A stretch of 64,000 nt of DNA from a virus. The notes under the pieces are model-generated. The model was not told the origin of the DNA, searched no databases, and was given only the letters and a program-made list of their open reading frames with translations. Shown in pieces: positions 1-64,000 of the stretch. The position numbers and the translations under genes are program-made. The stretch spans positions 81,012 to 145,011 of IMG/VR virus record IMGVR_UViG_3300033153_004214, one strand, 5' to 3'. Within the stretch, counting starts at the first letter, position 1; the number at the start of each line of letters is the position of its first letter.

Positions 1-110
1 CGGTTCAGGATATGACAAAGTTGCAGGTCATTGATCTCGACATAGCTGAAATGTTGTATAAGTGGACAAATGAGGTAAAGAAGAGGAACAGGATCGATGG
101 CGGGCAATAG
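1..110 (+). CDS. 3' end of an unidentified gene
   Basis: The frame beginning at base 3 is open from the window edge to TAG at 108-110 and encodes about 35 residues, ending in a basic, hydrophilic stretch (KKRNRIDGGQ). It overlaps the next start by 14 bases, the close packing seen throughout the window. Too little is present to name a family. Confidence 0.5.
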   Translation, partial: VQDMTKLQVIDLDIAEMLYKWTNEVKKRNRIDGGQ

Positions 111-372
111 GCACAAGATAGTTAGATTTCGGTGCAAGGTATGCGGTCGCTGTATGTATGCTAAGATACTGATGAAGCCTAATTGCCCCAGATGTGGCAA
201 TCGTATGGTACACACCAAACATACGGCTTGCCCCTACAAGAGAAAGAATATCAAGGACAAGAAGGAACCCGACAAGCGCAGGTGTATCGAGTGCAATGCC
301 ATCCTACGCTCTTCCAACCCCAATGATGTATGTGCTCTCTGTCAACGGAACCCCGACTGGAACAGGCGGTAG
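97..372 (+). CDS. Small zinc-ribbon protein
   Basis: A 91-residue, Lys/Arg-rich protein. Three Cys pairs are visible: CKVC near residue 14, CPRC near 30 and CIEC near 63, followed by CALC near 79. This pattern fits two zinc ribbons. The start is the ATG at 97, preceded by a purine-rich AAGAGG stretch and overlapping the upstream gene. A nucleic-acid-binding role is inferred from the basic charge and Cys pairs only. No named family is recognised. Confidence 0.75.
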   Translation: MAGNRHKIVRFRCKVCGRCMYAKILMKPNCPRCGNRMVHTKHTACPYKRKNIKDKKEPDKRRCIECNAILRSSNPNDVCALCQRNPDWNRR

Positions 373-374
373 GC

Positions 375-812
375 ATGGCACTGATCGATAAGGTCAAGGG
401 CATATCTGTTGATAAGACAGCAGCCCTTGTTACGTCACAATCGAAGCAGACTTTCGATGACACTAAGCATCTTGATCCTCGAATGATCCATAGTGACACT
501 CCTCTACCGGTGAAGGAGTATCCGAAGAACAACCCACATCCTGACCTGACAGGTCGCAGGTATGGATGGTTGACGGTCGTTGGTCTTCTGGATCGTGAGA
601 AGGTCTACTCTTCCCCGAGGCGTGCTTCTAAGCGAGGAGCACCGTGGGTGGTTCGATGCGTATGTGGTGCTTATGAGACACGACGCCGGAAAGCATTGAT
701 GAACCCCAAGAATAGGGTGGATCGTTGTCACGTTTGCCAGAAGATAGCGACCATGAAGCGTCATAGAGATTACCTTGATGGCAAGCCGCAAAAAGAGCAA
801 TGGGAGTATTAG
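375..812 (+). CDS. Zinc-binding protein with a GRxYGxLTV segment
   Basis: 145 residues. The segment GRRYGWLTVVG followed by VRCVCGAYETRR and CHVCQ matches the small phage domain seen in front of some HNH/AP2 endonucleases, where the core reads F/YGxLTV ... CxCG ... CxxC. No HNH or AP2 part is present here, so it is either a stand-alone DNA-binding module or a remnant. The ATG at 375 is chosen because it lies three bases after the upstream stop; an upstream in-frame GTG/ATG would overlap that gene deeply. Confidence 0.7.
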   Translation: MALIDKVKGISVDKTAALVTSQSKQTFDDTKHLDPRMIHSDTPLPVKEYPKNNPHPDLTGRRYGWLTVVGLLDREKVYSSPRRASKRGAPWVVRCVCGAYETRRRKALMNPKNRVDRCHVCQKIATMKRHRDYLDGKPQKEQWEY

Positions 813-853
813 GCAGCAGTGATGGTTAACACATTCTTGTATAAGGACTGTGC

Positions 854-882
854 TTGATAACATATGCATAACCATGTATGTT
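854..882 (+). promoter_or_regulatory. Sigma70-like promoter
   Basis: TTGATA (854-859), a 17-base spacer, then TATGTT (877-882). It lies in the 94-base gap before the secreted-protein gene at 907 and matches the promoter style repeated elsewhere in the window. The expected transcription start is near 889. Confidence 0.6.
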
Positions 883-906
883 CCTTATGTAGATAAGGAG
901 GTCGTC

Positions 907-1953
907 ATGTCAAAGCTCATTGGGTTCATCCTGCTTCTTGCTGCTGCGACTGCAACGGCAACTGAAGTCACTGTACCGGTAGGGGTCGAAGACTTGCTCA
1001 GCGGCAGGTACAAGGATGTTCGTACCAAAATCAAAGCCGCCACCAAGGAATTTAAGGTACCCGATCCAAAACTCAAAGCGACACTGGCCGTCACCAGTAT
1101 TCTGGAGGCCAGAGCTACTTCCATTATCAACAATGCAAAGAAGCTCATTGGCCAGAAGGTGACGTTGGCTACAAACAAGAAGTCTGTTAAAGGTCGGGTG
1201 GCCACCGTTGATGAGCATGGCATTACCATTACTGTGTACTTGGTGATTAACAGACAGGTGGTTGGGGAGAGCAAGCGGAAGCTCGAATGGAATGATCTCA
1301 CTCCTGCTGAGATGGAGAAGCTGGCTGGAGATTGGCAACCGCCGGGCGCGGACGGTCATGTTGCTCGTGCTATTCTTGCTCTTAGTTCAGGAGATATTTC
1401 TTCCGCTGGCGTTATTATCAAGCATGCCTCAGATCATGCACTTACTGACTATATCGTTGGAAAGATTAAGACCGCTAAGGTGGCTCTTGCGAAGGCTGAG
1501 GCGCGAGCAAAGATAAATGTAGCATCCAGTCAAAGTTCTGACAGGAGGACCCTCGTTTCGATACGGGTCGCTGATAAGGCGGTGCATCCAACGGTAGGTG
1601 ATCTGACGACCAATTCGTTGGTTGGCAACAACCGGCAATACGTGTTTGCGTCAGTGCCTAAAGAACTTGACGGATATAAGTTCTTGCGGATGGACTGTCG
1701 AGCAAACGGAGATTACGAGTACACGTTGACATATAGGACAAACCTTTTTGCACTTGTTGTAACGAAACCCACTGATGGCAGGGAATTGTTAGAATCTGGG
1801 TGGCAGAAGACTTCAGTCACAATCAGGTCGAATGCTGGTGATTTACTCCTTGTATACCGAAAGATGCACAAGGCAGGAACCTATAGCATGAAGAGCACCG
1901 GGAATTGGGCATACATGATTTGCGGAAAAGACCTTGATTTTCAATTCAAGTGA
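907..1953 (+). CDS. Predicted exported protein, function unknown
   Basis: 348 residues. The N-terminus (MSKLIGFILLLAAATATAT) is a typical signal peptide: one Lys, a hydrophobic core and a small-residue end. The export signal supports the ATG at 907, which also has an AAGGAGG Shine-Dalgarno nine bases upstream. The mature part begins with Lys-rich helices and has a beta-rich second half; no enzyme motif is recognised. A periplasmic or cell-surface role in the infected host (lysis, superinfection control, envelope change) is possible but not shown. It has its own promoter at 854. Confidence 0.8.
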   Translation: MSKLIGFILLLAAATATATEVTVPVGVEDLLSGRYKDVRTKIKAATKEFKVPDPKLKATLAVTSILEARATSIINNAKKLIGQKVTLATNKKSVKGRVATVDEHGITITVYLVINRQVVGESKRKLEWNDLTPAEMEKLAGDWQPPGADGHVARAILALSSGDISSAGVIIKHASDHALTDYIVGKIKTAKVALAKAEARAKINVASSQSSDRRTLVSIRVADKAVHPTVGDLTTNSLVGNNRQYVFASVPKELDGYKFLRMDCRANGDYEYTLTYRTNLFALVVTKPTDGRELLESGWQKTSVTIRSNAGDLLLVYRKMHKAGTYSMKSTGNWAYMICGKDLDFQFK

Positions 1954-2033
1954 TCACATTGGTTACTGCTCTCATGCTGGGTGGCACCACCTGCGCGGAG
2001 TGCAAGGGTTCAGGAAAGAAGAAGACAACATGA
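1950..2033 (+). CDS. Possible 27-residue peptide with CxxCxGxG
   Basis: GTG at 1950 overlaps the preceding TGA (GTGA). The peptide has a short hydrophobic start, then CAECKGSG and a Lys-rich end. The CxxCxGxG unit is the zinc-binding unit of DnaJ-type proteins. No strong Shine-Dalgarno is seen, so this is a weak call. Confidence 0.3.
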   Translation: MITLVTALMLGGTTCAECKGSGKKKTT

Positions 2034-2244
2034 GGTATTCAAGACTAATCTGCACAACCCGGTCTCATGTCTTGGCCGAAACGACAGCAATGTCTGTAGG
2101 GTTGATGACGAGGACCGTGAATGTTTCTACTGGCATAACCAGCCAGCACCAAGGTGGTGCCCGTTTTGGAAAGAGTTCGCTGTCCTCTTGAGCACCAACA
2201 GTGAAGAAGATCGGATACTAGCGAACAAGGAAAAGAAGGCATGA
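1981..2244 (+). CDS. Small protein of unknown function, start uncertain
   Basis: Up to 87 residues; the frame is open from 1954. The credible part begins near 2040 and carries four Cys and several Trp residues (NVCRVDDEDRECFYW, WCPFWKEF), then a charged C-terminus that overlaps the next gene by ATGA at 2241. GTG at 1981 is the only ordinary start in frame, and its first 20 residues look atypical. Translational coupling to the QueC-like gene is likely. Confidence 0.5.
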   Translation: MAPPARSARVQERRRQHEVFKTNLHNPVSCLGRNDSNVCRVDDEDRECFYWHNQPAPRWCPFWKEFAVLLSTNSEEDRILANKEKKA

Positions 2245-2858
2245 GTCTTGTACTCTGGTCAGGCGGATGTGACTCCACACTATTGTTGCATCAGGTGGCT
2301 TCCGAGAAGGCCACCAGGGACGACCCGGTGCGTGCCCTGTCGATAGTCCATGATCAGGTGCCCGCCAACAAGGAACAGGCTCAGGCTCGCAAGAATATCC
2401 TCAAGGAGTTCAAGCGCCGGGGCCTTCACGTTGTCCATTCCACTGTTCGAGTCAAGACGACAGGACTCTTCTCGGTTAAGGGTGGTGGCAACACGCAGGC
2501 AGTGCTCTGGCTCGGGTTGGCAGTGCCTTACTTGTTCAAAGACGAGGACCTCTACGCTGGCTACATTCGTGGCGACGACTACTGGCACTACGAGGGCTGG
2601 CTGCAGGAAGCCTTTAAGAATCTCAAGCACGCCAAGTATCTAAAGGGCAGGCTGCGCACCCCGCTAGAGTGGCTGACGAAGGGCGAGGTGATCAAGGAGT
2701 TAAAGCAGAAGAAGCTTCTGCGCCTGACGTGGTACTGTGAGAACCCCAAGAAGAATGGGAAGCCTTGCGGCAAGTGTCACTCCTGCAAGGTTCACCGCAC
2801 CGGGGTCTGGCAGTTGAAGCAGGGAATGTTTGATCGGAAGGTATTGTCCAGTGGCTGA
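2241..2858 (+). CDS. queC: QueC-like 7-cyano-7-deazaguanine synthase
   Basis: 205 residues. The N-terminus has the PP-loop SGGCDST at residues 7-13, which binds ATP in QueC and related adenylating enzymes. The C-terminus carries four cysteines, 166, 176, 179 and 182 (spacing 9, 2, 2), as in the QueC zinc site. QueC converts 7-carboxy-7-deazaguanine to preQ0 using ATP and ammonia. In phages, preQ0-pathway enzymes often serve deazaguanine modification of genomic DNA against restriction; supply to tRNA queuosine is the alternative. No queD, queE, folE or dpdA-like gene is in this window. A neighbouring Nudix gene overlaps its 3' end. Confidence 0.85.
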   Translation: MSLVLWSGGCDSTLLLHQVASEKATRDDPVRALSIVHDQVPANKEQAQARKNILKEFKRRGLHVVHSTVRVKTTGLFSVKGGGNTQAVLWLGLAVPYLFKDEDLYAGYIRGDDYWHYEGWLQEAFKNLKHAKYLKGRLRTPLEWLTKGEVIKELKQKKLLRLTWYCENPKKNGKPCGKCHSCKVHRTGVWQLKQGMFDRKVLSSG

Positions 2859-3269
2859 GAGTAGGTTTCCGCCGGTCGGTGTTGCTGCTATTTTAATCAA
2901 GGATGACAAGGTCTTGGTTTCGAAGAGGCTAGCCGGTAAGCTGCAGGGGCAGTACGCTGCGCCCGGGGTCACCTTGAATGGATGGAGACCTTTGAGGAAG
3001 CCACGGTCAAGGAACTCAAGGAAGAGACCGGTATCAAGACCACGGTGGATAACTGCGAGGTGGTTGGTGTCGATCAAGGCTTCGCGGAGGATGAAGACTT
3101 CTGCTGGGTCATCGTCTTTGTTTATGTCAAAGCGTGGGCTGGTGATCCTCAGAGATCGGAGCCGGAGAAGCAGGGGCCGTGGGAGTGGGTGTCATTGACT
3201 GATCTCCCTGAGAAAATGCTTGGACCTCTGCGGAAGATGTATGTGAAGTTTTTGGGCGACTTGGGGTAA
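2851..3269 (+). pseudogene. Nudix hydrolase, broken by a one-base frameshift
   Basis: GTG at 2851 opens MAESRFPPVGVAAIL... and the frame fails at the run CCCGGGGTCACC near 2966-2977. Adding one G restores PGGHLEWMETFEEA followed by VKELKEETGI, an excellent Nudix box (Gx5Ex7REUxEExGU), which the second frame then continues to TAA at 3269. Nudix enzymes hydrolyse nucleoside diphosphates linked to another moiety. Family and fold are clear; the substrate is not. The shift may be a homopolymer sequencing error rather than a real lesion. It overlaps queC by 8 bases. Confidence 0.8.
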
Positions 3270-3274
3270 TCGTT

Positions 3275-3478
3275 ATGAAGTGGTACGAGTGCAGCAAGTG
3301 CGGCTGCTACTTTCAAGACACCGTCAAGCTGCCTAAGCCTCCTTGCTGCAGAGAATGCCGGGACCTCCCACCAAAATTGATAGAATTGCCTCCGGCTGAG
3401 TTGGCCATGGTTCTTGTCGGTGCAGGCATCTTCGCCATTGTGTTTTATTTCTTGTATATCTTTCTCCGACGTATGTAA
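3275..3478 (+). CDS. Zinc-ribbon membrane protein
   Basis: 67 residues. CSKCGCYF near residue 6 and CCREC near residue 24 form a likely zinc ribbon; residues about 43-63 (LAMVLVGAGIFAIVFYFLYI) form one transmembrane helix, with RRM at the end. By the positive-inside rule the short Arg tail suggests a cytoplasmic C-terminus, but the topology is uncertain. No family is recognised. Confidence 0.65.
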   Translation: MKWYECSKCGCYFQDTVKLPKPPCCRECRDLPPKLIELPPAELAMVLVGAGIFAIVFYFLYIFLRRM

Positions 3479-3484
3479 AAGAAC

Positions 3485-3513
3485 TTGACAGATATGCTAC
3501 CCCACGGTATGTT
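3485..3513 (+). promoter_or_regulatory. Sigma70-like promoter
   Basis: TTGACA (3485-3490), 17 bases, TATGTT (3508-3513), with CGG just before the -10. The predicted start near 3520 lies upstream of the AAGGAG and TTG start of the gene at 3537. Confidence 0.65.
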
Positions 3514-3536
3514 TGTATGAGCATAAGGAGAAACTT

Positions 3537-4010
3537 TTGAGCAAGCAGAAGAGCGTGGTTGACCAGATTGTCAACCGGTGCAAGCACTTCAATGGCTTCC
3601 GAGGTTATTTCGCCAAAGACCCGAAAGCTCAGGCGTGCAAGTGCGGCATCAAGGTCCGTGCGCTCGTGGGCGGCGATGACTTTGGATGGATTCCGAGAGC
3701 ACCGTGCCTCGCGGACCATGAGACTGACGTGGTCTGCTCGAAGCGTGAGTTTCCCACCAGAGAAGAAGCAGAGGCCGAGGCGCGGGAGAGTGAAGCCCAT
3801 ACCAAAGCCACACTTTTGGCTATGAAGCGGTGCATCGAGGATAGCGATGACCGTGGCTTCAGCGTCTTCGATTCTGACAACAGGCCCGACGTGGCCGGGG
3901 AGATTCAGTGCCCGGCCTGCGGTGGTACACTCAAGTATTCGCGGTCTGGATACAATGGACATATTTGGGGTAAGTGCGAGACTGAAGGCTGTCTTCAGTG
4001 GATGCAGTAG
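3537..4010 (+). CDS. Zinc-finger protein, unknown function
   Basis: 157 residues. TTG at 3537 is chosen because AAGGAG (3525-3530) sits six bases upstream and because the promoter places the transcript start near 3520, excluding earlier starts. CKCG near residue 35 and a C-terminal CPACGG ... CETEGC unit are visible, the latter resembling a topoisomerase-type zinc ribbon. The middle is acidic and helical. No enzyme motif is seen. Confidence 0.7.
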   Translation: MSKQKSVVDQIVNRCKHFNGFRGYFAKDPKAQACKCGIKVRALVGGDDFGWIPRAPCLADHETDVVCSKREFPTREEAEAEARESEAHTKATLLAMKRCIEDSDDRGFSVFDSDNRPDVAGEIQCPACGGTLKYSRSGYNGHIWGKCETEGCLQWMQ

Positions 4011-4019
4011 GGAGCAACC

Positions 4020-4358
4020 GTGGCGATTATTCCTGTGGATGCGGACCATATCCGTGCCAAGTGTGTCGAAGGAAACTTGCAGATTGATTGGTATGCTGAT
4101 CCACAGGATTCACCTGAGTGGTGGAACAAAGACCTTGGCTTTTCTACCACGGTTGATCAGGAGTATGGCACACGGGTAGCTATGGTGATCAATGAGCTTG
4201 TTGAACGTCTGGTTGAATCAGAACGTCTTCGTGCGGCTGAAAATCGTCAAACCGCAGAGCAGGTTACTCGGGCACGTAAGGCAGAGAAAGTTCAGGAAGC
4301 GGCTGAGGCTCGTGCGGTTGAGTTGAAGAAGGAAGTTAAGAAGTTGACCAAGGAGTGA
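4020..4358 (+). CDS. Protein with a C-terminal coiled coil
   Basis: 112 residues from GTG at 4020, with GGAG five bases upstream. The first half is mixed (Trp-rich IDWYADPQDSPEWW); the second half, from about residue 55, is a continuous Glu/Lys/Ala/Arg helix typical of a coiled coil. Function not recognised. Its stop nearly abuts the next gene. Confidence 0.65.
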   Translation: MAIIPVDADHIRAKCVEGNLQIDWYADPQDSPEWWNKDLGFSTTVDQEYGTRVAMVINELVERLVESERLRAAENRQTAEQVTRARKAEKVQEAAEARAVELKKEVKKLTKE

Positions 4359-4360
4359 TT

Positions 4361-4561
4361 ATGCCTGATCTGTCAGACTGTTACTTGTACGTCAAGCCGG
4401 AGGTCACGGGTGAGCGTTGGGATCGTTCGATCATTGCTCACCTCACGGTTGGTGGCATAGCTCTCTGCGGCTATGATGGCGACGAGCAGTGGGACTGCCA
4501 CATCACGCAGGTGCGCGTCTGTGAAAAGTGCCGGGCGGAATTGAAGAAGCAGGGTGGCTGA
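4361..4561 (+). CDS. Small cysteine-containing protein
   Basis: 66 residues. ATG at 4361 follows AGGAG. A CEKC pair near the C-terminus and two further Cys suggest metal binding. The sequence has no recognised family. It overlaps the end of the previous reading frame closely, as in an operon. Confidence 0.6.
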   Translation: MPDLSDCYLYVKPEVTGERWDRSIIAHLTVGGIALCGYDGDEQWDCHITQVRVCEKCRAELKKQGG

Positions 4562-4583
4562 TGACAGCCGAGGAACTAGCATA

Positions 4584-4961
4584 ATGGCATACGATCCAGA
4601 ACTGGACGAGACGATCTTTGAGGACCACGTTGAGTCTGACCACCCCAGCGGTCAGCAGTGGATCGAGTTCAAGGTCTGTCGGTACAACGCTGGCGACCCC
4701 AAGCTCCAGTTGACCCGTGCCAGTGGCAATGGCATGCACGCCAAGCTTGGTCGCATGACTAAGGGTGAGATTGAGCGCATCCGTGACAAGATGACAGAGC
4801 TTCTCGCCATGGACCTCGATGAGATCGAGACCCCACGGCTGCAGGACAAGAGAGCCAAGGAGGCTGACGACCGGCGACCGCCGCCTCAGGGTGGCAGTGA
4901 CGACTTCGATCCTGACGGCCACCATGCAGAGTTGCCACCTGACTCGGAGATTCCTTTCTAG
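4584..4961 (+). CDS. Possible PC4-like DNA-binding protein with SSB-style tail
   Basis: 125 residues. The core (WIEFKVCRYNAG ... KLQLTRASG ... KLGRMTKGEIERIRDKM) reads as a small beta-sheet followed by one helix, the outline of the PC4/YdbC single-strand-binding fold. The C-terminus is acidic and ends SEIPF, like the D-D-I-P-F tip that bacterial SSB uses to recruit partners. Fold and role are inference from layout and tail only. ATG at 4584 has GAGG upstream; an in-frame GTG at 4554 would overlap the previous gene. Confidence 0.55.
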   Translation: MAYDPELDETIFEDHVESDHPSGQQWIEFKVCRYNAGDPKLQLTRASGNGMHAKLGRMTKGEIERIRDKMTELLAMDLDEIETPRLQDKRAKEADDRRPPPQGGSDDFDPDGHHAELPPDSEIPF

Positions 4962-4969
4962 GAACAGTT

Positions 4970-5200
4970 ATGTCGATGCAGGACTATCACAATTTCAAGC
5001 GCATTCCTCTGGTCACGATGGCAGAATGGGATATGTTGACTAAGTTTCGTCGCTTCATCTTCTCGGATAAGGGAAGAGCCAAGCGTGCGAAGCTCCTGCT
5101 CGACAGGGCGGTTCGATACCTCCGTTCCTCGCGTCCATTCTTCACAACACCGTCAAGGAGGTCTTTGAAGTCCAGTAGGAGGAGGAGATATGCGAGTTAA
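4970..5200 (+). CDS. Small protein with probable 3' frameshift
   Basis: 76 residues as read. The first 50 look normal, but the last 20 are an Arg/Ser run that overlaps the next start. In the frame one base earlier, bases about 5122-5178 read PPFLASILHNTVKEVFEVQ and stop at 5178, directly before the AGGAGGAGG of the next gene. A missing base between about 5100 and 5125 would explain both facts. Function unknown. Confidence 0.55.
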   Translation: MSMQDYHNFKRIPLVTMAEWDMLTKFRRFIFSDKGRAKRAKLLLDRAVRYLRSSRPFFTTPSRRSLKSSRRRRYAS

Positions 5201-5411
5201 AATAGATAAGTCTGATCCTGATAACCCCAGTCGAGTGTCTGGTCGAATTTATTTCGATGAGCCACCACTCCATCTGCTTGGCAAGACGGCTGCGGAACTC
5301 AGGGCTATCGGTCTCGACATTCCTGAGGAGATACCCGGGTGCTCCAAGGCCAAGCAGGCACCTGATGGTGGCTGGCAGTTTGATTGGGTCACAGTGGAGT
5401 TCGTTCTTTAG
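5190..5411 (+). CDS. Small hypothetical protein
   Basis: 73 residues with a strong AGGAGGAGG Shine-Dalgarno before ATG 5190. Mixed charge, no membrane segment and no metal motif. The PEEIPGCSKAKQAPDGGWQF stretch suggests a compact beta-rich protein. No family recognised. Confidence 0.65.
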   Translation: MRVKIDKSDPDNPSRVSGRIYFDEPPLHLLGKTAAELRAIGLDIPEEIPGCSKAKQAPDGGWQFDWVTVEFVL

Positions 5412-5420
5412 GGAGAAGCC

Positions 5421-5504
5421 ATGTGGAGTCTTAGAGGTCTCATGGATACGTGCTCTGAGAGTCAGATTGACATGGCTTGCGTCAAAAGCGTCCAGTTCAA
5501 CTAG
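5421..5504 (+). CDS. Possible 27-residue peptide
   Basis: ATG at 5421, nine bases after the previous stop and preceded by GGGAGAAG. It encodes MWSLRGLMDTCSESQIDMAC and seven more residues. A second 15-codon frame (5508-5555) follows before the next gene. Both are too short to be sure. Confidence 0.35.
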   Translation: MWSLRGLMDTCSESQIDMACVKSVQFN

Positions 5505-5547
5505 GACATGATCTGCGACCGGGATGGAGACAATCAGGAACTCAAGG

Positions 5548-5871
5548 ATGGGTGACTGGATTGAGAAAGCCAAGGAGCGCATGAAGCGGACACGCTTGCC
5601 ATCGATAGAGGACTGTGATGATGTCCGACGAGCAATCGTTGAGATCGAGCGACTGAAGGGGGCGCTTGAGCAGGCGTTTCCTACCGAAGCCGACCTTGAT
5701 TGGTTGATGACTGCTTTCCAGCGCGAGCACCCGAATCCCGACATCTGGATGCGGCAGCACGCGGAGGACCTGGGGGCCAGGGCCATTGCGAAGGTGATCG
5801 TGAGCGTGTGGGAGGCCGGGCGTATCAAGACCGAGAAGGTTCAGAAGGCCCTTAAGAAAAAAAGCACTTGA
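5548..5871 (+). CDS. Hypothetical helical protein
   Basis: 107 residues from ATG 5548 (AGGA upstream); an in-frame ATG at 5524 is the alternative. Mostly charged helices (IEKAKERMKRTR, IVEIERLKGALEQAF) with a Lys-rich C-terminus. No enzyme motif. The next promoter overlaps its last codons. Confidence 0.6.
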   Translation: MGDWIEKAKERMKRTRLPSIEDCDDVRRAIVEIERLKGALEQAFPTEADLDWLMTAFQREHPNPDIWMRQHAEDLGARAIAKVIVSVWEAGRIKTEKVQKALKKKST

Positions 5872-5895
5872 CACGGCCATACGAAGTAGTAGAGT
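5868..5895 (+). promoter_or_regulatory. Candidate promoter
   Basis: TTGACA (5868-5873) with CATACG in the spacer, as in other promoters here, and a weak -10 TAGAGT at 16-base spacing. A GGAGG then ATG at 5917 follow. The -10 is the weak point. Confidence 0.4.
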
Positions 5896-5916
5896 ACGGT
5901 CGTGAACGGAGGACCC

Positions 5917-7188
5917 ATGCTGAACGCTGATGACGCTGAGCGGGCGCAGGCCGATGCCGTCCGCAGGGCGAATGAAGAGGAAGCACCGATGCCTGTCGAT
6001 GAAGAGGCGAAGGACTACCGCAGGGCCATGGATGTCTTGATCGATCTCCGCGAGTGCCTCCACCGTCTGCGGGTGAACGGCACAAGGGATGAGGTTGAGA
6101 TCGCGGATGTCTATGCGAAGTTGCACACCGCCATAGATGACTTCGAGGAAAAGCTCGCTGCGTTCCTCGGTGCTCAGCCTCCCTACGCCACCGAGGTCAT
6201 CATGGACCGTGATCGTGACAAGAAGGAATGGACGGTTGAGCCGGTTAATGTCGAAGAGAATCCTCACTGCAAGCCATGGCGTGTGGCAGGTCCTACCCAT
6301 ATCTCCTACATGTTCGACCACGAGGAACATGCCAATCGTCTCTGTCAGCGGTTGAACATTGCACATGAGATGGGCTGGCAGGCAGGGTTCAGCGAAGCCC
6401 ACAAGCTGGTGCGGCTGGGTGAGCGGCAGAATGAGAGCCTTCGCAGTCAGGTGAAGCTTCTTGGTGACGACATCATGAAGTTGGGCATTGGCCTGCCCCG
6501 GCTTGATGAGGACCATCCCAATGGCATGGGTGCTTGTGAAGCTGCTGCCATCGGCCTGAAGGAACTCAAGGAGAAGTGTAATCAGTTGGAGGACCAGTCG
6601 AGTTGGGCTAATAGGCAGGTTGCTAAAGCAGCAGAGCTTCTCTTTGAGGTTCGTACCGTCAGGGTGCCTGTGGCTATGCGGGATGGCTATGATTCGGCCA
6701 TCAGGTTGGTTAAGGAGACTTTCGCTCCGATCATGGCTGAACTGTTGACTCGTGAGGCTGGAACGGACCCGAGTCGGGAAGAGGAGTTCAAAGCCCGTAA
6801 CGAGGTGGTTGATATCCTCGTCCGCGAGGTGGACAAGATATTGTCACGCCCCACCAAGGAGCGCCCCGGTCTCACGATCCCAGAGGAACTCTGGAACTTC
6901 GCGGAGAAGATCACTGAGGCACAGGATGGCAATACCATCGAGGCGGCTTCGGGTATTCACACAACCAAGGTCCCTGAAACCAACGTCGAGTTGGTGCCTC
7001 TGCGCGAGCATCCTACTCTGGTCCCTTATGATCAGACAATCTATTGCAGGTGCGGGTGGCGGGGTACCAAGGAGGACTTGGTCGAAAGCATTACGTTAGC
7101 GTGCCCACGGTGCGGCATTGCGGATTATCTGCTTGTTGAAAAACAGATCGAGGAGTCGAAGGATGATGGAGGTCGATCTGTGATATAA
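5917..7188 (+). CDS. Large helical protein with C-terminal zinc ribbon
   Basis: 423 residues. ATG 5917 has GGAGG upstream; GTG 5902 is in frame but lies at the likely transcript start. Several helical stretches (residues about 20-70 and 250-330) are followed by a C-terminal ribbon, CRCGWRG ... CPRCG. The layout is that of a phage accessory protein, but no family is recognised. It is followed by a 236-base RNA-like intergenic region. Confidence 0.7.
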   Translation: MLNADDAERAQADAVRRANEEEAPMPVDEEAKDYRRAMDVLIDLRECLHRLRVNGTRDEVEIADVYAKLHTAIDDFEEKLAAFLGAQPPYATEVIMDRDRDKKEWTVEPVNVEENPHCKPWRVAGPTHISYMFDHEEHANRLCQRLNIAHEMGWQAGFSEAHKLVRLGERQNESLRSQVKLLGDDIMKLGIGLPRLDEDHPNGMGACEAAAIGLKELKEKCNQLEDQSSWANRQVAKAAELLFEVRTVRVPVAMRDGYDSAIRLVKETFAPIMAELLTREAGTDPSREEEFKARNEVVDILVREVDKILSRPTKERPGLTIPEELWNFAEKITEAQDGNTIEAASGIHTTKVPETNVELVPLREHPTLVPYDQTIYCRCGWRGTKEDLVESITLACPRCGIADYLLVEKQIEESKDDGGRSVI

Positions 7189-7198
7189 ACAGTAAGAC

Positions 7199-7313
7199 GC
7201 TTCAGGCTAACGGGTTGGCAAGTATGGCACGAGAGTGCAGAGCAATCCCTAGCTGGAGGAAATAGACGCTTGCCGAGAATCCAGTGTGCGCCCTGAGTTG
7301 GGAGGCCTGAAGC
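7199..7313 (+). ncRNA. Candidate multi-helix structured RNA
   Basis: GCTTCAGGC (7199-7207) pairs perfectly with GCCTGAAGC (7305-7313), closing about 97 bases. Inside, 7215-7222 pairs with 7269-7276 (8 bp with one G-U), GCAC/GTGC with a GAGA tetraloop folds at 7227-7238, TCC/GGA folds at 7246-7257 and CCC/GGG at 7291-7302. No reading frame spans it. The nested design looks like a real RNA, possibly a riboswitch-like or regulatory element for the gene at 7425. It matches no class I recognise. Confidence 0.55.
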
Positions 7314-7326
7314 AAAATGGAATTGA

Positions 7327-7362
7327 TGCTTCCATCGTCTAGTCTGGTTTAGGATACTGGAT
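7327..7362 (+). other. tRNA 5'-half-like sequence
   Basis: TTCCATCGTCTAGTCTGG and TTTAGGATACTGGATTC strongly resemble the acceptor, D-arm and start of the anticodon arm of tRNA-Glu-type genes. The matching anticodon stem, T-arm and acceptor 3' strand are not found downstream. It is probably a truncated tRNA or part of the leader of the gene at 7425. Confidence 0.3.
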
Positions 7363-7424
7363 TCGCTGGTGTTTGATAGGGATTAAGAAGGACGAAGGCG
7401 AGTCAGTGCAGGAGAGGAAGAAGA

Positions 7425-7658
7425 ATGCCTAGCTGCGGATGGCGATCCAACCATTCGTGCCCGCGTGAAGAGCCTTGCTACGATCACTTCGAAACTGACA
7501 GCGATGCTTCGAAGTATCTGGAGTCGAGAGGCTACTCCATTCATCGCTTCGTGATCCGACCTTCTCGAAACGTTGAGATCACGGAGAAGGACAAGTCGGC
7601 CATCTGCTTTCTGCTCAATGAGTGGAACTGGGCCTATGCGGGACCTGATTTTGAGTGA
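7425..7658 (+). CDS. Small hypothetical protein
   Basis: 77 residues from ATG 7425, preceded by GGAGAGGAAG. Cys and His residues occur near the start (CGWRSNHSCPREEPCYDHF), so metal binding is possible. The rest is a mixed alpha/beta sequence. It overlaps the next gene by about 20 bases. No family recognised. Confidence 0.6.
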   Translation: MPSCGWRSNHSCPREEPCYDHFETDSDASKYLESRGYSIHRFVIRPSRNVEITEKDKSAICFLLNEWNWAYAGPDFE

Positions 7659-7992
7659 GTTCTTGATCCGTATCGACAAAAGCACCCTCCGCCGGAACCC
7701 CCATGTCGGGGAGACTCGTCGTTTCATCCCCGGGCCAGTTGTCACGAATGAAGATGGTAGTCAAACATGCGAGCGTATTGAGGTCAGTGGTCCTGCACCC
7801 CTGTGGCTCTATGGGTTTGAGGATACCGAGGTTGAGTGTGGGGAGTGCCACAAGCGATTCAGCTTTAGGCTGCTTCTTGACTGTGAAGACTGTGAGGGAA
7901 ACCGTTTCGAGGTTTGCCCGAAATGTGGTGAGAAAGACTGCTGTGACATTACCTTTGAGACCCCGGCGGAGGCGTTCAAGAGAAAGGACTGA
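7636..7992 (+). CDS. Zinc-ribbon protein
   Basis: 118 residues. ATG 7636 and TTG 7651 are both plausible starts. The C-terminal half has CGECHKRF, CEDC, CPKCG and a final CC pair, giving two likely zinc ribbons. No named family; a nucleic-acid role is only suggested. Confidence 0.6.
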   Translation: MRDLILSEFLIRIDKSTLRRNPHVGETRRFIPGPVVTNEDGSQTCERIEVSGPAPLWLYGFEDTEVECGECHKRFSFRLLLDCEDCEGNRFEVCPKCGEKDCCDITFETPAEAFKRKD

Positions 7993-7994
7993 TC

Positions 7995-8213
7995 ATGTCC
8001 ATGCTTTGGGAAGATGCTCGGTCGAGTAACATATCTAAGGTCGGTTACGACGAAGAGACAGGACAGTTGCATGTGATGTTCCACTCCGGGGCAGTCTACC
8101 AGTACGATAATATCCCCAAGGAGGTCTACGAGACCTTCAAGGAGAATCACTTCAGTGGTCGCTGCCTGAACGCCATGATCAAGGGCCGGTACGACTACAG
8201 TAGGATTCACTAG
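7995..8213 (+). CDS. KTSC-domain protein
   Basis: 72 residues. The pattern SSNISKVGYDEETGQLHVMF, GAVYQYDNIPKEVYETF, SGRCLNAMIKGRYDY fits the KTSC domain, a small beta-rich domain found in phage proteins and at the C-terminus of some lysyl-tRNA-synthetase-like proteins. Its biochemical role is not established. It starts two bases after the previous stop. Confidence 0.7.
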   Translation: MSMLWEDARSSNISKVGYDEETGQLHVMFHSGAVYQYDNIPKEVYETFKENHFSGRCLNAMIKGRYDYSRIH

Positions 8214-8217
8214 CTTC

Positions 8218-8823
8218 GTGAACGAGTTCAAGCACACCGCTATTGGTGCTCTTCTCAATCGGCACGCAGGGGAGGACGCTTGGGTCTTTGGTAAGGGACC
8301 CAGTCTTGATGGTTTTGATATGGGTGTGGCAGGCGTATTGCGTATCTGTATCAATGAGAGTGCTGCAGTTGTACCGGCCCCAAGCTATTTCTTTGCACAT
8401 GACTGTGTTCCCATTGAACGGGTAGCGGTGCAATGGCCGGAGGGTTGTAAGGCTGTCCTAGAGGATGGCATGGTTAAGCATGCAGTGGACAGTGGCATTC
8501 CGCAGGAGGCGGTGTACCAGTACTCCAAGCGTGACAAGGACAAGTCGGTGCTCTTCCTTTCTCCTAAGGAGATTGCGGAGCAGAATATACTTCATGGCAT
8601 GAATGGGACCGTTCACTCGGCCCTGCACTTTTGCAAGTTGGTTGGAGTTCGTTGTGTCCATATGGTGGGCTTCGATGGTACTGGTGGTTACGCTGCTTGT
8701 GTGAATGTGGATTCCAGCGAGGGCCGTAATCACAAGCAGATTAATCGGTACACGATGAAGATGCTTAAGCTGTTGAGGATACCGATGACCGTTTGGCCTT
8801 GGGGGGCCTCTCATGAAGCTTAA
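8218..8823 (+). CDS. DUF115/MptE-like Rossmann-fold protein (tentative)
   Basis: 201 residues from GTG 8218. FGKGPSLDGF near the start and GTVHSALHFCKLVGVRCVHM ending in VGFDG are the two signature regions of DUF115-type proteins, a family related to archaeal pterin pyrophosphokinase and found next to sugar-modifying genes. In phages such proteins accompany glycan genes; the substrate is unknown. The match is by eye and moderate. Confidence 0.5.
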   Translation: MNEFKHTAIGALLNRHAGEDAWVFGKGPSLDGFDMGVAGVLRICINESAAVVPAPSYFFAHDCVPIERVAVQWPEGCKAVLEDGMVKHAVDSGIPQEAVYQYSKRDKDKSVLFLSPKEIAEQNILHGMNGTVHSALHFCKLVGVRCVHMVGFDGTGGYAACVNVDSSEGRNHKQINRYTMKMLKLLRIPMTVWPWGASHEA

Positions 8824-9034
8824 GCTTGGCGATACAGCCTACATCATCTATCGGGGTCGCCGGTACAAGGGTATCGTTGAGGTGATCCGCTGGGGCGACA
8901 CAGAGCGCGTAGGAGACCCGCAGGAGGTCTGGGTGTTGGTTCCAGAGCTTGATCTTCAACGACCGTTCCACAGGCCCTTTAATGAGGTCTACAGGACCTC
9001 TCGCGCAGCAAAGGATGCTCTTCTTTTAGTTTGA
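8813..9034 (+). CDS. Small SH3-like hypothetical protein
   Basis: 73 residues, ATG at 8813 overlapping the previous stop. The N-terminal half (KLGDTAYIIYRGRRYKGIVE) has the strand-turn pattern of small SH3-like barrels. Function unknown. Its stop runs into the promoter at 9031. Confidence 0.6.
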   Translation: MKLKLGDTAYIIYRGRRYKGIVEVIRWGDTERVGDPQEVWVLVPELDLQRPFHRPFNEVYRTSRAAKDALLLV

Positions 9035-9058
9035 CACTTTGGCACACTGTGATACTAT
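9031..9058 (+). promoter_or_regulatory. Candidate promoter
   Basis: TTGACA (9031-9036) and TACTAT (9053-9058) at 16 bases, with a start expected near 9065. That start falls on the first base of the inverted repeat at 9066. Confidence 0.5.
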
Positions 9059-9065
9059 ATTTCCA

Positions 9066-9079
9066 CGCACGCAGGCAGG
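9066..9079 (+). repeat. Left half of a 14-bp inverted repeat flanking one gene
   Basis: CGCACGCAGGCAGG. Its exact reverse complement is at 9541-9554, six to eight bases after the stop of the gene between them. The first ten bases recur as a direct repeat at 9083-9092, so the 5' leader holds two copies. Confidence 0.75.
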
Positions 9080-9109
9080 TAACGCACGCAGGTACGAAGG
9101 AGGTGTGTC

Positions 9110-9532
9110 GTGGGTAAAACACTTAAGGTTGTATGTCCCATTGTCGAAGAAGGTGATTCCGCCGCACCCGTATCAGGTGCCGAAGTATTCATCTTTGATG
9201 TCAAAGAGATGACTGTCTTCCAATCGAACACCCATTGCTTTGTTGTGGTGGGTAAGAAAGGGGAGGCTCGGTGCGTGGCTGTCGCTTCTACATCCGATGT
9301 TCAGTCGAAGAGCATCAAAGAGGTAATAGGGATCGGTGTCCCTGCCTTTCGCACGTTCCTCTCCGTCGATGCCAATGAGATTGAGAGACTGCAGAAGGCT
9401 GGCCAGCCGCTGCCTTGCAGGTACTTTGCTCTCAAGCTTGACAACGGGGAGTCGGACTTCCTCGCAGTGGATAGTGGTCATCGTGTCTATCTGGAAAATG
9501 AGCAGGGCGACACGATGAAGCGATTGGCCTAG
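9110..9532 (+). CDS. Hypothetical beta-rich protein
   Basis: 140 residues from GTG 9110 with AAGGAGG upstream. Alternating hydrophobic strands (KVVCPIV, EVFIFDV, HCFVVVG) suggest a beta-rich fold; no catalytic motif is recognised. It is transcribed from the promoter at 9031 as a likely single-gene unit, and its mRNA ends are complementary over 14 bases (9066-9079 with 9541-9554). Confidence 0.65.
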   Translation: MGKTLKVVCPIVEEGDSAAPVSGAEVFIFDVKEMTVFQSNTHCFVVVGKKGEARCVAVASTSDVQSKSIKEVIGIGVPAFRTFLSVDANEIERLQKAGQPLPCRYFALKLDNGESDFLAVDSGHRVYLENEQGDTMKRLA

Positions 9533-9540
9533 TAATCACG

Positions 9541-9554
9541 CCTGCCTGCGTGCG
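9541..9554 (+). repeat. Right half of the 14-bp inverted repeat
   Basis: CCTGCCTGCGTGCG, the perfect reverse complement of 9066-9079, starting eight bases after the stop codon at 9532 and ten bases before the next promoter. Confidence 0.75.
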
Positions 9555-9563
9555 CTTTCCTTC

Positions 9564-9592
9564 TTGACTTAATACCAACCATCCCGTATATT
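9564..9592 (+). promoter_or_regulatory. Sigma70-like promoter
   Basis: TTGACT (9564-9569), 17 bases, CG then TATATT (9587-9592). It heads a short transcription unit that ends at the terminator 9821-9857. Confidence 0.65.
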
Positions 9593-9614
9593 GCTGATGT
9601 TGCGGGAGGTTGTT

Positions 9615-9686
9615 ATGGAGTCCGGTCTCAGGGAAACCCGTCCGATCCCGTTCGTCGCATGGGACGGAGAAGGCAAGAAGAAGTAG
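9615..9686 (+). CDS. Possible 23-residue peptide
   Basis: ATG 9615 follows GGGAGG by six bases; the frame encodes MESGLRETRPIPFVAWDGEG and three Lys. A second mini-frame of six codons (9766-9786, MGSGRS) follows a near-perfect AAAGGAGG. Both lie in a transcript that ends at a strong terminator, so they may be leader peptides. Confidence 0.4.
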   Translation: MESGLRETRPIPFVAWDGEGKKK

Positions 9687-9820
9687 TAGTTCGCCCAGCA
9701 GATAGCGTGCGTGACCGGGATTGTCTGCCCGGCACCCCCTTCTGCATCAGAAAGGAGGTTACGCCATGGGGAGTGGGAGAAGCTGAACCCACACACACAT
9801 GAAAGCGTGACAACTTCGGG

Positions 9821-9857
9821 GATAGGGCCAGCGCGGTATTGGCTGGCCCTATCTTTT
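9821..9857 (+). terminator. Rho-independent terminator
   Basis: GATAGGGCCAGC (9821-9832) pairs perfectly with GCTGGCCCTATC (9842-9853) over a 9-base loop, followed by TTTT. It closes the unit started at 9564. Confidence 0.85.
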
Positions 9858-9859
9858 GC

Positions 9860-9889
9860 TTGCCAAGAGAAGGTTGTCAGCCGTATATT
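9860..9889 (+). promoter_or_regulatory. Sigma70-like promoter
   Basis: TTGCCA (9860-9865), 18 bases, CG then TATATT (9884-9889), directly after the terminator. It probably drives 9910-10259 and the large gene at 10268. Confidence 0.55.
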
Positions 9890-9909
9890 CCTGTAACAGG
9901 GGGACGGTT

Positions 9910-10038
9910 GTGGAGCAGAACATTGATCTCCTTCTGGAGCCGCTTATGCACACAGTGAAGCATGTTGTTATCAGCCTCGCGGCACTGGCGTTTGCGGGGG
10001 TGGTAATTTGGCTCGTTCTTAACATGGAGGCCCTATGA
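9910..10038 (+). CDS. Small single-helix membrane protein
   Basis: 42 residues from GTG 9910 with GGGGGAC upstream. After a polar start it has one hydrophobic helix (VVISLAALAFAGVVIWLVL) and a short tail. The stop overlaps the next start (ATGA). Function unknown. Confidence 0.55.
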   Translation: MEQNIDLLLEPLMHTVKHVVISLAALAFAGVVIWLVLNMEAL

Positions 10039-10259
10039 CCCTCAAAGAAGAACTGGAGCAGTTCCTACAGGACAATCTGTTCATGGAACCGGACTTGCTG
10101 CTCAAGGAGTTCCGGTCGAAGTTCGGGCAGCACGCCATGATGTTCAAGGACATCCCCGACAAGCCGGAGGCGACCAAGGTGGACACCTATCTGGTTGTCA
10201 ACGGCACTGAGGTCTTCGCGGTGTGCCGGGGCGTGAGGGCCGAACTCCAAAGGCGGTAG
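10035..10259 (+). CDS. Small hypothetical protein
   Basis: 74 residues, start overlapping the previous stop by ATGA. An acidic helical start (LKEELEQFLQDNLF) is followed by a short beta segment (DTYLVVNGTEVFAVCRG). No family recognised. Confidence 0.6.
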   Translation: MTLKEELEQFLQDNLFMEPDLLLKEFRSKFGQHAMMFKDIPDKPEATKVDTYLVVNGTEVFAVCRGVRAELQRR

Positions 10260-10267
10260 CAGAGGAC

Positions 10268-12391
10268 ATGACCGTGGCAGGTACTCCTCGCATTCTATCG
10301 CTGCACAACGAGCTTCCTGAGGTCGGCGTTGCCGAAATTGAGTATCCAGATGGCTCGGTCTACAAGTACGAGTTCGACGGTGGCAACGTCCCAATACTGA
10401 GGCAAAAGGCTCGTCATGAACCCGGTCTCGCCGCCAATATCATCAAGAAGATTGCCTACGAAACGAGGAAGACCAAAGAAGGAACGAAGGTTGTCCGTCA
10501 GCTACCGAAGGACAGGCTCCCACCCAAGCTGGGCTACGAGCAGACGAGGCTCTTTCCTGAGTCGATGACCTTCGAGGATATGATCAACGAGGCTGTAAGG
10601 ATCACCGGGCCGACACTACCTCCTGTTGATCCACGACAGATGCGTTTGTTCCCTGAGGGTGATCCTCTTGAAGGATGGTACACTGGTTCTGTTTTTACTA
10701 ACTACGACTCATGGGACGTAGTTGATAATGAGGACGATTTCGAGTCGGCTGTTTTACAGGTCGCATCTGTTGTAGAAAATATTGAAATAGAAATGGAGCA
10801 GTACACAGCCGAGTGGACACACCCGGAGATTGGCGAGTGGGTAGGGCTGGATGAAACCTATTCGAGTGTTGCTGATGCAGAGAGGGCTGCTCAGGAAGCA
10901 GCGTATGAATGGATTTCTGCGCGGACATCGGAACTAGAGTTGGAACGAGAAGAAGCAGAGGGTGATGAAGAAGCGTTAGCAGAAATCGATGATGATCCTG
11001 ATGAGGATGATATTGAAGTTCGTACAGACATCGCTAATACTGATGCCTACGTTAGTGGTCAAGTAACTTTCTATTCAGAAGAGTTCGATGACACTGTAGC
11101 TACCTTCGATGTGTATGGTAATGGTGACTCATATTTGGTTAGTATCGATAATGAAGACTGGCTCTTAGCCATGCAGCAGTTAGGCTATAACATCAAAGTG
11201 GGTTCCCACGAGGGTATGCCTGAGCGGAGACTAAGCGCCCATGTCACGGAGGCAGTACAGGTCCTTGGTCCTTCTCTACCATCGGAGGACCCGAGGCAGT
11301 CTACCCTGTTCGCAACCAAGTTGGATGCTTCACTAGAGACAATCGTTGATCACCTTCTTCAAGCTGGGTTCAAGAGCCACCAGATGACAGCAGAAAACGG
11401 TGTGGCCAACGAAGATTGGATACCGGTTAGCCCGGGGATATTCCGCTATGTGTACGCAGATGAAGATGATGATCCAAATGGATGGCTGGATGGTCCCTAT
11501 GGTCGTGGTGGTATTTTCCTTGATGTGGGGGATGTAGGAGAGGAAGGAGTCAAGTTCATAGCAAACCTTGGTGCATCGTCATGGACACCAGACTGCCCGG
11601 AACAGAAGGATGCGGAACTGGCAGTGCGTGCCTTGCGTCGTGCAGGCTATGAGGTTAATGAACGGCCCAGTAGGAGTCGGATTCCTAGTTACCTTGCAAG
11701 TCCACCTACTAGCAGACGAGCGGAGTCCCTGCAGAGCTTCGAAGACATGGTTGCATTCTTGCGGCTGCAGGAGTCTAAGAATCCGGCGGCGAAGCAAATC
11801 CTCCTGTTGGAGGATGCACCTATTCGTGTCCAGACAGTCAATCGACATCTTGATACCTTTGGTAGACCAGCCGAACATGTCTACCAGATAGTGGCGATCT
11901 CGCCTGATGTGAAGCTGGGTGTCGATGACACTGTGGTTGGTTACATTGACTATACGTACTTGCCTAGTGATGACCTCATCCACATCAACATGATCGAGGT
12001 CATGGAGGAGTACCGGCGACAAGGCATCGGTACAAAGATGATTCAAGCTTTGAAGCAGGAGTGGCCTGACCAGAAGATCAATTGGGGTATGTTGGTGGGC
12101 CATGGTGCTGAGTTCAAGAGATCACTGGGTGAAGACCAGCAGACTCATGGCTATGCATGTGTTATGGGTGATATCCCCGATGTGAAGATATCACTAGATA
12201 ACATGCGTGAGCAGATTGATCCCAAGGACCTTGTGGACGAAGACCTCGGTGATCCGAAGAAGGAGGGTCCTTGGGAGCAGGTGAAGATCGATAAGATCAA
12301 GGGCTACCACAGCGACGAGATCAAGGAGGTTGGCTCAACACACGTACTGACTGGTTCAAGGAAGTTGACAGTGGTAGCCATGATTCAGTAG
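10268..12391 (+). CDS. Multidomain polyvalent-type protein with EA-GP motifs and C-terminal GNAT
   Basis: 707 residues. It contains two copies of a motif recurring in the next genes: EAVRITGPTLPPVDPRQ (from 10589) and EAVQVLGPSLPSEDPRQ (from 11249), each ending near LF. The first is preceded by TFEDMIN, a second recurring motif; SFEDMVAFLRLQE occurs at 11735. Between them are acidic alpha/beta modules. The C-terminus (IEVMEEYRRQGIGTKMI, about residues 575-592) is the acetyl-CoA loop of a GNAT acetyltransferase. The last 25 residues look out of frame: the next frame, open from 12295, reads GGWLNTRTDWFKEV and runs into the following gene, so one missing base near 12310 probably splits a single protein of about 1190 residues. 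Confidence 0.8.
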   Translation: MTVAGTPRILSLHNELPEVGVAEIEYPDGSVYKYEFDGGNVPILRQKARHEPGLAANIIKKIAYETRKTKEGTKVVRQLPKDRLPPKLGYEQTRLFPESMTFEDMINEAVRITGPTLPPVDPRQMRLFPEGDPLEGWYTGSVFTNYDSWDVVDNEDDFESAVLQVASVVENIEIEMEQYTAEWTHPEIGEWVGLDETYSSVADAERAAQEAAYEWISARTSELELEREEAEGDEEALAEIDDDPDEDDIEVRTDIANTDAYVSGQVTFYSEEFDDTVATFDVYGNGDSYLVSIDNEDWLLAMQQLGYNIKVGSHEGMPERRLSAHVTEAVQVLGPSLPSEDPRQSTLFATKLDASLETIVDHLLQAGFKSHQMTAENGVANEDWIPVSPGIFRYVYADEDDDPNGWLDGPYGRGGIFLDVGDVGEEGVKFIANLGASSWTPDCPEQKDAELAVRALRRAGYEVNERPSRSRIPSYLASPPTSRRAESLQSFEDMVAFLRLQESKNPAAKQILLLEDAPIRVQTVNRHLDTFGRPAEHVYQIVAISPDVKLGVDDTVVGYIDYTYLPSDDLIHINMIEVMEEYRRQGIGTKMIQALKQEWPDQKINWGMLVGHGAEFKRSLGEDQQTHGYACVMGDIPDVKISLDNMREQIDPKDLVDEDLGDPKKEGPWEQVKIDKIKGYHSDEIKEVGSTHVLTGSRKLTVVAMIQ

Positions 12392-12438
12392 CTCGATCTA
12401 TCGCCGGAGTAGACAATGCCATCGAAGCTCGTAAGCAG

Positions 12439-13854
12439 ATGTTTGCTGATGGCTGGGTGCGTGTTGTTCAAAATGGCATCGAACTAGACCCCAAGACAGC
12501 AAACTTGCGGAGTGTGAAGCATTTCGTTGATGTGATGAATGCGACTGAACTTTGGTTGGACTTTGTTGACGCTGGCAATCGATGCGTCTCCGTGAAGTTG
12601 GATCGTGAAGAGATGCTTGATCTGGATTCATGGGGTCAAGCCATGCTTCGTGCGGCGCGAGGAAAGAAGCAGGAATCCTTGACTGAGGCTGAAGAGTCCA
12701 TGGGTCAGCAGTTCACTGATGCCATGGAGGACCTCATCGGTGAGGGCGCAGTCGGTTTCATGGGTCCTTTCATCATCGTCAATGACAAGGGCAACAAGAC
12801 GGCGACCACGCTGGAGATGAGCTTCCATCCTGAGGGCTGGGGCGATCTTCCTCTCATGAACCTTGGCTTCATCGGTGTGGCCCCTGAAAATCGCAGGAAG
12901 GGCAATGCAGGTAGAGTGTTGAACCTGTTGACCAGTGTTGCTGATAAGAAGGGTTGGCGCATGGGTCTTGATGTCCAGCCCACCAAGATGAGGGGTGACC
13001 GTCGCGTTCCAATGACCAAGCGACAGCTTACTGTTTGGTATAAGAGGTTTGGGTTCAAGCCGGGCAAGTACGGCAACATGGTGCGGAACCCTGTTGAGTA
13101 CACAGTTCCTACGGAGCCGAAGCCGAATGCAGGGGTCAGGGTGATCGCCAATGATCCTACCGCTGAGAAGCCGTTGAAGCTGGATGATAAGACGCGAGAG
13201 ATTGATATGGATGAGTCACTGATTGAAGGTAAACGTGTGTGTGCTTGGTGTAAGAAGGTCATGGGAACTAATAAAGAAATACCAGATGGGGAGGTATCAC
13301 ATGGTATCTGTAAGGCGTGTGTTGATAAGCTGAATAAGGAACTAGATGGATTAAAGAAGCCAAAGGACAAGTCGTTGGCTGAAGCAGCCGGTCCTCGTGA
13401 GGTGAACTGGCGCTACTCCGATGATGCACTTGGAATAGTGCCGTACCAGATGGGCTTGAGGGGCTATCAAGCGTACACAGTTAAGATGACTATCGATGAG
13501 TTCCTTGCGCTCAACCCATCGCCTGACGCGAGCAAGGAGAGTCGTGCCTTCCTTGTAAGTGCGATGGAGAAGGGCGCTGCGATAGCTCCTCCCTTCATAT
13601 ATGTTGACTGGGAGGATGGCCACTGGAAAGTTTGGCAACATGAAGGTCGTACACGATCTACCATGGCTAAGCAGTTCACTGGTTCTGGCGATACTCTTAT
13701 CCCGGTGACAATCTTCCCATACAATGAGAACTCCAAGTTGCATCTGGACAGGATGACTCCAGAGCAGAAGGAGCAGATGTACACGTTCCACGCTGACAAA
13801 GCTGTGGTCAACCCAAACTTTGTGGTAGTCGCAAAGCCCAACCAACCTGTATAA
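12439..13854 (+). CDS. Continuation of the large protein: GNAT, zinc finger and ParB-like modules
   Basis: 471 residues from ATG 12439, but good coding sequence extends upstream in frame to about 12320 (DWFKEVDSG ... DNAIEARKQ), so this is probably the C-terminal half of the 10268 gene. A GNAT core (IGVAPENRRKGNAGRVL, then VWYKRFGF) lies at residues about 143-205. CAWCKKVM ... CKACVDKL is a zinc finger near 270-300. The last 150 residues resemble a ParB-like fold (KVWQHEGRTRSTMA). Candidate cleavage sites SLTEA (12685) and SLAEA (about 13372) separate the parts. Confidence 0.75.
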   Translation: MFADGWVRVVQNGIELDPKTANLRSVKHFVDVMNATELWLDFVDAGNRCVSVKLDREEMLDLDSWGQAMLRAARGKKQESLTEAEESMGQQFTDAMEDLIGEGAVGFMGPFIIVNDKGNKTATTLEMSFHPEGWGDLPLMNLGFIGVAPENRRKGNAGRVLNLLTSVADKKGWRMGLDVQPTKMRGDRRVPMTKRQLTVWYKRFGFKPGKYGNMVRNPVEYTVPTEPKPNAGVRVIANDPTAEKPLKLDDKTREIDMDESLIEGKRVCAWCKKVMGTNKEIPDGEVSHGICKACVDKLNKELDGLKKPKDKSLAEAAGPREVNWRYSDDALGIVPYQMGLRGYQAYTVKMTIDEFLALNPSPDASKESRAFLVSAMEKGAAIAPPFIYVDWEDGHWKVWQHEGRTRSTMAKQFTGSGDTLIPVTIFPYNENSKLHLDRMTPEQKEQMYTFHADKAVVNPNFVVVAKPNQPV

Positions 13855-13876
13855 TGGTGTGGGGATGGAGAACCAG

Positions 13877-16800
13877 ATGGCAGATGATAGAACACTCGAC
13901 TCCGAAGCTGCAAAAATGCTCACGCAGTATGAGGACGAGCCGACCTCGATCTGGCTCTACACTGACATGTCAGTCAAGGATCGTATGGCATGGGCCTACC
14001 TCGCGGCAGACGCATTCAAGAGTGTCCCTTTCAAGAAGGACATGGTTAGGGCCTTTGTCGAGGCGATGACCAAGGTCACTGATCCTCCCGAGACTTTCTG
14101 GGAGCAGATCAAGGACAAGGACGATGCTCGGGCCAATTATCTTGGTCAGTTGGACTGGGACATCGAGACAGTCCCTCTTGACGAGATAGGTGTCTATCCT
14201 CGTTTCTCAAGCTACCCTAATGAGTGGTGTAAAGGTAACGTGGCTGAGACAGCTAAGCGCATTACGGAGGATGAGAGCCACCCGGACAAGAAGGCGAAGC
14301 TCCTTCAGATGTCTGAGAAATATCAGACAATCTTGAAATTCCTGCCGCCTATTCTAGTTCCGGGTGGCATCCTTCGAGGCGAACAGCCGGGTTACGAGTT
14401 GACGAAGTACACCTGCGATGACGGCAACCATCGGCTCGTGGTTGCTGCCCTTGCGGGTGAGAAGGAAGCTGTCTGCTTCGTGGGGAAAGCGAAGGAGCAC
14501 AAGGAAGTTCCTGTCGCTGAACTGGAGCCGCAGAAGGCTGAGTCCTTGAAGCTGGGGCAGTCCTTGTCTGAAGCTGTTAGGATTAGTGGTCCAACTCCTG
14601 TATCTAGAGACCCACGACAAGCCAGTCTTTTGCCTCCTATTGATGCTATTATGTTGATGCATACTATCGGTGACAGACTTATGATCATTTCAGGCGATAC
14701 ACGTGATGGGGATGGCTGTACATGGAGTGGGCAACAGAGTATTCACGGGGGCATACTAAGAAATAAGTATGAGATTCTATTTCGTGACCCTGATACAGGC
14801 GGTTGGTTTATTGCGGAATTTTTCTCTTCTACCGACTCAGCAGCAGATGCCGAAGTTATTCTTCTACGAGTGCATAATAGTAATAACCCTAATGACGCTG
14901 AACTTATTCGTAATGTAGCTACTGAGTTTACCAAAGAAGGTTACATGGTAGGTCAAGCTGGTCCGAACTTGTTTGTCTACGATCCAAATAGGGTTGACAG
15001 ACCGCACGACTGGGGTCGCAGGCAAACGGAAGCAGTACAGATTCGAGGGCCATCTGCTGCCCGTACTGATCCTAGACAATTAGTTCTTTTTACTCAGCAG
15101 AAGAGGACGCTTGATACTGTGCTTGATCTTCTTCGTAGGGCCGGTTGGCTTGTTAACGATTCCCAATGGGGTGATCCTCGCAGCATAGCTCGGATGTACA
15201 CGGTAAGTACCCCGAGTGATTATCCTATCAGGTTCTCAATATACACAGATAGAATCTTTTCCGGTCTTGTCGTTCTCGCGCACGTCATTCCTTTCCAACT
15301 GGTTGGAAAGGTAAGTGAAAACATCCGCAAGGCCATGCAGGTATTGGAGAATGCTGGCTTTGAGGTGACAGAAGAGATCAACAATAGGCTCTGGGATATC
15401 AAGCTTCCTGATGAGCCAATGCCGGAGCCGAAAGCTGTTGGCGAATCTACTTTTTCTTTGAAACTTGGGCAGTCCTTGTCTGAAAAGAAGAAGTTCAAGA
15501 AGATCAAGGGTGCTCCAAGCATCTTGGTAGTGGGTCTTTTGCCCGGCCAAGCGGAGCGAGTGCGCCAGAAGTTCCGTAATAAGGCCAATCTTGCTTTTGT
15601 GGTCGAGAAGGATGTCAGTGCTCCTATCCCGCCGAGGGCTGACTGGGCTGTTGGTCTGACTTCATTCATCAGTCATAAGCAGGATGGCAAGGTAGCTGGT
15701 GTCTACGGGAAACGGTATCTTCGTGTGATCGGTGGCGTCTCTTCTGTTATAGCCAAGATTAATAACATTCTTGCTGGTAAGCCGTATGAGAGTCTTCCAT
15801 CGCCAGCTACACTACGCGAAGCCGTGAATATCGCCGGGCCAAGTAGATCGCAGGAGCAACCGGGCCAACAACGGTTCTTCGGTAGTTCATTCGATGACAT
15901 GCTTGACCTACTGGCTGACAACAATTGGCAGATAGAACGTGACCCTGACCTAGAAAGATTGACTTTTGTTACCCGGGGGTATTCAGTGTTTCCACGCATA
16001 ATGTATGGAAGCACAGTACGCAAGAGGAATCCTGTATCCATTTATCTCTATGCTCGGCAGTCACCGGGTCACCCGGTGACTGCTACAGTGATGAGTACAG
16101 GTGGATTTGTCAGTGAACACAATCTGCTTGAGATCATAAAACTGTTGAAGAATAGTCATTTTGATGCTACATTAATGACAAGCCCAACCTCCACGTTGCA
16201 GCCAGCATGGAGTGTGAAGCTTCCAACTGAACCGGTACCGACTGTCCAGACCGAGGCGGTCTACATTCAGGGGCCGACACCGGAGCGGCGAGATGTGCCG
16301 GGGCAGATGATGATCAGCCCTGTGTTTATTGGAGGGTTGGAAGTAGAAAAGCTCACTCGCCAAATCGAGTCAATAGGTTTGGTCAAGGTTCCTGAAGCAT
16401 CCAGTGCAGACACCATTGTCTTCACAGATCGTGAAACTGGTGGTATTGTCAAACTCGTTATACAGAGTTCTGTCGGGGGTAATGAAGTTGTCGGTCTTAT
16501 GCCTAATTTTGATCCTCATACAGTAGTCTCAGAGATACCGGAGGACGAATTTCCTGACATCAGGCGTGACCATGAATTGTATATGCGAGTAGCTACTGCC
16601 CTTCAGGCAATGGAGGATGTGGAAACTCGTTCGGTTCAAGCTGATGAGCTTTTAGGTGAAGCTATTCAGATCGCTGGTCCCACTCCCAAAAAATTAGATA
16701 CTCCCGGACAAATGCGGTTAGGGTATGTTGGTGGTGGCCCAAGCATTGCATCAGGAGAATACCTCGTTAATCTGTTGAGGGGTGTTGGGTACCAACAGGT

Positions 16801-18037
16801 AGAATATCCTGTTGAGATTCCACAGCCGACTACTGAGTTCGACTGGAAGCGGTACAAGTTGCTTCAAGGTATCTATGTCCCAGAAGTTTATAGTGGTGGA
16901 GCGCCAGTGGCGAGCAGTGAATGGCACAAGCAAACCTTGCCAGAGGCTATAGAGGTTCTTAATAGCCTCATGCAGAATGAACAGGTCACTACAGGTAAAG
17001 TCAAGTTCTACCATGGGGAGCCTCGGCCAAACGCCCCCACAGCCGAGTTCGATGCTGAAGGTAATTTGACAGCGGCTGAAAGCGCATGGTTCAATGATAT
17101 GAATAAGTATGGTTTCATAGCCCAGTTTGGAAAGCCGATTCAGCGAAAGCTTGCTGCGGCGCACCCAACAAGGGTTCGTGAGATTGATGAGATACGCCAT
17201 AGCCGTCATGGTCAGGAGTATTGGGTTCTCATGTCACCGGGACCCAAAAGCAGGCGTGGTTATGTTTTCCTTGAGCATCAATACGCAGATCAGTGGAGTG
17301 GGGAAGGTTCCGATCCACTTGATGCTGTATCGATACGTCCTGTGGCCGGTCCTAGCGATGCAGGACGTAAAAGGGACCAGCAGGCATATGTTGATGCTTT
17401 GAACTTGATCTATAAGTCAGGTATCACACCTCTGTATGTTGATCCAGAAAAGATTGGCATAAGAGATCAGCCTGTTGCAAATTCGTCTGCATGCTTCTTT
17501 AGTGAGCCTCCAACAGAAGCCACTCGTGAACAAGTGATGACAAGAGTCTCTAAGTATGATCCCCATATTGGGGACGAGATGCTTGAGATCACACCTCTGG
17601 GTGAAGCGGTTCAGATTGCAGGACCTAGTGGTGCAACAGAGACACCCGGACATTTGAATCTGTTCCTTGGCAGGAATTTCTACCGGATTAAGAATGAGCT
17701 ACTCAAGCGGGGCTACAAAGACGAGGGTCGGTTGGGACTTGTAGATTCTTCCGCTATTCTGTCGGCTAAGGTAAGATTGCCGAATAACGAGTCAGTAGAT
17801 GGCTACATGTCTCTGATTAGCTATGAAGATGATCAGGAAAATATCGGGCACACCTTCTTGTTCCCATATCATGCTCCAGACAAGACCATTGTTGACTTCT
17901 CTGATAAGTTGGCCACCAGATATACTGGTGAGCTTCTGGATATGCTGGGTTACGAGATAGCTCTGTTTGGTGCTGGCTTTCGTGTAGATGCTGCTCCTGA
18001 AGAGTTTACCAGAGCAGTGGAGAGTAGCCTTGGGTAA
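13877..18037 (+). CDS. Giant modular protein with repeated EA-GP linkers
   Basis: 1386 residues. Residues about 100-220 contain a ParB-like unit (ILVPGG ... CDDGNHRLVVAAL). Then six EA-[V/I]-x-I-x-GP-[T/S] linkers follow, at 14570, 15029, 15818, 16253, 16658 and 17603, each leading to P-x-Q/H and a hydrophobic pair. The linkers separate alpha/beta modules of about 130-260 residues; two modules end alike (WDIKLPDEPMPE and WSVKLPTEPVPT), so they are homologous. One stretch (SILVVGLLPGQAERVRQKF) resembles a DUF2325-type nucleotide-binding fold. The frame ends CTT GGG TAA at 18037, and the next frame continues the same repeat. ATG 13877 (GGAG upstream) is preferred; GTG 13859 is possible. Confidence 0.8.
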   Translation: MADDRTLDSEAAKMLTQYEDEPTSIWLYTDMSVKDRMAWAYLAADAFKSVPFKKDMVRAFVEAMTKVTDPPETFWEQIKDKDDARANYLGQLDWDIETVPLDEIGVYPRFSSYPNEWCKGNVAETAKRITEDESHPDKKAKLLQMSEKYQTILKFLPPILVPGGILRGEQPGYELTKYTCDDGNHRLVVAALAGEKEAVCFVGKAKEHKEVPVAELEPQKAESLKLGQSLSEAVRISGPTPVSRDPRQASLLPPIDAIMLMHTIGDRLMIISGDTRDGDGCTWSGQQSIHGGILRNKYEILFRDPDTGGWFIAEFFSSTDSAADAEVILLRVHNSNNPNDAELIRNVATEFTKEGYMVGQAGPNLFVYDPNRVDRPHDWGRRQTEAVQIRGPSAARTDPRQLVLFTQQKRTLDTVLDLLRRAGWLVNDSQWGDPRSIARMYTVSTPSDYPIRFSIYTDRIFSGLVVLAHVIPFQLVGKVSENIRKAMQVLENAGFEVTEEINNRLWDIKLPDEPMPEPKAVGESTFSLKLGQSLSEKKKFKKIKGAPSILVVGLLPGQAERVRQKFRNKANLAFVVEKDVSAPIPPRADWAVGLTSFISHKQDGKVAGVYGKRYLRVIGGVSSVIAKINNILAGKPYESLPSPATLREAVNIAGPSRSQEQPGQQRFFGSSFDDMLDLLADNNWQIERDPDLERLTFVTRGYSVFPRIMYGSTVRKRNPVSIYLYARQSPGHPVTATVMSTGGFVSEHNLLEIIKLLKNSHFDATLMTSPTSTLQPAWSVKLPTEPVPTVQTEAVYIQGPTPERRDVPGQMMISPVFIGGLEVEKLTRQIESIGLVKVPEASSADTIVFTDRETGGIVKLVIQSSVGGNEVVGLMPNFDPHTVVSEIPEDEFPDIRRDHELYMRVATALQAMEDVETRSVQADELLGEAIQIAGPTPKKLDTPGQMRLGYVGGGPSIASGEYLVNLLRGVGYQQVEYPVEIPQPTTEFDWKRYKLLQGIYVPEVYSGGAPVASSEWHKQTLPEAIEVLNSLMQNEQVTTGKVKFYHGEPRPNAPTAEFDAEGNLTAAESAWFNDMNKYGFIAQFGKPIQRKLAAAHPTRVREIDEIRHSRHGQEYWVLMSPGPKSRRGYVFLEHQYADQWSGEGSDPLDAVSIRPVAGPSDAGRKRDQQAYVDALNLIYKSGITPLYVDPEKIGIRDQPVANSSACFFSEPPTEATREQVMTRVSKYDPHIGDEMLEITPLGEAVQIAGPSGATETPGHLNLFLGRNFYRIKNELLKRGYKDEGRLGLVDSSAILSAKVRLPNNESVDGYMSLISYEDDQENIGHTFLFPYHAPDKTIVDFSDKLATRYTGELLDMLGYEIALFGAGFRVDAAPEEFTRAVESSLG

Positions 18038-18560
18038 GATCATAGTCAATCTGCTCGAATCCTGCCTGCCACCATCTTCGTTTGAGGATGCGGTGGACGC
18101 TTCTGTCTCAGGGGACCAAGGTCTTGCTGCGGCCTTCGTTCAGGGTCTTGGTGAGGCTGTTCGCATTTCTGGACCCACTCCTACACCGGAGACCTCCGGG
18201 CAGCAGAAGTTGTTCAATGTGAATGCTACAATAGAAGAGATATCCGATTTGTTGGCGAAGCGTTTCAACCGGGACATATCAGGTGGTGGGGTCCTGAAAT
18301 TGTCGAAATTCCATGACCCTGAAACTGCCGGGCAGTTTTTACTGCGGCTTAACTATCAACAACCGTATTACAGGTACCCAAAATTGGAACCAGTCGCTGG
18401 TATGTATGATCCTGCGGCGGCGCGAAGAATAGATCAGAATGCATTCGCAGATGCACTTCAGTACTTGAGTGACAACAAGATTCCATGGCATCTTGTCAGG
18501 GGCGAGAACTATGCGATCATAGGAGAAGAAAAGCCATACATGGAGCAGCCACCAAGGTAG
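17988..18560 (+). CDS. Last module of the EA-GP protein in the +1 frame
   Basis: Bases 18038-18560 encode GKIIVNLLESC, PSSFEDAVDASV and GLGEAVRISGPTPTPETSG (from about 18147), the same linker as in the previous gene, then one more alpha/beta module. No start with a Shine-Dalgarno is seen between the TAA at 18035-18037 and the module, and reading GGG as GGT by a +1 slip joins the two frames. It is therefore probably the C-terminus of the giant protein, through a programmed frameshift or an extra base in the sequence. Confidence 0.6.
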   Translation: MLLLKSLPEQWRVALGKIIVNLLESCLPPSSFEDAVDASVSGDQGLAAAFVQGLGEAVRISGPTPTPETSGQQKLFNVNATIEEISDLLAKRFNRDISGGGVLKLSKFHDPETAGQFLLRLNYQQPYYRYPKLEPVAGMYDPAAARRIDQNAFADALQYLSDNKIPWHLVRGENYAIIGEEKPYMEQPPR

Positions 18561-18572
18561 CTTATTTTTGCA

Positions 18573-18600
18573 TTGTAGAAAGCAGTGGCGTTCGTATATT
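18573..18600 (+). promoter_or_regulatory. Candidate promoter
   Basis: TTGTAG and CG-TATATT (18595-18600) at 16-base spacing, in the gap before the 18635 gene. The -10 matches the phage pattern; the -35 is weak. Confidence 0.45.
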
Positions 18601-18634
18601 GTTGTGACTGGGGAAGAACTTCGGAGGGCACGAT

Positions 18635-21600
18635 ATGAAGCTGGACAAGGCAGCGGTTGCGGCGAAGATCGCGAAGTACTACCAGACCCAACTGACACAG
18701 GGTCCTGTGGATGTGGTGGTGTCCGCGTTCGAGGAAAGACCAGAAGGTGGTCATCTCGCCAAGGCGGAAGTCGCCTTCAAGACCGATGTCGAGTCGGGTA
18801 ACGCCGATAAGATCGCATTGACCATCGGCTGCAGTGACGAGGGGGTCCTCGATTGGAGTAGCGCCGTTATCGATGCGACCGGCGATGAAAAGCCCGCGCC
18901 CTCTCTCGCCGCAGCGAGCGTCGATCCTGAGGCATTCAAGGACAGGAAACCTCCTGAGAACGATGAGGTGCCGACCCCTATGCCTGCTGATGCTGCGAAG
19001 CCTGAGAAGGAGATGCCAAAGCCTGACTCAGGTGTCGAGTTTGTCACTGACGAGAAAACCGGTGGCGAAGCAACTCCAGCTGACAAGGATCACCCAGCTG
19101 CTGCGCTCGCCATGGAGTCGAAGAAGCAAAAGCGGCGTGAGGCTCGCGCGAGGGTCAAGCCAGCCGATGAGCTTGGCTGGCCGACCGGCGATGCACTCCT
19201 CGTGGACGAGAAGACGATGCCTCGCGTGCGGATCAACGAGGATGGCACTGCGGTTGATGGTGAAGGCCAGACAGCGGAAGAGGATGGCTTCAGCATTGAT
19301 GAACTCCTTGCAGACGAAGAAGCATCAGGTGAGATCGACTTCGAGTCGCTGCCTGAGTCGCAGCAGACGCAGCTTGCCGCAGCCGCGATGGCTGGTGCAG
19401 CAGCCTCTGCCGGGGTAGAGGCTCCTGCAAGTATTGTTCACCCCCTCGAAGAGTCCATGGCTCCGGCTGCTCAGGTCACCGAAGATGATGATGATGACGA
19501 CGACAAGTACGACATGGATGGTGAACTGAACGCTGGTGAGCCGAAACCAGCGGAAGAGACAGCCGCCACAGGTGCTGTAGATACTTTCATCAACAATCTG
19601 GCTGCGGACTTTGCGGACCAGAATGAGGAGACGATGCTCAAGTCCGTGGAAGCCTTCTGCTCATCTCTTGGTATCGATTGCACCGAAGACATACTTAGCA
19701 GGGCGCGGGCGGCTATTGGCGGTGGGGCCAGTGACGCTGAAGATGTGGTCGCTGCTGAGACAAGTATCGTTACTATTGATCCAGTCATTGGTCTGGCCAA
19801 CCTCGTTGGTGGTGTAGACGATGAGTTGGCTGAACCCGATGAGGAGACTGACGAAGAGGAAGACCTCATTTTCGATGAGATCGAGGACGAAGACGTTGAA
19901 GATGATATGGAGGCCGCTGCTGAGGAAGGCTGTCCTGCTCCCGGCAGTAAGATTAAGAGTAAAGGACAAGGGCGCGGTCTCGCACGTGGGCGGGGTAAAG
20001 GTCCGATAGGTGTTCCAAAGAATGAGGCTATAATAGGAAGAGGACGAGGGCTGGCCAGAGGCAGGGGTAGAGGCCCACTGGGTCGTCCTGCGCTCAATAT
20101 CAGTGACGAGGACGTTGAAGACAACAAGGCCGCAGCTACTGCGGCTGGTTGCCCCGCTCCCGGTAGCAAAATCAGAAGCAAAGGCAAGGGCAGAGGTCTC
20201 GCACGAGGTAGGGGTAAAGGCCCTGTTGGTGTGCCTGTCAAAGAAGACAAGTCCAGCGGTTCTTCAGAGGAGGAAACCGCGCACGTGGAGGAGAGTGTCA
20301 TGCGGAACTCTATGGTTGTCCGTCTTGGTGAGACCGCGAGTGTGAGGGGTATCGCTGAGGCGATCCACGAGCGGTTCCCTGAACTGAAGTACGTTATCCT
20401 TGAAGCAGAGGATGGCGAGGGGAGGCAGTTGCTGTTCAACGTCGATCCCGAATGGGACCTCGACGCCACAGTGAATCAGGTCAACGAGGCGCTGCAGGCC
20501 AAGGTGCTTCTGGCCGATGCGACGGCTGGTCCTGAACTGACCGAGGACGAGGTCGCGTCCTACAGCTTCGGTCTTGCTGGCGGTTCGCAGGGCATCGGCA
20601 TGGACAAGGAAGGCTATCAGGGTCAGAAGAACCCGACCACGCAGAAGGACCCGAACTATGGCGAGAAGAACACCTCGCCCGGCCCCAAGAACCTCAGCGG
20701 CACGCCTGAAGGTGAGCAGGGTGGAGCGCAGGCTGCGGGTACCCAGCCTACCAAGGGTGATAAGAAGAAGCAGCAGAAGGTTGGCCCTTCCACGAATGAT
20801 AGCGGCACTGACGGTTCGCCCGGCCCCAAAAAGCTCGCCAAGGTCAAGAAGGACGAGTATGGTGGTTCGGGCAACAAGTCCGGTGCCAAGAAGGCCAAGG
20901 AGTCCTTCGAGGACGCGATGACCACGTTCCTCACTGAGACCGTTGTTACGCATCTCAAGGAGCAGAACCCGTTCGCTGTCGAGGCGGAAGAGGAAGAAGA
21001 AGCCGACAGCGTCGATGCTGATGTCGCTGCGGAGATGGGTGCCGAGGAAGCCGACTACGGTGCCGAGTTCGCGGAGGCTCCTGACCTTGACCCTGTGATT
21101 ATCTCGATGGTGCAGGCGCAGGCCGACCACAGCCTTGAAGCCGCTCACGAGGTTGCCGAAGCCTACTTCTCAGAACAGGGCATGGAGTACAGCGATGACA
21201 TGCGCTCGAAAGTGGAAGAAATCTTCAAGTCCTTCAGTGAGCCTGCAGTTGCTGCTGAGGAGGAGGAAGCCGAGGAAGAGGTCGTGGTCGATGAGCCTGA
21301 GGCTGAGGGTGGCGAGGCCGTCGAGGTGGAGACCGAGGCTCGGGGCATGGAGTACGAGTCGATTGCCCGTAAGGTCCTTGGTGACGAACTCTACGAGAAG
21401 ATGATCTCGGCCAAGAAGCGCCTCAAGCAGGAGACCATGGAGGCCGTCGCGGATGACGAGAAGCTGACGCAGCGCATCCGCGAGCGTGTCGAGAAGGTCC
21501 TGAATGAGGAGTCGGGTGCCGGGTCCGTCATCACGCAGAAGGACCATAGTGGCCATCCTGACTCATGGCAGCGTGTTCAGATGAAGGCGGGAACCCGCAC

Positions 21601-22204
21601 CAAGACCGGTAAGATCAAGCCCAATGTGAAGTTCAAGGGCAAGGTCCGCGTGGTCTGGGATGACGGGCATGAAGAGTTCATCGAGCCGAGCAAGCTTAAC
21701 AACGTCGCTGGCAAGAAGAAGGCCGGTGGTGAGCAGGCGAAGGTGGGTGGCGATAAGGCCCCTCAGATGTCCACAAAGGAATGGGGAGGTAAGAAGGGGC
21801 TGGAGTCGATCCAGCGCGAGAGCGAGCAGCGTAGGCGTCTCGACACTGCCGTGGAGCACCTTGTACACGGCGGCAAGTTCCCTGAGAGCGAACTCATCGA
21901 GGTGCTCATCGAGCGGGCTGACGAATTCAAGGCTCCTCTCAAGGGTCTCGAAGAAGATGCTGAGGAGACCGAGGAAGAGGAGACCAAGCTCGAAGAGTCG
22001 AAGAAGGATGAGAAGGCTCCTGTCACCGAAGACGAAGACGGTGAAGAGGAGGGTGAGCTTTCCGAGGAGGAACTCGAAGAGATGGCTGAGGCCCTCCTTG
22101 ATGACGAGGAGTTCACCATCATCTCTGAGGACATGGATGGGGGCGAAGAAGAGTTCAGCGTGACCCTTACCGAAGACGAGATGTCGGAAGTCGAGGACGA
22201 GTAG
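18635..22204 (+). CDS. Very acidic 1189-residue protein with GRG repeats
   Basis: Long Asp/Glu-rich disordered segments alternate with a few folded parts. Two near-identical units (GCPAPGSKI, then RGLARGRGKGP) and one shorter one (RGLARGRGRGPLGRP), at 19929-20240, form a basic island. About residues 555-620 look like a small alpha/beta domain. KESFEDAMTTFLTE repeats the F-E motif of neighbouring genes. Near residue 1000, KFKGKVRVVWDDGHEEF looks SH3/Tudor-like. It could be an internal head protein, a scaffold-like filler or a DNA-condensing protein; the sequence does not decide. ATG 18635 has GGAGGG upstream. Confidence 0.75.
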   Translation: MKLDKAAVAAKIAKYYQTQLTQGPVDVVVSAFEERPEGGHLAKAEVAFKTDVESGNADKIALTIGCSDEGVLDWSSAVIDATGDEKPAPSLAAASVDPEAFKDRKPPENDEVPTPMPADAAKPEKEMPKPDSGVEFVTDEKTGGEATPADKDHPAAALAMESKKQKRREARARVKPADELGWPTGDALLVDEKTMPRVRINEDGTAVDGEGQTAEEDGFSIDELLADEEASGEIDFESLPESQQTQLAAAAMAGAAASAGVEAPASIVHPLEESMAPAAQVTEDDDDDDDKYDMDGELNAGEPKPAEETAATGAVDTFINNLAADFADQNEETMLKSVEAFCSSLGIDCTEDILSRARAAIGGGASDAEDVVAAETSIVTIDPVIGLANLVGGVDDELAEPDEETDEEEDLIFDEIEDEDVEDDMEAAAEEGCPAPGSKIKSKGQGRGLARGRGKGPIGVPKNEAIIGRGRGLARGRGRGPLGRPALNISDEDVEDNKAAATAAGCPAPGSKIRSKGKGRGLARGRGKGPVGVPVKEDKSSGSSEEETAHVEESVMRNSMVVRLGETASVRGIAEAIHERFPELKYVILEAEDGEGRQLLFNVDPEWDLDATVNQVNEALQAKVLLADATAGPELTEDEVASYSFGLAGGSQGIGMDKEGYQGQKNPTTQKDPNYGEKNTSPGPKNLSGTPEGEQGGAQAAGTQPTKGDKKKQQKVGPSTNDSGTDGSPGPKKLAKVKKDEYGGSGNKSGAKKAKESFEDAMTTFLTETVVTHLKEQNPFAVEAEEEEEADSVDADVAAEMGAEEADYGAEFAEAPDLDPVIISMVQAQADHSLEAAHEVAEAYFSEQGMEYSDDMRSKVEEIFKSFSEPAVAAEEEEAEEEVVVDEPEAEGGEAVEVETEARGMEYESIARKVLGDELYEKMISAKKRLKQETMEAVADDEKLTQRIRERVEKVLNEESGAGSVITQKDHSGHPDSWQRVQMKAGTRTKTGKIKPNVKFKGKVRVVWDDGHEEFIEPSKLNNVAGKKKAGGEQAKVGGDKAPQMSTKEWGGKKGLESIQRESEQRRRLDTAVEHLVHGGKFPESELIEVLIERADEFKAPLKGLEEDAEETEEEETKLEESKKDEKAPVTEDEDGEEEGELSEEELEEMAEALLDDEEFTIISEDMDGGEEEFSVTLTEDEMSEVEDE

Positions 22205-22217
22205 TCAACTATTAATT

Positions 22218-22246
22218 CTGTATCAATTAGTATTTATTTGATACAG
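22218..22246 (+). other. Hairpin before the 22257 gene
   Basis: CTGTATCAA (22218-22226) pairs perfectly with TTGATACAG (22238-22246) over an 11-base AT loop. The Shine-Dalgarno GGGGAGAAG follows at once. No U-tract follows, so control of translation or mRNA stability is more likely than termination. Confidence 0.55.
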
Positions 22247-22256
22247 GGGAGAAGAC

Positions 22257-24008
22257 ATGAAAGATCACGTGGATAGCCCAGAGGTCGATGTCCTCATCGA
22301 GGGCAAGCGTCGGTTCGATGAGGTCATAGCTGACATTCCCATCGACCAGTCTTCTCGTGTCTACATGGTCCGCGTCAAGGATGGGATGGTTGACGATCAG
22401 GGCTGGATCACCGTTGACGAGGCTCGCAGGAAGAACGCTCTTGACCGTCGCAGATATGGCAAGACCATCAACCGCTACTTCAACAACAAGGACTTCGCAG
22501 GAGCCTACATCGATGACTCTACCGGTGCCGGTGAAGCAATGGGTCCTGAGATGCCCGGTGGGGAAATGGCTGGACCTCCTGATGTTGGTGGTACGCCCGA
22601 TCTTCCTGAGGACCCGGCTCTTGCCGGTGGCCCTCAGGGCGGTGGCGAAGCACCTCCGCCAATGGAGCCGTTCGATCCCAGTATGCCACCACCTCCTGAA
22701 GAGGCAGGGCTTCCGGGTACGGACGAGTTTCCTGAGCCGATGCCGGGTGGTGTGCTCGATACGATGGGGGAGGAGCCGGGTCTTGGTGACGAGTTCAGCG
22801 ACGACCTTGATGACGAGTTTAGCGACGACCTTGGTGACGAAGAGGACCTCTTTGGCGCGGGTGACGAACTAGGCGATATTATCTCCGGCGAGGAAGTAGA
22901 AGAAGAAGAGCCTTTCGAATTAGAAGTTCCTCGCCGCATCAGACTCGTTCCTGTCAAGGAATCAAAGGAGTCTTTTGAAAATCTCGTGGAGGACACGCTC
23001 CTTGAGATGTCGAACAGCACGGCTGCAGAGACATGGGCGCAGGGTGGCAGACTTCCACCGGGTCGGTTGGTTGGCGACCGGAGAAGGGCTGCACTTGCGT
23101 TCACTGACAACCGTGCGTATTCCTACGGTCTCCCTATCGCGCAGATCGATAGGGAGAACAATGTAGCTCGTGTTCACTCCGGCACGAGGCCAAGTGGGTA
23201 CCGATACTCCATGACGACCACCAGCCACATCGAGATTGTGAATAATGCGCTCCACATGGCTGGGATCGAAACAGAGACGGCTGAGTTCGAGCATCCTGAG
23301 GGTGAGCATTTCGCTATGCCTAGCATGAGCATGGACATAGGAGGTTTGCGCTCCTATCAGGATGTGGAGGCTCCTGAGCTTCCGGTCGCGCAGCGACGTG
23401 AGATGCCACGGTACCGGCGTCCTCGCAGCCTGCAGTTGGGTCTACCGATTGGAGAATCACAGAAGGAAGCCTTCAAGGACGCTTGGATCACGACTGAGCA
23501 GATGGAGAACATCTGCTCTGACTGTGCCAAGCAGATGAAGGAATCGAAGATCACCCGCGTTCGCGCCGATGTGTTCCTCCTTGGCGAGAAGAGTGAGCGG
23601 GACACCAAGGCATCCGGGGGTGACGGTTGGCCCAAGAAGGTGAAGAAGGGCCGCTTCACTGAGTGGTGCCGCAGGAACGGCTTCGAGGGCGGTGCCAGTG
23701 TGGCATGTGCCAAGAAGGCCATGGATTCGGACGACGCCTCCGTGCGTGGAATGGCCTCTTTCTATATGAACACTGTCAAGCCGGGCGGCAAGACTGCCAG
23801 CGCGGTGGGTGACAAGGAGGAGTCGATGCAGATCAAGGACACGAGCGAAGAGGGCGTCATGGAGGCCCTGATGGATGGGGACATCTCTGCTGCAGAGGCT
23901 GCGGAGATGTTGGAGAAGTGCAAGGTTCCACCCCAGTTCAAGTCGAAGCTGGACAACAAGGCGGCGAAGGTCAAGCGTGCCAAGAAGAATGCAACCGACA
24001 AGAAGTAG
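22257..24008 (+). CDS. Putative virion protein with Pro/Gly/Asp-rich region and F-E motif
   Basis: 583 residues. Residues about 90-220 are a low-complexity Pro, Gly and Asp/Glu region. KESFENLVEDTLLEM (about 22961) is a copy of the recurring F-E-x-L-V motif. The later part has a small Cys-containing helical domain (GRFTEWCRRNGFEGGASVAC, then SVRGMASFYMN), a pattern common in proteins of large phages. The C-terminus is helical and Lys-rich. A structural or head-internal role is inferred from motif and neighbours. Confidence 0.7.
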   Translation: MKDHVDSPEVDVLIEGKRRFDEVIADIPIDQSSRVYMVRVKDGMVDDQGWITVDEARRKNALDRRRYGKTINRYFNNKDFAGAYIDDSTGAGEAMGPEMPGGEMAGPPDVGGTPDLPEDPALAGGPQGGGEAPPPMEPFDPSMPPPPEEAGLPGTDEFPEPMPGGVLDTMGEEPGLGDEFSDDLDDEFSDDLGDEEDLFGAGDELGDIISGEEVEEEEPFELEVPRRIRLVPVKESKESFENLVEDTLLEMSNSTAAETWAQGGRLPPGRLVGDRRRAALAFTDNRAYSYGLPIAQIDRENNVARVHSGTRPSGYRYSMTTTSHIEIVNNALHMAGIETETAEFEHPEGEHFAMPSMSMDIGGLRSYQDVEAPELPVAQRREMPRYRRPRSLQLGLPIGESQKEAFKDAWITTEQMENICSDCAKQMKESKITRVRADVFLLGEKSERDTKASGGDGWPKKVKKGRFTEWCRRNGFEGGASVACAKKAMDSDDASVRGMASFYMNTVKPGGKTASAVGDKEESMQIKDTSEEGVMEALMDGDISAAEAAEMLEKCKVPPQFKSKLDNKAAKVKRAKKNATDKK

Positions 24009-24041
24009 TACCCCCTCACCCGCCTGTTAGGGGAACCGGGC

Positions 24042-27000
24042 ATGAGCAAACAGAATCCGCTGGACTTCGAGACCATGGTGGATCAGGTTCTCGAAGCTAA
24101 GGCCCAGAAAGGCCAGATCACCAAGGCGGCAAAGCAGTTTGGTCTCAGGCCCAAGCAGATCAAGGACGCTCTCGCCTCGATAGACCCCTCCGGTCGATCT
24201 TCCTACGGCGACTGGCTCATCAAGATGTGGATGAAGGGGGATATCGATCCCACGAAGGATGCCGACCGCATCAAAGAAGTAATGCGGGCATGGCATGAAC
24301 TGAAGAAGCGGGCCTTCCTGCCAGATAAGTTTGCTGTTCTGACCTCTAGGAAGTACCCGGACTTTGAAACTTTGGTCAAGGTTGTCAGGGAGTACATGCT
24401 TCGTCTTCCCAAAGAGTTTCAAGTACAAGGAGAAGAAGAGGAACGAGTAGCGCCCGGCAGGGAGTTCATTGCTACTCACTATACTGACTACGAGGAAGCG
24501 AAAGATTATCTCAACAGGCCAGTGTGGAGTCGAAGGGACCATCCGCCTGCTGCTCGACCACGTTACCTGGGTGGAACAATTCATTCAGACCGTGAGGGTT
24601 CATGGTGCATTCGTAACCCGGAGTATTTTTCTTCTGAACTCGATGAAGAAGGTGGTTTCATCGGCGTGATGAAGTATGAGCCTGACATGGTGAAACCGAA
24701 TGTAGTACCGGACCCGATTGATACTATTCGTCGTTATGAAGCTGGTGAACTTGGGTCTGAGGATGTGCCTTATTGGGTGGAAGATGAAGACCTTCGCCAG
24801 TACGCTGTTGATAAGCATGGTGGTGGTTATCTCGTAAAGGATGAGCTTCCCTATACGACGATCTACCTTGCTCAGATCGTAAGAGGGCATGTTGTACTTT
24901 GGGACAACAATGACAAACCGTATGCCGCTACCGAGGACATAAGCTCCTCTCCTGCGAGCAGCCCGGAACCAGCGGAACCATTCATGGCGTCTTTTGGTTC
25001 GGTGTCGGAGCAACTTAATGCAATGCGAGGTGCCGTTGCTGATGCTTCTCCAGAGGTGAGGCAGGCAGTCGAAAACTTTATTAACATGGTGTATGTCTCG
25101 CCAGAAGTTGAAGAGCGCATGGCTGAGTATTCCGATGTGCTTGATGGTCGAAAAGTCAATCTTGATGATCTCATGAAGCAAAGGGCTGGTGTCAACAAAG
25201 TCACACGGGTAGCTAACCTCCGTGATTTCACGCAGAGGTTCTCAGAGGTACCGGGTGTTGAGGTGTTTGGTGATGAGGATGATCCTACTATTCTGGTTCA
25301 TGTGAACGTTCAAGATCAGGGTGTCTGGGACTACCTCGCGCGGATCGCTACAGGTGAGTCCATGGCTCCTGACATTGAAAAAGAAGTGATGCGGGAGATA
25401 ATGCTCAGTAAGTTTATCAATGAGTACCTTAATCCAAATAAACCAGATACTTACTTTGGTCAGCACGCTTACGATAAGTTCCATAGGATTGAACAAGAAC
25501 AGGGTGCTGTACCCGGGCAGGTGACAATAGTTAAGGCTAATAAAGAGTGGGGCCAACTACCCGGCATTGAAAGTGAACAGAAATGGAAGGCGATATTCGA
25601 GCGTGCCATGCAGAGGCTTGGTGCGACATGGAATTTTAATCCAAAGGATAACACCCTGACTCTTGAGGGTGCGACGTTCAAGGACATCATCGATGAATTG
25701 GAGATAGAGGACTTATGGTACGTCTACGATCCACAAGCAGAGGTTCCTCGTATCCAGATAAAGCGACAGCAGCAGCAGCAGTTGCTTCCTCCTTTCCAGT
25801 ATAAGTATAAGAATGAGGAACCGCCACAGTACCAGTTGGCCACGGCTCTTGAGAACACTCAGTTCGAGCGCCTCGTCGAAAAGAAAGTCAGGAAGGACAA
25901 GTCAAAGGCTGCTGGTAAGAAGGCTGCTGGTAAGAAGGGTGCTGAGAAGAAGGACTCTAAGAAGAAGAAAGCTGACAAGCGCACTGAAGAAGAGAAGGAC
26001 CGTCAGTCCAATATCTATCAGTGGTTCGCTGGCCTTCCAATGCGGCCCATGCCTGAGAAGGCCGACTTTAAGAGGTCCTTGGAGTTCTTCGGTAAGCACG
26101 CCTTCTCGAACAAGGTGAAGGTTGCGGAGGTCAACAAGAAGAAGAAGTTTGCCAAGCTGGTCTCCGAGCAGACTTCTGATGTGAACCCGGATGATGTGGC
26201 GTTCCTGCGACGGCATCTGCTTGCTCGTGGTTTTCGGGTCAAGCCCGTGAAACCTTGGCCCGGCGGTGAGTACGTTCGGATGAAGCTCTTCCGTATCGGG
26301 CAGGACTTGCTCGCGCCCATCGCCCCTGAGGCGACACCATTCCTCCCTCCCGAGGCTGGGGAGCATTTCAAGCATCTCGTGCCGCAGGAAAGCTTTGAAG
26401 GCGCTGTGGAGCGGCTGATGGAGAAGGTCCCAATGTTCAAGGGGGAACCACGTATTGGGCCTCGCGCAGGCGATTCGTTTGTGGACGCGGTGGACTTAGA
26501 ACTGCAGCACATGACAGGCATGACATTGGGCACATGGATAGATTGGCTTGGGCAGCAGGGTGTTACGCCGAAAGCCGTTATGCTTGGATTGGATTACGCC
26601 TTCAGGCAGGGCTATTCGTCTGCGGAGACTGCTACCTATCTGGTTTCAAGAGCGACAAAGGGTTTTGGTTCTTCTACTACGATGCCTTTTGGGGAGAACA
26701 AGCCTCAATTCGACAGGCTTGTGGAGAAGGCTCTTGGGCTGGCGGCGCAAGAAGGCATTGGCGTCAATGATGTAGACCCTGAAGAGCTTCGCATGGGTAT
26801 CAAGGTCGAGAAGGAGCATGGTGGAAGTGAGAGTGACTGGATCAGGATCGCACTCGACCACCTTACGGAAGACCCCAAGTACTACTCCAAGGGTAAGGCG
26901 AAGGGCTTCTTCCACGAACTCACTGGTGAGGACAGCCACGAGCGAGTTCGTGGGCCGGAGGTCGAAGAGGAGACTGACATGGGCGACCCTGCAAACTTCT

Positions 27001-28112
27001 CCGAGGAGTCATGGACGGAGTCGTTGCTCGACGAGGCAGGACCCACTGGCTCGGACTTGATGTACCGCCACTTCAACCCGGACTGTTGGAAGTGTGGGAA
27101 GAAGCTGGACCACAAGGATATGGCTTCTGGCAAATGCCAGCAGTGTTTTTCAGACATCTCTGGCGAGCCTCGGTTCCCACACCGTAAGCCTAAGTGGAAC
27201 CCAAAAGCTTCTGGGAAAGGTCGGCGCATTGATGTCACAACGAGGCCCAAGACTGCGTGGGAGAGCAGCATGAAAGACTTTGAAGGGCTGGTTGAGGAGA
27301 GTCAGTGCAATGACCTGATTGAGTCGCTCTCCAAAGCGCAGCGTGTCTTGGTGATTGAGGAACTGCTGGAGTTCCGGCAGGAGCGACCGGGCCAGCAGTA
27401 CGGGACGGGACCCAGGCAGAGGCAAATGCCAACGATCACGCCACCCGCTCGTGGGCCAAATGCGCAGCAACAGCAGCAACCGCAGCAACAGCAGGGACAA
27501 CTCAACGACAGAGAGCGGACAGTCCTTGGATGGTACATGGCTGCTTCGGGTAAGGGTGGCAGCGTGGACGCTTATCCGCCGCAAGAACAGGTGGAGTGGT
27601 TCAACGACGCTGGTCGCCTCAAGGGAATCGTCAGTGCTCTAGCCCAAGAGCGTTGGTTCCCGAAGGTGATGAGCATCCTGTTTCCTGATGACAGGGCGCG
27701 GTATGCGTTCCTCGCTGACAAGGTCAGGGGCATCAGCCGAGGTGCTAACAAGGCAGTTGCCCCGGGCGGTGAGCGACCACCTGCCCGTGGTGCTTTCCAA
27801 GCGCCCCGGCGAGAGAGTGTTGAGAAGAAGTCTGGCAAGCTCTATGAGTTCTCGACTCCTGAGCGCCAGTCTGCTATCCTGTGGGCACGCGGCGTTCCGG
27901 TGAGCCGGAACAACCCCAAGACACCGATGTGGTTCCAAGAGAACGAAGCCTACGCTCTCTGGGACAAGATCGCGGAGGTTGACCGTGAGACGAAGTCGGC
28001 TAAGGTTCTGTCGCCCAAGGTCACCTCAGCGTTGACAGGGCGGCAGATCAAGATAGTGGAGAACGCTCTCCGCTGCACGCAGTTCGCGGTGGAGTTTGTT
28101 GAGGGCTGGTAA
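24042..28112 (+). CDS. Giant multidomain protein with six F-E-x-L-V motifs
   Basis: 1356 residues. Copies of the motif are at LDFETMVDQVL (24060), PDFETLVKVV (24357), TQFERLVEKKV (25857), ESFEGAVERLM (26388), PQFDRLVEKAL (26703) and KDFEGLVEES (27273). The spacing suggests a string of fused units. One unit (DPEELRMGIKVEKEH ... IALDHLTEDPKYY, about residue 905-945) matches DUF5661. SLLDEAGPTGSD resembles the EA-GP linkers. CWKCGKK ... CQQCF is a zinc ribbon, and a Gln-rich run lies near 27465-27500. A packaged polyvalent protein is the best reading. Confidence 0.75.
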   Translation: MSKQNPLDFETMVDQVLEAKAQKGQITKAAKQFGLRPKQIKDALASIDPSGRSSYGDWLIKMWMKGDIDPTKDADRIKEVMRAWHELKKRAFLPDKFAVLTSRKYPDFETLVKVVREYMLRLPKEFQVQGEEEERVAPGREFIATHYTDYEEAKDYLNRPVWSRRDHPPAARPRYLGGTIHSDREGSWCIRNPEYFSSELDEEGGFIGVMKYEPDMVKPNVVPDPIDTIRRYEAGELGSEDVPYWVEDEDLRQYAVDKHGGGYLVKDELPYTTIYLAQIVRGHVVLWDNNDKPYAATEDISSSPASSPEPAEPFMASFGSVSEQLNAMRGAVADASPEVRQAVENFINMVYVSPEVEERMAEYSDVLDGRKVNLDDLMKQRAGVNKVTRVANLRDFTQRFSEVPGVEVFGDEDDPTILVHVNVQDQGVWDYLARIATGESMAPDIEKEVMREIMLSKFINEYLNPNKPDTYFGQHAYDKFHRIEQEQGAVPGQVTIVKANKEWGQLPGIESEQKWKAIFERAMQRLGATWNFNPKDNTLTLEGATFKDIIDELEIEDLWYVYDPQAEVPRIQIKRQQQQQLLPPFQYKYKNEEPPQYQLATALENTQFERLVEKKVRKDKSKAAGKKAAGKKGAEKKDSKKKKADKRTEEEKDRQSNIYQWFAGLPMRPMPEKADFKRSLEFFGKHAFSNKVKVAEVNKKKKFAKLVSEQTSDVNPDDVAFLRRHLLARGFRVKPVKPWPGGEYVRMKLFRIGQDLLAPIAPEATPFLPPEAGEHFKHLVPQESFEGAVERLMEKVPMFKGEPRIGPRAGDSFVDAVDLELQHMTGMTLGTWIDWLGQQGVTPKAVMLGLDYAFRQGYSSAETATYLVSRATKGFGSSTTMPFGENKPQFDRLVEKALGLAAQEGIGVNDVDPEELRMGIKVEKEHGGSESDWIRIALDHLTEDPKYYSKGKAKGFFHELTGEDSHERVRGPEVEEETDMGDPANFSEESWTESLLDEAGPTGSDLMYRHFNPDCWKCGKKLDHKDMASGKCQQCFSDISGEPRFPHRKPKWNPKASGKGRRIDVTTRPKTAWESSMKDFEGLVEESQCNDLIESLSKAQRVLVIEELLEFRQERPGQQYGTGPRQRQMPTITPPARGPNAQQQQQPQQQQGQLNDRERTVLGWYMAASGKGGSVDAYPPQEQVEWFNDAGRLKGIVSALAQERWFPKVMSILFPDDRARYAFLADKVRGISRGANKAVAPGGERPPARGAFQAPRRESVEKKSGKLYEFSTPERQSAILWARGVPVSRNNPKTPMWFQENEAYALWDKIAEVDRETKSAKVLSPKVTSALTGRQIKIVENALRCTQFAVEFVEGW

Positions 28113-28279
28113 TGCGACTGAGCTTTGACCAGTTGATTACGGAAGCACTCCTTTTAGAGAAAAAGTCGGTGGTTGACGGCAAGAAGTGGTACCACTGCCA
28201 TACGCACAGGGTCATGGCCATTAGGCCAACGTTGAAGGGTGCGATAAGCGCCTTCGATTTCATCAAGACCACGTCGTAG
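28112..28279 (+). CDS. 55-residue protein starting with a capsid-targeting-like motif
   Basis: ATG 28112 overlaps the previous TAA (TAATG). The protein begins MRLSFDQLITEALLLEKK, close in pattern to the N-terminal capsid-targeting peptide of T4 internal proteins as I recall it (MKTYQEFI, x, E), and LITEA fits an [L/I]-x-E|A cut. The remaining 40 residues are basic with several His. It is a good candidate for a small internal head protein. Confidence 0.6.
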   Translation: MRLSFDQLITEALLLEKKSVVDGKKWYHCHTHRVMAIRPTLKGAISAFDFIKTTS

Positions 28280-28292
28280 GAGGAGGTGCATT

Positions 28293-28649
28293 TTGTTCGA
28301 CTTCCAAAGTAGTATATTCGATGTACCGGGCGCACAGTCGGTGATCTTCACAGTTATCGATGATCTTGGCACTCCTCGGGTCGCAGCCTTGATGAACAGG
28401 AGTGCCTTCACCCTGACCTGCCAGTATCAATATTCGGATGACGGTGGCGGAACATGGAAGGACCTTGGCATCGCGTTCGACCTTGCGCCATTTGGTTCCG
28501 GTGGTGAGGAGCTTGACGTGCGCGTCATCACACAGCTTGGTCGCATCCGTCTTCTCGCGTCGGGCGGTGCGAGTGCCAAGGAACTCAGCGTTGGTGTTAT
28601 GCGGTCGAGCATCAACCCGAGCGCGGTATTCCCGATTATTGCCATCTAG
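28293..28649 (+). CDS. Small beta-sandwich virion protein (tentative)
   Basis: 118 residues from TTG 28293, preceded by GGAGGAGG. Alternating strands (SVIFTVIDDLG, FTLTCQYQYSDDGGGTWKDL, IRLLASGGASAKELSVGVM) are typical of small phage decoration or capping proteins. A similar QYS/QSDDG...W pattern occurs in the protein at 50400, suggesting the two are related. Function is inference. Confidence 0.6.
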   Translation: MFDFQSSIFDVPGAQSVIFTVIDDLGTPRVAALMNRSAFTLTCQYQYSDDGGGTWKDLGIAFDLAPFGSGGEELDVRVITQLGRIRLLASGGASAKELSVGVMRSSINPSAVFPIIAI

Positions 28650-28657
28650 GAGAAGTG

Positions 28658-29179
28658 ATGAATAGGGCTGAGGCAGTCTCTAAGTTGATAGAGAGGATGC
28701 TTGACTTCACAGAACCTCTTTCATCGCAGCCGGAGGCCCATATACAACCGGGGATTTCGTATACTCCGGTTGAGTTCGGCATCAAGCATGACTACGCAAC
28801 TGAGCAACTGATTCGTGACACAATGGCTCGGCACAGTGTGGTTATTGTCGAGATCGATGACATCCCTCGGGAGCCTTCCAAGAATGTTCCGAAGGAACTA
28901 CGTCAATTGGTGCGGAAGTTCAAAGGAGGCCCTGACGAGCAAAACCTTATATGGCATGTCAAGGCTCTTGTACCAGACGAGCCTAATGACGAATTGGTCT
29001 ACGATATTCAGGACGTGCTTGAAGAAACGTTCGGCCTGATGTATTTCGCAGTGAAGCACGATGCAGAGTGGGGTATTGATCGAAACCAGCGTGAGTCTCT
29101 CAACTTTTCTGACCTAGTTGACGGTCTCATGCGCGGGGATAAGTTGATTGAGGAGCGCAAGCGTGGGCGATCTCGCTAA
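28658..29179 (+). CDS. Hypothetical protein with F-S-D-L-V motif
   Basis: 173 residues from ATG 28658 (AGGAGAAG upstream). A mixed alpha/beta body (HSVVIVEIDDIP) is followed near the end by LNFSDLVDGLMRGDKLIEER, a copy of the recurring F-x-x-L-V motif, and a basic tail. It overlaps the next gene by 17 bases. No enzyme family recognised. Confidence 0.65.
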   Translation: MNRAEAVSKLIERMLDFTEPLSSQPEAHIQPGISYTPVEFGIKHDYATEQLIRDTMARHSVVIVEIDDIPREPSKNVPKELRQLVRKFKGGPDEQNLIWHVKALVPDEPNDELVYDIQDVLEETFGLMYFAVKHDAEWGIDRNQRESLNFSDLVDGLMRGDKLIEERKRGRSR

Positions 29180-30317
29180 CAAGGTTTGTGAGGGCATCGC
29201 CAACGGAATGTCTCCTGAGGCTGCTGCCAATACGTTGATCTCTCCCTCCCGATGGGAACATAACCTCTTTGCGCCCGCCCGTGATCTCCAAACGGCCTAT
29301 AAGGCTTTCCTCAGAGGAGACATCTCTGTAGGAGAGCTTTATTTCCTTGCCATGGATGTGGCTTCCGGTGCTGATGCTGTGGCAGACCTTGCGTCCCGCG
29401 TCAGCCAAGGCTACGGCAAGGGTGCGAGCATTGACGACGTTCCTTCTGTCAACATCGAACCAGAAGACTTGCTGGAACCTGACGTGGTTATTGAAGCGTT
29501 GACAGAGACACGAGTCCATGATCTGTCCCCTGCGCAGCAGGCGGAGCTTGAGAAAGCCTATCAGGAGCGACCACCAGAGGATGTGCAGGACTTTTGGAAG
29601 CGGTTTGTGACTCCAAACATCGAAAAGTACAGGGAGCCTGAACCAGCTGAAGAGGTCGAGGGACCCAATGTTCTTCAGTACGCTCTTCAGTTTCCGGGCA
29701 TGGTCGATAAGCTCATGCGGCAAGGTTACCCCCGTGGGCAGGCGGAACGCATCGCGTCGAAGTGGGCCAGAAGCTGGACGCCTGAAGCAGCATTTGCTGC
29801 CAAGGATATGGCTGCGGAACGACCACCGAAAGTTCATAGATCACCGAAGTCTCGTGCCTACCGGGTACCAGAAACCCCGGTCGAGATCGAAGACGATCCT
29901 CATTATATCCGCAACCACATGATAGAAATTGCCAACAAGGGTGATGACATCACTCCTGAAGATGTGCGTTATCTACATAAAGTTGCAGGCAAGTATGGTA
30001 CACATGACGTTGGTGGAGACGCCTTCAACCTTCTGAATGCACTAGGAGACCTTGGTCTTCTTGGTCCTGAGAAACCAAATGTTCGTCAGATAGGTACTCG
30101 TACCAAAGACTTCTCGGTGATGAGTCCCGAAGATGCAGTGGCTGTCTTGCGAGGCCAGCAAAAGGAACCCAATCAGGACCTATCCCGTGCGAAAGAAGCA
30201 TTGAGGAAACTAGGATACCCTGTCAGACGGGCGGAACAGGCTCTACAACAGGCTGCTGCTGAGGGTGCCATAGGCGAGACTGATCTCATAACAAAAGCAC
30301 TCACACATCTAGCTTAA
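29163..30317 (+). CDS. Helical protein with a RuvA-C-like C-terminus
   Basis: 384 residues from GTG 29163 (GGAG eight bases upstream). It is built of short helical repeats; MVDKLMRQGYPRGQAERIAS is UBA-like and the last 40 residues (EALRKLGYPVRRAEQALQ ... DLITKALTHL) match the RuvA domain III pattern that contacts RuvB. No RuvA DNA-binding part is present, so it may use this fold for protein contacts only. Confidence 0.65.
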   Translation: MGDLANKVCEGIANGMSPEAAANTLISPSRWEHNLFAPARDLQTAYKAFLRGDISVGELYFLAMDVASGADAVADLASRVSQGYGKGASIDDVPSVNIEPEDLLEPDVVIEALTETRVHDLSPAQQAELEKAYQERPPEDVQDFWKRFVTPNIEKYREPEPAEEVEGPNVLQYALQFPGMVDKLMRQGYPRGQAERIASKWARSWTPEAAFAAKDMAAERPPKVHRSPKSRAYRVPETPVEIEDDPHYIRNHMIEIANKGDDITPEDVRYLHKVAGKYGTHDVGGDAFNLLNALGDLGLLGPEKPNVRQIGTRTKDFSVMSPEDAVAVLRGQQKEPNQDLSRAKEALRKLGYPVRRAEQALQQAAAEGAIGETDLITKALTHLA

Positions 30318-30320
30318 CCC

Positions 30321-30349
30321 TTGACATCATACGTTTCATCCTGTATTAT
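30321..30349 (+). promoter_or_regulatory. Sigma70-like promoter
   Basis: TTGACA (30321-30326), 17-base spacer beginning TCATACG, TATTAT (30344-30349). The expected start is near 30356, ten bases before a large hairpin. Confidence 0.65.
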
Positions 30350-30365
30350 TCTACACTCTTCTGGG

Positions 30366-30417
30366 GCGGTGGTCGGGTGGGCCAAGGAAGCGGTCTACTA
30401 CCCTACCCGGCCACCGC
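30366..30417 (+). terminator. Large hairpin between two promoters
   Basis: GCGGTGG/CCACCGC plus about nine further pairs (two G-U) form a 16-bp stem over a 20-base loop, followed by ATTTCATTT. A transcript from 30321 would enter it at once, so it is either a weak terminator or attenuator, or the body of a small RNA. The following gene has its own promoter at 30442. Confidence 0.5.
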
Positions 30418-30441
30418 ATTTCATTTCTGACAAAAAAGTGT

Positions 30442-30470
30442 TTGACTCATACGGCCAATACAGATATATT
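30442..30470 (+). promoter_or_regulatory. Sigma70-like promoter for the GroES-like gene
   Basis: TTGACT (30442-30447), 17-base spacer beginning CATACGG, TATATT (30465-30470). A second CG-TATATT lies at 30497-30502 without a clear -35. Confidence 0.65.
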
Positions 30471-30524
30471 TCAGGGGTGAGACATATTGTGAGACGTATA
30501 TTACAGTAGGAAAGGGGACGGAAC

Positions 30525-30989
30525 GTGCCACAGGACATTCGCAGCTATTCTTTGGAGGAGGCCGAGGCCCTGCCGGTCTTTATGGAGCCGCAGCATGACC
30601 AGCTTGTTGTGGCACCAGTCAGGTTTGACGAGAGTATCATCAAGCTGCCCGAGACGGTAGGTGCGGACTCGCAGCTAGTGTACCTCGTGATTGCGGCAGG
30701 GCCGGGTCGCATGCGGGCGGATGGCGAACGCATGCCCATGGACTTCGAGGTTGGTGATCTGCTCCACATGTCCGGTCGCCAGCTATTGACTGCTTTCTCT
30801 TTCAGGGGCTACGTCACCTACATCGTCACCTGCCAGAGTGTAGCGGCAAAGGTGGACAAGGAGAAGCTCTTCGACGTGGTCAAGAGAGCGAAGGCCGGGG
30901 AGTTTCAACCGAAGAAAGATGAAGACAAGCTGGAGAAGAAGTTCGGGAAGGGCGAAGACAAGCCGAAGGTCGAGATCGCAACTAGCTAG
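30525..30989 (+). CDS. GroES-like co-chaperonin
   Basis: 154 residues from GTG 30525 with AAAGGGGACGG upstream. Residues about 23-110 follow the cpn10 pattern: HDQLVVAPVRFDESIIKLPE, then YLVIAAGPGRM, FEVGDLLHM and a closing strand. The mobile-loop region is shortened and lacks the usual GGI. A Lys/Glu-rich tail of about 40 residues is extra. Phage co-chaperonins such as T4 gp31 work with host GroEL to fold the major capsid protein; a gp23-like capsid protein is encoded at 53572. Promoters at 30321 and 30442 give it separate control. Confidence 0.75.
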   Translation: MPQDIRSYSLEEAEALPVFMEPQHDQLVVAPVRFDESIIKLPETVGADSQLVYLVIAAGPGRMRADGERMPMDFEVGDLLHMSGRQLLTAFSFRGYVTYIVTCQSVAAKVDKEKLFDVVKRAKAGEFQPKKDEDKLEKKFGKGEDKPKVEIATS

Positions 30990-31003
30990 GCAGTTCCGAT
31001 CCT

Positions 31004-31054
31004 GTCCATGGTCGGTGCTGCTTGCCATGAAAGGTAAGGAGACCGACCATGGAC
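31004..31054 (+). promoter_or_regulatory. Start-codon-sequestering hairpin
   Basis: GTCCATGGTCGGT (31004-31016) is perfectly complementary to ACCGACCATGGAC (31042-31054). The ATG of the next gene (31049-31051) lies within the 3' strand of this 13-bp stem and its AAGGAG (31036-31041) lies in the 25-base loop. A nine-codon frame beginning in the 5' strand (31008) ends before the Shine-Dalgarno and could open the stem when translated. Confidence 0.7.
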
Positions 31055-31249
31055 GCGGCAACCCTCAGAAGTGAATCCCGGAACCTTCGCTTGATGATCA
31101 TCAAGGAGGTCATGCTCGACACACTTGGGCTTGACAGTGCTGCGGCTATCGCTGCAGACAATGGGGATACCCTTGTCCTTCGGGGCAAGAAGGGTGCCGT
31201 GCGGGTCCGTGCGTCGGGTGGCAAGTTGTATGCAGAGAAGGTGGCGTGA
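31049..31249 (+). CDS. Small hypothetical protein under hairpin control
   Basis: 66 residues. A helical first half (RNLRLMIIKEVMLDTLG) is followed by a beta segment (DTLVLRGKKGAVRVRASGGK). No family recognised. The start codon is buried in the hairpin 31004-31054, and TGATG couples it to the HNH gene. Confidence 0.65.
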   Translation: MDAATLRSESRNLRLMIIKEVMLDTLGLDSAAAIAADNGDTLVLRGKKGAVRVRASGGKLYAEKVA

Positions 31250-31592
31250 TGGACGTAGTTGAACGAGAGTGTAAGCACCACGGTTTGACTCGCTATGCAC
31301 GTGAGAAGTGCAGTGGTTACTATCGTTGCGTCAAGTGCAGGAATGCAAAGACTACTAGATACCGAAAAGATCGCATTGATAAGTTAAAGCGCCATTTTGG
31401 TGGTAAGTGTGCATTGTGCGGGTATGACCGGTGCTTAGATGCGTTGGACTTCCACCACGAGGACCCTGATGAGAAGGAGTTTAGCTTCCGCGAAAAACGG
31501 TATCTTGCTTGGGACAAGTTGGTGGCTGAGGCGAAAAGTGTAAGCTTGTCTGCGCGAACTGCTATAGAGAGATACATTCATCGAGTGGCTGA
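31249..31592 (+). pseudogene. HNH endonuclease with a one-base frameshift
   Basis: ATG 31249 opens a protein with CVKCRN, CALCGYD and LDFHHEDPDEKEF, the HNH core with its first CxxC. After KLVAEAK the frame goes wrong: adding one A to the run GCGAAAAGTG (about 31532-31541) restores AKKCKLVCANCYREIHSSSG and a stop at 31592, the second CxxC and the final HNH helix. As sequenced, the frame instead runs to 31668 with unrelated residues. This is a stand-alone phage HNH nuclease, likely a homing endonuclease; the lesion may be a sequencing error. Confidence 0.8.
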
Positions 31593-31623
31593 CCAGCTTC
31601 ACGTCGCTCTTTGGCAACGTAGA

Positions 31624-31699
31624 CCGGGAGTACTCGGATGGGAGCAACTAGAACTAGGTCGCGCCTGATAATAGGGTAGGTTCAATTTCTGCTTCCCGG
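31624..31699 (+). tRNA. tRNA-like element, incomplete cloverleaf
   Basis: CCGGGAG (31624-31630) pairs with TTCCCGG (31693-31699) as a 7-bp acceptor, and GTAGG-TTCAATT-TCTGC (31676-31692) is a proper T-arm joined directly to it. The total length of 76 is right. The D-arm and anticodon arm do not fold well, so the anticodon cannot be read. It is a degenerate tRNA, or one with sequence errors. Confidence 0.35.
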
Positions 31700-31738
31700 T
31701 TCATTCTTTGACAAGAAGAACTGAAAGGACATCCTCAC

Positions 31739-32308
31739 GTGACAGCAGGGCGCAAGGTCAACTCACAGAGCCGCGACTGGTGCACGCCGCCGAAGTATGT
31801 TAAGGCTGTGCGAAAGGTCTTCAGCGGGCACATTGCTCTAGACCCATGCTCCAACAAGTGGTCCATTGTGAAGGCTGATAGGGAGTACCGTCTCCCAAAG
31901 GAGGATGGGCTTAAAGTTCCATGGGATGGCCTAACAATCTATGTCAATCCTCCGTATGGTTCAGATCGTGAGCGCGGCACAACAATCAAGGACTGGCTTC
32001 GTAGGTGTGCACTTGCGTTTGAGTCTGGTAATGCTCAAGTTTTGGCCCTCGTCCCCGTTGCCACCAATACGCGCCATTGGAAGGACTATGTGTGGGGATG
32101 CGCAACCGCCGTGTGCTTTCTCTATGACACGAGGCTTCGGTTTCTCGTAAATGGCAAGGATGGGGGAAAAGGTGCACCAATGGCATGCGCCATGATCTAC
32201 TGGGGTGCGCACTTCGACAGGTTTCAGGATGTCTTTATGCAGCATGGTGCGGTGGTGGACATCCACGGTCTACAAGGAAAGGCAATAGGCCCGCATTTTA
32301 CAACCTGA
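31739..32308 (+). CDS. dam: Phage N6-adenine DNA methyltransferase
   Basis: 189 residues from GTG 31739. RDWCTPPKYVKAVRKVF, IALDPCSNKW, EDGLKVPWDG and the catalytic YVNPPYG (about residue 70) are the signature of the phage Dam family (N6-adenine, NPPY motif IV). It methylates adenine in DNA, probably protecting phage DNA from restriction; the target site is not known. A second member of the family lies at 34521. Confidence 0.85.
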   Translation: MTAGRKVNSQSRDWCTPPKYVKAVRKVFSGHIALDPCSNKWSIVKADREYRLPKEDGLKVPWDGLTIYVNPPYGSDRERGTTIKDWLRRCALAFESGNAQVLALVPVATNTRHWKDYVWGCATAVCFLYDTRLRFLVNGKDGGKGAPMACAMIYWGAHFDRFQDVFMQHGAVVDIHGLQGKAIGPHFTT

Positions 32309-32437
32309 TGCTTTTCTTGCTTCACCTTGTTGAAGAAAAATTTGAGAATTTTCTCTGTTTGTTCGGGTGTGATAGTAGCTGATGGCGCGGACAATGCAAA
32401 ACGATGTAAGGGGTGTTCGTCCTGCCACCCGGCTCCT

Positions 32438-32449
32438 TGCTCTTTGACA
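32438..32449 (+). promoter_or_regulatory. boxA-like antitermination sequence
   Basis: TGCTCTTTGACA differs at one base from the bacterial rRNA boxA consensus TGCTCTTTAACA. Similar copies are at 31702-31713 (after the tRNA-like element) and 33891-33902 (just before the tmRNA). Confidence 0.35.
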
Positions 32450-32524
32450 CGATGGGGGGCCACATGTGCATGCCAGCCTGATCAGTTGGCACGAGAATTA
32501 ATTCAGGCCCCCGCCACTGTGGAG

Positions 32525-32592
32525 ACCAGCAGGTATTCGGTGGTGAGCCAATTTCTGTAGGGGTTATACCCCAAGCCGTAACGCCTGCTGGT
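32525..32592 (+). ncRNA. Structured RNA element before tRNA-Pro
   Basis: ACCAGCAGG (32525-32533) pairs perfectly with CCTGCTGGT (32584-32592). Inside, CGG (32538-32540) can pair with CCG (32576-32578), and GGGGT-TAT-ACCCC folds at 32560-32572. It ends eight bases before the tRNA. It lacks a T-loop, so it is not a tRNA itself. Confidence 0.45.
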
Positions 32593-32600
32593 TTCTGTTG

Positions 32601-32680
32601 TCGGGGTGTAGCGCAGCTTGGTTTAGCGCGTCTGGTTTGGGACCAGAAGGTCATCAGTTCGAATCTGATCACCCCGACCA
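32601..32680 (+). tRNA. tRNA-Pro (anticodon TGG)
   Basis: A complete cloverleaf: acceptor TCGGGGT/ACCCCGA, D-arm GCGC...GCGC, anticodon arm TCTGG-TTTGGGA-CCAGA with TGG at 32638-32640, T-arm ATCAG-TTCGAAT-CTGAT, and encoded CCA at 32678-32680. TTTTT follows. It closely resembles bacterial tRNA-Pro. Confidence 0.95.
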
Positions 32681-32937
32681 TTTTTAGCTGCTATTTCTGC
32701 GCAATGGTTTGTTATTGCATGCTCACTCGTGCTACTGGGGTCTTGGCGGGATCGATAGCTGCTACAGTCTTGCAAATGACGGTGATAGCATCGGTAACTG
32801 CTGTTTTCGCTATTGTAACGGCGCTACACTTGAAGTGGGTGCTCAGATGGCTCAAAATTCATCTCCTAGCCGCTGTAAACATGCTAGTGACGGCCATGCC
32901 TCATCGAAAAAAAATTTCAGAATTTTCTTGAATCTTT

Positions 32938-33141
32938 GTGAAGCATGGCGATCCGCCACCGTATTCCCGCGATATACCGCCCGGCGATATGTTCGTTTGG
33001 GCGTGCTTGGAGAAAATCAAACAGGAGATAGCAAAGTGTGAGGTGCATTGCGCAAACTGTCATCGTATGCGGACCACGAAAAGGGATGGTGGCGAAGTTG
33101 ATTCGAGTCCTACCACTCCCGCCACAATAGAAGGGAAGTAA
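32938..33141 (+). pseudogene. HNH endonuclease remnant
   Basis: Up to 67 residues from GTG 32938. The segment KIKQEIAKCEVHCANCHRMR is the C-terminal CxxC and helix of HNH nucleases, but the preceding CxxC and HH motif are absent from any frame upstream. It is either a truncated gene or one broken by several changes. It ends one base before the next gene's start. Confidence 0.55.
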
Positions 33142-33142
33142 G

Positions 33143-33403
33143 ATGTCCAATGACAAGCCTGCCATTCCGTATGACCTCGCCCGCCGCGCCGTGATCCCGT
33201 TTGGGAAGTACAAAGGTCAGACCCTCGACATGATCAGTACGCACGTGGACGGCTCTCCTGACCCCGAAGGTCTCAAGTACCTTGACTGGCTGGTCGGGGA
33301 ATACAAGTGGTTCAAGGAGCACTGCTCCGATCTCTACGATCATGTCGTAGCGTTCCTCGAAGATTCGGCTGTCAAGGCCGACCTCGAAGAAGTCCTCGCC
33401 TGA
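33143..33403 (+). CDS. DUF3820-like small protein
   Basis: 86 residues. IPFGKYKGQTLDMI followed by LKYLDWLVGEY ... LYDHVVAFLED is the pattern of DUF3820/exonuclease-X C-terminal-like domains (M-P-F-G-K-x-K-G ... Y-L-x-W). No nuclease part is present. Often found as a small stand-alone protein in phages; role unknown. Confidence 0.65.
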   Translation: MSNDKPAIPYDLARRAVIPFGKYKGQTLDMISTHVDGSPDPEGLKYLDWLVGEYKWFKEHCSDLYDHVVAFLEDSAVKADLEEVLA

Positions 33404-33412
33404 AACACTAAC

Positions 33413-33484
33413 GCGGCATAGCTCACATTGGCTAGAGCAATGGTTTTATAAACCATGGGTTCTTGTTCGATTCCGAGTGCCGCC
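33413..33484 (+). tRNA. tRNA-Ile (anticodon TAT), T-stem one base short
   Basis: Acceptor GCGGCAT (33413-33419) pairs with GTGCCGC (33477-33483), the D-arm is normal and the anticodon arm ATGGT-TTTATAA-ACCAT gives TAT at 33447-33449, reading ATA codons. The T-arm is CTTG-TTCGATT-CCGAG: one G is missing to make CTTGG/CCGAG. CCA is not encoded. Either a sequencing deletion in a GG run or a damaged tRNA. A second possibility is a methionine-type tRNA misread, but the anticodon is clear. Confidence 0.8.
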
Positions 33485-33508
33485 TTCAGATTTTCTTTCA
33501 CAAATCAC

Positions 33509-33537
33509 TTGACTCCATACTCGTCTCACCGTATGTT
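33509..33537 (+). promoter_or_regulatory. Sigma70-like promoter for the cold-shock gene
   Basis: TTGACT (33509-33514), 17-base spacer beginning CCATAC, CG then TATGTT (33532-33537). The 49-base leader that follows contains a GGGAG-CATGA-CTCCC hairpin (33559-33573) just before AAAGGA. Confidence 0.65.
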
Positions 33538-33592
33538 TCCTACGTGAACGTTAGGTCTGGGAGCATGACTCCCGTAGGAAAGGACGGTCGCA

Positions 33593-33805
33593 ATGCCGGG
33601 ACGCAAGACGGGACAGGTGAAGTGGTTCAACGAGCAGAAGGGCTTCGGATTCATCACACCGGACGACGGGTCTTCGGACGTGTTTGTCCACTACAGCGCC
33701 ATTGAGGCCGAGGGCTTCAAGACGCTTCAGGAGGGCCAGCAGGTCGAGTTCGGGGTCGAGCACGGGGACAAGGGTCCTCGCGCCACCAAGGTCGTGACGA
33801 AGTAG
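33593..33805 (+). CDS. csp: Cold-shock domain protein
   Basis: 70 residues, the full length of a CspA-type protein. RNP1 KGFGFI (16-21) and RNP2 DVFVHY (29-34) are intact, with the family start GQVKWFNEQ. It binds single-stranded RNA/DNA and melts RNA structure. Lying just before the tmRNA and after tRNAs, it could help RNA folding or translation during infection. It has its own promoter (33509) and a leader hairpin that may control translation. Confidence 0.95.
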
Positions 33806-33812
33806 ATGTGAT

Positions 33813-33886
33813 GGGGCAGAGCCGGGGTGTAAGCAGCCTCCGAGACCGCACCTCCTGGGGACACATAACGCCTCGGTTTCTGCCCC
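33813..33886 (+). ncRNA. Long structured stem between csp and tmRNA
   Basis: GGGGCAGA (33813-33820) pairs with TCTGCCCC (33879-33886) and GCCGGGG with CCTCGGT continues the stem to about 15 bp with G-U pairs, closing a 43-base internal region. It may end csp transcription weakly or form an RNA of its own. Confidence 0.45.
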
Positions 33887-33908
33887 GCTATGTTCTTTGA
33901 CAACCAGT

Positions 33909-34308
33909 GGGGCCGATATAGATTCGACGTGTTGGTCGAGTTGTGTTGCTGCGCTCCGAGGATACCCGGTTGGCCTCGTTAATCATCCGGGGAAACGATC
34001 AACTGCCAAGGATGACAAGAAGGTCATCAAGGTAGACTTCACGCTGCGTAAGGGCACCAGCGTTCGCGTTGCTGCCTAGCCTAGCCGAAGTCTCCGTCAC
34101 TGAGTAGCCGCCAGTGGCTAACCCCGCTCCTGCACAAGTCCCGGTGCAGCAGAAGGCAACAGGGACGGACGGCACCCAGAGGGTGTTGACTTCAGGGAAA
34201 GCGACCTGAGAGGCTTGCCTTGTGTGCCGGATACAGAACACTTGGCTACGAGCGTAGACGCGCATGATGAACCCGGCACGGACGGGGGTGCAAATCCCCC
34301 CGGCTCCA
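33909..34308 (+). ncRNA. ssrA: Phage-encoded tmRNA
   Basis: The 5' end GGGGCCGATATAGATTCGAC and 3' end GGGGG-TGCAAAT-CCCCC, CGGCTCC, A are the tRNA-like ends of tmRNA; GGGGCCG (33909-33915) pairs with CGGCTCC (34301-34307). CCA is not encoded. The only tag frame ending in the usual small residues starts at GCC 34005 and stops at TAG 34077-34079: it begins AKDDKKVI and ends RVAA, 24 residues in all, much longer than the usual 8-15. tmRNA frees stalled ribosomes and tags the product for proteolysis. A boxA-like sequence lies six bases upstream. Confidence 0.92.
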
Positions 34309-34377
34309 GATAACTCCACTTTATCGTTGCCTTGTATTTCCACCTGCGCTATGGGGGATTACGAAAGGAGCGACAAA

Positions 34378-34617
34378 GTGATCACAATAACATGTGTGAC
34401 GTGTGGCAAGAAGAAGAAGCAGATTCCTAAAAAGGAATTTCTGCGGCAACTTCAAATACGTGTCGAACGCTGCCCGCATTCGGGAGTGATGGCACAAAAG
34501 GATGGGCGGGAGGTAGAGGGATGGTTGATAAAGCATTGCTATCTTCAGAGAAGATGGATTGGGAAACGCCGGATGACCGCTTTGCGGAGTGGAACGAGGA
34601 GTTTCGATTCACGATAG
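34378..34617 (+). CDS. Small zinc-finger protein, 3' end uncertain
   Basis: 79 residues as read, from GTG 34378 with AAAGGAG upstream. CVTCGKKKKQ near the start and CPHSG later suggest one zinc site. The last 30 residues overlap the methylase gene by 97 bases and look unlike the rest, so the true end may be earlier through a missed base. No family recognised. Confidence 0.45.
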   Translation: MITITCVTCGKKKKQIPKKEFLRQLQIRVERCPHSGVMAQKDGREVEGWLIKHCYLQRRWIGKRRMTALRSGTRSFDSR

Positions 34618-34949
34618 ACGTATGCGCTCGCGCTGATAACACGAAGTGCAGCAGGTTTTTCTCCCCGAACGACGATGCGCTCTCGATGAGTTGGGGCCAT
34701 GGAGAGCGGTGTTGGATGAATCCACCTTATGGCCGTGAGATTGTCAAGTGGATGAAAAAGGCGCACGACGAAGCGTTTTTGGGAGGAAATCTGATCGTTT
34801 GTCTTGTACCGGCTCGAACAGATACCGGTTGGTGGCATGACTATGCAATGAGGGGTGATATCCGATTTCTGCGTGGACGGATTAAGTTTGTTGGAGCGAA
34901 GAGCGGAGCGCCGTTTCCAAGTGCGCTCGTAATCTTTGATGGACGATAG
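34521..34949 (+). CDS. Second phage N6-adenine DNA methyltransferase
   Basis: 142 residues. DWETPDDRFAEW, FTIDVCA, CWMNPPYGREIVKW, LVPARTDTGWWHD and APFPSALVIF follow the phage Dam family in order, with NPPY as catalytic motif. It is shorter than the first copy and only distantly similar, so it may have a different target. ATG 34521 has GGGAGG upstream; ATG 34554 is an alternative. Confidence 0.85.
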   Translation: MVDKALLSSEKMDWETPDDRFAEWNEEFRFTIDVCARADNTKCSRFFSPNDDALSMSWGHGERCWMNPPYGREIVKWMKKAHDEAFLGGNLIVCLVPARTDTGWWHDYAMRGDIRFLRGRIKFVGAKSGAPFPSALVIFDGR

Positions 34950-35034
34950 GGAAAGTAATTGGGGGCACTCAAGAATGCCCGAAGGTATCAGGAGCCACTG
35001 TTACACGCACTCCACTTCTTTGAGAGGAAGACAA

Positions 35035-36183
35035 GTGATCGAGAAGATTGGTGTGGTGGGCTGCGGTTTCGTTGGTGGCGCAGTGATGTCCGGGTTCAAG
35101 AAGCGTGGGTACGAAGTCGTCGGTTATGACCCGGGCATCTGGGAAGATGTTTCCTTCCTTGCGCTCAAGGCTGCTGACTGCATTTTCGTCTGTGTCCCCA
35201 CACCTGAACTTTTCAACGGTAGCTGTGATGTTTCTCGCGTATTGAGCACCTTGAACAAGCTCAGCCGACTAAAGTACTCAGGACTTGTGGTCATCAAGTC
35301 CACAGTTGATCCAAAGTCGGTCAGGTTTCTGGTCGAGAAGTTCTCCGATCTTCGTATCGCTACGAACCCAGAGTTCCTGACGGCACGCAATGCTCAGGCA
35401 GACTTCGACAAGCCCACGCACATTGTCATTGGGGTCTCGAACAGGGATGATGCCGAGGTGCTCTTCAAGCTGTACCACAAAAACTGGCCCAATACTCCCA
35501 CTGGTGTTTACAGCCCTGAAGCTGCGATGATGATGAAGTATATGACCAATTCATGGTTCGCCACCAAGGTCACCCTGATGAATGAGTTCTACCTCGTGTG
35601 GCAAGCCTTAGGTTACGGGGATTGGGAAAGCGTCGTGGAGGCTTTCAGTCTTGACCCCCGTGTAGGTCCGACTCACCTGCAGGTCCCGGGGCCTGATGGC
35701 AAGTTTGGCTTTGGCGGTGCATGCTTCCCCAAGGATACAGCAGCTATGCAACAGTTGCAACAGAAGATGGGCACGAGTGCCGAGGTACTCGATGCAGTGC
35801 TGTCAGTGAATGAAAAGATTCGTGGTGCCAACCCGGATGAGCCGGGTTGCGGAGAGAAAGGACGGGACGAGATGGATGAGCAGAAGGATGCTGCCCCTGA
35901 GCAGCCCAAGGACGAGGCTGTACCCGCCGCCGATGAAGCCGTGACCAAGAACGCCGCCCCCACCGACGAGAACACGACCGATGCCCCCGCCGATGCCAAC
36001 GCTGCCCCCGAGGCAGTTGAGGATAAGGCCGATGCGCCCGGCAACGGGTCCGTTGACGGCGAAGGGGCTGCGCCCGTCGAGGAATCGGTCGAGAAGGCCG
36101 ACGCCCCGGCAGACGATGCCGCGCCCGTCGAGGAGTCCGCTCCCGCGAGCGATGACGCTGCCGACGCCGAGAAGTCCGAGTAG
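35035..36183 (+). CDS. UDP-glucose/GDP-mannose dehydrogenase, fused to an acidic tail
   Basis: 382 residues from GTG 35035 (GAGAGGAAG upstream). KIGVVGCGFVGG is the NAD-binding loop; KSTVDP, NPEFL and FGGACFPKDT with the catalytic Cys follow in family order. It oxidises a nucleotide sugar to the uronic acid. The usual C-terminal UDP-binding domain is missing. Instead, after NEKIR the frame passes into an Ala/Pro/Asp/Glu-rich low-complexity tail of about 100 residues, starting with an internal ATG at 35872 that has AAGGA upstream. The tail could be a separate gene joined by a lost base. Precursor supply for the glycan cluster at 38-48 kb is likely. Confidence 0.8.
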   Translation: MIEKIGVVGCGFVGGAVMSGFKKRGYEVVGYDPGIWEDVSFLALKAADCIFVCVPTPELFNGSCDVSRVLSTLNKLSRLKYSGLVVIKSTVDPKSVRFLVEKFSDLRIATNPEFLTARNAQADFDKPTHIVIGVSNRDDAEVLFKLYHKNWPNTPTGVYSPEAAMMMKYMTNSWFATKVTLMNEFYLVWQALGYGDWESVVEAFSLDPRVGPTHLQVPGPDGKFGFGGACFPKDTAAMQQLQQKMGTSAEVLDAVLSVNEKIRGANPDEPGCGEKGRDEMDEQKDAAPEQPKDEAVPAADEAVTKNAAPTDENTTDAPADANAAPEAVEDKADAPGNGSVDGEGAAPVEESVEKADAPADDAAPVEESAPASDDAADAEKSE

Positions 36184-36248
36184 GCTTCCGCTGGCTTAAA
36201 CGTTCAGCGGATGGTGGAGGGCAGCAGGATGAACTGTCGCCCCCAAAC

Positions 36249-36280
36249 GGTGGGGGAGGGAGCGCCTCCCCCACCTTTGC
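36249..36280 (+). terminator. Rho-independent terminator
   Basis: GGTGGGGGAGG (36249-36259) pairs perfectly with CCTCCCCCACC (36265-36275) over GAGCG, followed by TTTGCTTCTT. It ends the dehydrogenase transcript. Confidence 0.85.
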
Positions 36281-36295
36281 TTCTTGGAGACGACC

Positions 36296-36658
36296 GTGGA
36301 TGAAAAATGGTTAAAGATTGAGTTACTCCATACTGGTGATGAACTCGACTTCATGTCTCCAGACGGCATACTTCACTGCGTAGTGATTCAGAAGCAGGGT
36401 ATGCAGGTGCAAGTACAGGACATGAAGCGACCTGTCTTTAAGAAGTGGCTCTCTGCCAGTCAGGTCGAGTTTGAATGTGTGACCAAGCAGGAATTGGAGA
36501 CACGGAGCGAGTCGATAATCGATGATGAGGATGAGGAGTTCAAGGGCAACGAACTCACAGGCTTCAAGGGGAGCGAGTTCAAGGCTCCTTGGTTTCATAA
36601 TGATGATGACGACGATGACGATCCTGCTGACTGGTGGAAGAAAGGCAAGAAAGACTAG
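36296..36658 (+). CDS. Hypothetical protein with poly-Asp segment
   Basis: 120 residues from GTG 36296 with GGAG seven bases upstream. The N-terminal 60 residues are beta-rich (DFMSPDGILHCVVIQKQGMQ); the end is acidic with a run of eight Asp, then WWKKGKKD. Function unknown. Confidence 0.6.
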   Translation: MDEKWLKIELLHTGDELDFMSPDGILHCVVIQKQGMQVQVQDMKRPVFKKWLSASQVEFECVTKQELETRSESIIDDEDEEFKGNELTGFKGSEFKAPWFHNDDDDDDDPADWWKKGKKD

Positions 36659-36667
36659 GGGGACAGC

Positions 36668-37180
36668 ATGTCGAAAGAGAAGAAGGACCCTTACGCGGTC
36701 GAGAGGAAACCTCCGATCATCAGCCACATCGCCGGGCGCAGGCTGCGGAACGAGTCTGCCTTCGGCCAGCGGCACAGACCGGGTGGTCCTATCGCCGCGC
36801 GATCCCGTAAGTTCAAGGGCATTGAGCCGCCGTCGCCAGTCAAGCCTGAGGACCGAGAGCGGCGGGCCAGCAAGCCGACCAATATGACCTTGAAGGCTGC
36901 GGGGTCCCCGGACTTCGAGTATGAGGAGCCGACTGAGCGAGTGGACATCGATGAACTTCCTGACGGCACCAAGCTCAAGTTCGACGGTGATCCTCGCATT
37001 CACGAGTACGCGGTGATCTTGGACAAGAACGACAAGGTGCTTGGCAAGGTGCGCCGGGTCACCTACGATACAGACAAGATGAAGACGGAATGGGAAGCGA
37101 CAGACGGGGAGTGGTCCGAGATTTTCCCGTCGCGGCTGGTTGCCGCACGTGCGCTCTTCGGCAGGCTCAAGGAAGAATAG
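36668..37180 (+). CDS. Hypothetical basic-start protein
   Basis: 170 residues. The first 80 are Arg/Lys/Pro-rich and probably disordered; the second half is a compact alpha/beta region (DGTKLKFDGDPRIHEYAVIL). No motif recognised. Closely spaced between two small genes. Confidence 0.6.
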   Translation: MSKEKKDPYAVERKPPIISHIAGRRLRNESAFGQRHRPGGPIAARSRKFKGIEPPSPVKPEDRERRASKPTNMTLKAAGSPDFEYEEPTERVDIDELPDGTKLKFDGDPRIHEYAVILDKNDKVLGKVRRVTYDTDKMKTEWEATDGEWSEIFPSRLVAARALFGRLKEE

Positions 37181-37189
37181 GGGGACGGA

Positions 37190-37720
37190 ATGCCGGAAGA
37201 CATGGATGGTGCCGTTGGGCCTACAGGTAACTGTGCTGGCAACGGTGAACCGGACGGTACGAATATGGAGTTCGAGGAGATGAGTGAAGGGGCACCCGAA
37301 GACGAAGATCAATTCATCATGCCCAGCACCTCGTCACTGCGGCAGGGGAACATTGATGAGATTCAGGTGTCTCCGGGTAACGATGCCCTCATGGATTGTC
37401 TCCTGCAGAAGCGGGTTAAGAATTCACAGTTCTGTGGGCATCCAAGGTGCATTGGGGAGGCCCATCTCTGTGTTGATCTTCGGTGCGCTGAACGGTGCCC
37501 TCTGGTTGAACATCCGGTCTTCGTGACTGCCAAGGTGCCTGAGATGCTGGAGAACACGAAGTATGGCGCAGTGGGCATCCCTCAAGAGAAGCTCATGCAC
37601 TGCGGCAAGTGTAACTGTAATTTGCAGGTGACCATCCAGCAGCTTCACATGGCCGAGCAGGTGACCTGTCCGTCCTGTGGCCACGTCAACAAGTCACGCC
37701 TCGGGGAGCAGGGGTTATAG
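37190..37720 (+). CDS. Zinc-binding hypothetical protein
   Basis: 176 residues. Cys-rich from about residue 80: CGHPRC, CVDLRCAERC, then CGKCNC and CPSCGH. The last two pairs look like one zinc ribbon. No family recognised. A tRNA follows eight bases downstream. Confidence 0.65.
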   Translation: MPEDMDGAVGPTGNCAGNGEPDGTNMEFEEMSEGAPEDEDQFIMPSTSSLRQGNIDEIQVSPGNDALMDCLLQKRVKNSQFCGHPRCIGEAHLCVDLRCAERCPLVEHPVFVTAKVPEMLENTKYGAVGIPQEKLMHCGKCNCNLQVTIQQLHMAEQVTCPSCGHVNKSRLGEQGL

Positions 37721-37727
37721 ACTAGGT

Positions 37728-37831
37728 GTTGAGGTGGCGGAACTGGCAGACGCAGGGCGCACAAGGCCCTGTGAGAGTGAAAGCTAGTAAGTAGCCCTTA
37801 CGTACAGGTTCGACTCCTGCCCTCAGCACCA
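37728..37831 (+). tRNA. tRNA-Leu-like class II tRNA, unusually long
   Basis: Acceptor GTTGAGG (37728-37734) pairs with CCTCAGC (37821-37827), then A and an encoded CCA. The D-arm (GGTGGCGGAACTGGCAGACG) is that of bacterial tRNA-Leu, and the T-arm contains GGTTCGACTCC. The middle is about 15 bases longer than normal. AGGGC-GCACAAG-GCCCT can form the anticodon arm, but position 33 would be C, not U. GTAAG-TAGCC-CTTAC forms a variable-arm hairpin. The anticodon is therefore uncertain. Confidence 0.75.
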
Positions 37832-37842
37832 AAGGAGTAGCC

Positions 37843-37974
37843 ATGGTGATCTGGCCTCTTTGGCTGGTGTACTGGGTGCTTCTTTTCAGTATGGCTGAAG
37901 GTGGCATCGTCGCTACCGGATTCGCCTACTACCTCCTCTATTGCAACCTAGAATTCCCCAAAGATTCTTTCTAG
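37843..37974 (+). CDS. Small membrane protein
   Basis: 43 residues, ATG 37843 preceded by AAAGGAG. Nearly the whole length is hydrophobic and aromatic (WPLWLVYWVLLF, GGIVATGFAYYLLYC), giving one or two membrane helices. Function unknown; it sits directly after the tRNA. Confidence 0.6.
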   Translation: MVIWPLWLVYWVLLFSMAEGGIVATGFAYYLLYCNLEFPKDSF

Positions 37975-37980
37975 TTCCTC

Positions 37981-38009
37981 TTGACAGCATACGGACTTTG
38001 TCGTATATT
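37981..38009 (+). promoter_or_regulatory. Sigma70-like promoter for the M28 peptidase gene
   Basis: TTGACA (37981-37986), 17-base spacer beginning GCATACGG, CG then TATATT (38004-38009). Among the best of the promoter set. AAGGAG and ATG 38033 follow. Confidence 0.7.
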
Positions 38010-38032
38010 ACTTACATGAAAAGGAGACTGTT

Positions 38033-38848
38033 ATGAACCTCAAGTGCTCGATTTGTATAACCGACCTGATGGCGGACCTGCAGGGCCTGTGTGACATCAC
38101 CAAAGGAGACAGGGACCCTGATGCCGCCCGCTGTGAGTACATCATCAAGATGCTGCTCGACTATAGTATCCCCTTTCGCGTGGAGATGTACAAGAACTAC
38201 ACCCCAATCAACATCATCGTTGAATTTGGCAAGAACCCTCATCTATTCGTAGTTGGGGGTCACTATGATGTCATTGGGAATACCTCCGGTGCCAACGACA
38301 ACGGTATGGGTATTATGGCTCTGATCTCCTTGGCTAGAAATCTCATACAGGCCAACTACGAAGGTGATCTTACCATTGTTTTCTTCGACAACGAAGAGAA
38401 TCTCGCTGGCAAGGGTTGCTATAAGGACATGGGTTCTGTTTGCTACATCAAGAAGGCTACAGAGGAGGAGCGGCATGCCAACAAGACCCTGATCCTTGAT
38501 GTCATCGGTGTTGGTGACACGCCCTACATCTCGACCCGGGGGACGCTCTATGAGGACGAGAAGGTCTTCGAGCACCTGACCACGTGGACCAAGAGCATTC
38601 CGCCTAGCGACAACCTGTGTTTCATGGAGGCTGGGTGGCCGGTGTGGCTGCTCTGTTCGGCATGGGAGCATGAGGTCCGGGGCGGCTACCCCGAGACCTA
38701 CAATCGATTCCACTCGCCGGAGGACACACCGGATCAGGACGGTATGAATCCGAAGATGGTGCTGGATATCGTAGACCGTGTTGCCAATTTGGTCCGGGCT
38801 TGGAATCACGAGTACACGGAGCCGGTCGAGATCAAGCGAATCTCCTAG
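38033..38848 (+). CDS. M28-family metallopeptidase
   Basis: 271 residues. All expected zinc ligands of M28 aminopeptidases are present: H77 in GGHYDV, D89 in SGANDNG (bridging), E121/E122 in FFDNEE, D156 in LILDVIG and H227 in RFHSPEDTPD. M28 enzymes remove N-terminal residues or cleave related amide bonds using two zincs. There is no signal peptide, so it acts in the host cytoplasm or the virion. An aminopeptidase is unusual in a phage. It has its own promoter. Confidence 0.85.
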   Translation: MNLKCSICITDLMADLQGLCDITKGDRDPDAARCEYIIKMLLDYSIPFRVEMYKNYTPINIIVEFGKNPHLFVVGGHYDVIGNTSGANDNGMGIMALISLARNLIQANYEGDLTIVFFDNEENLAGKGCYKDMGSVCYIKKATEEERHANKTLILDVIGVGDTPYISTRGTLYEDEKVFEHLTTWTKSIPPSDNLCFMEAGWPVWLLCSAWEHEVRGGYPETYNRFHSPEDTPDQDGMNPKMVLDIVDRVANLVRAWNHEYTEPVEIKRIS

Positions 38849-38864
38849 TCGGCCCTTTTCTGAC

Positions 38865-38892
38865 TTGATCTTTCTCACGTGGCCCGTATATT
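38865..38892 (+). promoter_or_regulatory. Candidate promoter of the glycan cluster
   Basis: TTGATC (38865-38870), 16 bases, CG then TATATT (38887-38892), 21 bases before ATG 38913. Confidence 0.5.
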
Positions 38893-38912
38893 GCTATGGG
38901 TGAGGAGGCGTT

Positions 38913-39638
38913 ATGCCACGTGAGAAGTGCGGCGTGATCAGCATGGGGGCGGGCAAGAAGTACAATTCTGAGTTCAATCATATCCAAGAGCTTCGGATGA
39001 TGGTCAAGATGCTCCGAAAGGTTCATCCTGACCTGCCCATTATGGTGTGGACCGCCCCTGTCAGGGAGGTGCCCGGGGCTGTCGTTCGTTCCATATCTAA
39101 CCTTGTGGGTGCAGGGTGGTGGAAGAAGTACGAGAACGCCAAAGACGTTCCTTGGGGCGGCAAGTTCCGAGTCATCAATGGCTTCAAACTCCTAGCTCTC
39201 AAGGATGCTCTTAAAGCATTCGAGACAGTCCTCTGGCTGGATGGTGAAGTCAGGGTCATGAAGAAGCTTAATCCGATCCTCGACCCAAAAGAAGACTTTG
39301 ATATCGCCATGGCCCGCGACTACGGGAACAAAGGTCTTTGTGACTGGTGGAATGGTGGCGTGATCGTTGTTCGCAACACGCCGGGTGGCCATGCGGTCCT
39401 CGACGACGCATGGAAACGGTGGGTCGCTGAGAAGAGACTATCTGAACAAGCCATGATCAGTCGATCCATCAAGCAACTCCGTAAGGACAGGGTGATCAAG
39501 TTTCGTGAGTTGAACAACCGTATCTGGAATGTGCGACCGGGCCTTGCGTCGAGTATGCCTATACCGGAGAGGAAGCACGCTGCGATCCTTCATACCCGGG
39601 GTCATCCCTTTACGGGAGACGAGAGAATCTGGAGCTAA
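38913..39638 (+). CDS. GT8/GT77-like nucleotide-sugar transferase
   Basis: 241 residues. KLLALKDALKAFETVLWLDG (about 88-107) gives a DxD-type metal site region, and WWNGGVIVVRNTPGGHAVL is the typical later segment of GT-A fold enzymes that face a donor sugar. The donor and acceptor are unknown. First gene of the cluster; strong GAGGAGG Shine-Dalgarno. Confidence 0.65.
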   Translation: MPREKCGVISMGAGKKYNSEFNHIQELRMMVKMLRKVHPDLPIMVWTAPVREVPGAVVRSISNLVGAGWWKKYENAKDVPWGGKFRVINGFKLLALKDALKAFETVLWLDGEVRVMKKLNPILDPKEDFDIAMARDYGNKGLCDWWNGGVIVVRNTPGGHAVLDDAWKRWVAEKRLSEQAMISRSIKQLRKDRVIKFRELNNRIWNVRPGLASSMPIPERKHAAILHTRGHPFTGDERIWS

Positions 39639-39640
39639 CC

Positions 39641-40816
39641 ATGAATCGACTTCAGGAAGCACGACGGCGAATCCTAGAGATGACGGGCCGAGACCTCTGG
39701 GGTGGTATTGACTGGGATTTCATTTCGATGGCACAGCACTTTAATGCTGTGCAGGACCTTGGCACCCGGTTCTCTGGCGTTGATGGTGACATGGTTCACT
39801 TCGACACACAGTCCGAGAGCACGCCGGGGCACGAATGGCATCAGTGGATTCGGATGACTGAGCTACCGGATGTCATTGAAGACCCGGACATGACCATACA
39901 GGACAAGGTCAGGCTGGCGCTACAGGGTGATCTTCAAGTCCACTGCAACTGCTTTACCGGGGATGTGAAGGTTCGTTTGTTGGACGGTCGAGAGCTATCC
40001 TTTGAGGAGATTTGGGAAGAGTTTGGTTCCAAAAAGTCATTACGGGTCTGCTCTTCTGATGAAAATGGTAACTTTGTTCCCAAGAAGGCCACCTGTATCA
40101 AAACGCGAAAGGTCAAGAAGCTCATTCGAGTGACCTTGGACAATGATGAGTCCTTCACCTGCACTCCAGATCACAAGATCAGGATGCGTGATGGTTCTTA
40201 CCGGAGGGCAGACGGGTTGAATCTAAAGGATAGTCTGCTATCCTTGTTTAAGGTTGGGGTTATAGACAACCATAAGGTTGTTTCAGTAGAGCAGCTATCA
40301 GTGTCCAAGCCAGTCCAAGTCTATTGTCTCAATGTGGCTGGGACTCATAACTTTGCACTGGTTGCTGGGGTCTACGTGCACAACTGTCCTGCGTTCAAGT
40401 ATTGGGGCTACCAGTACATCACTACGCAGCTTGGGGCGGCTGTGACCCCCGAGCATCGACCACCCAACGTAAGAAACCCGCAGCGCAAGGGAGACGTGTG
40501 CAAGCACCTCGCTTTGGTGCTCAGGGTTCTTCCCTTTTGGTGGAACAACATCGCTGGGGAACTTGCCAAGCAAGGGTACGACCGATTCACTCAGCCCAAG
40601 GTTCAGCAGCAAGGTGAGCAGGAGCGGGCACAAGCTGACCAGATACAGCAGGACGATGACCAGCAGAAGGACTTCAACCAGCAGACTAGACAGGCTTTCT
40701 TACGGGACCTGTGGGGTAGAACTGGGCGACGAGAACGGGGAGAGGAATCTCTCAAGAGGGGACGGCGTTGCAAAACGTTCGAGGAGCTAGTGGAAGAACA
40801 ACTGAACTCTGTATAG
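39641..40816 (+). CDS. SWIM-type zinc protein interrupted by a mini-intein
   Basis: 391 residues before splicing. The host protein reads ...LQVHCN, then after the intein CPAFKYWGYQ ... GDVCKHLALVL, forming the CxC ... CxH zinc site of SWIM domains, which bind DNA or protein. The intein (39950-40384) separates the two Cys of the CxC, so the zinc site exists only after splicing. The C-terminus is a Gln/Asp/Arg-rich helix ending KTFEELVEEQLNSV, the F-E-x-L-V motif of the putative head proteins. Confidence 0.85.
   Translation: MNRLQEARRRILEMTGRDLWGGIDWDFISMAQHFNAVQDLGTRFSGVDGDMVHFDTQSESTPGHEWHQWIRMTELPDVIEDPDMTIQDKVRLALQGDLQVHCNCFTGDVKVRLLDGRELSFEEIWEEFGSKKSLRVCSSDENGNFVPKKATCIKTRKVKKLIRVTLDNDESFTCTPDHKIRMRDGSYRRADGLNLKDSLLSLFKVGVIDNHKVVSVEQLSVSKPVQVYCLNVAGTHNFALVAGVYVHNCPAFKYWGYQYITTQLGAAVTPEHRPPNVRNPQRKGDVCKHLALVLRVLPFWWNNIAGELAKQGYDRFTQPKVQQQGEQERAQADQIQQDDDQQKDFNQQTRQAFLRDLWGRTGRRERGEESLKRGRRCKTFEELVEEQLNSV
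39950..40384 (+). mobile_element. Mini-intein, 145 residues, no homing endonuclease
   Basis: Block A begins CFTGDVKVRLLDGRE; block B has TCTPDHKI with TxxH near residue 68; block F is YCLNVAGTHNFALVAG and block G ends GVYVHN before +1 Cys. The terminal His-Asn and Cys+1 are all present, so it should splice. At 145 residues there is no room for a LAGLIDADG or HNH endonuclease. Confidence 0.9.
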
Positions 40817-41652
40817 CAGTTCGTTGTCACAAGTACCCTGACTTCGTACTGGATACAGTCGATTCGATCTTTCACTATGCCGCAACATTTCCTCACGTCA
40901 TGCTGGCCATCGACTGCGGTGGTGGTGGAGACATCCAAGCGCAGTCGAAGGTTGCGGCTGTTGTTAAGAAAGCATACCCGCAGGTTTCGATCTTCAAGGC
41001 ACGGCAGCAGTTTGGCTGGGGTGCCGGGATGTATGGTCTCCTCTGCGACACCATCAAGTGGGCGCGGCAGAATCTTCGGTTCAAGCATTTCCTGACACTC
41101 GACTACGACGCGCTCTTCATTGGCGAAGGCCCGGACGCTCGTATGTTGCAGGATGCGGCGATCCCAAATACCGGGTTGATCGCGTCGAACAACGGACCCA
41201 GTAAGCACTGGTCTGCTACCTTCCGCCGAAAGAAGGTCAAGGTCGAAGCGATCACAGGAGGTAGGACACCGGACCCTGCCCTGTGGAAGCCCGGCGACAG
41301 TGTTCTTGGAAGCATTATGCTTTTGACAGGTCCCTGTCTCACGGCCATGGAGAAGCAGGGACTGTTTGGAGGTGCTTATCGGAACGTCCGCAAGACAGCC
41401 AACATCTCTGATGATGCTTGGCTACGCTTCCTTGTTGGGCTTGCTGGGTTCAAGACGATCAACAACCGGTCCTATGCTTACAACTACTGGTCTAAGCCAG
41501 CCAACTATGAGACTGTGCTGAAGGAGAAGCCTGACTATCTACTTTGGCACCCAACGAAGATGGCTTCCGGGGGCAGGCCGATCAATGAAGTAGTCGAGCG
41601 GGCGTGTCGGAACTGGTTCCGCAAGCGGCGCGGAAAGAAGCCATTGAAATAG
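40768..41652 (+). CDS. GT-A fold glycosyltransferase
   Basis: 294 residues from TTG 40768 (AGGGGACGG upstream), overlapping the previous gene by 49 bases. A GT-A order is seen: AVRCHKYPDFVLDTV, then FLTLDYDALF with DYD as the metal site. The family within GT-A is not clear. Its 3' end overlaps or abuts the next transferase. Confidence 0.65.
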   Translation: MQNVRGASGRTTELCIAVRCHKYPDFVLDTVDSIFHYAATFPHVMLAIDCGGGGDIQAQSKVAAVVKKAYPQVSIFKARQQFGWGAGMYGLLCDTIKWARQNLRFKHFLTLDYDALFIGEGPDARMLQDAAIPNTGLIASNNGPSKHWSATFRRKKVKVEAITGGRTPDPALWKPGDSVLGSIMLLTGPCLTAMEKQGLFGGAYRNVRKTANISDDAWLRFLVGLAGFKTINNRSYAYNYWSKPANYETVLKEKPDYLLWHPTKMASGGRPINEVVERACRNWFRKRRGKKPLK

Positions 41653-41660
41653 GAGGCGTT

Positions 41661-42389
41661 GTGGACATCTTGATGCCAGCATTCAATGCAGCTAAGACCT
41701 TGTCCCGTGCTGTAATATCAGTGGCTAATCAGTCGTCCCCAGACTGGCGTCTTCAAATCCTTGTGGACCCGGCGTCCAAGGACGCAACCCTGAGCGTGGC
41801 GAACCGATTGAAGACACGTATCAACGGTCGAATCTTTGTCAACATAGGGCAGAAGGCAGGTCTTCCTGTCATGTACCGAGAGATCATTGATAGGGCTGAA
41901 CCGAAGGATGATATTTGTGGTTTCCTCGACTCAGATGACATTCTCTACCCCAAGGCTGTTGAGAGGGTACTGAAAGTCTACAAGAAGAAACCGGATGCTG
42001 GTTGTGTCTGGACCCAGTTCCATTTTTTACCACAACGTGTCCGTGGGTGGTCGTCTCCGTTACCGGAGCGCAGGAGCTTCAAAGCTGCGTTCATGAACGA
42101 GTGGTGGGGTGCCCAGCATTTCAGGACGTTCAGGAAGAGTATCTATGACAAGGCGACCTTTGAGATTCCTTTGAACCTACCATTCGCGGTTGATCATAGC
42201 TTGGCGCTCCGGCTGGCGTCCGCTGATCCCAAGGGATATTTCCTCAATGAAATTCTTTATGGGTACTACATGGGGTTAGGCTCGATCTCGAAGAAACACA
42301 AGGTAGCGCAACGCAGGTGCTACAAGCAGGGTCTTAGGATGTTCAAGGCCCACATGCGCAAGCTACGGGCTGTTAGGGGAAAGCGATGA
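41661..42389 (+). CDS. GT2-family glycosyltransferase
   Basis: 242 residues from GTG 41661 (AGGAGG upstream). VDILMPAFNAAKTLSRAV, then QILVDPASKDAT and the metal site CGFLDSDDILY match family 2 inverting transferases. The acceptor is unknown. ATGA overlap with the next gene. Confidence 0.85.
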   Translation: MDILMPAFNAAKTLSRAVISVANQSSPDWRLQILVDPASKDATLSVANRLKTRINGRIFVNIGQKAGLPVMYREIIDRAEPKDDICGFLDSDDILYPKAVERVLKVYKKKPDAGCVWTQFHFLPQRVRGWSSPLPERRSFKAAFMNEWWGAQHFRTFRKSIYDKATFEIPLNLPFAVDHSLALRLASADPKGYFLNEILYGYYMGLGSISKKHKVAQRRCYKQGLRMFKAHMRKLRAVRGKR

Positions 42390-43288
42390 AGATTCTCGTT
42401 GTTCAGCCCTACGGGTTTGGTAACTCAGTGCTGGCTACTCCAATGCTGGAAGCTCTGCGCAGCCTGCCGCAGAAGCATGTCATCCACTGCGCCTATGACG
42501 TGAAACGGTGGGCGGCAGGGATCATCCTGAAGGACATCCCGTTTGTGCAGAAGGTATTCGGCATGAATGATCCTCAGACGGTCAAGGAGAAGTACGATCT
42601 TGTCATTGCGGGTAGCTATCAACCGAGTTTTAAGGCCAAGTACAAGGTTCCACGCATCCTTCTGCCGATGCCAAAGCGACCACCGGGTACAAACCAGCAG
42701 GCGTACCAGACTGTCTTCAAGAAGCATGAGGTAGAGTACCTGCTTGACGCCGCGAGGCATCTTGGCTTCGTTGGAGACACTCCCTATCCCTTTATCAGCA
42801 AGGCTGAGGAAGTGAAGTTTGTTGATGAGAAGAAGCGTGTGGTCTTTGGTATTGGTTATTACAAGGGAGACGCATGGAGCCGAAAGAAGCATTGGGGTAA
42901 CGATCAGTTTGCAAAGCTTGCAGACGATATTGCCATACTCGGTGGTGAGGTATACATTATCGGAGGCCCCCGGGACGTGGTCGATGCCAAGGCAATTGCC
43001 AGCATAGCTGATTCCAGTCCTCGGATCATGTGCGGGAAGTTTGGGCTTCACATGACATTTGGGCTGATCAAGTCTTGTGACTGCTTTATAGGGAATGACA
43101 CTGGCTTCGCTCACGCGGCTGCTGCATTGGGTATACCAACGATGGGCATCTTCAAGTATGGGGTTTCAAGTGCGGTGAAGAATGCACCTATGGGACCAAA
43201 GGCTACTCATGTTGTAGTTCGGAACGTTGACACCGGTTACGCAAAGATTCAGAAATGGCTACAAGAGGTTGTCTTGTTGGGGGCCTAA
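42386..43288 (+). CDS. GT9 (heptosyltransferase-like) glycosyltransferase
   Basis: 300 residues. KILVVQPYGFGNSVLATPML at the start and GNDTGFAHAAAALGIPTMGI near residue 235 are the two signatures of family GT9, which includes ADP-heptose:LPS transferases. GT-B fold. The donor is not proven to be heptose. It overlaps its neighbours by ATGA and TAATG, implying one mRNA. Confidence 0.85.
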   Translation: MKILVVQPYGFGNSVLATPMLEALRSLPQKHVIHCAYDVKRWAAGIILKDIPFVQKVFGMNDPQTVKEKYDLVIAGSYQPSFKAKYKVPRILLPMPKRPPGTNQQAYQTVFKKHEVEYLLDAARHLGFVGDTPYPFISKAEEVKFVDEKKRVVFGIGYYKGDAWSRKKHWGNDQFAKLADDIAILGGEVYIIGGPRDVVDAKAIASIADSSPRIMCGKFGLHMTFGLIKSCDCFIGNDTGFAHAAAALGIPTMGIFKYGVSSAVKNAPMGPKATHVVVRNVDTGYAKIQKWLQEVVLLGA

Positions 43289-44100
43289 TGATCGGTATAG
43301 GCATATTGAGCTACAACAGACTTGACGATCTAATGCGTTGTGTTAGATCGATTAAGTTCAGGACCAAGGGTCTTCCCATCGAGATTATGGTCTTCGACAA
43401 TTCTGACAAGACCGACATGCCAAGGGAATACATCCAGAAGGCACACCCTGAGGTTATTCTTTTGACAGACCCTAATGAGCGGAATATTGGTTGTACCCGT
43501 AGTCGGAATATCATGTACCAGACCTTCAAAGAACGACACCCAAATTCAGACTGGCTGGTCATTATGGATCAGGATGTGGAAGTCCACCATGGCTGGCTTC
43601 ATATGATGCTCCGAACTGCTTGGAAGTACCCACAGGCTGGTATAGTGGCATGGCCAGTAGCCAATATGCGGCCAAGTTATGTGGACATGAAGAATGGTTG
43701 TATTACTGCAGCAGCGTCCCTGTGTCATCTACATCGCATGCAGGCACTGAATGATGTTGATGGTGTTTGGCGAGGCCCATGGGACCCTCGGTTCTTCTTT
43801 TTCCGGTTTGACTCCTTGATGTGTGATCGGATGAACCTACTGGGTTGGCGAACTCACATTATTCTAGACCTGTATAAACAGGGAGTTCCGTGGGAGAAGC
43901 AGCCCGGTCTGATTACACATCATCACCCCCACCAAGGAGTGAAAAGTAATCCAAACTACTTGAAGATAACGAGGGCCTCGGATAGACTGTATAGACGGAT
44001 ACAGAGGGAAGAAGGCTGGCGTCCTTTCGATCCTCGGAAGGACCCATATTTGATGGGAGAAAGCAATGGCTCCGGGCCACGACTCGTACAGCCCAGATAA
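43288..44100 (+). CDS. GT2-family glycosyltransferase
   Basis: 270 residues from ATG 43288 (TAATG overlap). IGILSYNRLDDLMRCV, FDNSD, GCTRSRNIM and the metal site VIMDQDVEV fit family 2. It overlaps the methyltransferase gene by 35 bases. Confidence 0.85.
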   Translation: MIGIGILSYNRLDDLMRCVRSIKFRTKGLPIEIMVFDNSDKTDMPREYIQKAHPEVILLTDPNERNIGCTRSRNIMYQTFKERHPNSDWLVIMDQDVEVHHGWLHMMLRTAWKYPQAGIVAWPVANMRPSYVDMKNGCITAAASLCHLHRMQALNDVDGVWRGPWDPRFFFFRFDSLMCDRMNLLGWRTHIILDLYKQGVPWEKQPGLITHHHPHQGVKSNPNYLKITRASDRLYRRIQREEGWRPFDPRKDPYLMGESNGSGPRLVQPR

Positions 44101-44728
44101 ATCCGTCGCGGACCACACTATGTACTGGCAGAAGCGTGCCGAAGAACAAGGCAAGCGTTGTGTGGTTCATTGCTCCCACAGTCAAGAGGATGCTGATAGG
44201 GAGGAGCATATCTTATCCAACCACTTTGGCCTTGCGTTGCGCGGGCTGAAGATAGGCGGCTTCCCTCCTGATGCGCAGGTGCTGGACTTTGGGTGCGGGT
44301 GGGGTCGCTGGACACGTTTTATTGCTGACGTGATTGACGCTCATGTAACCGGTGTTGACATCGCACCGGCTCACATTGAAAAGGCTAATCCCTCGATGAG
44401 CACATCCTTCGTTTTGCGGGAAGACCCGCTCTCACCGCTGCCCTTCAAAGATCATAGCCTTGATCTGATCTTCACTTGCACTGTCCTTCAGCATCAGGTC
44501 CGGTCTGACATCTTGGACTATACCTTGGACGAGTTCGACCGTGTTCTCAAGAAGACAGGCTCTCTTATGATGTTTGAGGCGACGGCTAACATCCCGCCCA
44601 AGAAGCATATCCATTTTCGTACCCTTGAGGATTACCAGAAGCTCATCCCATGGGCATTTCTTAGGTCCGGGTGGAAGCATGTTATCCGGGGTGAAGAGCA
44701 TAGCATCATATTGGGAGGACGAAAATGA
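44066..44728 (+). CDS. Class I SAM-dependent methyltransferase
   Basis: 220 residues. VLDFGCGWGRWTRFI is motif I (SAM-binding), VTGVDIAPAHIEKA motif II, and LDLIFTCTVLQHQ motif IV. In a glycan cluster the likely target is a sugar or lipid-linked glycan; protein or nucleic acid is not excluded. Confidence 0.85.
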   Translation: MAPGHDSYSPDKSVADHTMYWQKRAEEQGKRCVVHCSHSQEDADREEHILSNHFGLALRGLKIGGFPPDAQVLDFGCGWGRWTRFIADVIDAHVTGVDIAPAHIEKANPSMSTSFVLREDPLSPLPFKDHSLDLIFTCTVLQHQVRSDILDYTLDEFDRVLKKTGSLMMFEATANIPPKKHIHFRTLEDYQKLIPWAFLRSGWKHVIRGEEHSIILGGRK

Positions 44729-45510
44729 CAGGCAAGCTGCCCTTCAGAGATGCGCTTCCAAGGAAGCCGAAGATCACGATCCACACCAGTTGCAAAGGCC
44801 GGGCGAAATATGTCAAAGTGACGTTGCCTTCTTCGCTGGCGGCTGCGAAGGCGGATGGCAATTGTGAAGTCCTCCTCATAAGCTACTCTTCGCCTGACGG
44901 ACTGGGTGATATGGTCAAGAAAATGTGGATGAAGGAGATCAAATCAGGTCTCCTGACTTACTATTACATCGGTAGCCAGAAGTACTTTGCCTTTTCTCAT
45001 TCGCGGAACCTTGGTGTCCGTTTGGCAACCGGTGACATTGTTATCAATGTTGACGCAGACATTGCGATAGGTCCCAACTATCTTCGAGAGATTCGCCGTC
45101 TCTACAGAGAGAATGTTTTGCAGGCGGTTCATCTCCGTGGTATGGCCGGATGGATGGCTATGGTCAAACAACATGTGGAACAACTTGGCGGCTACGACGA
45201 GCGCATGGACGATGGCTACGGCAGGGAAGACACTGATCTTTTGCGCCGGGCCGAGGCTGCTGGCCTCACGGTGACTATGCTGGAGCCGCCCCGGGGTTGG
45301 CGGAGACTCAACCACCATCCTGACATCAAGGATAAGTACGCTAAGTCGAAGCACGAGCGTGGGGCCACATGGCGGCACACCGAGAAGGAGCATGATCGAA
45401 TGTCGCATGACGCTCTTCGGCGTGGCATACTTGTGGCCAATCAGGAGAAGACATGGGGTTTCGCATCCGCCATGTTCAAGAACTTTGACGAGGTGGTCAA
45501 TGTCGGTTAA
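44725..45510 (+). CDS. GT2/GT7-like glycosyltransferase
   Basis: 261 residues, ATGA overlap with the previous gene. VINVDADIAIG is the metal site; GGYDERMDDGYGREDTDLLRR is the acceptor-side segment seen in chondroitin-synthase and galactosyltransferase-type enzymes. The sugar is unknown. Confidence 0.8.
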   Translation: MTGKLPFRDALPRKPKITIHTSCKGRAKYVKVTLPSSLAAAKADGNCEVLLISYSSPDGLGDMVKKMWMKEIKSGLLTYYYIGSQKYFAFSHSRNLGVRLATGDIVINVDADIAIGPNYLREIRRLYRENVLQAVHLRGMAGWMAMVKQHVEQLGGYDERMDDGYGREDTDLLRRAEAAGLTVTMLEPPRGWRRLNHHPDIKDKYAKSKHERGATWRHTEKEHDRMSHDALRRGILVANQEKTWGFASAMFKNFDEVVNVG

Positions 45511-46387
45511 GTATAACGCTACTCGCGCCGGGTACAACAATAACTGGGGTGATTGCATTGCGCCCCAACTCTTTGAGTGGCTGTCCGGGGAGAAGCCTAA
45601 GGTCCTTCCCAGTCTCCATGGGTTACCCGGTATCAAGGATCGTGTGCTTCTCATGGTCGGTAGTGTGATGAAGATGGCCGATGCCAAGTCAGGTGTTTGG
45701 GGCATAGGATACATCAATAGTAAGTACACGTTCCGAGAGCGAGGGTTCCCTGTCTACGCGGTGCGCGGACCCCTGACTCGTAATCGACTTGTGCAGCAGG
45801 GTGTCAAGTGTCCTGAGGTCTACGGGGATCCGGCTCTTCTCTTCCCCAAGTTCTACAAGCCGGATGTCCCAGTAAAGTTCGACCTTGGTGTGATCCCTCA
45901 CTACATCGACAAGGGCCGACCATGGCTCCAGCCATGCAGGAAGGAGCCGGGTGTCCGGGTCATCAATATCCAGCAAGGGGTCTTCTCCTTCGTTCAGGAG
46001 GTCCTGTCGTGCGCGAGGATCGCGTCAAGCTCTCTTCATGGTCTCATTGTTGCGGACGCCTACGGAATCCCGTCACGATGGCTTAGATTGTCTGACGACG
46101 TGGCTGGCAAGGGGTTCAAGTTCCGTGACTACTATGGTTCCATTGGGTCAAAGGTTCTGCACCCTATGGATGTCCCGGGTAGTCGCCCCATTCGAGAAGT
46201 CATAAGTGAGTGTGCGCTCAACCCTGTTGACCCAACGGTAATTGAGAAGCTACTGGCAGCATGTCCGATCAGAAAGGAAGACCTAGATGAAGCTTGTACT
46301 GATCAGCCCACCCCAACCGTACCTTCTGGCACACCACACACAGGTGCCTCTGGGTCTTCTTTATCTGAGTGCAGTCCTGAAGCGTGA
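45500..46387 (+). CDS. Polysaccharide pyruvyl transferase family protein
   Basis: 295 residues from ATG 45500. WGDCIAPQLFEWL, GVWGIGYI, VRGPLTRNRLV, VYGDPALLFP, GVIPHYID and SSSLHGLIVADAYGIP follow the family in order. The enzyme adds a pyruvyl ketal to a sugar using phosphoenolpyruvate. The last 100 bases overlap the next gene, and the final 30 residues look unnatural, so the true end may come about 46280 through a missed base. Confidence 0.85.
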   Translation: MSVKYNATRAGYNNNWGDCIAPQLFEWLSGEKPKVLPSLHGLPGIKDRVLLMVGSVMKMADAKSGVWGIGYINSKYTFRERGFPVYAVRGPLTRNRLVQQGVKCPEVYGDPALLFPKFYKPDVPVKFDLGVIPHYIDKGRPWLQPCRKEPGVRVINIQQGVFSFVQEVLSCARIASSSLHGLIVADAYGIPSRWLRLSDDVAGKGFKFRDYYGSIGSKVLHPMDVPGSRPIREVISECALNPVDPTVIEKLLAACPIRKEDLDEACTDQPTPTVPSGTPHTGASGSSLSECSPEA

Positions 46388-47609
46388 ACGACCGCAGGTG
46401 GACGTGGTGGTCGCGGACTGTTCAGGCATGTCGATTACAGAAGCCGCTGAGGGTCTTCCTGAGGCAGATGTATTCGGGTATTCCTGCACCACGCTCGACT
46501 ACCTCACCATGAAGGACCTTCGGAGTCGGCTTGAAACACGTTTCCCCAAGGCCATGCACATCATTGGTGGCCCCCATGTAACGGCGCTCCCGACAGAAAC
46601 TCTTCTGGACGGGTTCGATGTCGCTTTCATTCGTGAGGCTGAGAAGACGATTCTCAACTTTGTGGATGATTGGGAACGCAAGATCACCAAGGAGGTCTAT
46701 GACCCGCAACAGTGGCTTGACCTTGAGTGGCTACCACGGCCAGACCGTGCCGCGCTCGACTGGACAGGTGGCCGCGTGCTCGCCAACTCCAAGGATGACA
46801 AGAGCGCGAACATCATGGCTTCGCGTGGTTGTCCCTTCGACTGCGCCTTCTGCGCGAGCCAGGTCATGTGGAAGAGGAAGGTCCGCTGGCGGGAGCCTGC
46901 TGACGTGGTAGCTGAGATCGCAGAGTGTCAGAAGGAGTTTGGTACCGAGGTCTTCCGTTTCTCCGATGATAACATGACCACAAGCAGGAAATGGACCGAG
47001 GAGTTTTGCAAGCTTGTCAAGCCGCTCGATGTTCGGTGGCGGCTTTCCTTCCGCGTGGACAGCATTACTCCCGATCTTCTTGACACCATGCGCGAGGCCG
47101 GTTGTGTTGAAGCTGGTCTTGGCATCGAATCATTTGACCCGGCTGTCCTCAAGGCCATGCACAAGAGAGTCAAGCCCGAAGACTCGATCAACGCGGTCAA
47201 GATGCTCCACGAGGCTGGCATGGGTGCCCGGGTCCTCCTGATGATTGGCACCCCCGGCGAGACTCATCTCAAGACGGTCGAGCACAATATCAAGGCGCTG
47301 GAAGAGATTCGAGGTCAGTACGTTTATGTGACCTTGACCATGTTCACACCATTACCCGGCTGTCCTGTGTGGCAGTTGCCCAACAAGTACGGGGTCAAAA
47401 TTCTGTCCAAGGACTTCAGCGAGTACAATCTCTGCTTTGTTAGGCGTGAAGAGAACGGCACGGTTAGCAGGACGATCCAGCCTCTCGTCGCTATTGATGG
47501 CATGACGATGGCGCAGCAGGTCGAGAACGCTGAGAAGATGTTGGCGTATCTTGAGACGATCCCCGAGTACTGGAAGGGCCGTGAGGAGGCTAAAGACCTT
47601 GCTGATTGA
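46287..47609 (+). CDS. Cobalamin-binding radical SAM enzyme
   Basis: 440 residues. The N-terminal 130 residues have the B12-binding fold of this class (PPQPYLLAHHTQVPLGLLYL, IIGGPHVTALP). SRGCPFDCAFC (about 182-192) is the CxxxCxxC site for the 4Fe-4S cluster. Enzymes of this class methylate or rearrange carbon centres, often in antibiotics, glycans or lipids. Within this cluster, an unusual sugar or lipid change is plausible but unproven. Substrate unknown. Confidence 0.9.
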   Translation: MKLVLISPPQPYLLAHHTQVPLGLLYLSAVLKRERPQVDVVVADCSGMSITEAAEGLPEADVFGYSCTTLDYLTMKDLRSRLETRFPKAMHIIGGPHVTALPTETLLDGFDVAFIREAEKTILNFVDDWERKITKEVYDPQQWLDLEWLPRPDRAALDWTGGRVLANSKDDKSANIMASRGCPFDCAFCASQVMWKRKVRWREPADVVAEIAECQKEFGTEVFRFSDDNMTTSRKWTEEFCKLVKPLDVRWRLSFRVDSITPDLLDTMREAGCVEAGLGIESFDPAVLKAMHKRVKPEDSINAVKMLHEAGMGARVLLMIGTPGETHLKTVEHNIKALEEIRGQYVYVTLTMFTPLPGCPVWQLPNKYGVKILSKDFSEYNLCFVRREENGTVSRTIQPLVAIDGMTMAQQVENAEKMLAYLETIPEYWKGREEAKDLAD

Positions 47610-48444
47610 TTACGTTGCCCAGAAGTATAACTGGGACTCCTATAGTATCGTGCGGACTCTCTTCGAGGGGCTGCAGAAGGCTGGTCACCATGTCCAACTC
47701 TTTCCTGTGCTGCGTCCGCACACTAAGGCCGACGTAGTCATCGTTGCCAGTTCCTTCATCGAGCTATTCCCCGTCAAGAAGCCTCTCGTTGTTCTCGGCC
47801 TCTCTGACCCGGTTCACTTTGACAAGAAGCGCATGACCATCGCTGATCTCTACGTCACAATCTCCAGCAAGATTGCTGACAAGTTCAAGCTCCCTTGGAT
47901 GCCACCGTGGGCCGACAGTCGGTATTTTGTGGACAAGGGTGGGGGCCGGGAAGCTGACTGCGTGTTTCTCGGGGTTGGCAACCACCCTGCGGTGCCGGAG
48001 CGTCGGAAGATGGCTGACCAACTCAGGGCTGAGGGTCTCAAGGTTCTCGTCTACGGAAAAGGTTGGCCAGACCATCCTGACAACCATGGTCACGTAGTCG
48101 GGCGCGATCTGATTAAGGCATACTGTTCTGGGAAGGTCCTCGTGGACTTCTCGAACAAGGCTACCTCGATCAGTAGTCGCATCTTCCAGTCGATGATGTG
48201 TGGAACCCCGGTCTTGACAGCCGACAGGCTCGATGTGCGATCTCTCTTCAAGGTTGGCAAGGAGATTGTAACCTTCAATGAGAAGTCGCTTATCGGAGCT
48301 ACCAAGCGGATGCTCTCCCTTGACACCTCTCGCCGCATCATTGCTGCTGCCGGGCACATGGCTTGTGTTGAAAGGCATGACACGCAGCACAGGGTCAAGA
48401 CTCTACTCGATGCAATAGTGAACAAGTTCCCAAGACTGGGGTAA
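47599..48444 (+). CDS. CgeB-like glycosyltransferase
   Basis: 281 residues from TTG 47599 (GAGGAGG nine bases upstream). The N-terminus is a weak Rossmann half, and the C-terminal half (VLVYGKGWPD ... GRDLIKAYCSGKVLVDFSNK ... RIFQSMMCGTPVLTADR) matches family GT4/CgeB-type transferases. Last transferase of the cluster. Confidence 0.75.
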   Translation: MLIDYVAQKYNWDSYSIVRTLFEGLQKAGHHVQLFPVLRPHTKADVVIVASSFIELFPVKKPLVVLGLSDPVHFDKKRMTIADLYVTISSKIADKFKLPWMPPWADSRYFVDKGGGREADCVFLGVGNHPAVPERRKMADQLRAEGLKVLVYGKGWPDHPDNHGHVVGRDLIKAYCSGKVLVDFSNKATSISSRIFQSMMCGTPVLTADRLDVRSLFKVGKEIVTFNEKSLIGATKRMLSLDTSRRIIAAAGHMACVERHDTQHRVKTLLDAIVNKFPRLG

Positions 48445-48447
48445 CCG

Positions 48448-48675
48448 GTGACACGAGACAAGAAAGTAGCTCTTGCCATTGGTCGTGTTCTGAAGTATTG
48501 TAGGAATAAGGTGGAGATGACCCAGCAAGAGATCGCGGACGCTCTGGGGGTCTCCAGAACGCAGTACTGTAACTGTGAGAATGGACAAAGAGAAATGTCT
48601 CTTAACAAGTTCATCCTCTTCTGCCAAGCTGTCCACATCACGCCGGGCCAAGCCTTGCGCAATTTCCACATATAA
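48448..48675 (+). CDS. XRE-family HTH regulator
   Basis: 75 residues from GTG 48448. KVEMTQQEIADALGVSRTQY is the helix-turn-helix, followed by CENGQREMSLNKF, the usual next helices. It binds DNA as a small repressor-type protein. It may control the glycan cluster or the downstream intergenic region, which is rich in inverted repeats. Confidence 0.85.
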   Translation: MTRDKKVALAIGRVLKYCRNKVEMTQQEIADALGVSRTQYCNCENGQREMSLNKFILFCQAVHITPGQALRNFHI

Positions 48676-48807
48676 TCGTGCAGCAGCTTTTTGGTAGGCT
48701 GCGACTGCTTCCTTCTTGGTCTTGAAGTACCCAAGGTACTTTGTACGTCCATGGCAGGATATCTGAGCTTCCCACGGCTTACTTCGCTTCTTGTGGCCAG
48801 TACTATG
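48660..48807 (-). pseudogene. AP2-domain (HNH homing endonuclease) remnant
   Basis: The complementary strand encodes GHKKRSKPWEAQI, then RTKYLGYFKTKKEAVAAYQK and AAARLY, an AP2 DNA-binding domain as found at the end of HNH homing endonucleases. A stop precedes it in frame; the adjoining frame upstream (to about 48965) stays open, so one lost base near 48805 could link them. The 3' end runs into the antisense of the XRE gene. This is the only reverse-strand coding trace in the window. Confidence 0.6.
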
Positions 48808-49073
48808 TCAACACCCTCGATGGCCACCGCGCAAACGAGGTAATGAACGTCCCATCTTACCTCGTTTCCACGTTTCATCACCTTATTTCTGGCACACCAT
48901 ATCCTGTATCTCTTGTTCTGAAAAAGTACGAAGTGATGTGGTGTACTTTTTCGAGAGGCTACCACAACATGCTGAACTTCTTGACTTCAAATCCCAACTG
49001 CTCTAGAATAAGCACAACATGTTGGGGCAGGGTGCTTCTGAAAGTACCAGCATTTCGGAGGAACGACTAGGGG

Positions 49074-49254
49074 GCCTATTAGGGAGCCAAATAGGCATAC
49101 ATTGGTAAATGAAGGGGAATATATAAAAAGGGATATAGAGTCCAATGTATAGCTATTAGGAACCACATTGGCTCCCGAATGTTCTCGATCCCTTTTTCAA
49201 ATCTCCACGCTTCATCTCAGGATGTTTCAGGTGGAAACACCCTGATGGAGATTT
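49074..49254 (+). other. Intergenic region of nested inverted repeats
   Basis: GGGAGCCAA (49082-49090) pairs with TTGGCTCCC (49168-49176); inside it ATACATTGG (49097-49105) pairs with CCAATGTAT (49142-49150); GCCTATT (49074-49080) pairs alternatively with AATAGGC (49090-49096). Next, AAATCTCCA (49199-49207) pairs with TGGAGATTT (49246-49254), enclosing TCAGG/CCTGA and TGTTTC-AGGTG-GAAACA. This 600-base gap between the XRE gene and the head module holds no forward gene. It may be a regulatory RNA, an operator array or a replication/packaging site. Confidence 0.6.
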
Positions 49255-49314
49255 CAGACCGTACATTATGTTGACAGTAGAGAGTGCTCTGATTTTCACG
49301 ATTCAGGAGAAAAC

Positions 49315-50400
49315 GTGTCAGCGACCCTGCCAGTCTACAGATCAGCCCGCGAAGCCACAGGAGCAGTCCTGTCGGAAGAGCAGGTGGTCTCTGGTGATTT
49401 TGTCAAGGTAGGTGGCCCTGCACCCACCGCCGAGGGCGGCGAGGTCTTTGGCCGGATTGTTGCGGAAGATGACCCGGTCCTGCAGGGCAAGCGCCCGGCC
49501 CCGGGCAAGGTCATGGTGAAGATGGCCGACGGGTCCGTTCAGGAGTTCAGCCCTGAGGACCTTGAGAAGCAGCAGGCCATGGACGTGCCTCCTGAGTCAG
49601 TCAAGACACTATCAACTTCTGAAGATGACCAGATGATGAATGAGGTCTTGGCCGACCTGCAGCGCCGCCGGAAGCGCCGTTCCGACGATCCCTTCAAGGA
49701 TAAAGAGAAGAGCATGACCCAGCGTTTCGCGCAGCGGGGTCCGCTCACCCGCCTGAAGAAGTCGGACAAGATGAAGAAGCATTGGCGGGGTGTTCAGAAT
49801 CGTGCCTCGTACAAGGGCGGGGGACTTGCGCAGGAATCCCTTGAAGAGCAGGGACTCAATCAGCCGCAGTCGGAAGCGGACTTCGATCTTGATGATGAGG
49901 ACATGACCTCCGATGATCACTTTGGGACGCAGCCTGTTAAGATGGCATCCGAAGAGATCATCGACTCTGAAGAGGCATGGATGTTGACGCAGCGAACCTT
50001 CGAGCTTGCTGACGACATCATCCGCTCTCTGTCGGTTCATAAGGGGATGGTTTACTTTGAGAGCATGGATGACAATGCTGAAGAGGGCACGGTTACTGTC
50101 GTGCTCAATGGCATGGCTCCTCGGGAGATCATTGACCAGTTTATGGCGAATGCCGAGGACGAGATCGATATTCAGTTGATCGAGGAGCCTGAAGGTTCCA
50201 TGGAGGACAAGGACCTCCGTGGTCGGTGGGTTGTACAAGCTCGCGTTATTCTCCCCGAGGAAGAGTTCGAGGAGGAAGAGGACGAGCTTGCCGATGACAA
50301 TGAGGCGTACAAGAATCGTGGGAAGTACCCGGGCGAGATTTCTGTGGATGAGATTGATAGCGCCGGGGTTGGGGCGGCTGCACCGCAGGAGGTAGAGTAA
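49315..50400 (+). CDS. Putative head-module protein, acidic and helical
   Basis: 361 residues from GTG 49315 (CAGGAG upstream). A beta-rich start (SGDFVKVGGPAP, FGRIVAEDD) is followed by a basic helical part (RRRKRRSDDPFKDKEKS) and an acidic C-terminus. It begins the capsid gene run, so a virion role is likely from position. No family recognised. Confidence 0.65.
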   Translation: MSATLPVYRSAREATGAVLSEEQVVSGDFVKVGGPAPTAEGGEVFGRIVAEDDPVLQGKRPAPGKVMVKMADGSVQEFSPEDLEKQQAMDVPPESVKTLSTSEDDQMMNEVLADLQRRRKRRSDDPFKDKEKSMTQRFAQRGPLTRLKKSDKMKKHWRGVQNRASYKGGGLAQESLEEQGLNQPQSEADFDLDDEDMTSDDHFGTQPVKMASEEIIDSEEAWMLTQRTFELADDIIRSLSVHKGMVYFESMDDNAEEGTVTVVLNGMAPREIIDQFMANAEDEIDIQLIEEPEGSMEDKDLRGRWVVQARVILPEEEFEEEEDELADDNEAYKNRGKYPGEISVDEIDSAGVGAAAPQEVE

Positions 50401-50744
50401 TGCTAAGATCGTCACAGATTACTGCTTTTGTCTACGAGACACAGGAACTCCGGTGTGCGCTTCCTATTCACCGATCCGGCGCAGGCTTCATGCTTTGCAA
50501 CTACTCGACGGCAGAGCGCACTGTGTCTTTCGAGCAGAGCGATGATGGCGTCGTGTGGACTGCCGTGACTGCATACGGGACTGTAACGCTACCCGCTTAT
50601 GGGATTGGCGTTGGGTATTTCAAGGTCGAAGGGGACCCGAAAAGGCTTCGAGTCAAGCTGGACGCGCGGGCGGATGGGGATGGCGTGTTTGTGCAGTTGA
50701 CGACTCCTGCACCACGCCCTGACCAGCCGTTGCTGTCGTCCTAG
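50400..50744 (+). CDS. Small beta-sandwich virion protein (tentative)
   Basis: 114 residues, ATG overlapping the previous TAA. Strand-rich with RTVSFEQSDDGVVWTAVTAY, similar in pattern to the protein at 28293. Such small beta-sandwiches in head modules are often decoration or head-fibre proteins. Position supports this; sequence alone does not prove it. Confidence 0.6.
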   Translation: MLRSSQITAFVYETQELRCALPIHRSGAGFMLCNYSTAERTVSFEQSDDGVVWTAVTAYGTVTLPAYGIGVGYFKVEGDPKRLRVKLDARADGDGVFVQLTTPAPRPDQPLLSS

Positions 50745-50767
50745 TTGAAGATGACGAGGTAGGCCAG

Positions 50768-50808
50768 TGGGCTACAGCCTCCTCAGCGGATTGTTTCTGC
50801 GTAGCCCA
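50768..50808 (+). other. Hairpin between two small head genes
   Basis: TGGGCTAC (50768-50775) pairs with GTAGCCCA (50801-50808) around a 25-base loop, in the 87-base gap before GGAGGAGG and GTG 50832. No U-tract, so RNA processing or translation control rather than termination. Confidence 0.45.
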
Positions 50809-50831
50809 AGATTGAATGGAGGAGGTGTTTT

Positions 50832-51224
50832 GTGAACAGGGATAGCAGAGTTGTCGTGGCGCGGGAGTTGGTCTCGGGCGCGGATGCGCAGGTCCTCGCG
50901 GGTCCGTGGCCTCTCGACAGCATCAAGGACTGGAAGCACAAGTTCTCGATGATCGTCTACAACCGGGGCAACGTTGACCATCTTGGCTATGACCTCGTCG
51001 TCAGGGCGGAGTACTACGATGGCTCGGCGTGGCAGACTGCCCCGCAGCCGGATGGCGCGGGTAATGCCCAGATCACCGTCAAGGCGCAGGCCGAGAAGAC
51101 GCTGGAGTTTTACTTCCCCAAGGGGACGCAGTTCCGGCTCGTTGGCTGGGGTGTCAGCGGTGACACCGAGGGCCGCATCGAGATGATCGAGGTGCCGTTC
51201 GAGAGCAACATCAGCGACCGGTAG
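50832..51224 (+). CDS. Beta-rich virion protein (tentative)
   Basis: 130 residues from GTG 50832 with GGAGGAGG upstream. Alternating strands (HKFSMIVYNRGNVDHLGYDL, AEYYDGSAWQTAP) suggest an Ig-like or beta-sandwich fold, as in decoration proteins. No enzyme motif. Strong Shine-Dalgarno implies high expression, as for a structural protein. Confidence 0.6.
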   Translation: MNRDSRVVVARELVSGADAQVLAGPWPLDSIKDWKHKFSMIVYNRGNVDHLGYDLVVRAEYYDGSAWQTAPQPDGAGNAQITVKAQAEKTLEFYFPKGTQFRLVGWGVSGDTEGRIEMIEVPFESNISDR

Positions 51225-51256
51225 CCAAGCCCGGCGGGCGGCATGAGGAGTCGAGC

Positions 51257-51985
51257 GTGCGATCTCCAATCCACCGCACCAGTGGAACCCCGAGGTTCCT
51301 TGAGAGCCTTCTGGAGAAGCTCGACTCCTCTGCCGCTGCGCTGATTAGAAGCCGAATGATTATGATTCAGACGCAACTGGCTAAGCTTGGCGGTGAGACG
51401 AAGCCGAACTGGCCGGTGATCGCGTACAACATTCGGCTCATGATCGAGGCTTGGTTGAAGGCCGCGATGTCCGAGGGGTTGGAGACTCCGAGTAAGCGCG
51501 AACTGCTGGAGATGTTTACGACGGTTGCCGTGGGGGCCTACGAAAAGCCCCTTACCACTCCGGTACGAGCGCCGAAGGCTAACCTCGATGGCCGTAAGCG
51601 GAAGAAGAAGAGGTCCAAGGATGCCAAGGATACTCCCGGTAGGCGACCCAACCGTAAGGCGGAAGCCGCTGATGAAGGACGGCGTTCGCCTGCGGACATT
51701 GCCCGAGAGGCTGTTGAAGAAGCTATCGACGCTGCCATACGTGGATGTGCGGCGCGGGCGGGGAGCCGAGAAGATGACCATAGTTCTCCCGAACGGGGAG
51801 AGTTACCTTCTCGACATCGATCATGTGAGGCTCTTTCTGGAAACCGTGGGTGTCGAGAAGGGCGAGCCTCTGGAAAAGGTTTTGGACTTCCTGTTCAACT
51901 TCCGCGCAGTGACGCTCGATCTCAGGACGCTTTTGCCGACAGTGACATACGAACGCGACAAACGCTTAAGTCCGTGGGGGCCTAA
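51257..51985 (+). CDS. Helical head-module protein, 3' part doubtful
   Basis: 242 residues as read from the GTG at 51257. The first 125 are convincing (FLESLLEKLDSSAAALIRSR, NIRLMIEAWLKAAMSEGLET). The last 115 overlap a better gene in another frame (51621-51992) and look like a shadow. A lost base near 51600-51620 would let this gene stop just before 51640. Function unknown. Confidence 0.5.
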   Translation: MRSPIHRTSGTPRFLESLLEKLDSSAAALIRSRMIMIQTQLAKLGGETKPNWPVIAYNIRLMIEAWLKAAMSEGLETPSKRELLEMFTTVAVGAYEKPLTTPVRAPKANLDGRKRKKKRSKDAKDTPGRRPNRKAEAADEGRRSPADIAREAVEEAIDAAIRGCAARAGSREDDHSSPERGELPSRHRSCEALSGNRGCREGRASGKGFGLPVQLPRSDARSQDAFADSDIRTRQTLKSVGA

Positions 51986-51992
51986 GAAATGA
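51621..51992 (+). CDS. Hypothetical head-module protein
   Basis: 123 residues from ATG 51621 (AGAGG upstream); ATG 51672 is an alternative. MTIVLPNGESYLLDIDHVRL and FLFNFRAVTLDLRTLL look like a small alpha/beta protein. Its TGA overlaps the ATG of the prohead protease gene (ATGA), so the two are translationally coupled. Confidence 0.65.
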   Translation: MPRILPVGDPTVRRKPLMKDGVRLRTLPERLLKKLSTLPYVDVRRGRGAEKMTIVLPNGESYLLDIDHVRLFLETVGVEKGEPLEKVLDFLFNFRAVTLDLRTLLPTVTYERDKRLSPWGPKK

Positions 51993-53500
51993 ACGATACT
52001 GTCAAGGAACTGCGGAAGCTCAGCGAGAGCACTCCGAACTTTGAGTTCACTGTCGATACCTCGAAGACAAAGCTCATCGAGTCGAAGGATGAGAGAACCG
52101 GTGAGGTCCAGAAGCGCATGGTCGTAGAGGGCCTCTTTTCCAAGGCAGGCGCTGTCACCGGGAACCGCCGCAGATATGGGTTGAAAGTCTGGGAGCGCAA
52201 TCTTGCCGCTGACAGCCCATTCACGGAGAGGTTGAAGAAGCGTAAGGTCGTTGGGATGCTTGAGCACCCTCAGGACGATCCTGACTACGCGAACGTTTCG
52301 CACCTCTTTGAAGATGTCCAGATCAGGCCCAACGGCGACATCTGGGCGCGTGTGACTGTGATGAAGACGCCCAAGGGGGCGATTCTCGAAGAACTGTTCA
52401 CACTTGGCGTGCCTGTTGGCGCGTCGAGTCGGGGAGAAGGTAGTACGACACTGGCAGAGGATGGCTTTGAAGACGTAGACGATGACTACGTGCTGGAGAC
52501 GTGGGACTTCGTACATACCCCCGCTCTTGCCGAGGCCGCTGCCAGCCCTGTCAAGGAATCATTGGAGAAGGGGAAGGGGTCGAAGCCCATGAAGGAGTCC
52601 ATCCAGAAGGCGAAGTCGTTCCTTGAGGAGCACAAGGGCGGTGTCGCTGCCCTTGGTACCACCAAGCTCGTGGAGACGCATCTTCGCGCGGTCGAGCACC
52701 TCGGTACCCTGTCGGAAGACAAGGACATTGAGGCTGCTGAAATGCGTGGGCGTCTTGCTGAGTTTGCCTCGCAGCTTTCGGTGGCGCTGACCGAGAGCAC
52801 GAAGAGCAAGGGCGACAAGGTCAAGGACGAGATCAACGACCAGTATCCTACCGCTATCGAGGGCATCACGGCGGTCATGGAGAATCTTGTCAAGCGGAAT
52901 CAGGAACTCGAAGAGGCCGCGAAGAAGGGCGGCGACCCCGAGGTCACGAAGCAGCTTGAGGACCTTCAGAAGCGGTACGACACCGCCATGCGGATCGGCA
53001 ACGATCTCGTGAAGAAGACCCGACGTTCTGTGGCTGAGAGGCAGCGGTTGGAGAAGAAGTATGCCGCGTCTCTCGCTCTGAATGAGAAGATCATTCAGAC
53101 GATTCGTGACCGGGACCTCAAGGAGAAGGTCGAGGCTGTTTGCGGGAAGCTCCCTCGCCTCGGCCTCGTCAAGGAGCAACTTCTCGCGTGCAAGACGATG
53201 AAGGAATTGCAGGAGAAGCTTGATACTTTCTCGGCGCTTATTGAAGGCGACAAGAAGGAGAAGAAGACGGAGTCGAAGAAGCCCGGGAAGAAGAAGTCCA
53301 CCCCCAGAGGTGCGGTTCGTGAGTCTATGCCCTCCAAGACCACTGAAAAGGGCAAGCGGACGCGCGAGTTGGCACCCGCTGGTTTGAAGCCGAAGTCGCT
53401 TTTTGGGAAGCTCGCGGAGCGCGAGGGACGCAGCACCAAGTCGAACCGGGCTGCGGAAGTTAAGGCCGAGCGTGAGGCGAAGTACCCCAATCGGAAGTAG
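51989..53500 (+). CDS. Prohead protease fused to scaffold (T4 gp21-gp22 type)
   Basis: 503 residues. Residues 1-185 match the T4 gp21-type protease: TGNRRRYGLKVWE, VVGMLEHPQDDPD (catalytic His), VSHLFEDVQI, VMKTPKGAILEELF and VGASSRGEGS (catalytic Ser). Residues about 190-440 are a long helical, coiled-coil region as in scaffold/core proteins, and the end is very basic. ALAEAAASP at about residue 180 gives LAE|A (cut at 52534/52535), just where the protease ends, so self-release of the scaffold is likely. In T4 these are separate genes 21 and 22. Confidence 0.88.
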   Translation: MNDTVKELRKLSESTPNFEFTVDTSKTKLIESKDERTGEVQKRMVVEGLFSKAGAVTGNRRRYGLKVWERNLAADSPFTERLKKRKVVGMLEHPQDDPDYANVSHLFEDVQIRPNGDIWARVTVMKTPKGAILEELFTLGVPVGASSRGEGSTTLAEDGFEDVDDDYVLETWDFVHTPALAEAAASPVKESLEKGKGSKPMKESIQKAKSFLEEHKGGVAALGTTKLVETHLRAVEHLGTLSEDKDIEAAEMRGRLAEFASQLSVALTESTKSKGDKVKDEINDQYPTAIEGITAVMENLVKRNQELEEAAKKGGDPEVTKQLEDLQKRYDTAMRIGNDLVKKTRRSVAERQRLEKKYAASLALNEKIIQTIRDRDLKEKVEAVCGKLPRLGLVKEQLLACKTMKELQEKLDTFSALIEGDKKEKKTESKKPGKKKSTPRGAVRESMPSKTTEKGKRTRELAPAGLKPKSLFGKLAEREGRSTKSNRAAEVKAEREAKYPNRK

Positions 53501-53571
53501 CCAGTAGGGGATGACGGTATTCGTGTTGTAGCCGTTGCCGTACCACAGTGAACGAGAACGGGAGGTTTACC

Positions 53572-55074
53572 ATGAAGGCAGCGAAGGCGGCACGGACGCT
53601 TGCGAAGCTCCGTGAGAAGATCGCCGCCAAGCGTCACGCGCAGGAGCGGGCCATTGAGTCCCGCCGCGAGATGCTGGAGACGGTGGCGAATCAGGCTGAC
53701 AGGCTCATCGAGAAGTGGTCTCGCGTTCCTCGCACGGGTGTCATCCGTGGCCTTGAGAACGAAGACCCACGCATCAAGGAGTTCGACCTTCTTGAGGGCG
53801 TCGAGGACCCGACCAAGCGCCGCGTTCTGGCGATGCTTTACGAGAACGCGCAGAAGTTCATCTCGCGCATGAACGAGACCACACGTGCGTTCATGGTCGG
53901 CCCCTACGAGAAGTCGATTTTCGGCATCATTCGCGCGGTCTACGCGAACACGATCCTTGACCGGCTCGTGTCCGTCCAGCCGCTCGATGCGCCGACCGGT
54001 CGCGTGTTCTACCTCGATGTCCGCTACACCGACACCAAGGGGAACATCAAGGCCGGGACCCGTGCTTTCGATGCGACGGTTGGTCCCTCGAAGGGCATCG
54101 GCTATCCTTCGGAGGTCGTCGAGGAGGAGTCCGTCTTCGTCGGTGACGGCGCGACTTCTGCGATGAGTGGAACGCTTGACTGGAGGCCATTGCGCCCCGG
54201 GACCGTGACCTTTACGGATGGCACACAGGTCGTGCGTGACGATGGCGCGGGCAATCTCGTCGGTGACGCCTATTCGGGCGGCACGATCAACTACGCGACG
54301 GGTGCATACTCGTTCAGCTTCCTCTCCGCGCCAACATCGGGCGACGAGGTGACGTGCAGCTACGAGTACAACATGGAGGCAAACGAGCGCATTCCGATGA
54401 TGGACGTTGTGCTCACCTCCACGCCTGTCACGGCCCGGCAGTTCAAGCTCCGCGCCCGCTGGTCGCTTGAAGCCGAGCAGGACCTCAAGGCTTACCACGG
54501 TCTCTCTGCCGAGGACGAGATCGTGCAATACCAGGCCAACGAGGTCAACCGGGAACTGTGCTACCGCGTCATCCGCACGCTCCGCCAGATCGCGGCGGCG
54601 GGCAGCGTGACGTGGGACGGCACACCTCCCGCTGGCGTGCCGTGGAAGTGGCACAAGGAGGAACTGTTCGATAAGTTCGTGCAGTGCTCCGAACTCATCT
54701 TCGCCGCGACTCAGCGGTGGGGTGCCACGTGGACCGTCATGGGCACGGACGTGGCGAGGATCGTCCAGACCCTCGACCGCTTCGTGCCTGCAGGTCAGGT
54801 CAACAAGGAGTCGGCGGGTATCCAGTACATCGGGACCCTTGGCGACTTCGAGTGCTTCAAGGACCCGACCATTCCGCAGTCCGAGTGGCTCATGGGCTAC
54901 AAGGGCGACGGTCTTATGTACACCGGCTTCATCCACGCGGTGTACCTCGGCCTCTACACGACGCCGACGATCACTCTCGATGACTTCATCTCCCGCAAGG
55001 GGATGGCGACTCGCGCGGCGCAGAAGGTGATCAACTCGCGACTCTACGCGAAGGGCCAGATCACCTACTCGTAG
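53572..55074 (+). CDS. Major capsid protein, T4 gp23-like
   Basis: 500 residues from ATG 53572 (GGGAGG upstream). VSVQPLDAPTGRVFYLDVRY, PVTARQFKLRARWSLEAEQD and DLKAYHGLSAEDEI are the core signatures of gp23-type HK97-fold capsid proteins. A beta-rich insertion (about residues 200-270, GTVTFTDGTQVV ... NYATGAYSFSF) matches the extra domain of jumbo-phage homologues. FDLLEGVEDP contains LLE|G at residues 75/76 (53796/53797), near the position of the T4 maturation cut. Codon use is GC-rich at third positions, as for a highly expressed gene. Confidence 0.93.
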   Translation: MKAAKAARTLAKLREKIAAKRHAQERAIESRREMLETVANQADRLIEKWSRVPRTGVIRGLENEDPRIKEFDLLEGVEDPTKRRVLAMLYENAQKFISRMNETTRAFMVGPYEKSIFGIIRAVYANTILDRLVSVQPLDAPTGRVFYLDVRYTDTKGNIKAGTRAFDATVGPSKGIGYPSEVVEEESVFVGDGATSAMSGTLDWRPLRPGTVTFTDGTQVVRDDGAGNLVGDAYSGGTINYATGAYSFSFLSAPTSGDEVTCSYEYNMEANERIPMMDVVLTSTPVTARQFKLRARWSLEAEQDLKAYHGLSAEDEIVQYQANEVNRELCYRVIRTLRQIAAAGSVTWDGTPPAGVPWKWHKEELFDKFVQCSELIFAATQRWGATWTVMGTDVARIVQTLDRFVPAGQVNKESAGIQYIGTLGDFECFKDPTIPQSEWLMGYKGDGLMYTGFIHAVYLGLYTTPTITLDDFISRKGMATRAAQKVINSRLYAKGQITYS

Positions 55075-55084
55075 GTGATCGCCC

Positions 55085-55147
55085 ACACGGTCGGCCCGAC
55101 CGTGTTGATGCCAACCGGTGGGGGGCCGAGAGGCCCCCCACTTTCGC
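55085..55147 (+). terminator. Hairpin plus strong terminator after the capsid gene
   Basis: ACACGGTC/GACCGTGT (55085-55105) is followed by GTGGGGGGCC-GAGA-GGCCCCCCAC (55118-55141) and TTTCGCTT. The second is a textbook rho-independent terminator, matching strong, separate capsid expression. Confidence 0.9.
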
Positions 55148-55167
55148 TTGGGGAAAGGGGGACGGTG

Positions 55168-56067
55168 ATGGGTAGCAAGAGATTTGCAAATTTGAATGGT
55201 TTTCCTGTAATTTTGCCGACACCGAGAGGTGGGCAGCGTGTCTTCCGCTCCGGTGAGTTCACTACCGAGTCATGGTTCTCTCGGTTCCAAGGAAACGGTC
55301 AACTCACGGAAGTTGATGACTCTTACACACCTGCCAAGGTCCGTAAGCCAAAAAGTCTCGCAATCAAGCGGCCAGTCAATTTCAATTCACCGGTCACTCC
55401 GCCAAGGGTTGGCCCGTGTGCGTTGTCGTGCCAGACTGCGTGCCAGAACAGTTGCGAGCTTGCCTGTGAATCGACCAAGCAGAACATTGTCGTCCATGCG
55501 AACTACGAACAGATCGGTGACACGTTCTTCTGTAGGCATTGCGATTGGAGCACGCAAAAGCCGGAGCGTGTCGCGGCGCACATGCAGCACTATCACCCGG
55601 ATGCAGAATCGGGACCCGAGCAGGAGCAGGGGTTTGCGAACGCGACTGATCCGGCTGGTGGGCCAAGGGCCAGTGGGGCATCCGCTCCACGTCCATCAGT
55701 TGGGAGGTCAGCCGTCCCCCCGCAGACCCCTGCTTCCCTCGGGTCCCTTGATGATGATGTTGATGAGAATACGAAGTGGTGGTACCGGCGCAACGGGGAG
55801 CTTTTCTGCAAGACGTGCGAGGTTGTTGGCCACGGATGGAAGACCTCGCACATGGATGCGATGCTTCGGCACTGTGTCAAGTACCACGAGATGCCAGAAG
55901 AAGAGGCGAAGATGCCGGAGCCTCCTGTTCCGGCACCTGATTCTGAGATCGTCGTTGAGGAGCCGGGGGCAGCAGGTTGGAAGTGTAAGGACTGTGGTCG
56001 CAGCTTTAAGACGAAAGGTGGCTTGAGCACACATAGCCGTTACTGCAAGGGTAATAGCGAGGAGTAG
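55168..56067 (+). CDS. Zinc-finger virion-module protein with a CxxxC ladder
   Basis: 299 residues from ATG 55168, chosen because the terminator ends just before it. CALSCQTACQNSCELACE places five Cys exactly four apart. Three zinc fingers follow: FFCRHCDW ... HMQHYH, LFCKTCEV ... HCVKYH and WKCKDCGR ... HSRYC. The middle is Pro/Ala-rich. It lies between the capsid and neck genes, so a virion or DNA-entry role is possible. Confidence 0.7.
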   Translation: MGSKRFANLNGFPVILPTPRGGQRVFRSGEFTTESWFSRFQGNGQLTEVDDSYTPAKVRKPKSLAIKRPVNFNSPVTPPRVGPCALSCQTACQNSCELACESTKQNIVVHANYEQIGDTFFCRHCDWSTQKPERVAAHMQHYHPDAESGPEQEQGFANATDPAGGPRASGASAPRPSVGRSAVPPQTPASLGSLDDDVDENTKWWYRRNGELFCKTCEVVGHGWKTSHMDAMLRHCVKYHEMPEEEAKMPEPPVPAPDSEIVVEEPGAAGWKCKDCGRSFKTKGGLSTHSRYCKGNSEE

Positions 56068-56070
56068 GCC

Positions 56071-56799
56071 GTGAGTGCTGACCTGACCTTCGATAACATC
56101 AAGAGTCGCATCCAAGCTCGCCTTGGCGCGACTTGTCGTACCGTTGAGCTATCTGACGACCAGTGGCAAGAAGCAATCAATCAAGCTCTCGAACTCTGGA
56201 CTATGTATGAGAGCAAGGTAACATACCATCACGTCGAGAATGTAGTCACTTCTGAACAGCAGCCGTTCTACGTCGATCTCCCTGAGGATGATAGTTACAA
56301 GGGAGTGCGGACTGTCTACTTTTTGGTTCCTTACTGGGCAGTGACTGGTGGCTACACGATCTTCGAGTTACTGGAGAAGATGACCATCACGAGGATGAAT
56401 GTTGGTGGTCTGAGCTTGGCTCGGAGCGCGTGGGAAATGTATCGAAGGGTCCGTGGTGTTGATCCCACGTGGCATGAGGACAAGGAGAGGCATCGGTTGT
56501 ACCTATATGCTCCATCAGGTCCTTTCGAGGCTGGGTACGAATTGCTCTACAAGTACACCAGCCCGGAAGAGATTCCTTTGGGGCGTGATAGCTTGTTTAT
56601 GAAGGCTGTCGAAGGGTATGCTCGTTTGGTACTTGGGGACATTCGCGGGAAGTTTGGTGGGACTGTCTTGGCACCGGGTGGTGGTTCGTTTAATCTGGAC
56701 GCGGACTACCAGCGTACCCGTGGGGCCGAACTTATCACGGAGGCGACAGAGAGGCTGAACGTTGGTCGGACTTCTGGTCCGGTCCCGTTCAGAATGTAA
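56071..56799 (+). CDS. Neck/connector protein (head-tail adaptor-like)
   Basis: 242 residues from GTG 56071. FDNIKSRIQARLGATCRTVE, DDQWQEAINQALELW and PFEAGYELLYKYTSPEEIPL with a helical C-terminus (FMKAVEGYARLVLGDIRGKF) resemble connector proteins of myoviruses. Its place after the capsid gene fits. Which T4 neck protein it equals is not clear. Confidence 0.65.
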   Translation: MSADLTFDNIKSRIQARLGATCRTVELSDDQWQEAINQALELWTMYESKVTYHHVENVVTSEQQPFYVDLPEDDSYKGVRTVYFLVPYWAVTGGYTIFELLEKMTITRMNVGGLSLARSAWEMYRRVRGVDPTWHEDKERHRLYLYAPSGPFEAGYELLYKYTSPEEIPLGRDSLFMKAVEGYARLVLGDIRGKFGGTVLAPGGGSFNLDADYQRTRGAELITEATERLNVGRTSGPVPFRM

Positions 56800-56800
56800 C

Positions 56801-57364
56801 ATGGGTGAACCTGTTCAATTTCAGCCTCCGGCTTTCTGTTCTGTCGATCCGGCAGTTGATGTTCAGTGCGAGTTTGGTTTCATGCTGGAATATGCGAAGA
56901 CCCATTTTCCGCTCGTTCCGTACCACAGGCTCCTGACAGGGTCAGAAGAGTTAGACGCTGTTCACAGTGAGATCGATGTTCGTAAGCGTCGTTATGATGA
57001 TGCCGGGGTGGGCCTCAATGCTTTTGTGACACAGGCTCCGATTGAAGATCAGCCAACCACGAAACATGGTATTGACTGGACGAGGCCCATCGAGCTTAAT
57101 GTACCGACAGCCGTAGCGGTCGAGTTGGATTTGGCCGAGGTCAACGCGCAGGGTTACTTGACCTCTTGGCTTTTCGCCATGGGTGACAAATTCGTTTATG
57201 GCTTCGATGAGAATCACAGGCCGATGACCTTTGAAGTCATGAATGTCGTCAAGGGTGATCGGATAATGAACACGGAGATGCCTGCGTATATTCAATTGAA
57301 GGCGCAGGTCTTCCGTGAGGACTCGGCGGATGCGGTTGATTTTGATCTCGACCCTGAGGGCTGA
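56801..57364 (+). CDS. Putative neck or tail-completion protein
   Basis: 187 residues from ATG 56801. Beta-rich with a Tyr/Phe-rich C-terminal part (GDKFVYGFDENHRPMTFEV). The order capsid, connector, this gene, HK97 gp10-like gene is that of a neck module. No direct family match. Confidence 0.55.
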   Translation: MGEPVQFQPPAFCSVDPAVDVQCEFGFMLEYAKTHFPLVPYHRLLTGSEELDAVHSEIDVRKRRYDDAGVGLNAFVTQAPIEDQPTTKHGIDWTRPIELNVPTAVAVELDLAEVNAQGYLTSWLFAMGDKFVYGFDENHRPMTFEVMNVVKGDRIMNTEMPAYIQLKAQVFREDSADAVDFDLDPEG

Positions 57365-57366
57365 CC

Positions 57367-57837
57367 ATGTTTGGTGTTAGCGGCAGCTTCAAGTTGAAGA
57401 CTCTTGACCGGCTAACCCCGGACAGGGTGCAGCGGGCACTCAAGAGTACGATTGATCGCCGGGCTACAACTATGGCTGCAGAGGCTACTGACGAGTTCAG
57501 GCGCGGGGTGCAGCGGGCTTCAGAGGTTGTGGAGCAGACTGCTGCCGAGGACAAGGAAGCCGTGCCTGAGGAGACGTTGGAGTTGATTGAGGCAGGCAGG
57601 AACATCGAGTTTACCGAGGAGCTAGACTCCTCGCTCTCAGTTGCTGGTGAGGCAGAAGCACGGGTAGTCGTCAAGGAAGGCGACACTCCTGCCGGGCCAG
57701 CCCCTCTAGTGGCGCGGTCGTTCGAGTACGGTAGTGCCGCAAGATCGCTTCCAACCGTACCAACCTTCCGTTCAATCAGCCAGAGGGAGACGAATCGGGC
57801 AGGTCAGACGTTGATGGAGGCAAGAGAGAAGCTGTAG
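57367..57837 (+). CDS. HK97 gp10-like tail-completion protein (tentative)
   Basis: 156 residues. A helical start (LTPDRVQRALKSTIDRRATT) is followed by a beta part and FEYGSAARSLPTVPTFRSI, the late segment typical of HK97 gp10-type proteins. It would join head and tail. TAGTG overlap with the next gene. Confidence 0.55.
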   Translation: MFGVSGSFKLKTLDRLTPDRVQRALKSTIDRRATTMAAEATDEFRRGVQRASEVVEQTAAEDKEAVPEETLELIEAGRNIEFTEELDSSLSVAGEAEARVVVKEGDTPAGPAPLVARSFEYGSAARSLPTVPTFRSISQRETNRAGQTLMEAREKL

Positions 57838-58118
57838 TGGACATCGACGCGGTGCATGCTTGGTGGGATCGGGTCGAGGTTGACCTGAAGCTCAGGCGGG
57901 GGCAGACTGGCGCACGACTGCTTGAAGTAGTCGGCAGCGTTGGACATTCCCCGTACAAGCTTCGTAGAGCCGTAGAGAGGCTTGTGGAAGTCTTGAAACG
58001 GTGGGCAGCCTCCGAGGAGACGCCCAAATGGGCAAATCGTCTCTTACGCGAAGCACGGGCGCGTATGGAAGTTTTGGAAGATGTTCCGCCTTTGGGTGAT
58101 GAACTGACCGAAGGATAG
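57837..58118 (+). CDS. Small helical neck-module protein
   Basis: 93 residues from GTG 57837 overlapping the previous stop. Arg-rich helices (SPYKLRRAVERLVEVLKRWA) dominate. No family recognised; role inferred from position only. Confidence 0.55.
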   Translation: MDIDAVHAWWDRVEVDLKLRRGQTGARLLEVVGSVGHSPYKLRRAVERLVEVLKRWAASEETPKWANRLLREARARMEVLEDVPPLGDELTEG

Positions 58119-58122
58119 CTCC

Positions 58123-58980
58123 ATGGTCGAACAAATCAGTACTGAGCGTACCGAGGCCGATGAGCTTGTCGTTTGGTATCAGGGGTATGATCGCACCATG
58201 TACAGGACCTTCCTGCGCCACGTGAAGCGTAAGGGCAAGGCCGTCCCTGTGGTCTTTGCCACGCCGGAGCGAGCCTTTGGTCAGATGGCTAAGACTCTAG
58301 CGAAGCGGTGGGGGCGTCAGGTCGATGTGAAGTCGATCCCGCTTCCTTTCATCAGCATGCAGCGGCTTGATGCGAATTTCGATGTGCCTGAGAGATGGAG
58401 GCACGCTCGGATGCGCAAGGCTCAGGCTCTTGGGATCAACGGAGAGCGGGTGGCCCCGAGGTACACGTGGCCGGAGAACCACTGTGATATCTTCGCGTGG
58501 GAGGGCTTCGAGTGGCCGACGCCGACTCAGTTGCCCTATCAGATAGATGTCTGGGCAAGGAATCTGTTTGACCTTGACCTCATATCGCAGCAGGTTATCC
58601 GAGCCTTCAATATGGGTGATGAAGTTTGGTTGGGGGTCAAGCATGAGGACCCGTTCGGTTGGAGGATCGTTCCTGTCACGCTGACTCAAATGTCGAACAA
58701 TAGCCAGCTAGAGGCCCAAGATGGCGAGGAACGTCAGCTTCGCAGGACTATTGGTATTCGGATGGATGGTTGGGTTCCGCGTCTGTCTACCACGGTCAAG
58801 GCCGTGCGTAGGATTGATATTCAGATCGCGGATATCATTGATCCGGCTGAGGTCTTGGAGGAGTGGATCGCTATCGATGTGGATGCTCCTCTTGGCCAGT
58901 GTGGTAAGGTGGCAGGCATCCGTTGGGACGCAGGTTTCAACTGGGACTATGGCTATATTTGGGATGGTGAGACTCTCTAG
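58123..58980 (+). CDS. Putative tail-completion or baseplate-region protein
   Basis: 285 residues from ATG 58123. PVVFATPERAFGQMAKTL, SIPLPFISMQRLDANFDVPE and NLFDLDLISQQVIRAFNMGD have the outline of virion proteins found between neck and fibre genes of jumbo phages. No enzyme motif. The call rests on position and general pattern. Confidence 0.5.
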   Translation: MVEQISTERTEADELVVWYQGYDRTMYRTFLRHVKRKGKAVPVVFATPERAFGQMAKTLAKRWGRQVDVKSIPLPFISMQRLDANFDVPERWRHARMRKAQALGINGERVAPRYTWPENHCDIFAWEGFEWPTPTQLPYQIDVWARNLFDLDLISQQVIRAFNMGDEVWLGVKHEDPFGWRIVPVTLTQMSNNSQLEAQDGEERQLRRTIGIRMDGWVPRLSTTVKAVRRIDIQIADIIDPAEVLEEWIAIDVDAPLGQCGKVAGIRWDAGFNWDYGYIWDGETL

Positions 58981-58989
58981 GAGTTGACC

Positions 58990-60099
58990 ATGGTTTTTGA
59001 TCGAACAAAACCAGAGAATCGAAGCAAGGTAAACTCTCTCGAAATACGGGATAACTTCTTTGCTCTTGCTGTCCACCATAGGGGTTCAATGCCTCCTGAG
59101 GACCCGCAGCTTGGTTATATCTGGCTTGATGATACTGATCCGCAAGACTGGCAGTTGAAGATGTATACAAAGAAGGGCAACCAAGATGCTGAATGGGTCC
59201 TTTTATTTACTCATGTTGAAAGTACCCCGGTAGTGAATTCTGCCATTGTTGTTAAAGATGATGGTGTTTTCAAAACTGCGGCTGGCACGTTAGATTTTCG
59301 TGCTGGTTTGACTGTTGCGATTGTTGATGGTGTTGCTCGGATTAGTGCCACTTCTATCTTGAACGGTGCCACTGGTGCTACAGGTGCCACTGGTTCAACT
59401 GGTCAGACTGGTGCTACAGGTGCCACTGGTGCCACTGGTTCAACTGGTGCTGTTGGTGCTACAGGTGTCACTGGTTCAACTGGTCAGATTGGTGCTACAG
59501 GTGCCACTGGTGCCACTGGTTCAACTGGTGCTGTTGGTGCTACAGGTGCTACTGGTTCAACTGGTTCAACTGGTGCTGTTGGTGCTACTGGTTCAACTGG
59601 TGCCACTGGTTCAACTGGTCAGACTGGTGCTACAGGTGCTGTTGGTTCAACTGGTGCTACAGGTGCTACTGGTTCAACTGGTGCTGTTGGTGCTACAGGT
59701 GTCACTGGTTCAACTGGTTCAACTGGTGCTGTTGGTGCTACAGGTGCTACAGGTGCCATGCTACAGGTGCCATTGGTTCAACTGGTGCTGTTGGTGCTAC
59801 AGGTGTCACTGGTTCAACTGGTTCAACTGGTGCTGTTGGTGCTACAGGTGCTACAGGTGCCATTGGTTCAACTGGTGCTGTTGGTGCTACAGGTGCTACA
59901 GGTGCCATTGGTGCTACTGGCCAGACTGGTGCCACTGGTGCTGTTGGTGCCACAGGTGCTACAGGTGCCATTGGTGCTACTGGCCAGACTGGTGCCACTG
60001 GTGCTGTTGGTGCCACTGGTCAGACTGGTGCCACTGGTGCTACAGGGGCGACAGGCGCAACTGGATATGACGGTGAAGATTTCGGCATCAATGGTGTGA
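58990..60099 (+). CDS. Collagen-like tail fibre, N-terminal part
   Basis: The first 125 residues ([20 protein letters not shown], then [17 protein letters not shown]) are a typical fibre-attachment region. From 59367 the frame is Gly-Ala-Thr, Gly-Ser-Thr and related triplets. At 59757 a 4-base gap in the repeat (GCCATGCTACAGG where other copies have GCCATTGGTGCTACAGG) shifts the frame, and the rest to 60099 is an out-of-frame Leu/Val run. The true protein continues in the 60096 gene. Confidence 0.8.
59367..60068 (+). repeat. Collagen-like triplet repeat tract
   Basis: About 700 bases of near-identical 9- to 27-base units (GGTGCTACA, GGTTCAACT, GGTGCTGTT, GGTCAGACT), encoding Gly-x-Thr/Val triplets. 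Such tracts form trimeric fibre shafts and slip easily during copying. One 4-base loss is seen at 59757. Confidence 0.95.
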
Positions 60100-63056
60100 T
60101 CGACCCGACTACTGATGTGCTTGTTACATGGTCGGACAGCGGTCCTGATCGCACGTTTTCGATCCAGCCGACTGGCGCTGACTTCTCGTTCTATTCTGAC
60201 GGTACGAAGTACACGTCTGCTGGTGATACGAAGCAGATCGCAAACACCGAGGGTATGCACTTCATCTACTACGATGAGAACGGAACACTTCAGGAGACCA
60301 CGACGTGGACTAACGAGATGATTACGCGGTATTGTTTTGTCGGTATTGTCTACTGGGACGCGACCAATTCCAAGCAGATTATGTTCAATCGCGAGCATTT
60401 CCATACGATCCAGATGTCAGGCAGGACGCACCTGAATCTGCACGATACGCGCGGTTTTCGTTTGGCACTCGTTGACGGCGGTGGCGGTCTCACGAATATT
60501 GCTGCTGACGAGAGTGGCGACCTTGATAGCCATGCGGAGTTTGGTGTGGAGGCTACCGTTGCGTGGGACGAGGACGCTGAGTTCGATTTGGGCGCATTAG
60601 GCAGTACCGGCAACAAGGCCGTGTACTACCGCGATGGCGCTGACGCCTCGAATATCTGGCGTGTGGACGAGTCAGCCAGTTTCGGTGTGCTGACTACCGG
60701 CACGGGCCGGGCCGCGTGGAACGAGAACAACGGGGGCACCTGGCAGCAGACAGAGGTCAGCAATCGTGATTTCGTGCTTGCACACGTGTTTGCCACCAAT
60801 GATACAGATCGCAAGTACGGTATCATTCAGGGGCAGGCGGAGTACGATACTGTCGGGCAGGCGCGTGACGGCGCGTTAACTGAGGTCGCCGATCTCGTAC
60901 TTGCGGGGCTGCCCTCGGTCGAGTGGAAGTTCCTTGGCACAATTATCTACCAAACATCGAACAGTTACGGTAACGCGGTGCAGAGTCGTATACGTTCGAC
61001 AGGCGATGGTAACGATTACATCGACCTGCGCGATGAAGTCATAGGTACAGGCAGCGGGTCCGGGCTGGACAATATACTCACCGAGGGCCATGTCTGGGTG
61101 GGTGATACGAATGGTGTGGCACAGGAGACGCAGTATTATATCATCAAGACGACTGACGATCTTGCTGCTATACTGAACGCGTCCCCTAACAACGTTGCCT
61201 ACTACTTGGAAGACGGTACGCATACACTCAGTGAGCAGGTCGTGTTCACAGGTGTGGACAATATCAGCATAACCGGTCCCGGTGCGGCCCTCGATATCTC
61301 CTACGCGGCCGGTTCTCCGTTCGTGCTGACAGGTGGTTCGACACATGTCAGTTTTCTCGACCTTACGATCAACTTCGCTCCGGCCAGTGGATCATACAAC
61401 CTCATCGATCTCGTTGGAACATTGGACCATCACCACTTGGCGATCATGGACGTGCACTTCAATTTCGACGCCGCGTCCGGCAGCAACAAGATCGTCGGCA
61501 GGAGTGCGGGCAGCGCGAAAATTGACAGGCTGGAGATGCGCAGGAACTACTGCGCGGGTGCCGCGCTCGACTCGTTGTTTGATGCCGGTGTGAACGCTGA
61601 GGTGACGGAAACCGAGTTCGAGTCCAACGTCTGGAAGCGTGACGCTATAGGCGGCGATCCTGTCATCGACTTCAGCGCGATCACGTCTTCGAACTACAAT
61701 CTGGCCAACAGGATCATGAGGAACACCGTTTCCAACTGCACTGAGTTCTACAAGAACCCCGCAACGGGCGGCGGGTCGAGCCACCCTGAGTACATTGTCG
61801 GCAACTTTATCACTGATAGCGGTTCGGGCGCGGGCGATGTCTGCATTGCTATTAATGGTGGCCGTGATAGGGGTGGCTATATCGCCCAGAACAGAATTGT
61901 CAATTACACCGGTGATTGGGCTATGCATGTTATTGCAAACCAGTCTGCGGCTTCGACAAAGCCGCAGATCATCGGTAATTCGTTCTATGATATCAATGGA
62001 GGTTCTGCCATTCAGTATCATGGCGCTCATGGCGGGACCATTGCGGATAATGACTTCACTGACTTTGGCAGCTACGGCATCAAGTTGAGCGCGGGTTGGG
62101 GTGGGGCACCGGGCTACGCCCTCGTGATTGCCAACAATACTTTCTATGGCGGCACACAATGTACCCACGATACTGATAGCAGTGGCGCTCATAGTATGTG
62201 TGTTCTGACTGGTAACACATCCTACAACGCGGGCGGCACGGCCTTCAGCAGCAATCAGGGCGACAACTGGGCGGTCATGGGCAACACGGCGTACAACCCG
62301 ACGACCTATGGATTCACCGGGTTTACCTACAGCCAGTTCGTGGGTAACACCGTCAGAGGTGCCGGGAGTCATGGCTTCAATTGCTCCACCGGCTCGTCCT
62401 ACAGTGGGAATCAGGCTACCAACTGCGGTGGCGCGGGTTTCAATGTGGACGCTGCTCGTGTCAAGTTGATCGGTAACACGGCGGGTGCAACGGTCGGCGG
62501 CGGTAACACGGGTGACGGCTTCTCCATTGGCAATAATGCCGATAACTGTCTGATTGTTGGTAACTACGCCTACGATAATGGAGATTATGGGTTCGACGAA
62601 AGCTCGGGGGCTGACGGCAACAGCTTCTCTGACAACTATTCTCTGGGTAATACGACCGGGGAATTTAGACTTCTTGGGACGAACCACAAGAACGTCGAGA
62701 AGTTCGCATTCAGTTTTCAGAATTCAGGCGCGGTGTTGAATACCGGCAACAATATCGCCGGTGGTGCTTACGTCCCGTATGACTGTGAAATCACGAGTGC
62801 GATCCTGCTTGCTGACCAGTCAGGGTCGGTTGTCGTTGATATTTGGGTGGACTCTTACTCAAATTACCCTCCGACTGTTGCTGACTCGATCACGGCAGCC
62901 GCGAAGCCCACGTTGTCTTCCGCGATTAAAGGTCAGGATTCGATCTTGACCGGCTGGACTACAGCATTGTCGGCGGGAGATTTTATTTTGCCGAACATAG
63001 ATTCAGTTTCAACGATCACTGAATTGAAGTTGATACTGACTGTGGAGAAACGGTAA
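60096..63056 (+). CDS. Tail fibre/spike, beta-helix part
   Basis: Read from the repeat end ([20 protein letters not shown]), about 985 residues. After a 300-residue fold-rich start, residues about 370-900 form a right-handed beta-helix: Asn-rich rungs such as [35 protein letters not shown] and [10 protein letters not shown] recur about every 22-27 residues, as in pectin-lyase-type spikes that bind or cut surface glycans. The C-terminus is a short beta cap. No catalytic residues can be named. Together with 58990 it is one gene of about 1350 residues. Confidence 0.85.
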
Positions 63057-64000
63057 TGCTGCACGAAATCCTCTACCATCGAACCGCGCCATGGCTGGTG
63101 GGCGAGAAGAAGGAGGAGCGTGAGGTCCGCTTCCGCGAGGAGCCGCGCGCGCTCGCCGTCGAGGAGCGATTCCCAGGCAGCTACGCTGGGCGGGTGATAT
63201 CAATTCGTCCCGTGGCCGCCACGCGGCGCAAGCGCAAGCCGCTTCCCTCGCTCAAGCAGATGTCCGACAAGGACCGGCCAGTCGTCGTGCTGGACTTGAC
63301 GCCCGCGCAGGCGAATGCCGTCGCGTGCGGCGGTGCGAAGATCGAGAACGGCCGCCTCGCCAACGTCACGTTCGAGGACCGCTACGGGGCAGTCGCCCCG
63401 ACGCTTCGCAAGCAGTTCGCGCACCCCGAGGAGATTGAAGCCTACTCCGAGGATGAATTCGACTTGGATGGCAGGCAGTTCGCCGCGCTGACCGACCTCG
63501 CGCGCGACTTTCTCCCGGCCGCAGAGACGCACACGGGCACGGGGCTCTACGCGGTCAAGGAAACGCCGACCCACAACGACGATACGCAGTCGGGCGCGGT
63601 CGCGGGCCAAGTCGTGACTCTCACGACCGGGGGTTTAGGGACTTCCGACGCCTTCAAGGGCGGCTACGTCACGAACGCCACGCGCTCTGAGACGCGGGCC
63701 ATCGTCAGTCACACAGACGATACGGTCACACTCGAAGGTGACCTCTCCTCGTGGGCCGACACCGACGATCTCGATATTTACGACAGTTGGAGCACGATTC
63801 AGGGCGCGCTCGACCAGCTTGAGACCGACCAGGGCACGGGAGCCGCCTTCACCGCAACGCAGACCATGCGGATATATGCGGGGACTTACACGGAGAACAT
63901 CTCGCTGTCGGACGCCACGTTCGCCACGCGGGAGGACTACCGCCTCGTGTTCGAGGCCAACTCCGGCGACACGCCCATCGTCCAGAATTCCGGCGCGAGC
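63056..64000 (+). CDS. Second tail spike/fibre, 5' part (runs off the window)
   Basis: 315 codons open from ATG 63056 (TAATG overlap) to the edge. A Pro/Arg-rich start is followed by TLTTGGLGTSDAFKGGYVTN and, near residue 255-300, WSTIQGALDQLETDQG ... MRIYAGTYTENISL, the opening strands of a beta-helix spike. Third codon positions are strongly G/C, more than in the preceding fibre gene (one sampled 60-base line, 63301-63360, is 45 G/C), which suggests a different origin. Confidence 0.75.
   Translation, partial: MLHEILYHRTAPWLVGEKKEEREVRFREEPRALAVEERFPGSYAGRVISIRPVAATRRKRKPLPSLKQMSDKDRPVVVLDLTPAQANAVACGGAKIENGRLANVTFEDRYGAVAPTLRKQFAHPEEIEAYSEDEFDLDGRQFAALTDLARDFLPAAETHTGTGLYAVKETPTHNDDTQSGAVAGQVVTLTTGGLGTSDAFKGGYVTNATRSETRAIVSHTDDTVTLEGDLSSWADTDDLDIYDSWSTIQGALDQLETDQGTGAAFTATQTMRIYAGTYTENISLSDATFATREDYRLVFEANSGDTPIVQNSGAS

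Follow-up and report, generated by a model that had tools for sequence, protein, structure and literature searches.

Genomic context of the gap

The window analyzed here, a 64,000-base stretch (bases 81012 to 145011) of an uncultured phage record of 145,011 bases, encodes a major capsid protein that is gp23-type by profile match (Pfam Gp23, E 1e-39) and a prohead protease (Peptidase_S77). Among named phages, the capsid is closest to those of Listeria phage LIS04 and Bacillus phage SP-15, at ~35% identity. An XRE/Cro-like regulator gene of the + strand (48448 to 48675, 75 amino acids; Pfam HTH_3, E 6e-8) is separated from the first gene of the head operon (49315 to 50400, + strand) by a gap that the original prediction had put at 640 bases and that measures 639 (48676 to 49314). 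This first head gene belongs to a family without assignment, conserved in the related sequences L003 (96%), L004, and L006 (40% in both). The genes adjoining the hairpins of the gap are all on the + strand. No tRNA or tmRNA was found in the gap; a phage-encoded tmRNA lies at 33909 to 34308 (tag AKDDKKVIKVDFTLRKGTSVRVAA), with tRNA-Pro and tRNA-Ile(TAT) genes close by.

The gap is not empty. Its left part contains an AP2-domain relic of an HNH homing endonuclease on the - strand (48660 to 48807; phrog_99 HNH endonuclease, E 7.7e-12, AP2 half only), which overlaps the 3' end of the XRE gene. The rest of the HNH gene is broken or absent, with no intact HNH part upstream of the relic. The GC content is 0.46 in the gap and 0.41 in the repeats described below, compared to 0.53 in the genome. 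An inverted pair at 48828 to 48872 surrounds the word ACCTCGTTT, which also occurs just upstream of the head operon of L006 and L004.

Other features of the window include an apparent mini-intein, recognized by eye only, in the open reading frame 39641 to 40816 (CNCFTGDVKVRLLDG ... VYVHNC), C2H2-zinc-finger-like stretches in the protein encoded directly 3' of the capsid gene (55075 to 56064), and a collagen-like Gly-X-Y repeat gene (58984 to 60099) that overlaps the frame 59366 to 60070 and apparently continues in this second frame over the repeat.

A dense cluster of inverted repeats

Dense nested inverted repeats had been predicted in the gap, and all the arms named were found as perfect complements. 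Between 49074 and 49254 there are six perfect inverted repeats of 7 to 10 bp, whose arms total 51 bp in 181 bases. Read on the + strand, they are the hairpin HP1 (GCCTATT/AATAGGC, 49074 to 49080 and 49090 to 49096, 7 bp), the stem S1 (GGGAGCCAA/TTGGCTCCC, 49082 to 49090 and 49168 to 49176, 9 bp), for which GGGGGCC at 49070 to 49076 is an alternative 5' partner, the stem S2 (ATACATTGG/CCAATGTAT, 49097 to 49105 and 49142 to 49150, 9 bp), the base of a terminator-like hairpin (AAAAAGGGAT/ATCCCTTTTT, 49125 to 49134 and 49188 to 49197, 10 bp) together with its inner stem (CCAATGT/ACATTGG, 49142 to 49148 and 49165 to 49171, 7 bp), and the lower stem of a last hairpin (49199 to 49207 and 49246 to 49254, 9 bp). 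These repeats are real and non-random. None of 2,000 dinucleotide shuffles reached six repeats and 51 bp (the shuffle mean was 0.84 repeats), nor did any of 2,414 genome windows reach 51 bp. At a fixed phase the best windows held 44, 43, and 42 bp, the last of them being the 49074 to 49254 region, which is among the densest places of the 145-kb genome.

As RNA, the region had fold z-scores of -2.9 on the + strand and -4.2 on the - strand, and 3.4% and 0.3%, respectively, of 322 background windows folded equally well. Rfam returned nothing relevant up to an E value of 5 between 48400 and 49600. A group I intron was considered on the basis of R- and S-like words (CGACTAG at ~49064 and GATATAGAGTCC at ~49132) and rejected, as there was neither an Rfam match nor an interrupted gene. 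The suggestion of a packaging or replication site found nothing in its support: the GC skew climbs steadily without a turn, and no second copy of the region exists elsewhere in the genome.

Since the structured region lies upstream of the AP2 relic in the direction of the latter, a mobile-element relic stays a rival and is, together with a plain bidirectional terminator (see below), one of the two main alternatives. The repeats would then represent a leader or terminal structure from an HNH-AP2 element that has decayed, read on the - strand and devoid of present phage function. The relic is directly downstream on that strand, which is also the one that folds best; a weak promoter-like site is found there (49321 to 49292), and the GC content of gap and repeats is below that of the genome. 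However, sites of this kind, at 9 of 12 matches, are common on the - strand (35 genome-wide), Rfam gave no intron or HNH-linked RNA, and the repeats, which are perfect, would have outlasted a gene whose HNH frame is broken. We regard this origin as unlikely.

A probable promoter between two putative operators

Upstream of the repeats, and outside the coordinates of the original prediction, a promoter-like site was found between two operator-like sites (48962 to 49027). The sigma70-like promoter TTGACT-N17-TAGAAT (48981 to 49009, + strand, predicted start near 49016) sits exactly between the putative XRE operators O1 (CCACAACATGCTGAAC, 48962 to 48977, + strand) and O2 (GCACAACATGTTGGGG, 49012 to 49027, + strand), the second of which covers the predicted start. 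Both are 16-bp half-palindromes, arranged as a direct repeat with a spacing of 50.

The identification of these sites comes from L006, a distant relative (capsid protein 73% identical, XRE protein 35% identical) in which the gap behind the XRE gene (L006:2381-2502) contains four 16-bp CCACAACATnTTGTGG-like palindromes. A matrix made solely from these four sites had its best match in the whole 145-kb genome at 49012 (18.1 bits; next 14.7), while O1 ranked 10 genome-wide, and both matches fall in the expected gap; the likeness had first been spotted by eye in both phages, which makes the matrix test not fully blind. Among 200 simulated genomes, 17 reached the top score of 49012 anywhere and four contained a close pair of such strength anywhere. 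The operator motif is thus common to two distant phages, in both of which the XRE gene adjoins repeated palindromic sites, two here and four in L006. Their overlap with a promoter was seen only here, at 48981 to 49009; no sigma70-like promoter was found beside the L006 operators, nor does L006, though it keeps the operators, offer an alignable leader.

In the 145 kb there are 23 sigma70-like sites that match at 10 or more of 12 positions, 22 on the + strand and one on the -. This 22:1 skew to the coding strand indicates that the class is probably largely real, and promoters of host type are probably in use throughout the genome. We consider the assignment of the operators and the promoter reasonably probable, and to a similar degree we expect the leader that follows to be transcribed on the + strand. 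The prediction of an RNA regulator or a multi-site operator therefore took the right direction, except that the two parts are adjacent and not one and the same: the multi-site operator, with the promoter inside it, lies at 48962 to 49027, beyond the repeats, whereas the nested repeats belong to the presumed transcribed leader downstream and offer two competing computed folds.

The repeats themselves could instead be a DNA operator cluster for one or several dimeric proteins, such as an activator of late genes, and not RNA. The recurrence of ATACATTGG-like and GCCTATT-like words in both orientations between 49075 and 49176 speaks for this reading. Against it, the spacings are irregular, the arms are unlike the XRE motif, and the genome contains the region only once. 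We regard it as very improbable.

Competing folds and a terminator-like hairpin

The original prediction had considered 49074 to 49096 and 49082 to 49176 mutually exclusive, correctly, since position 49090 is common to both and the hairpin loop contains the other arm. A more telling exclusion is that of 49082-49176 plus 49097-49150 versus 49125-49197 plus 49142-49171. On the + strand, set A consists of S1 (or its variant with 49070 to 49076) and S2, and set B of HP1 and the hairpin 49125-49134/49188-49197 with its inner stem 49142-49148/49165-49171, and the two sets contest 49142 to 49150 and 49165 to 49176. Computed in isolation, set B is favored (-34.1 versus -29.6 kcal/mol for S1 plus S2), but in a transcript starting at 49016 the order is reversed, with -55.4 kcal/mol for set A and about -48 for set B. 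When the RNA was masked up to 49120, set B, the terminator fold, returned. Masking only up to 49082 gave set A at 49194 and also the terminator fold at 49197, and the switch point is therefore not sharp. The computed folds thus contain mutually exclusive terminator and antiterminator stems, and the arrangement, judged from folds of one sequence, resembles the way attenuators are built.

The 49125 to 49197 hairpin, with its A- and U-tracts, resembles an intrinsic terminator. Its stem has GGGAT/ATCCC followed by a short U-tract (TTTTTC), with just three G-C pairs between the tract and an internal loop. No terminator was returned at this position by a simple scan, whose loop limit excludes a hairpin of this kind. 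It might be an unregulated bidirectional terminator accompanied by ordinary hairpins, insulating the glycosyltransferase and XRE genes from the head operon, with the alternative folds incidental. The A-tract and T-tract on either side make it symmetric on both strands, two of the four occurrences of CCCTTTTT in the 145 kb are its arms, and several other strong hairpins of the genome have T-rich tails on the + strand. On the other hand, S1 and S2 are equally perfect, overlap the terminator arms, and are unneeded for a plain terminator, and, with the promoter upstream of the hairpin, a plain terminator would stop that promoter's own transcript before the head genes. We therefore take a plain terminator to be somewhat unlikely.

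The last hairpin and the search for relatives

The last hairpin (49199 to 49254, + strand) has a 9-bp lower stem, a 9-nucleotide one-sided bulge, and a 12-nucleotide upper stem with one mismatch (49217 to 49228 and 49234 to 49245). By resemblance only, it may be likened to an RNase III site or a 5' stabilizer. We searched for relatives with the major capsid protein (in viral and genome contigs), the first head gene (as a single sequence and as an alignment), the XRE protein, the upstream glycosyltransferase, and three DNA patterns. The only close relative in the collections searched was L003, whose contig begins at 49229, inside this hairpin, and thus lacks the partner arm; in the 3' half that it retains, the upper arm is unchanged and the lower arm differs at two positions (49248, G to A; 49251, A to G). 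Across the viral and genome contigs searched, no relative spanning the repeats was found. A set of 36 contigs with paired CACAACATG words was discarded as chance, for none of the tested proteins of the window is encoded in them.

Proposed control of the head operon

The 48962 to 49314 region is most likely where the head operon is controlled, with its promoter, operator, and structured leader. The explanation that we prefer overall, although tentatively and at less than even confidence, is an XRE-controlled promoter followed by a structured leader with a conditional terminator. It is favored by inverted repeats far above chance, the operator motif, the position of the promoter between the operators, and the computed competition between folds, and weakened by the weak terminator, the better folding of the - strand than of the +, and the lack, in L006, of an alignable leader and of a sigma70-like promoter beside the operators. 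The terminator being conditional is possible but doubtful; conditional termination is nevertheless the best mechanism on offer for the overlapping stems, with the same doubt attached.

From the sequence data, the statistics on them, and the folds that compete, we infer the following course for XRE binding, transcription, termination, and signal. The XRE protein would bind 48962 to 48977 and 49012 to 49027, flanking and overlapping the promoter, and repress or time transcription. The transcript would start near 49016 with a 5' leader of ~300 nucleotides. In the hypothetical RNA switch, S1 (or the 49070 to 49076 variant) and S2 would form in the free leader and the polymerase would read on, while a ribosome, protein, or ligand covering about 49094 to 49120 would free 49142 to 49148 to pair with 49165 to 49171. 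The 49125 to 49197 hairpin with its U-tract could then form and stop transcription ahead of the capsid genes. The last hairpin might act as a processing or stabilizing element at the new mRNA 5' end.

In a translation-coupled variant, a near-leaderless peptide of 29 codons (49019 to 49108) would control the capsid operon, a ribosome that reaches the stop codon on S2 switching the terminator on. The frame has no ribosome-binding site; near its end it contains CTA, CTA, TTA, ATA, and ATA, codons that are rare in neighboring genes. Rare ATA codons taken together with the phage's tRNA-Ile(TAT) were considered as a further argument, which was dropped, ATA occurring at 7 per 1,000 genome-wide. Such attenuation seems highly improbable; if true, it would tie capsid synthesis to the capacity for translation in the course of infection.

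Should the leader operate in the proposed way, a large phage of the gp23 type would time its capsid operon by a repressor and conditional termination, in contrast to T4, in which timing relies on late sigma factors alone. Of the whole proposal, the operator motif common to two distant phages lends itself most directly to a test.

Comparison with known systems

No described counterpart of this control region was found in the literature searched, in which subscription journals were thinly covered. The last hairpin is similar to RNase III sites or stabilizing 5' hairpins such as the T7 R sites in being a hairpin of 56 nucleotides that lies between operon segments and is bulged internally on one side, a likeness of appearance only. 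The leader is similar to leader-type attenuators (trp-type 1-2-3-4 or riboswitch expression platforms) in its overlapping stems, one set of which ends in a U-tract stem, and in its position as a 5' leader before an operon. It differs from them in its weak terminator and in having no known aptamer, Rfam match, or supported leader peptide. As in the control regions of phage XRE/Cro repressors, an XRE gene stands beside paired palindromic operators flanking a promoter, but here the operators follow the XRE gene instead of preceding it, and they face the head operon, in a phage of the gp23 type.
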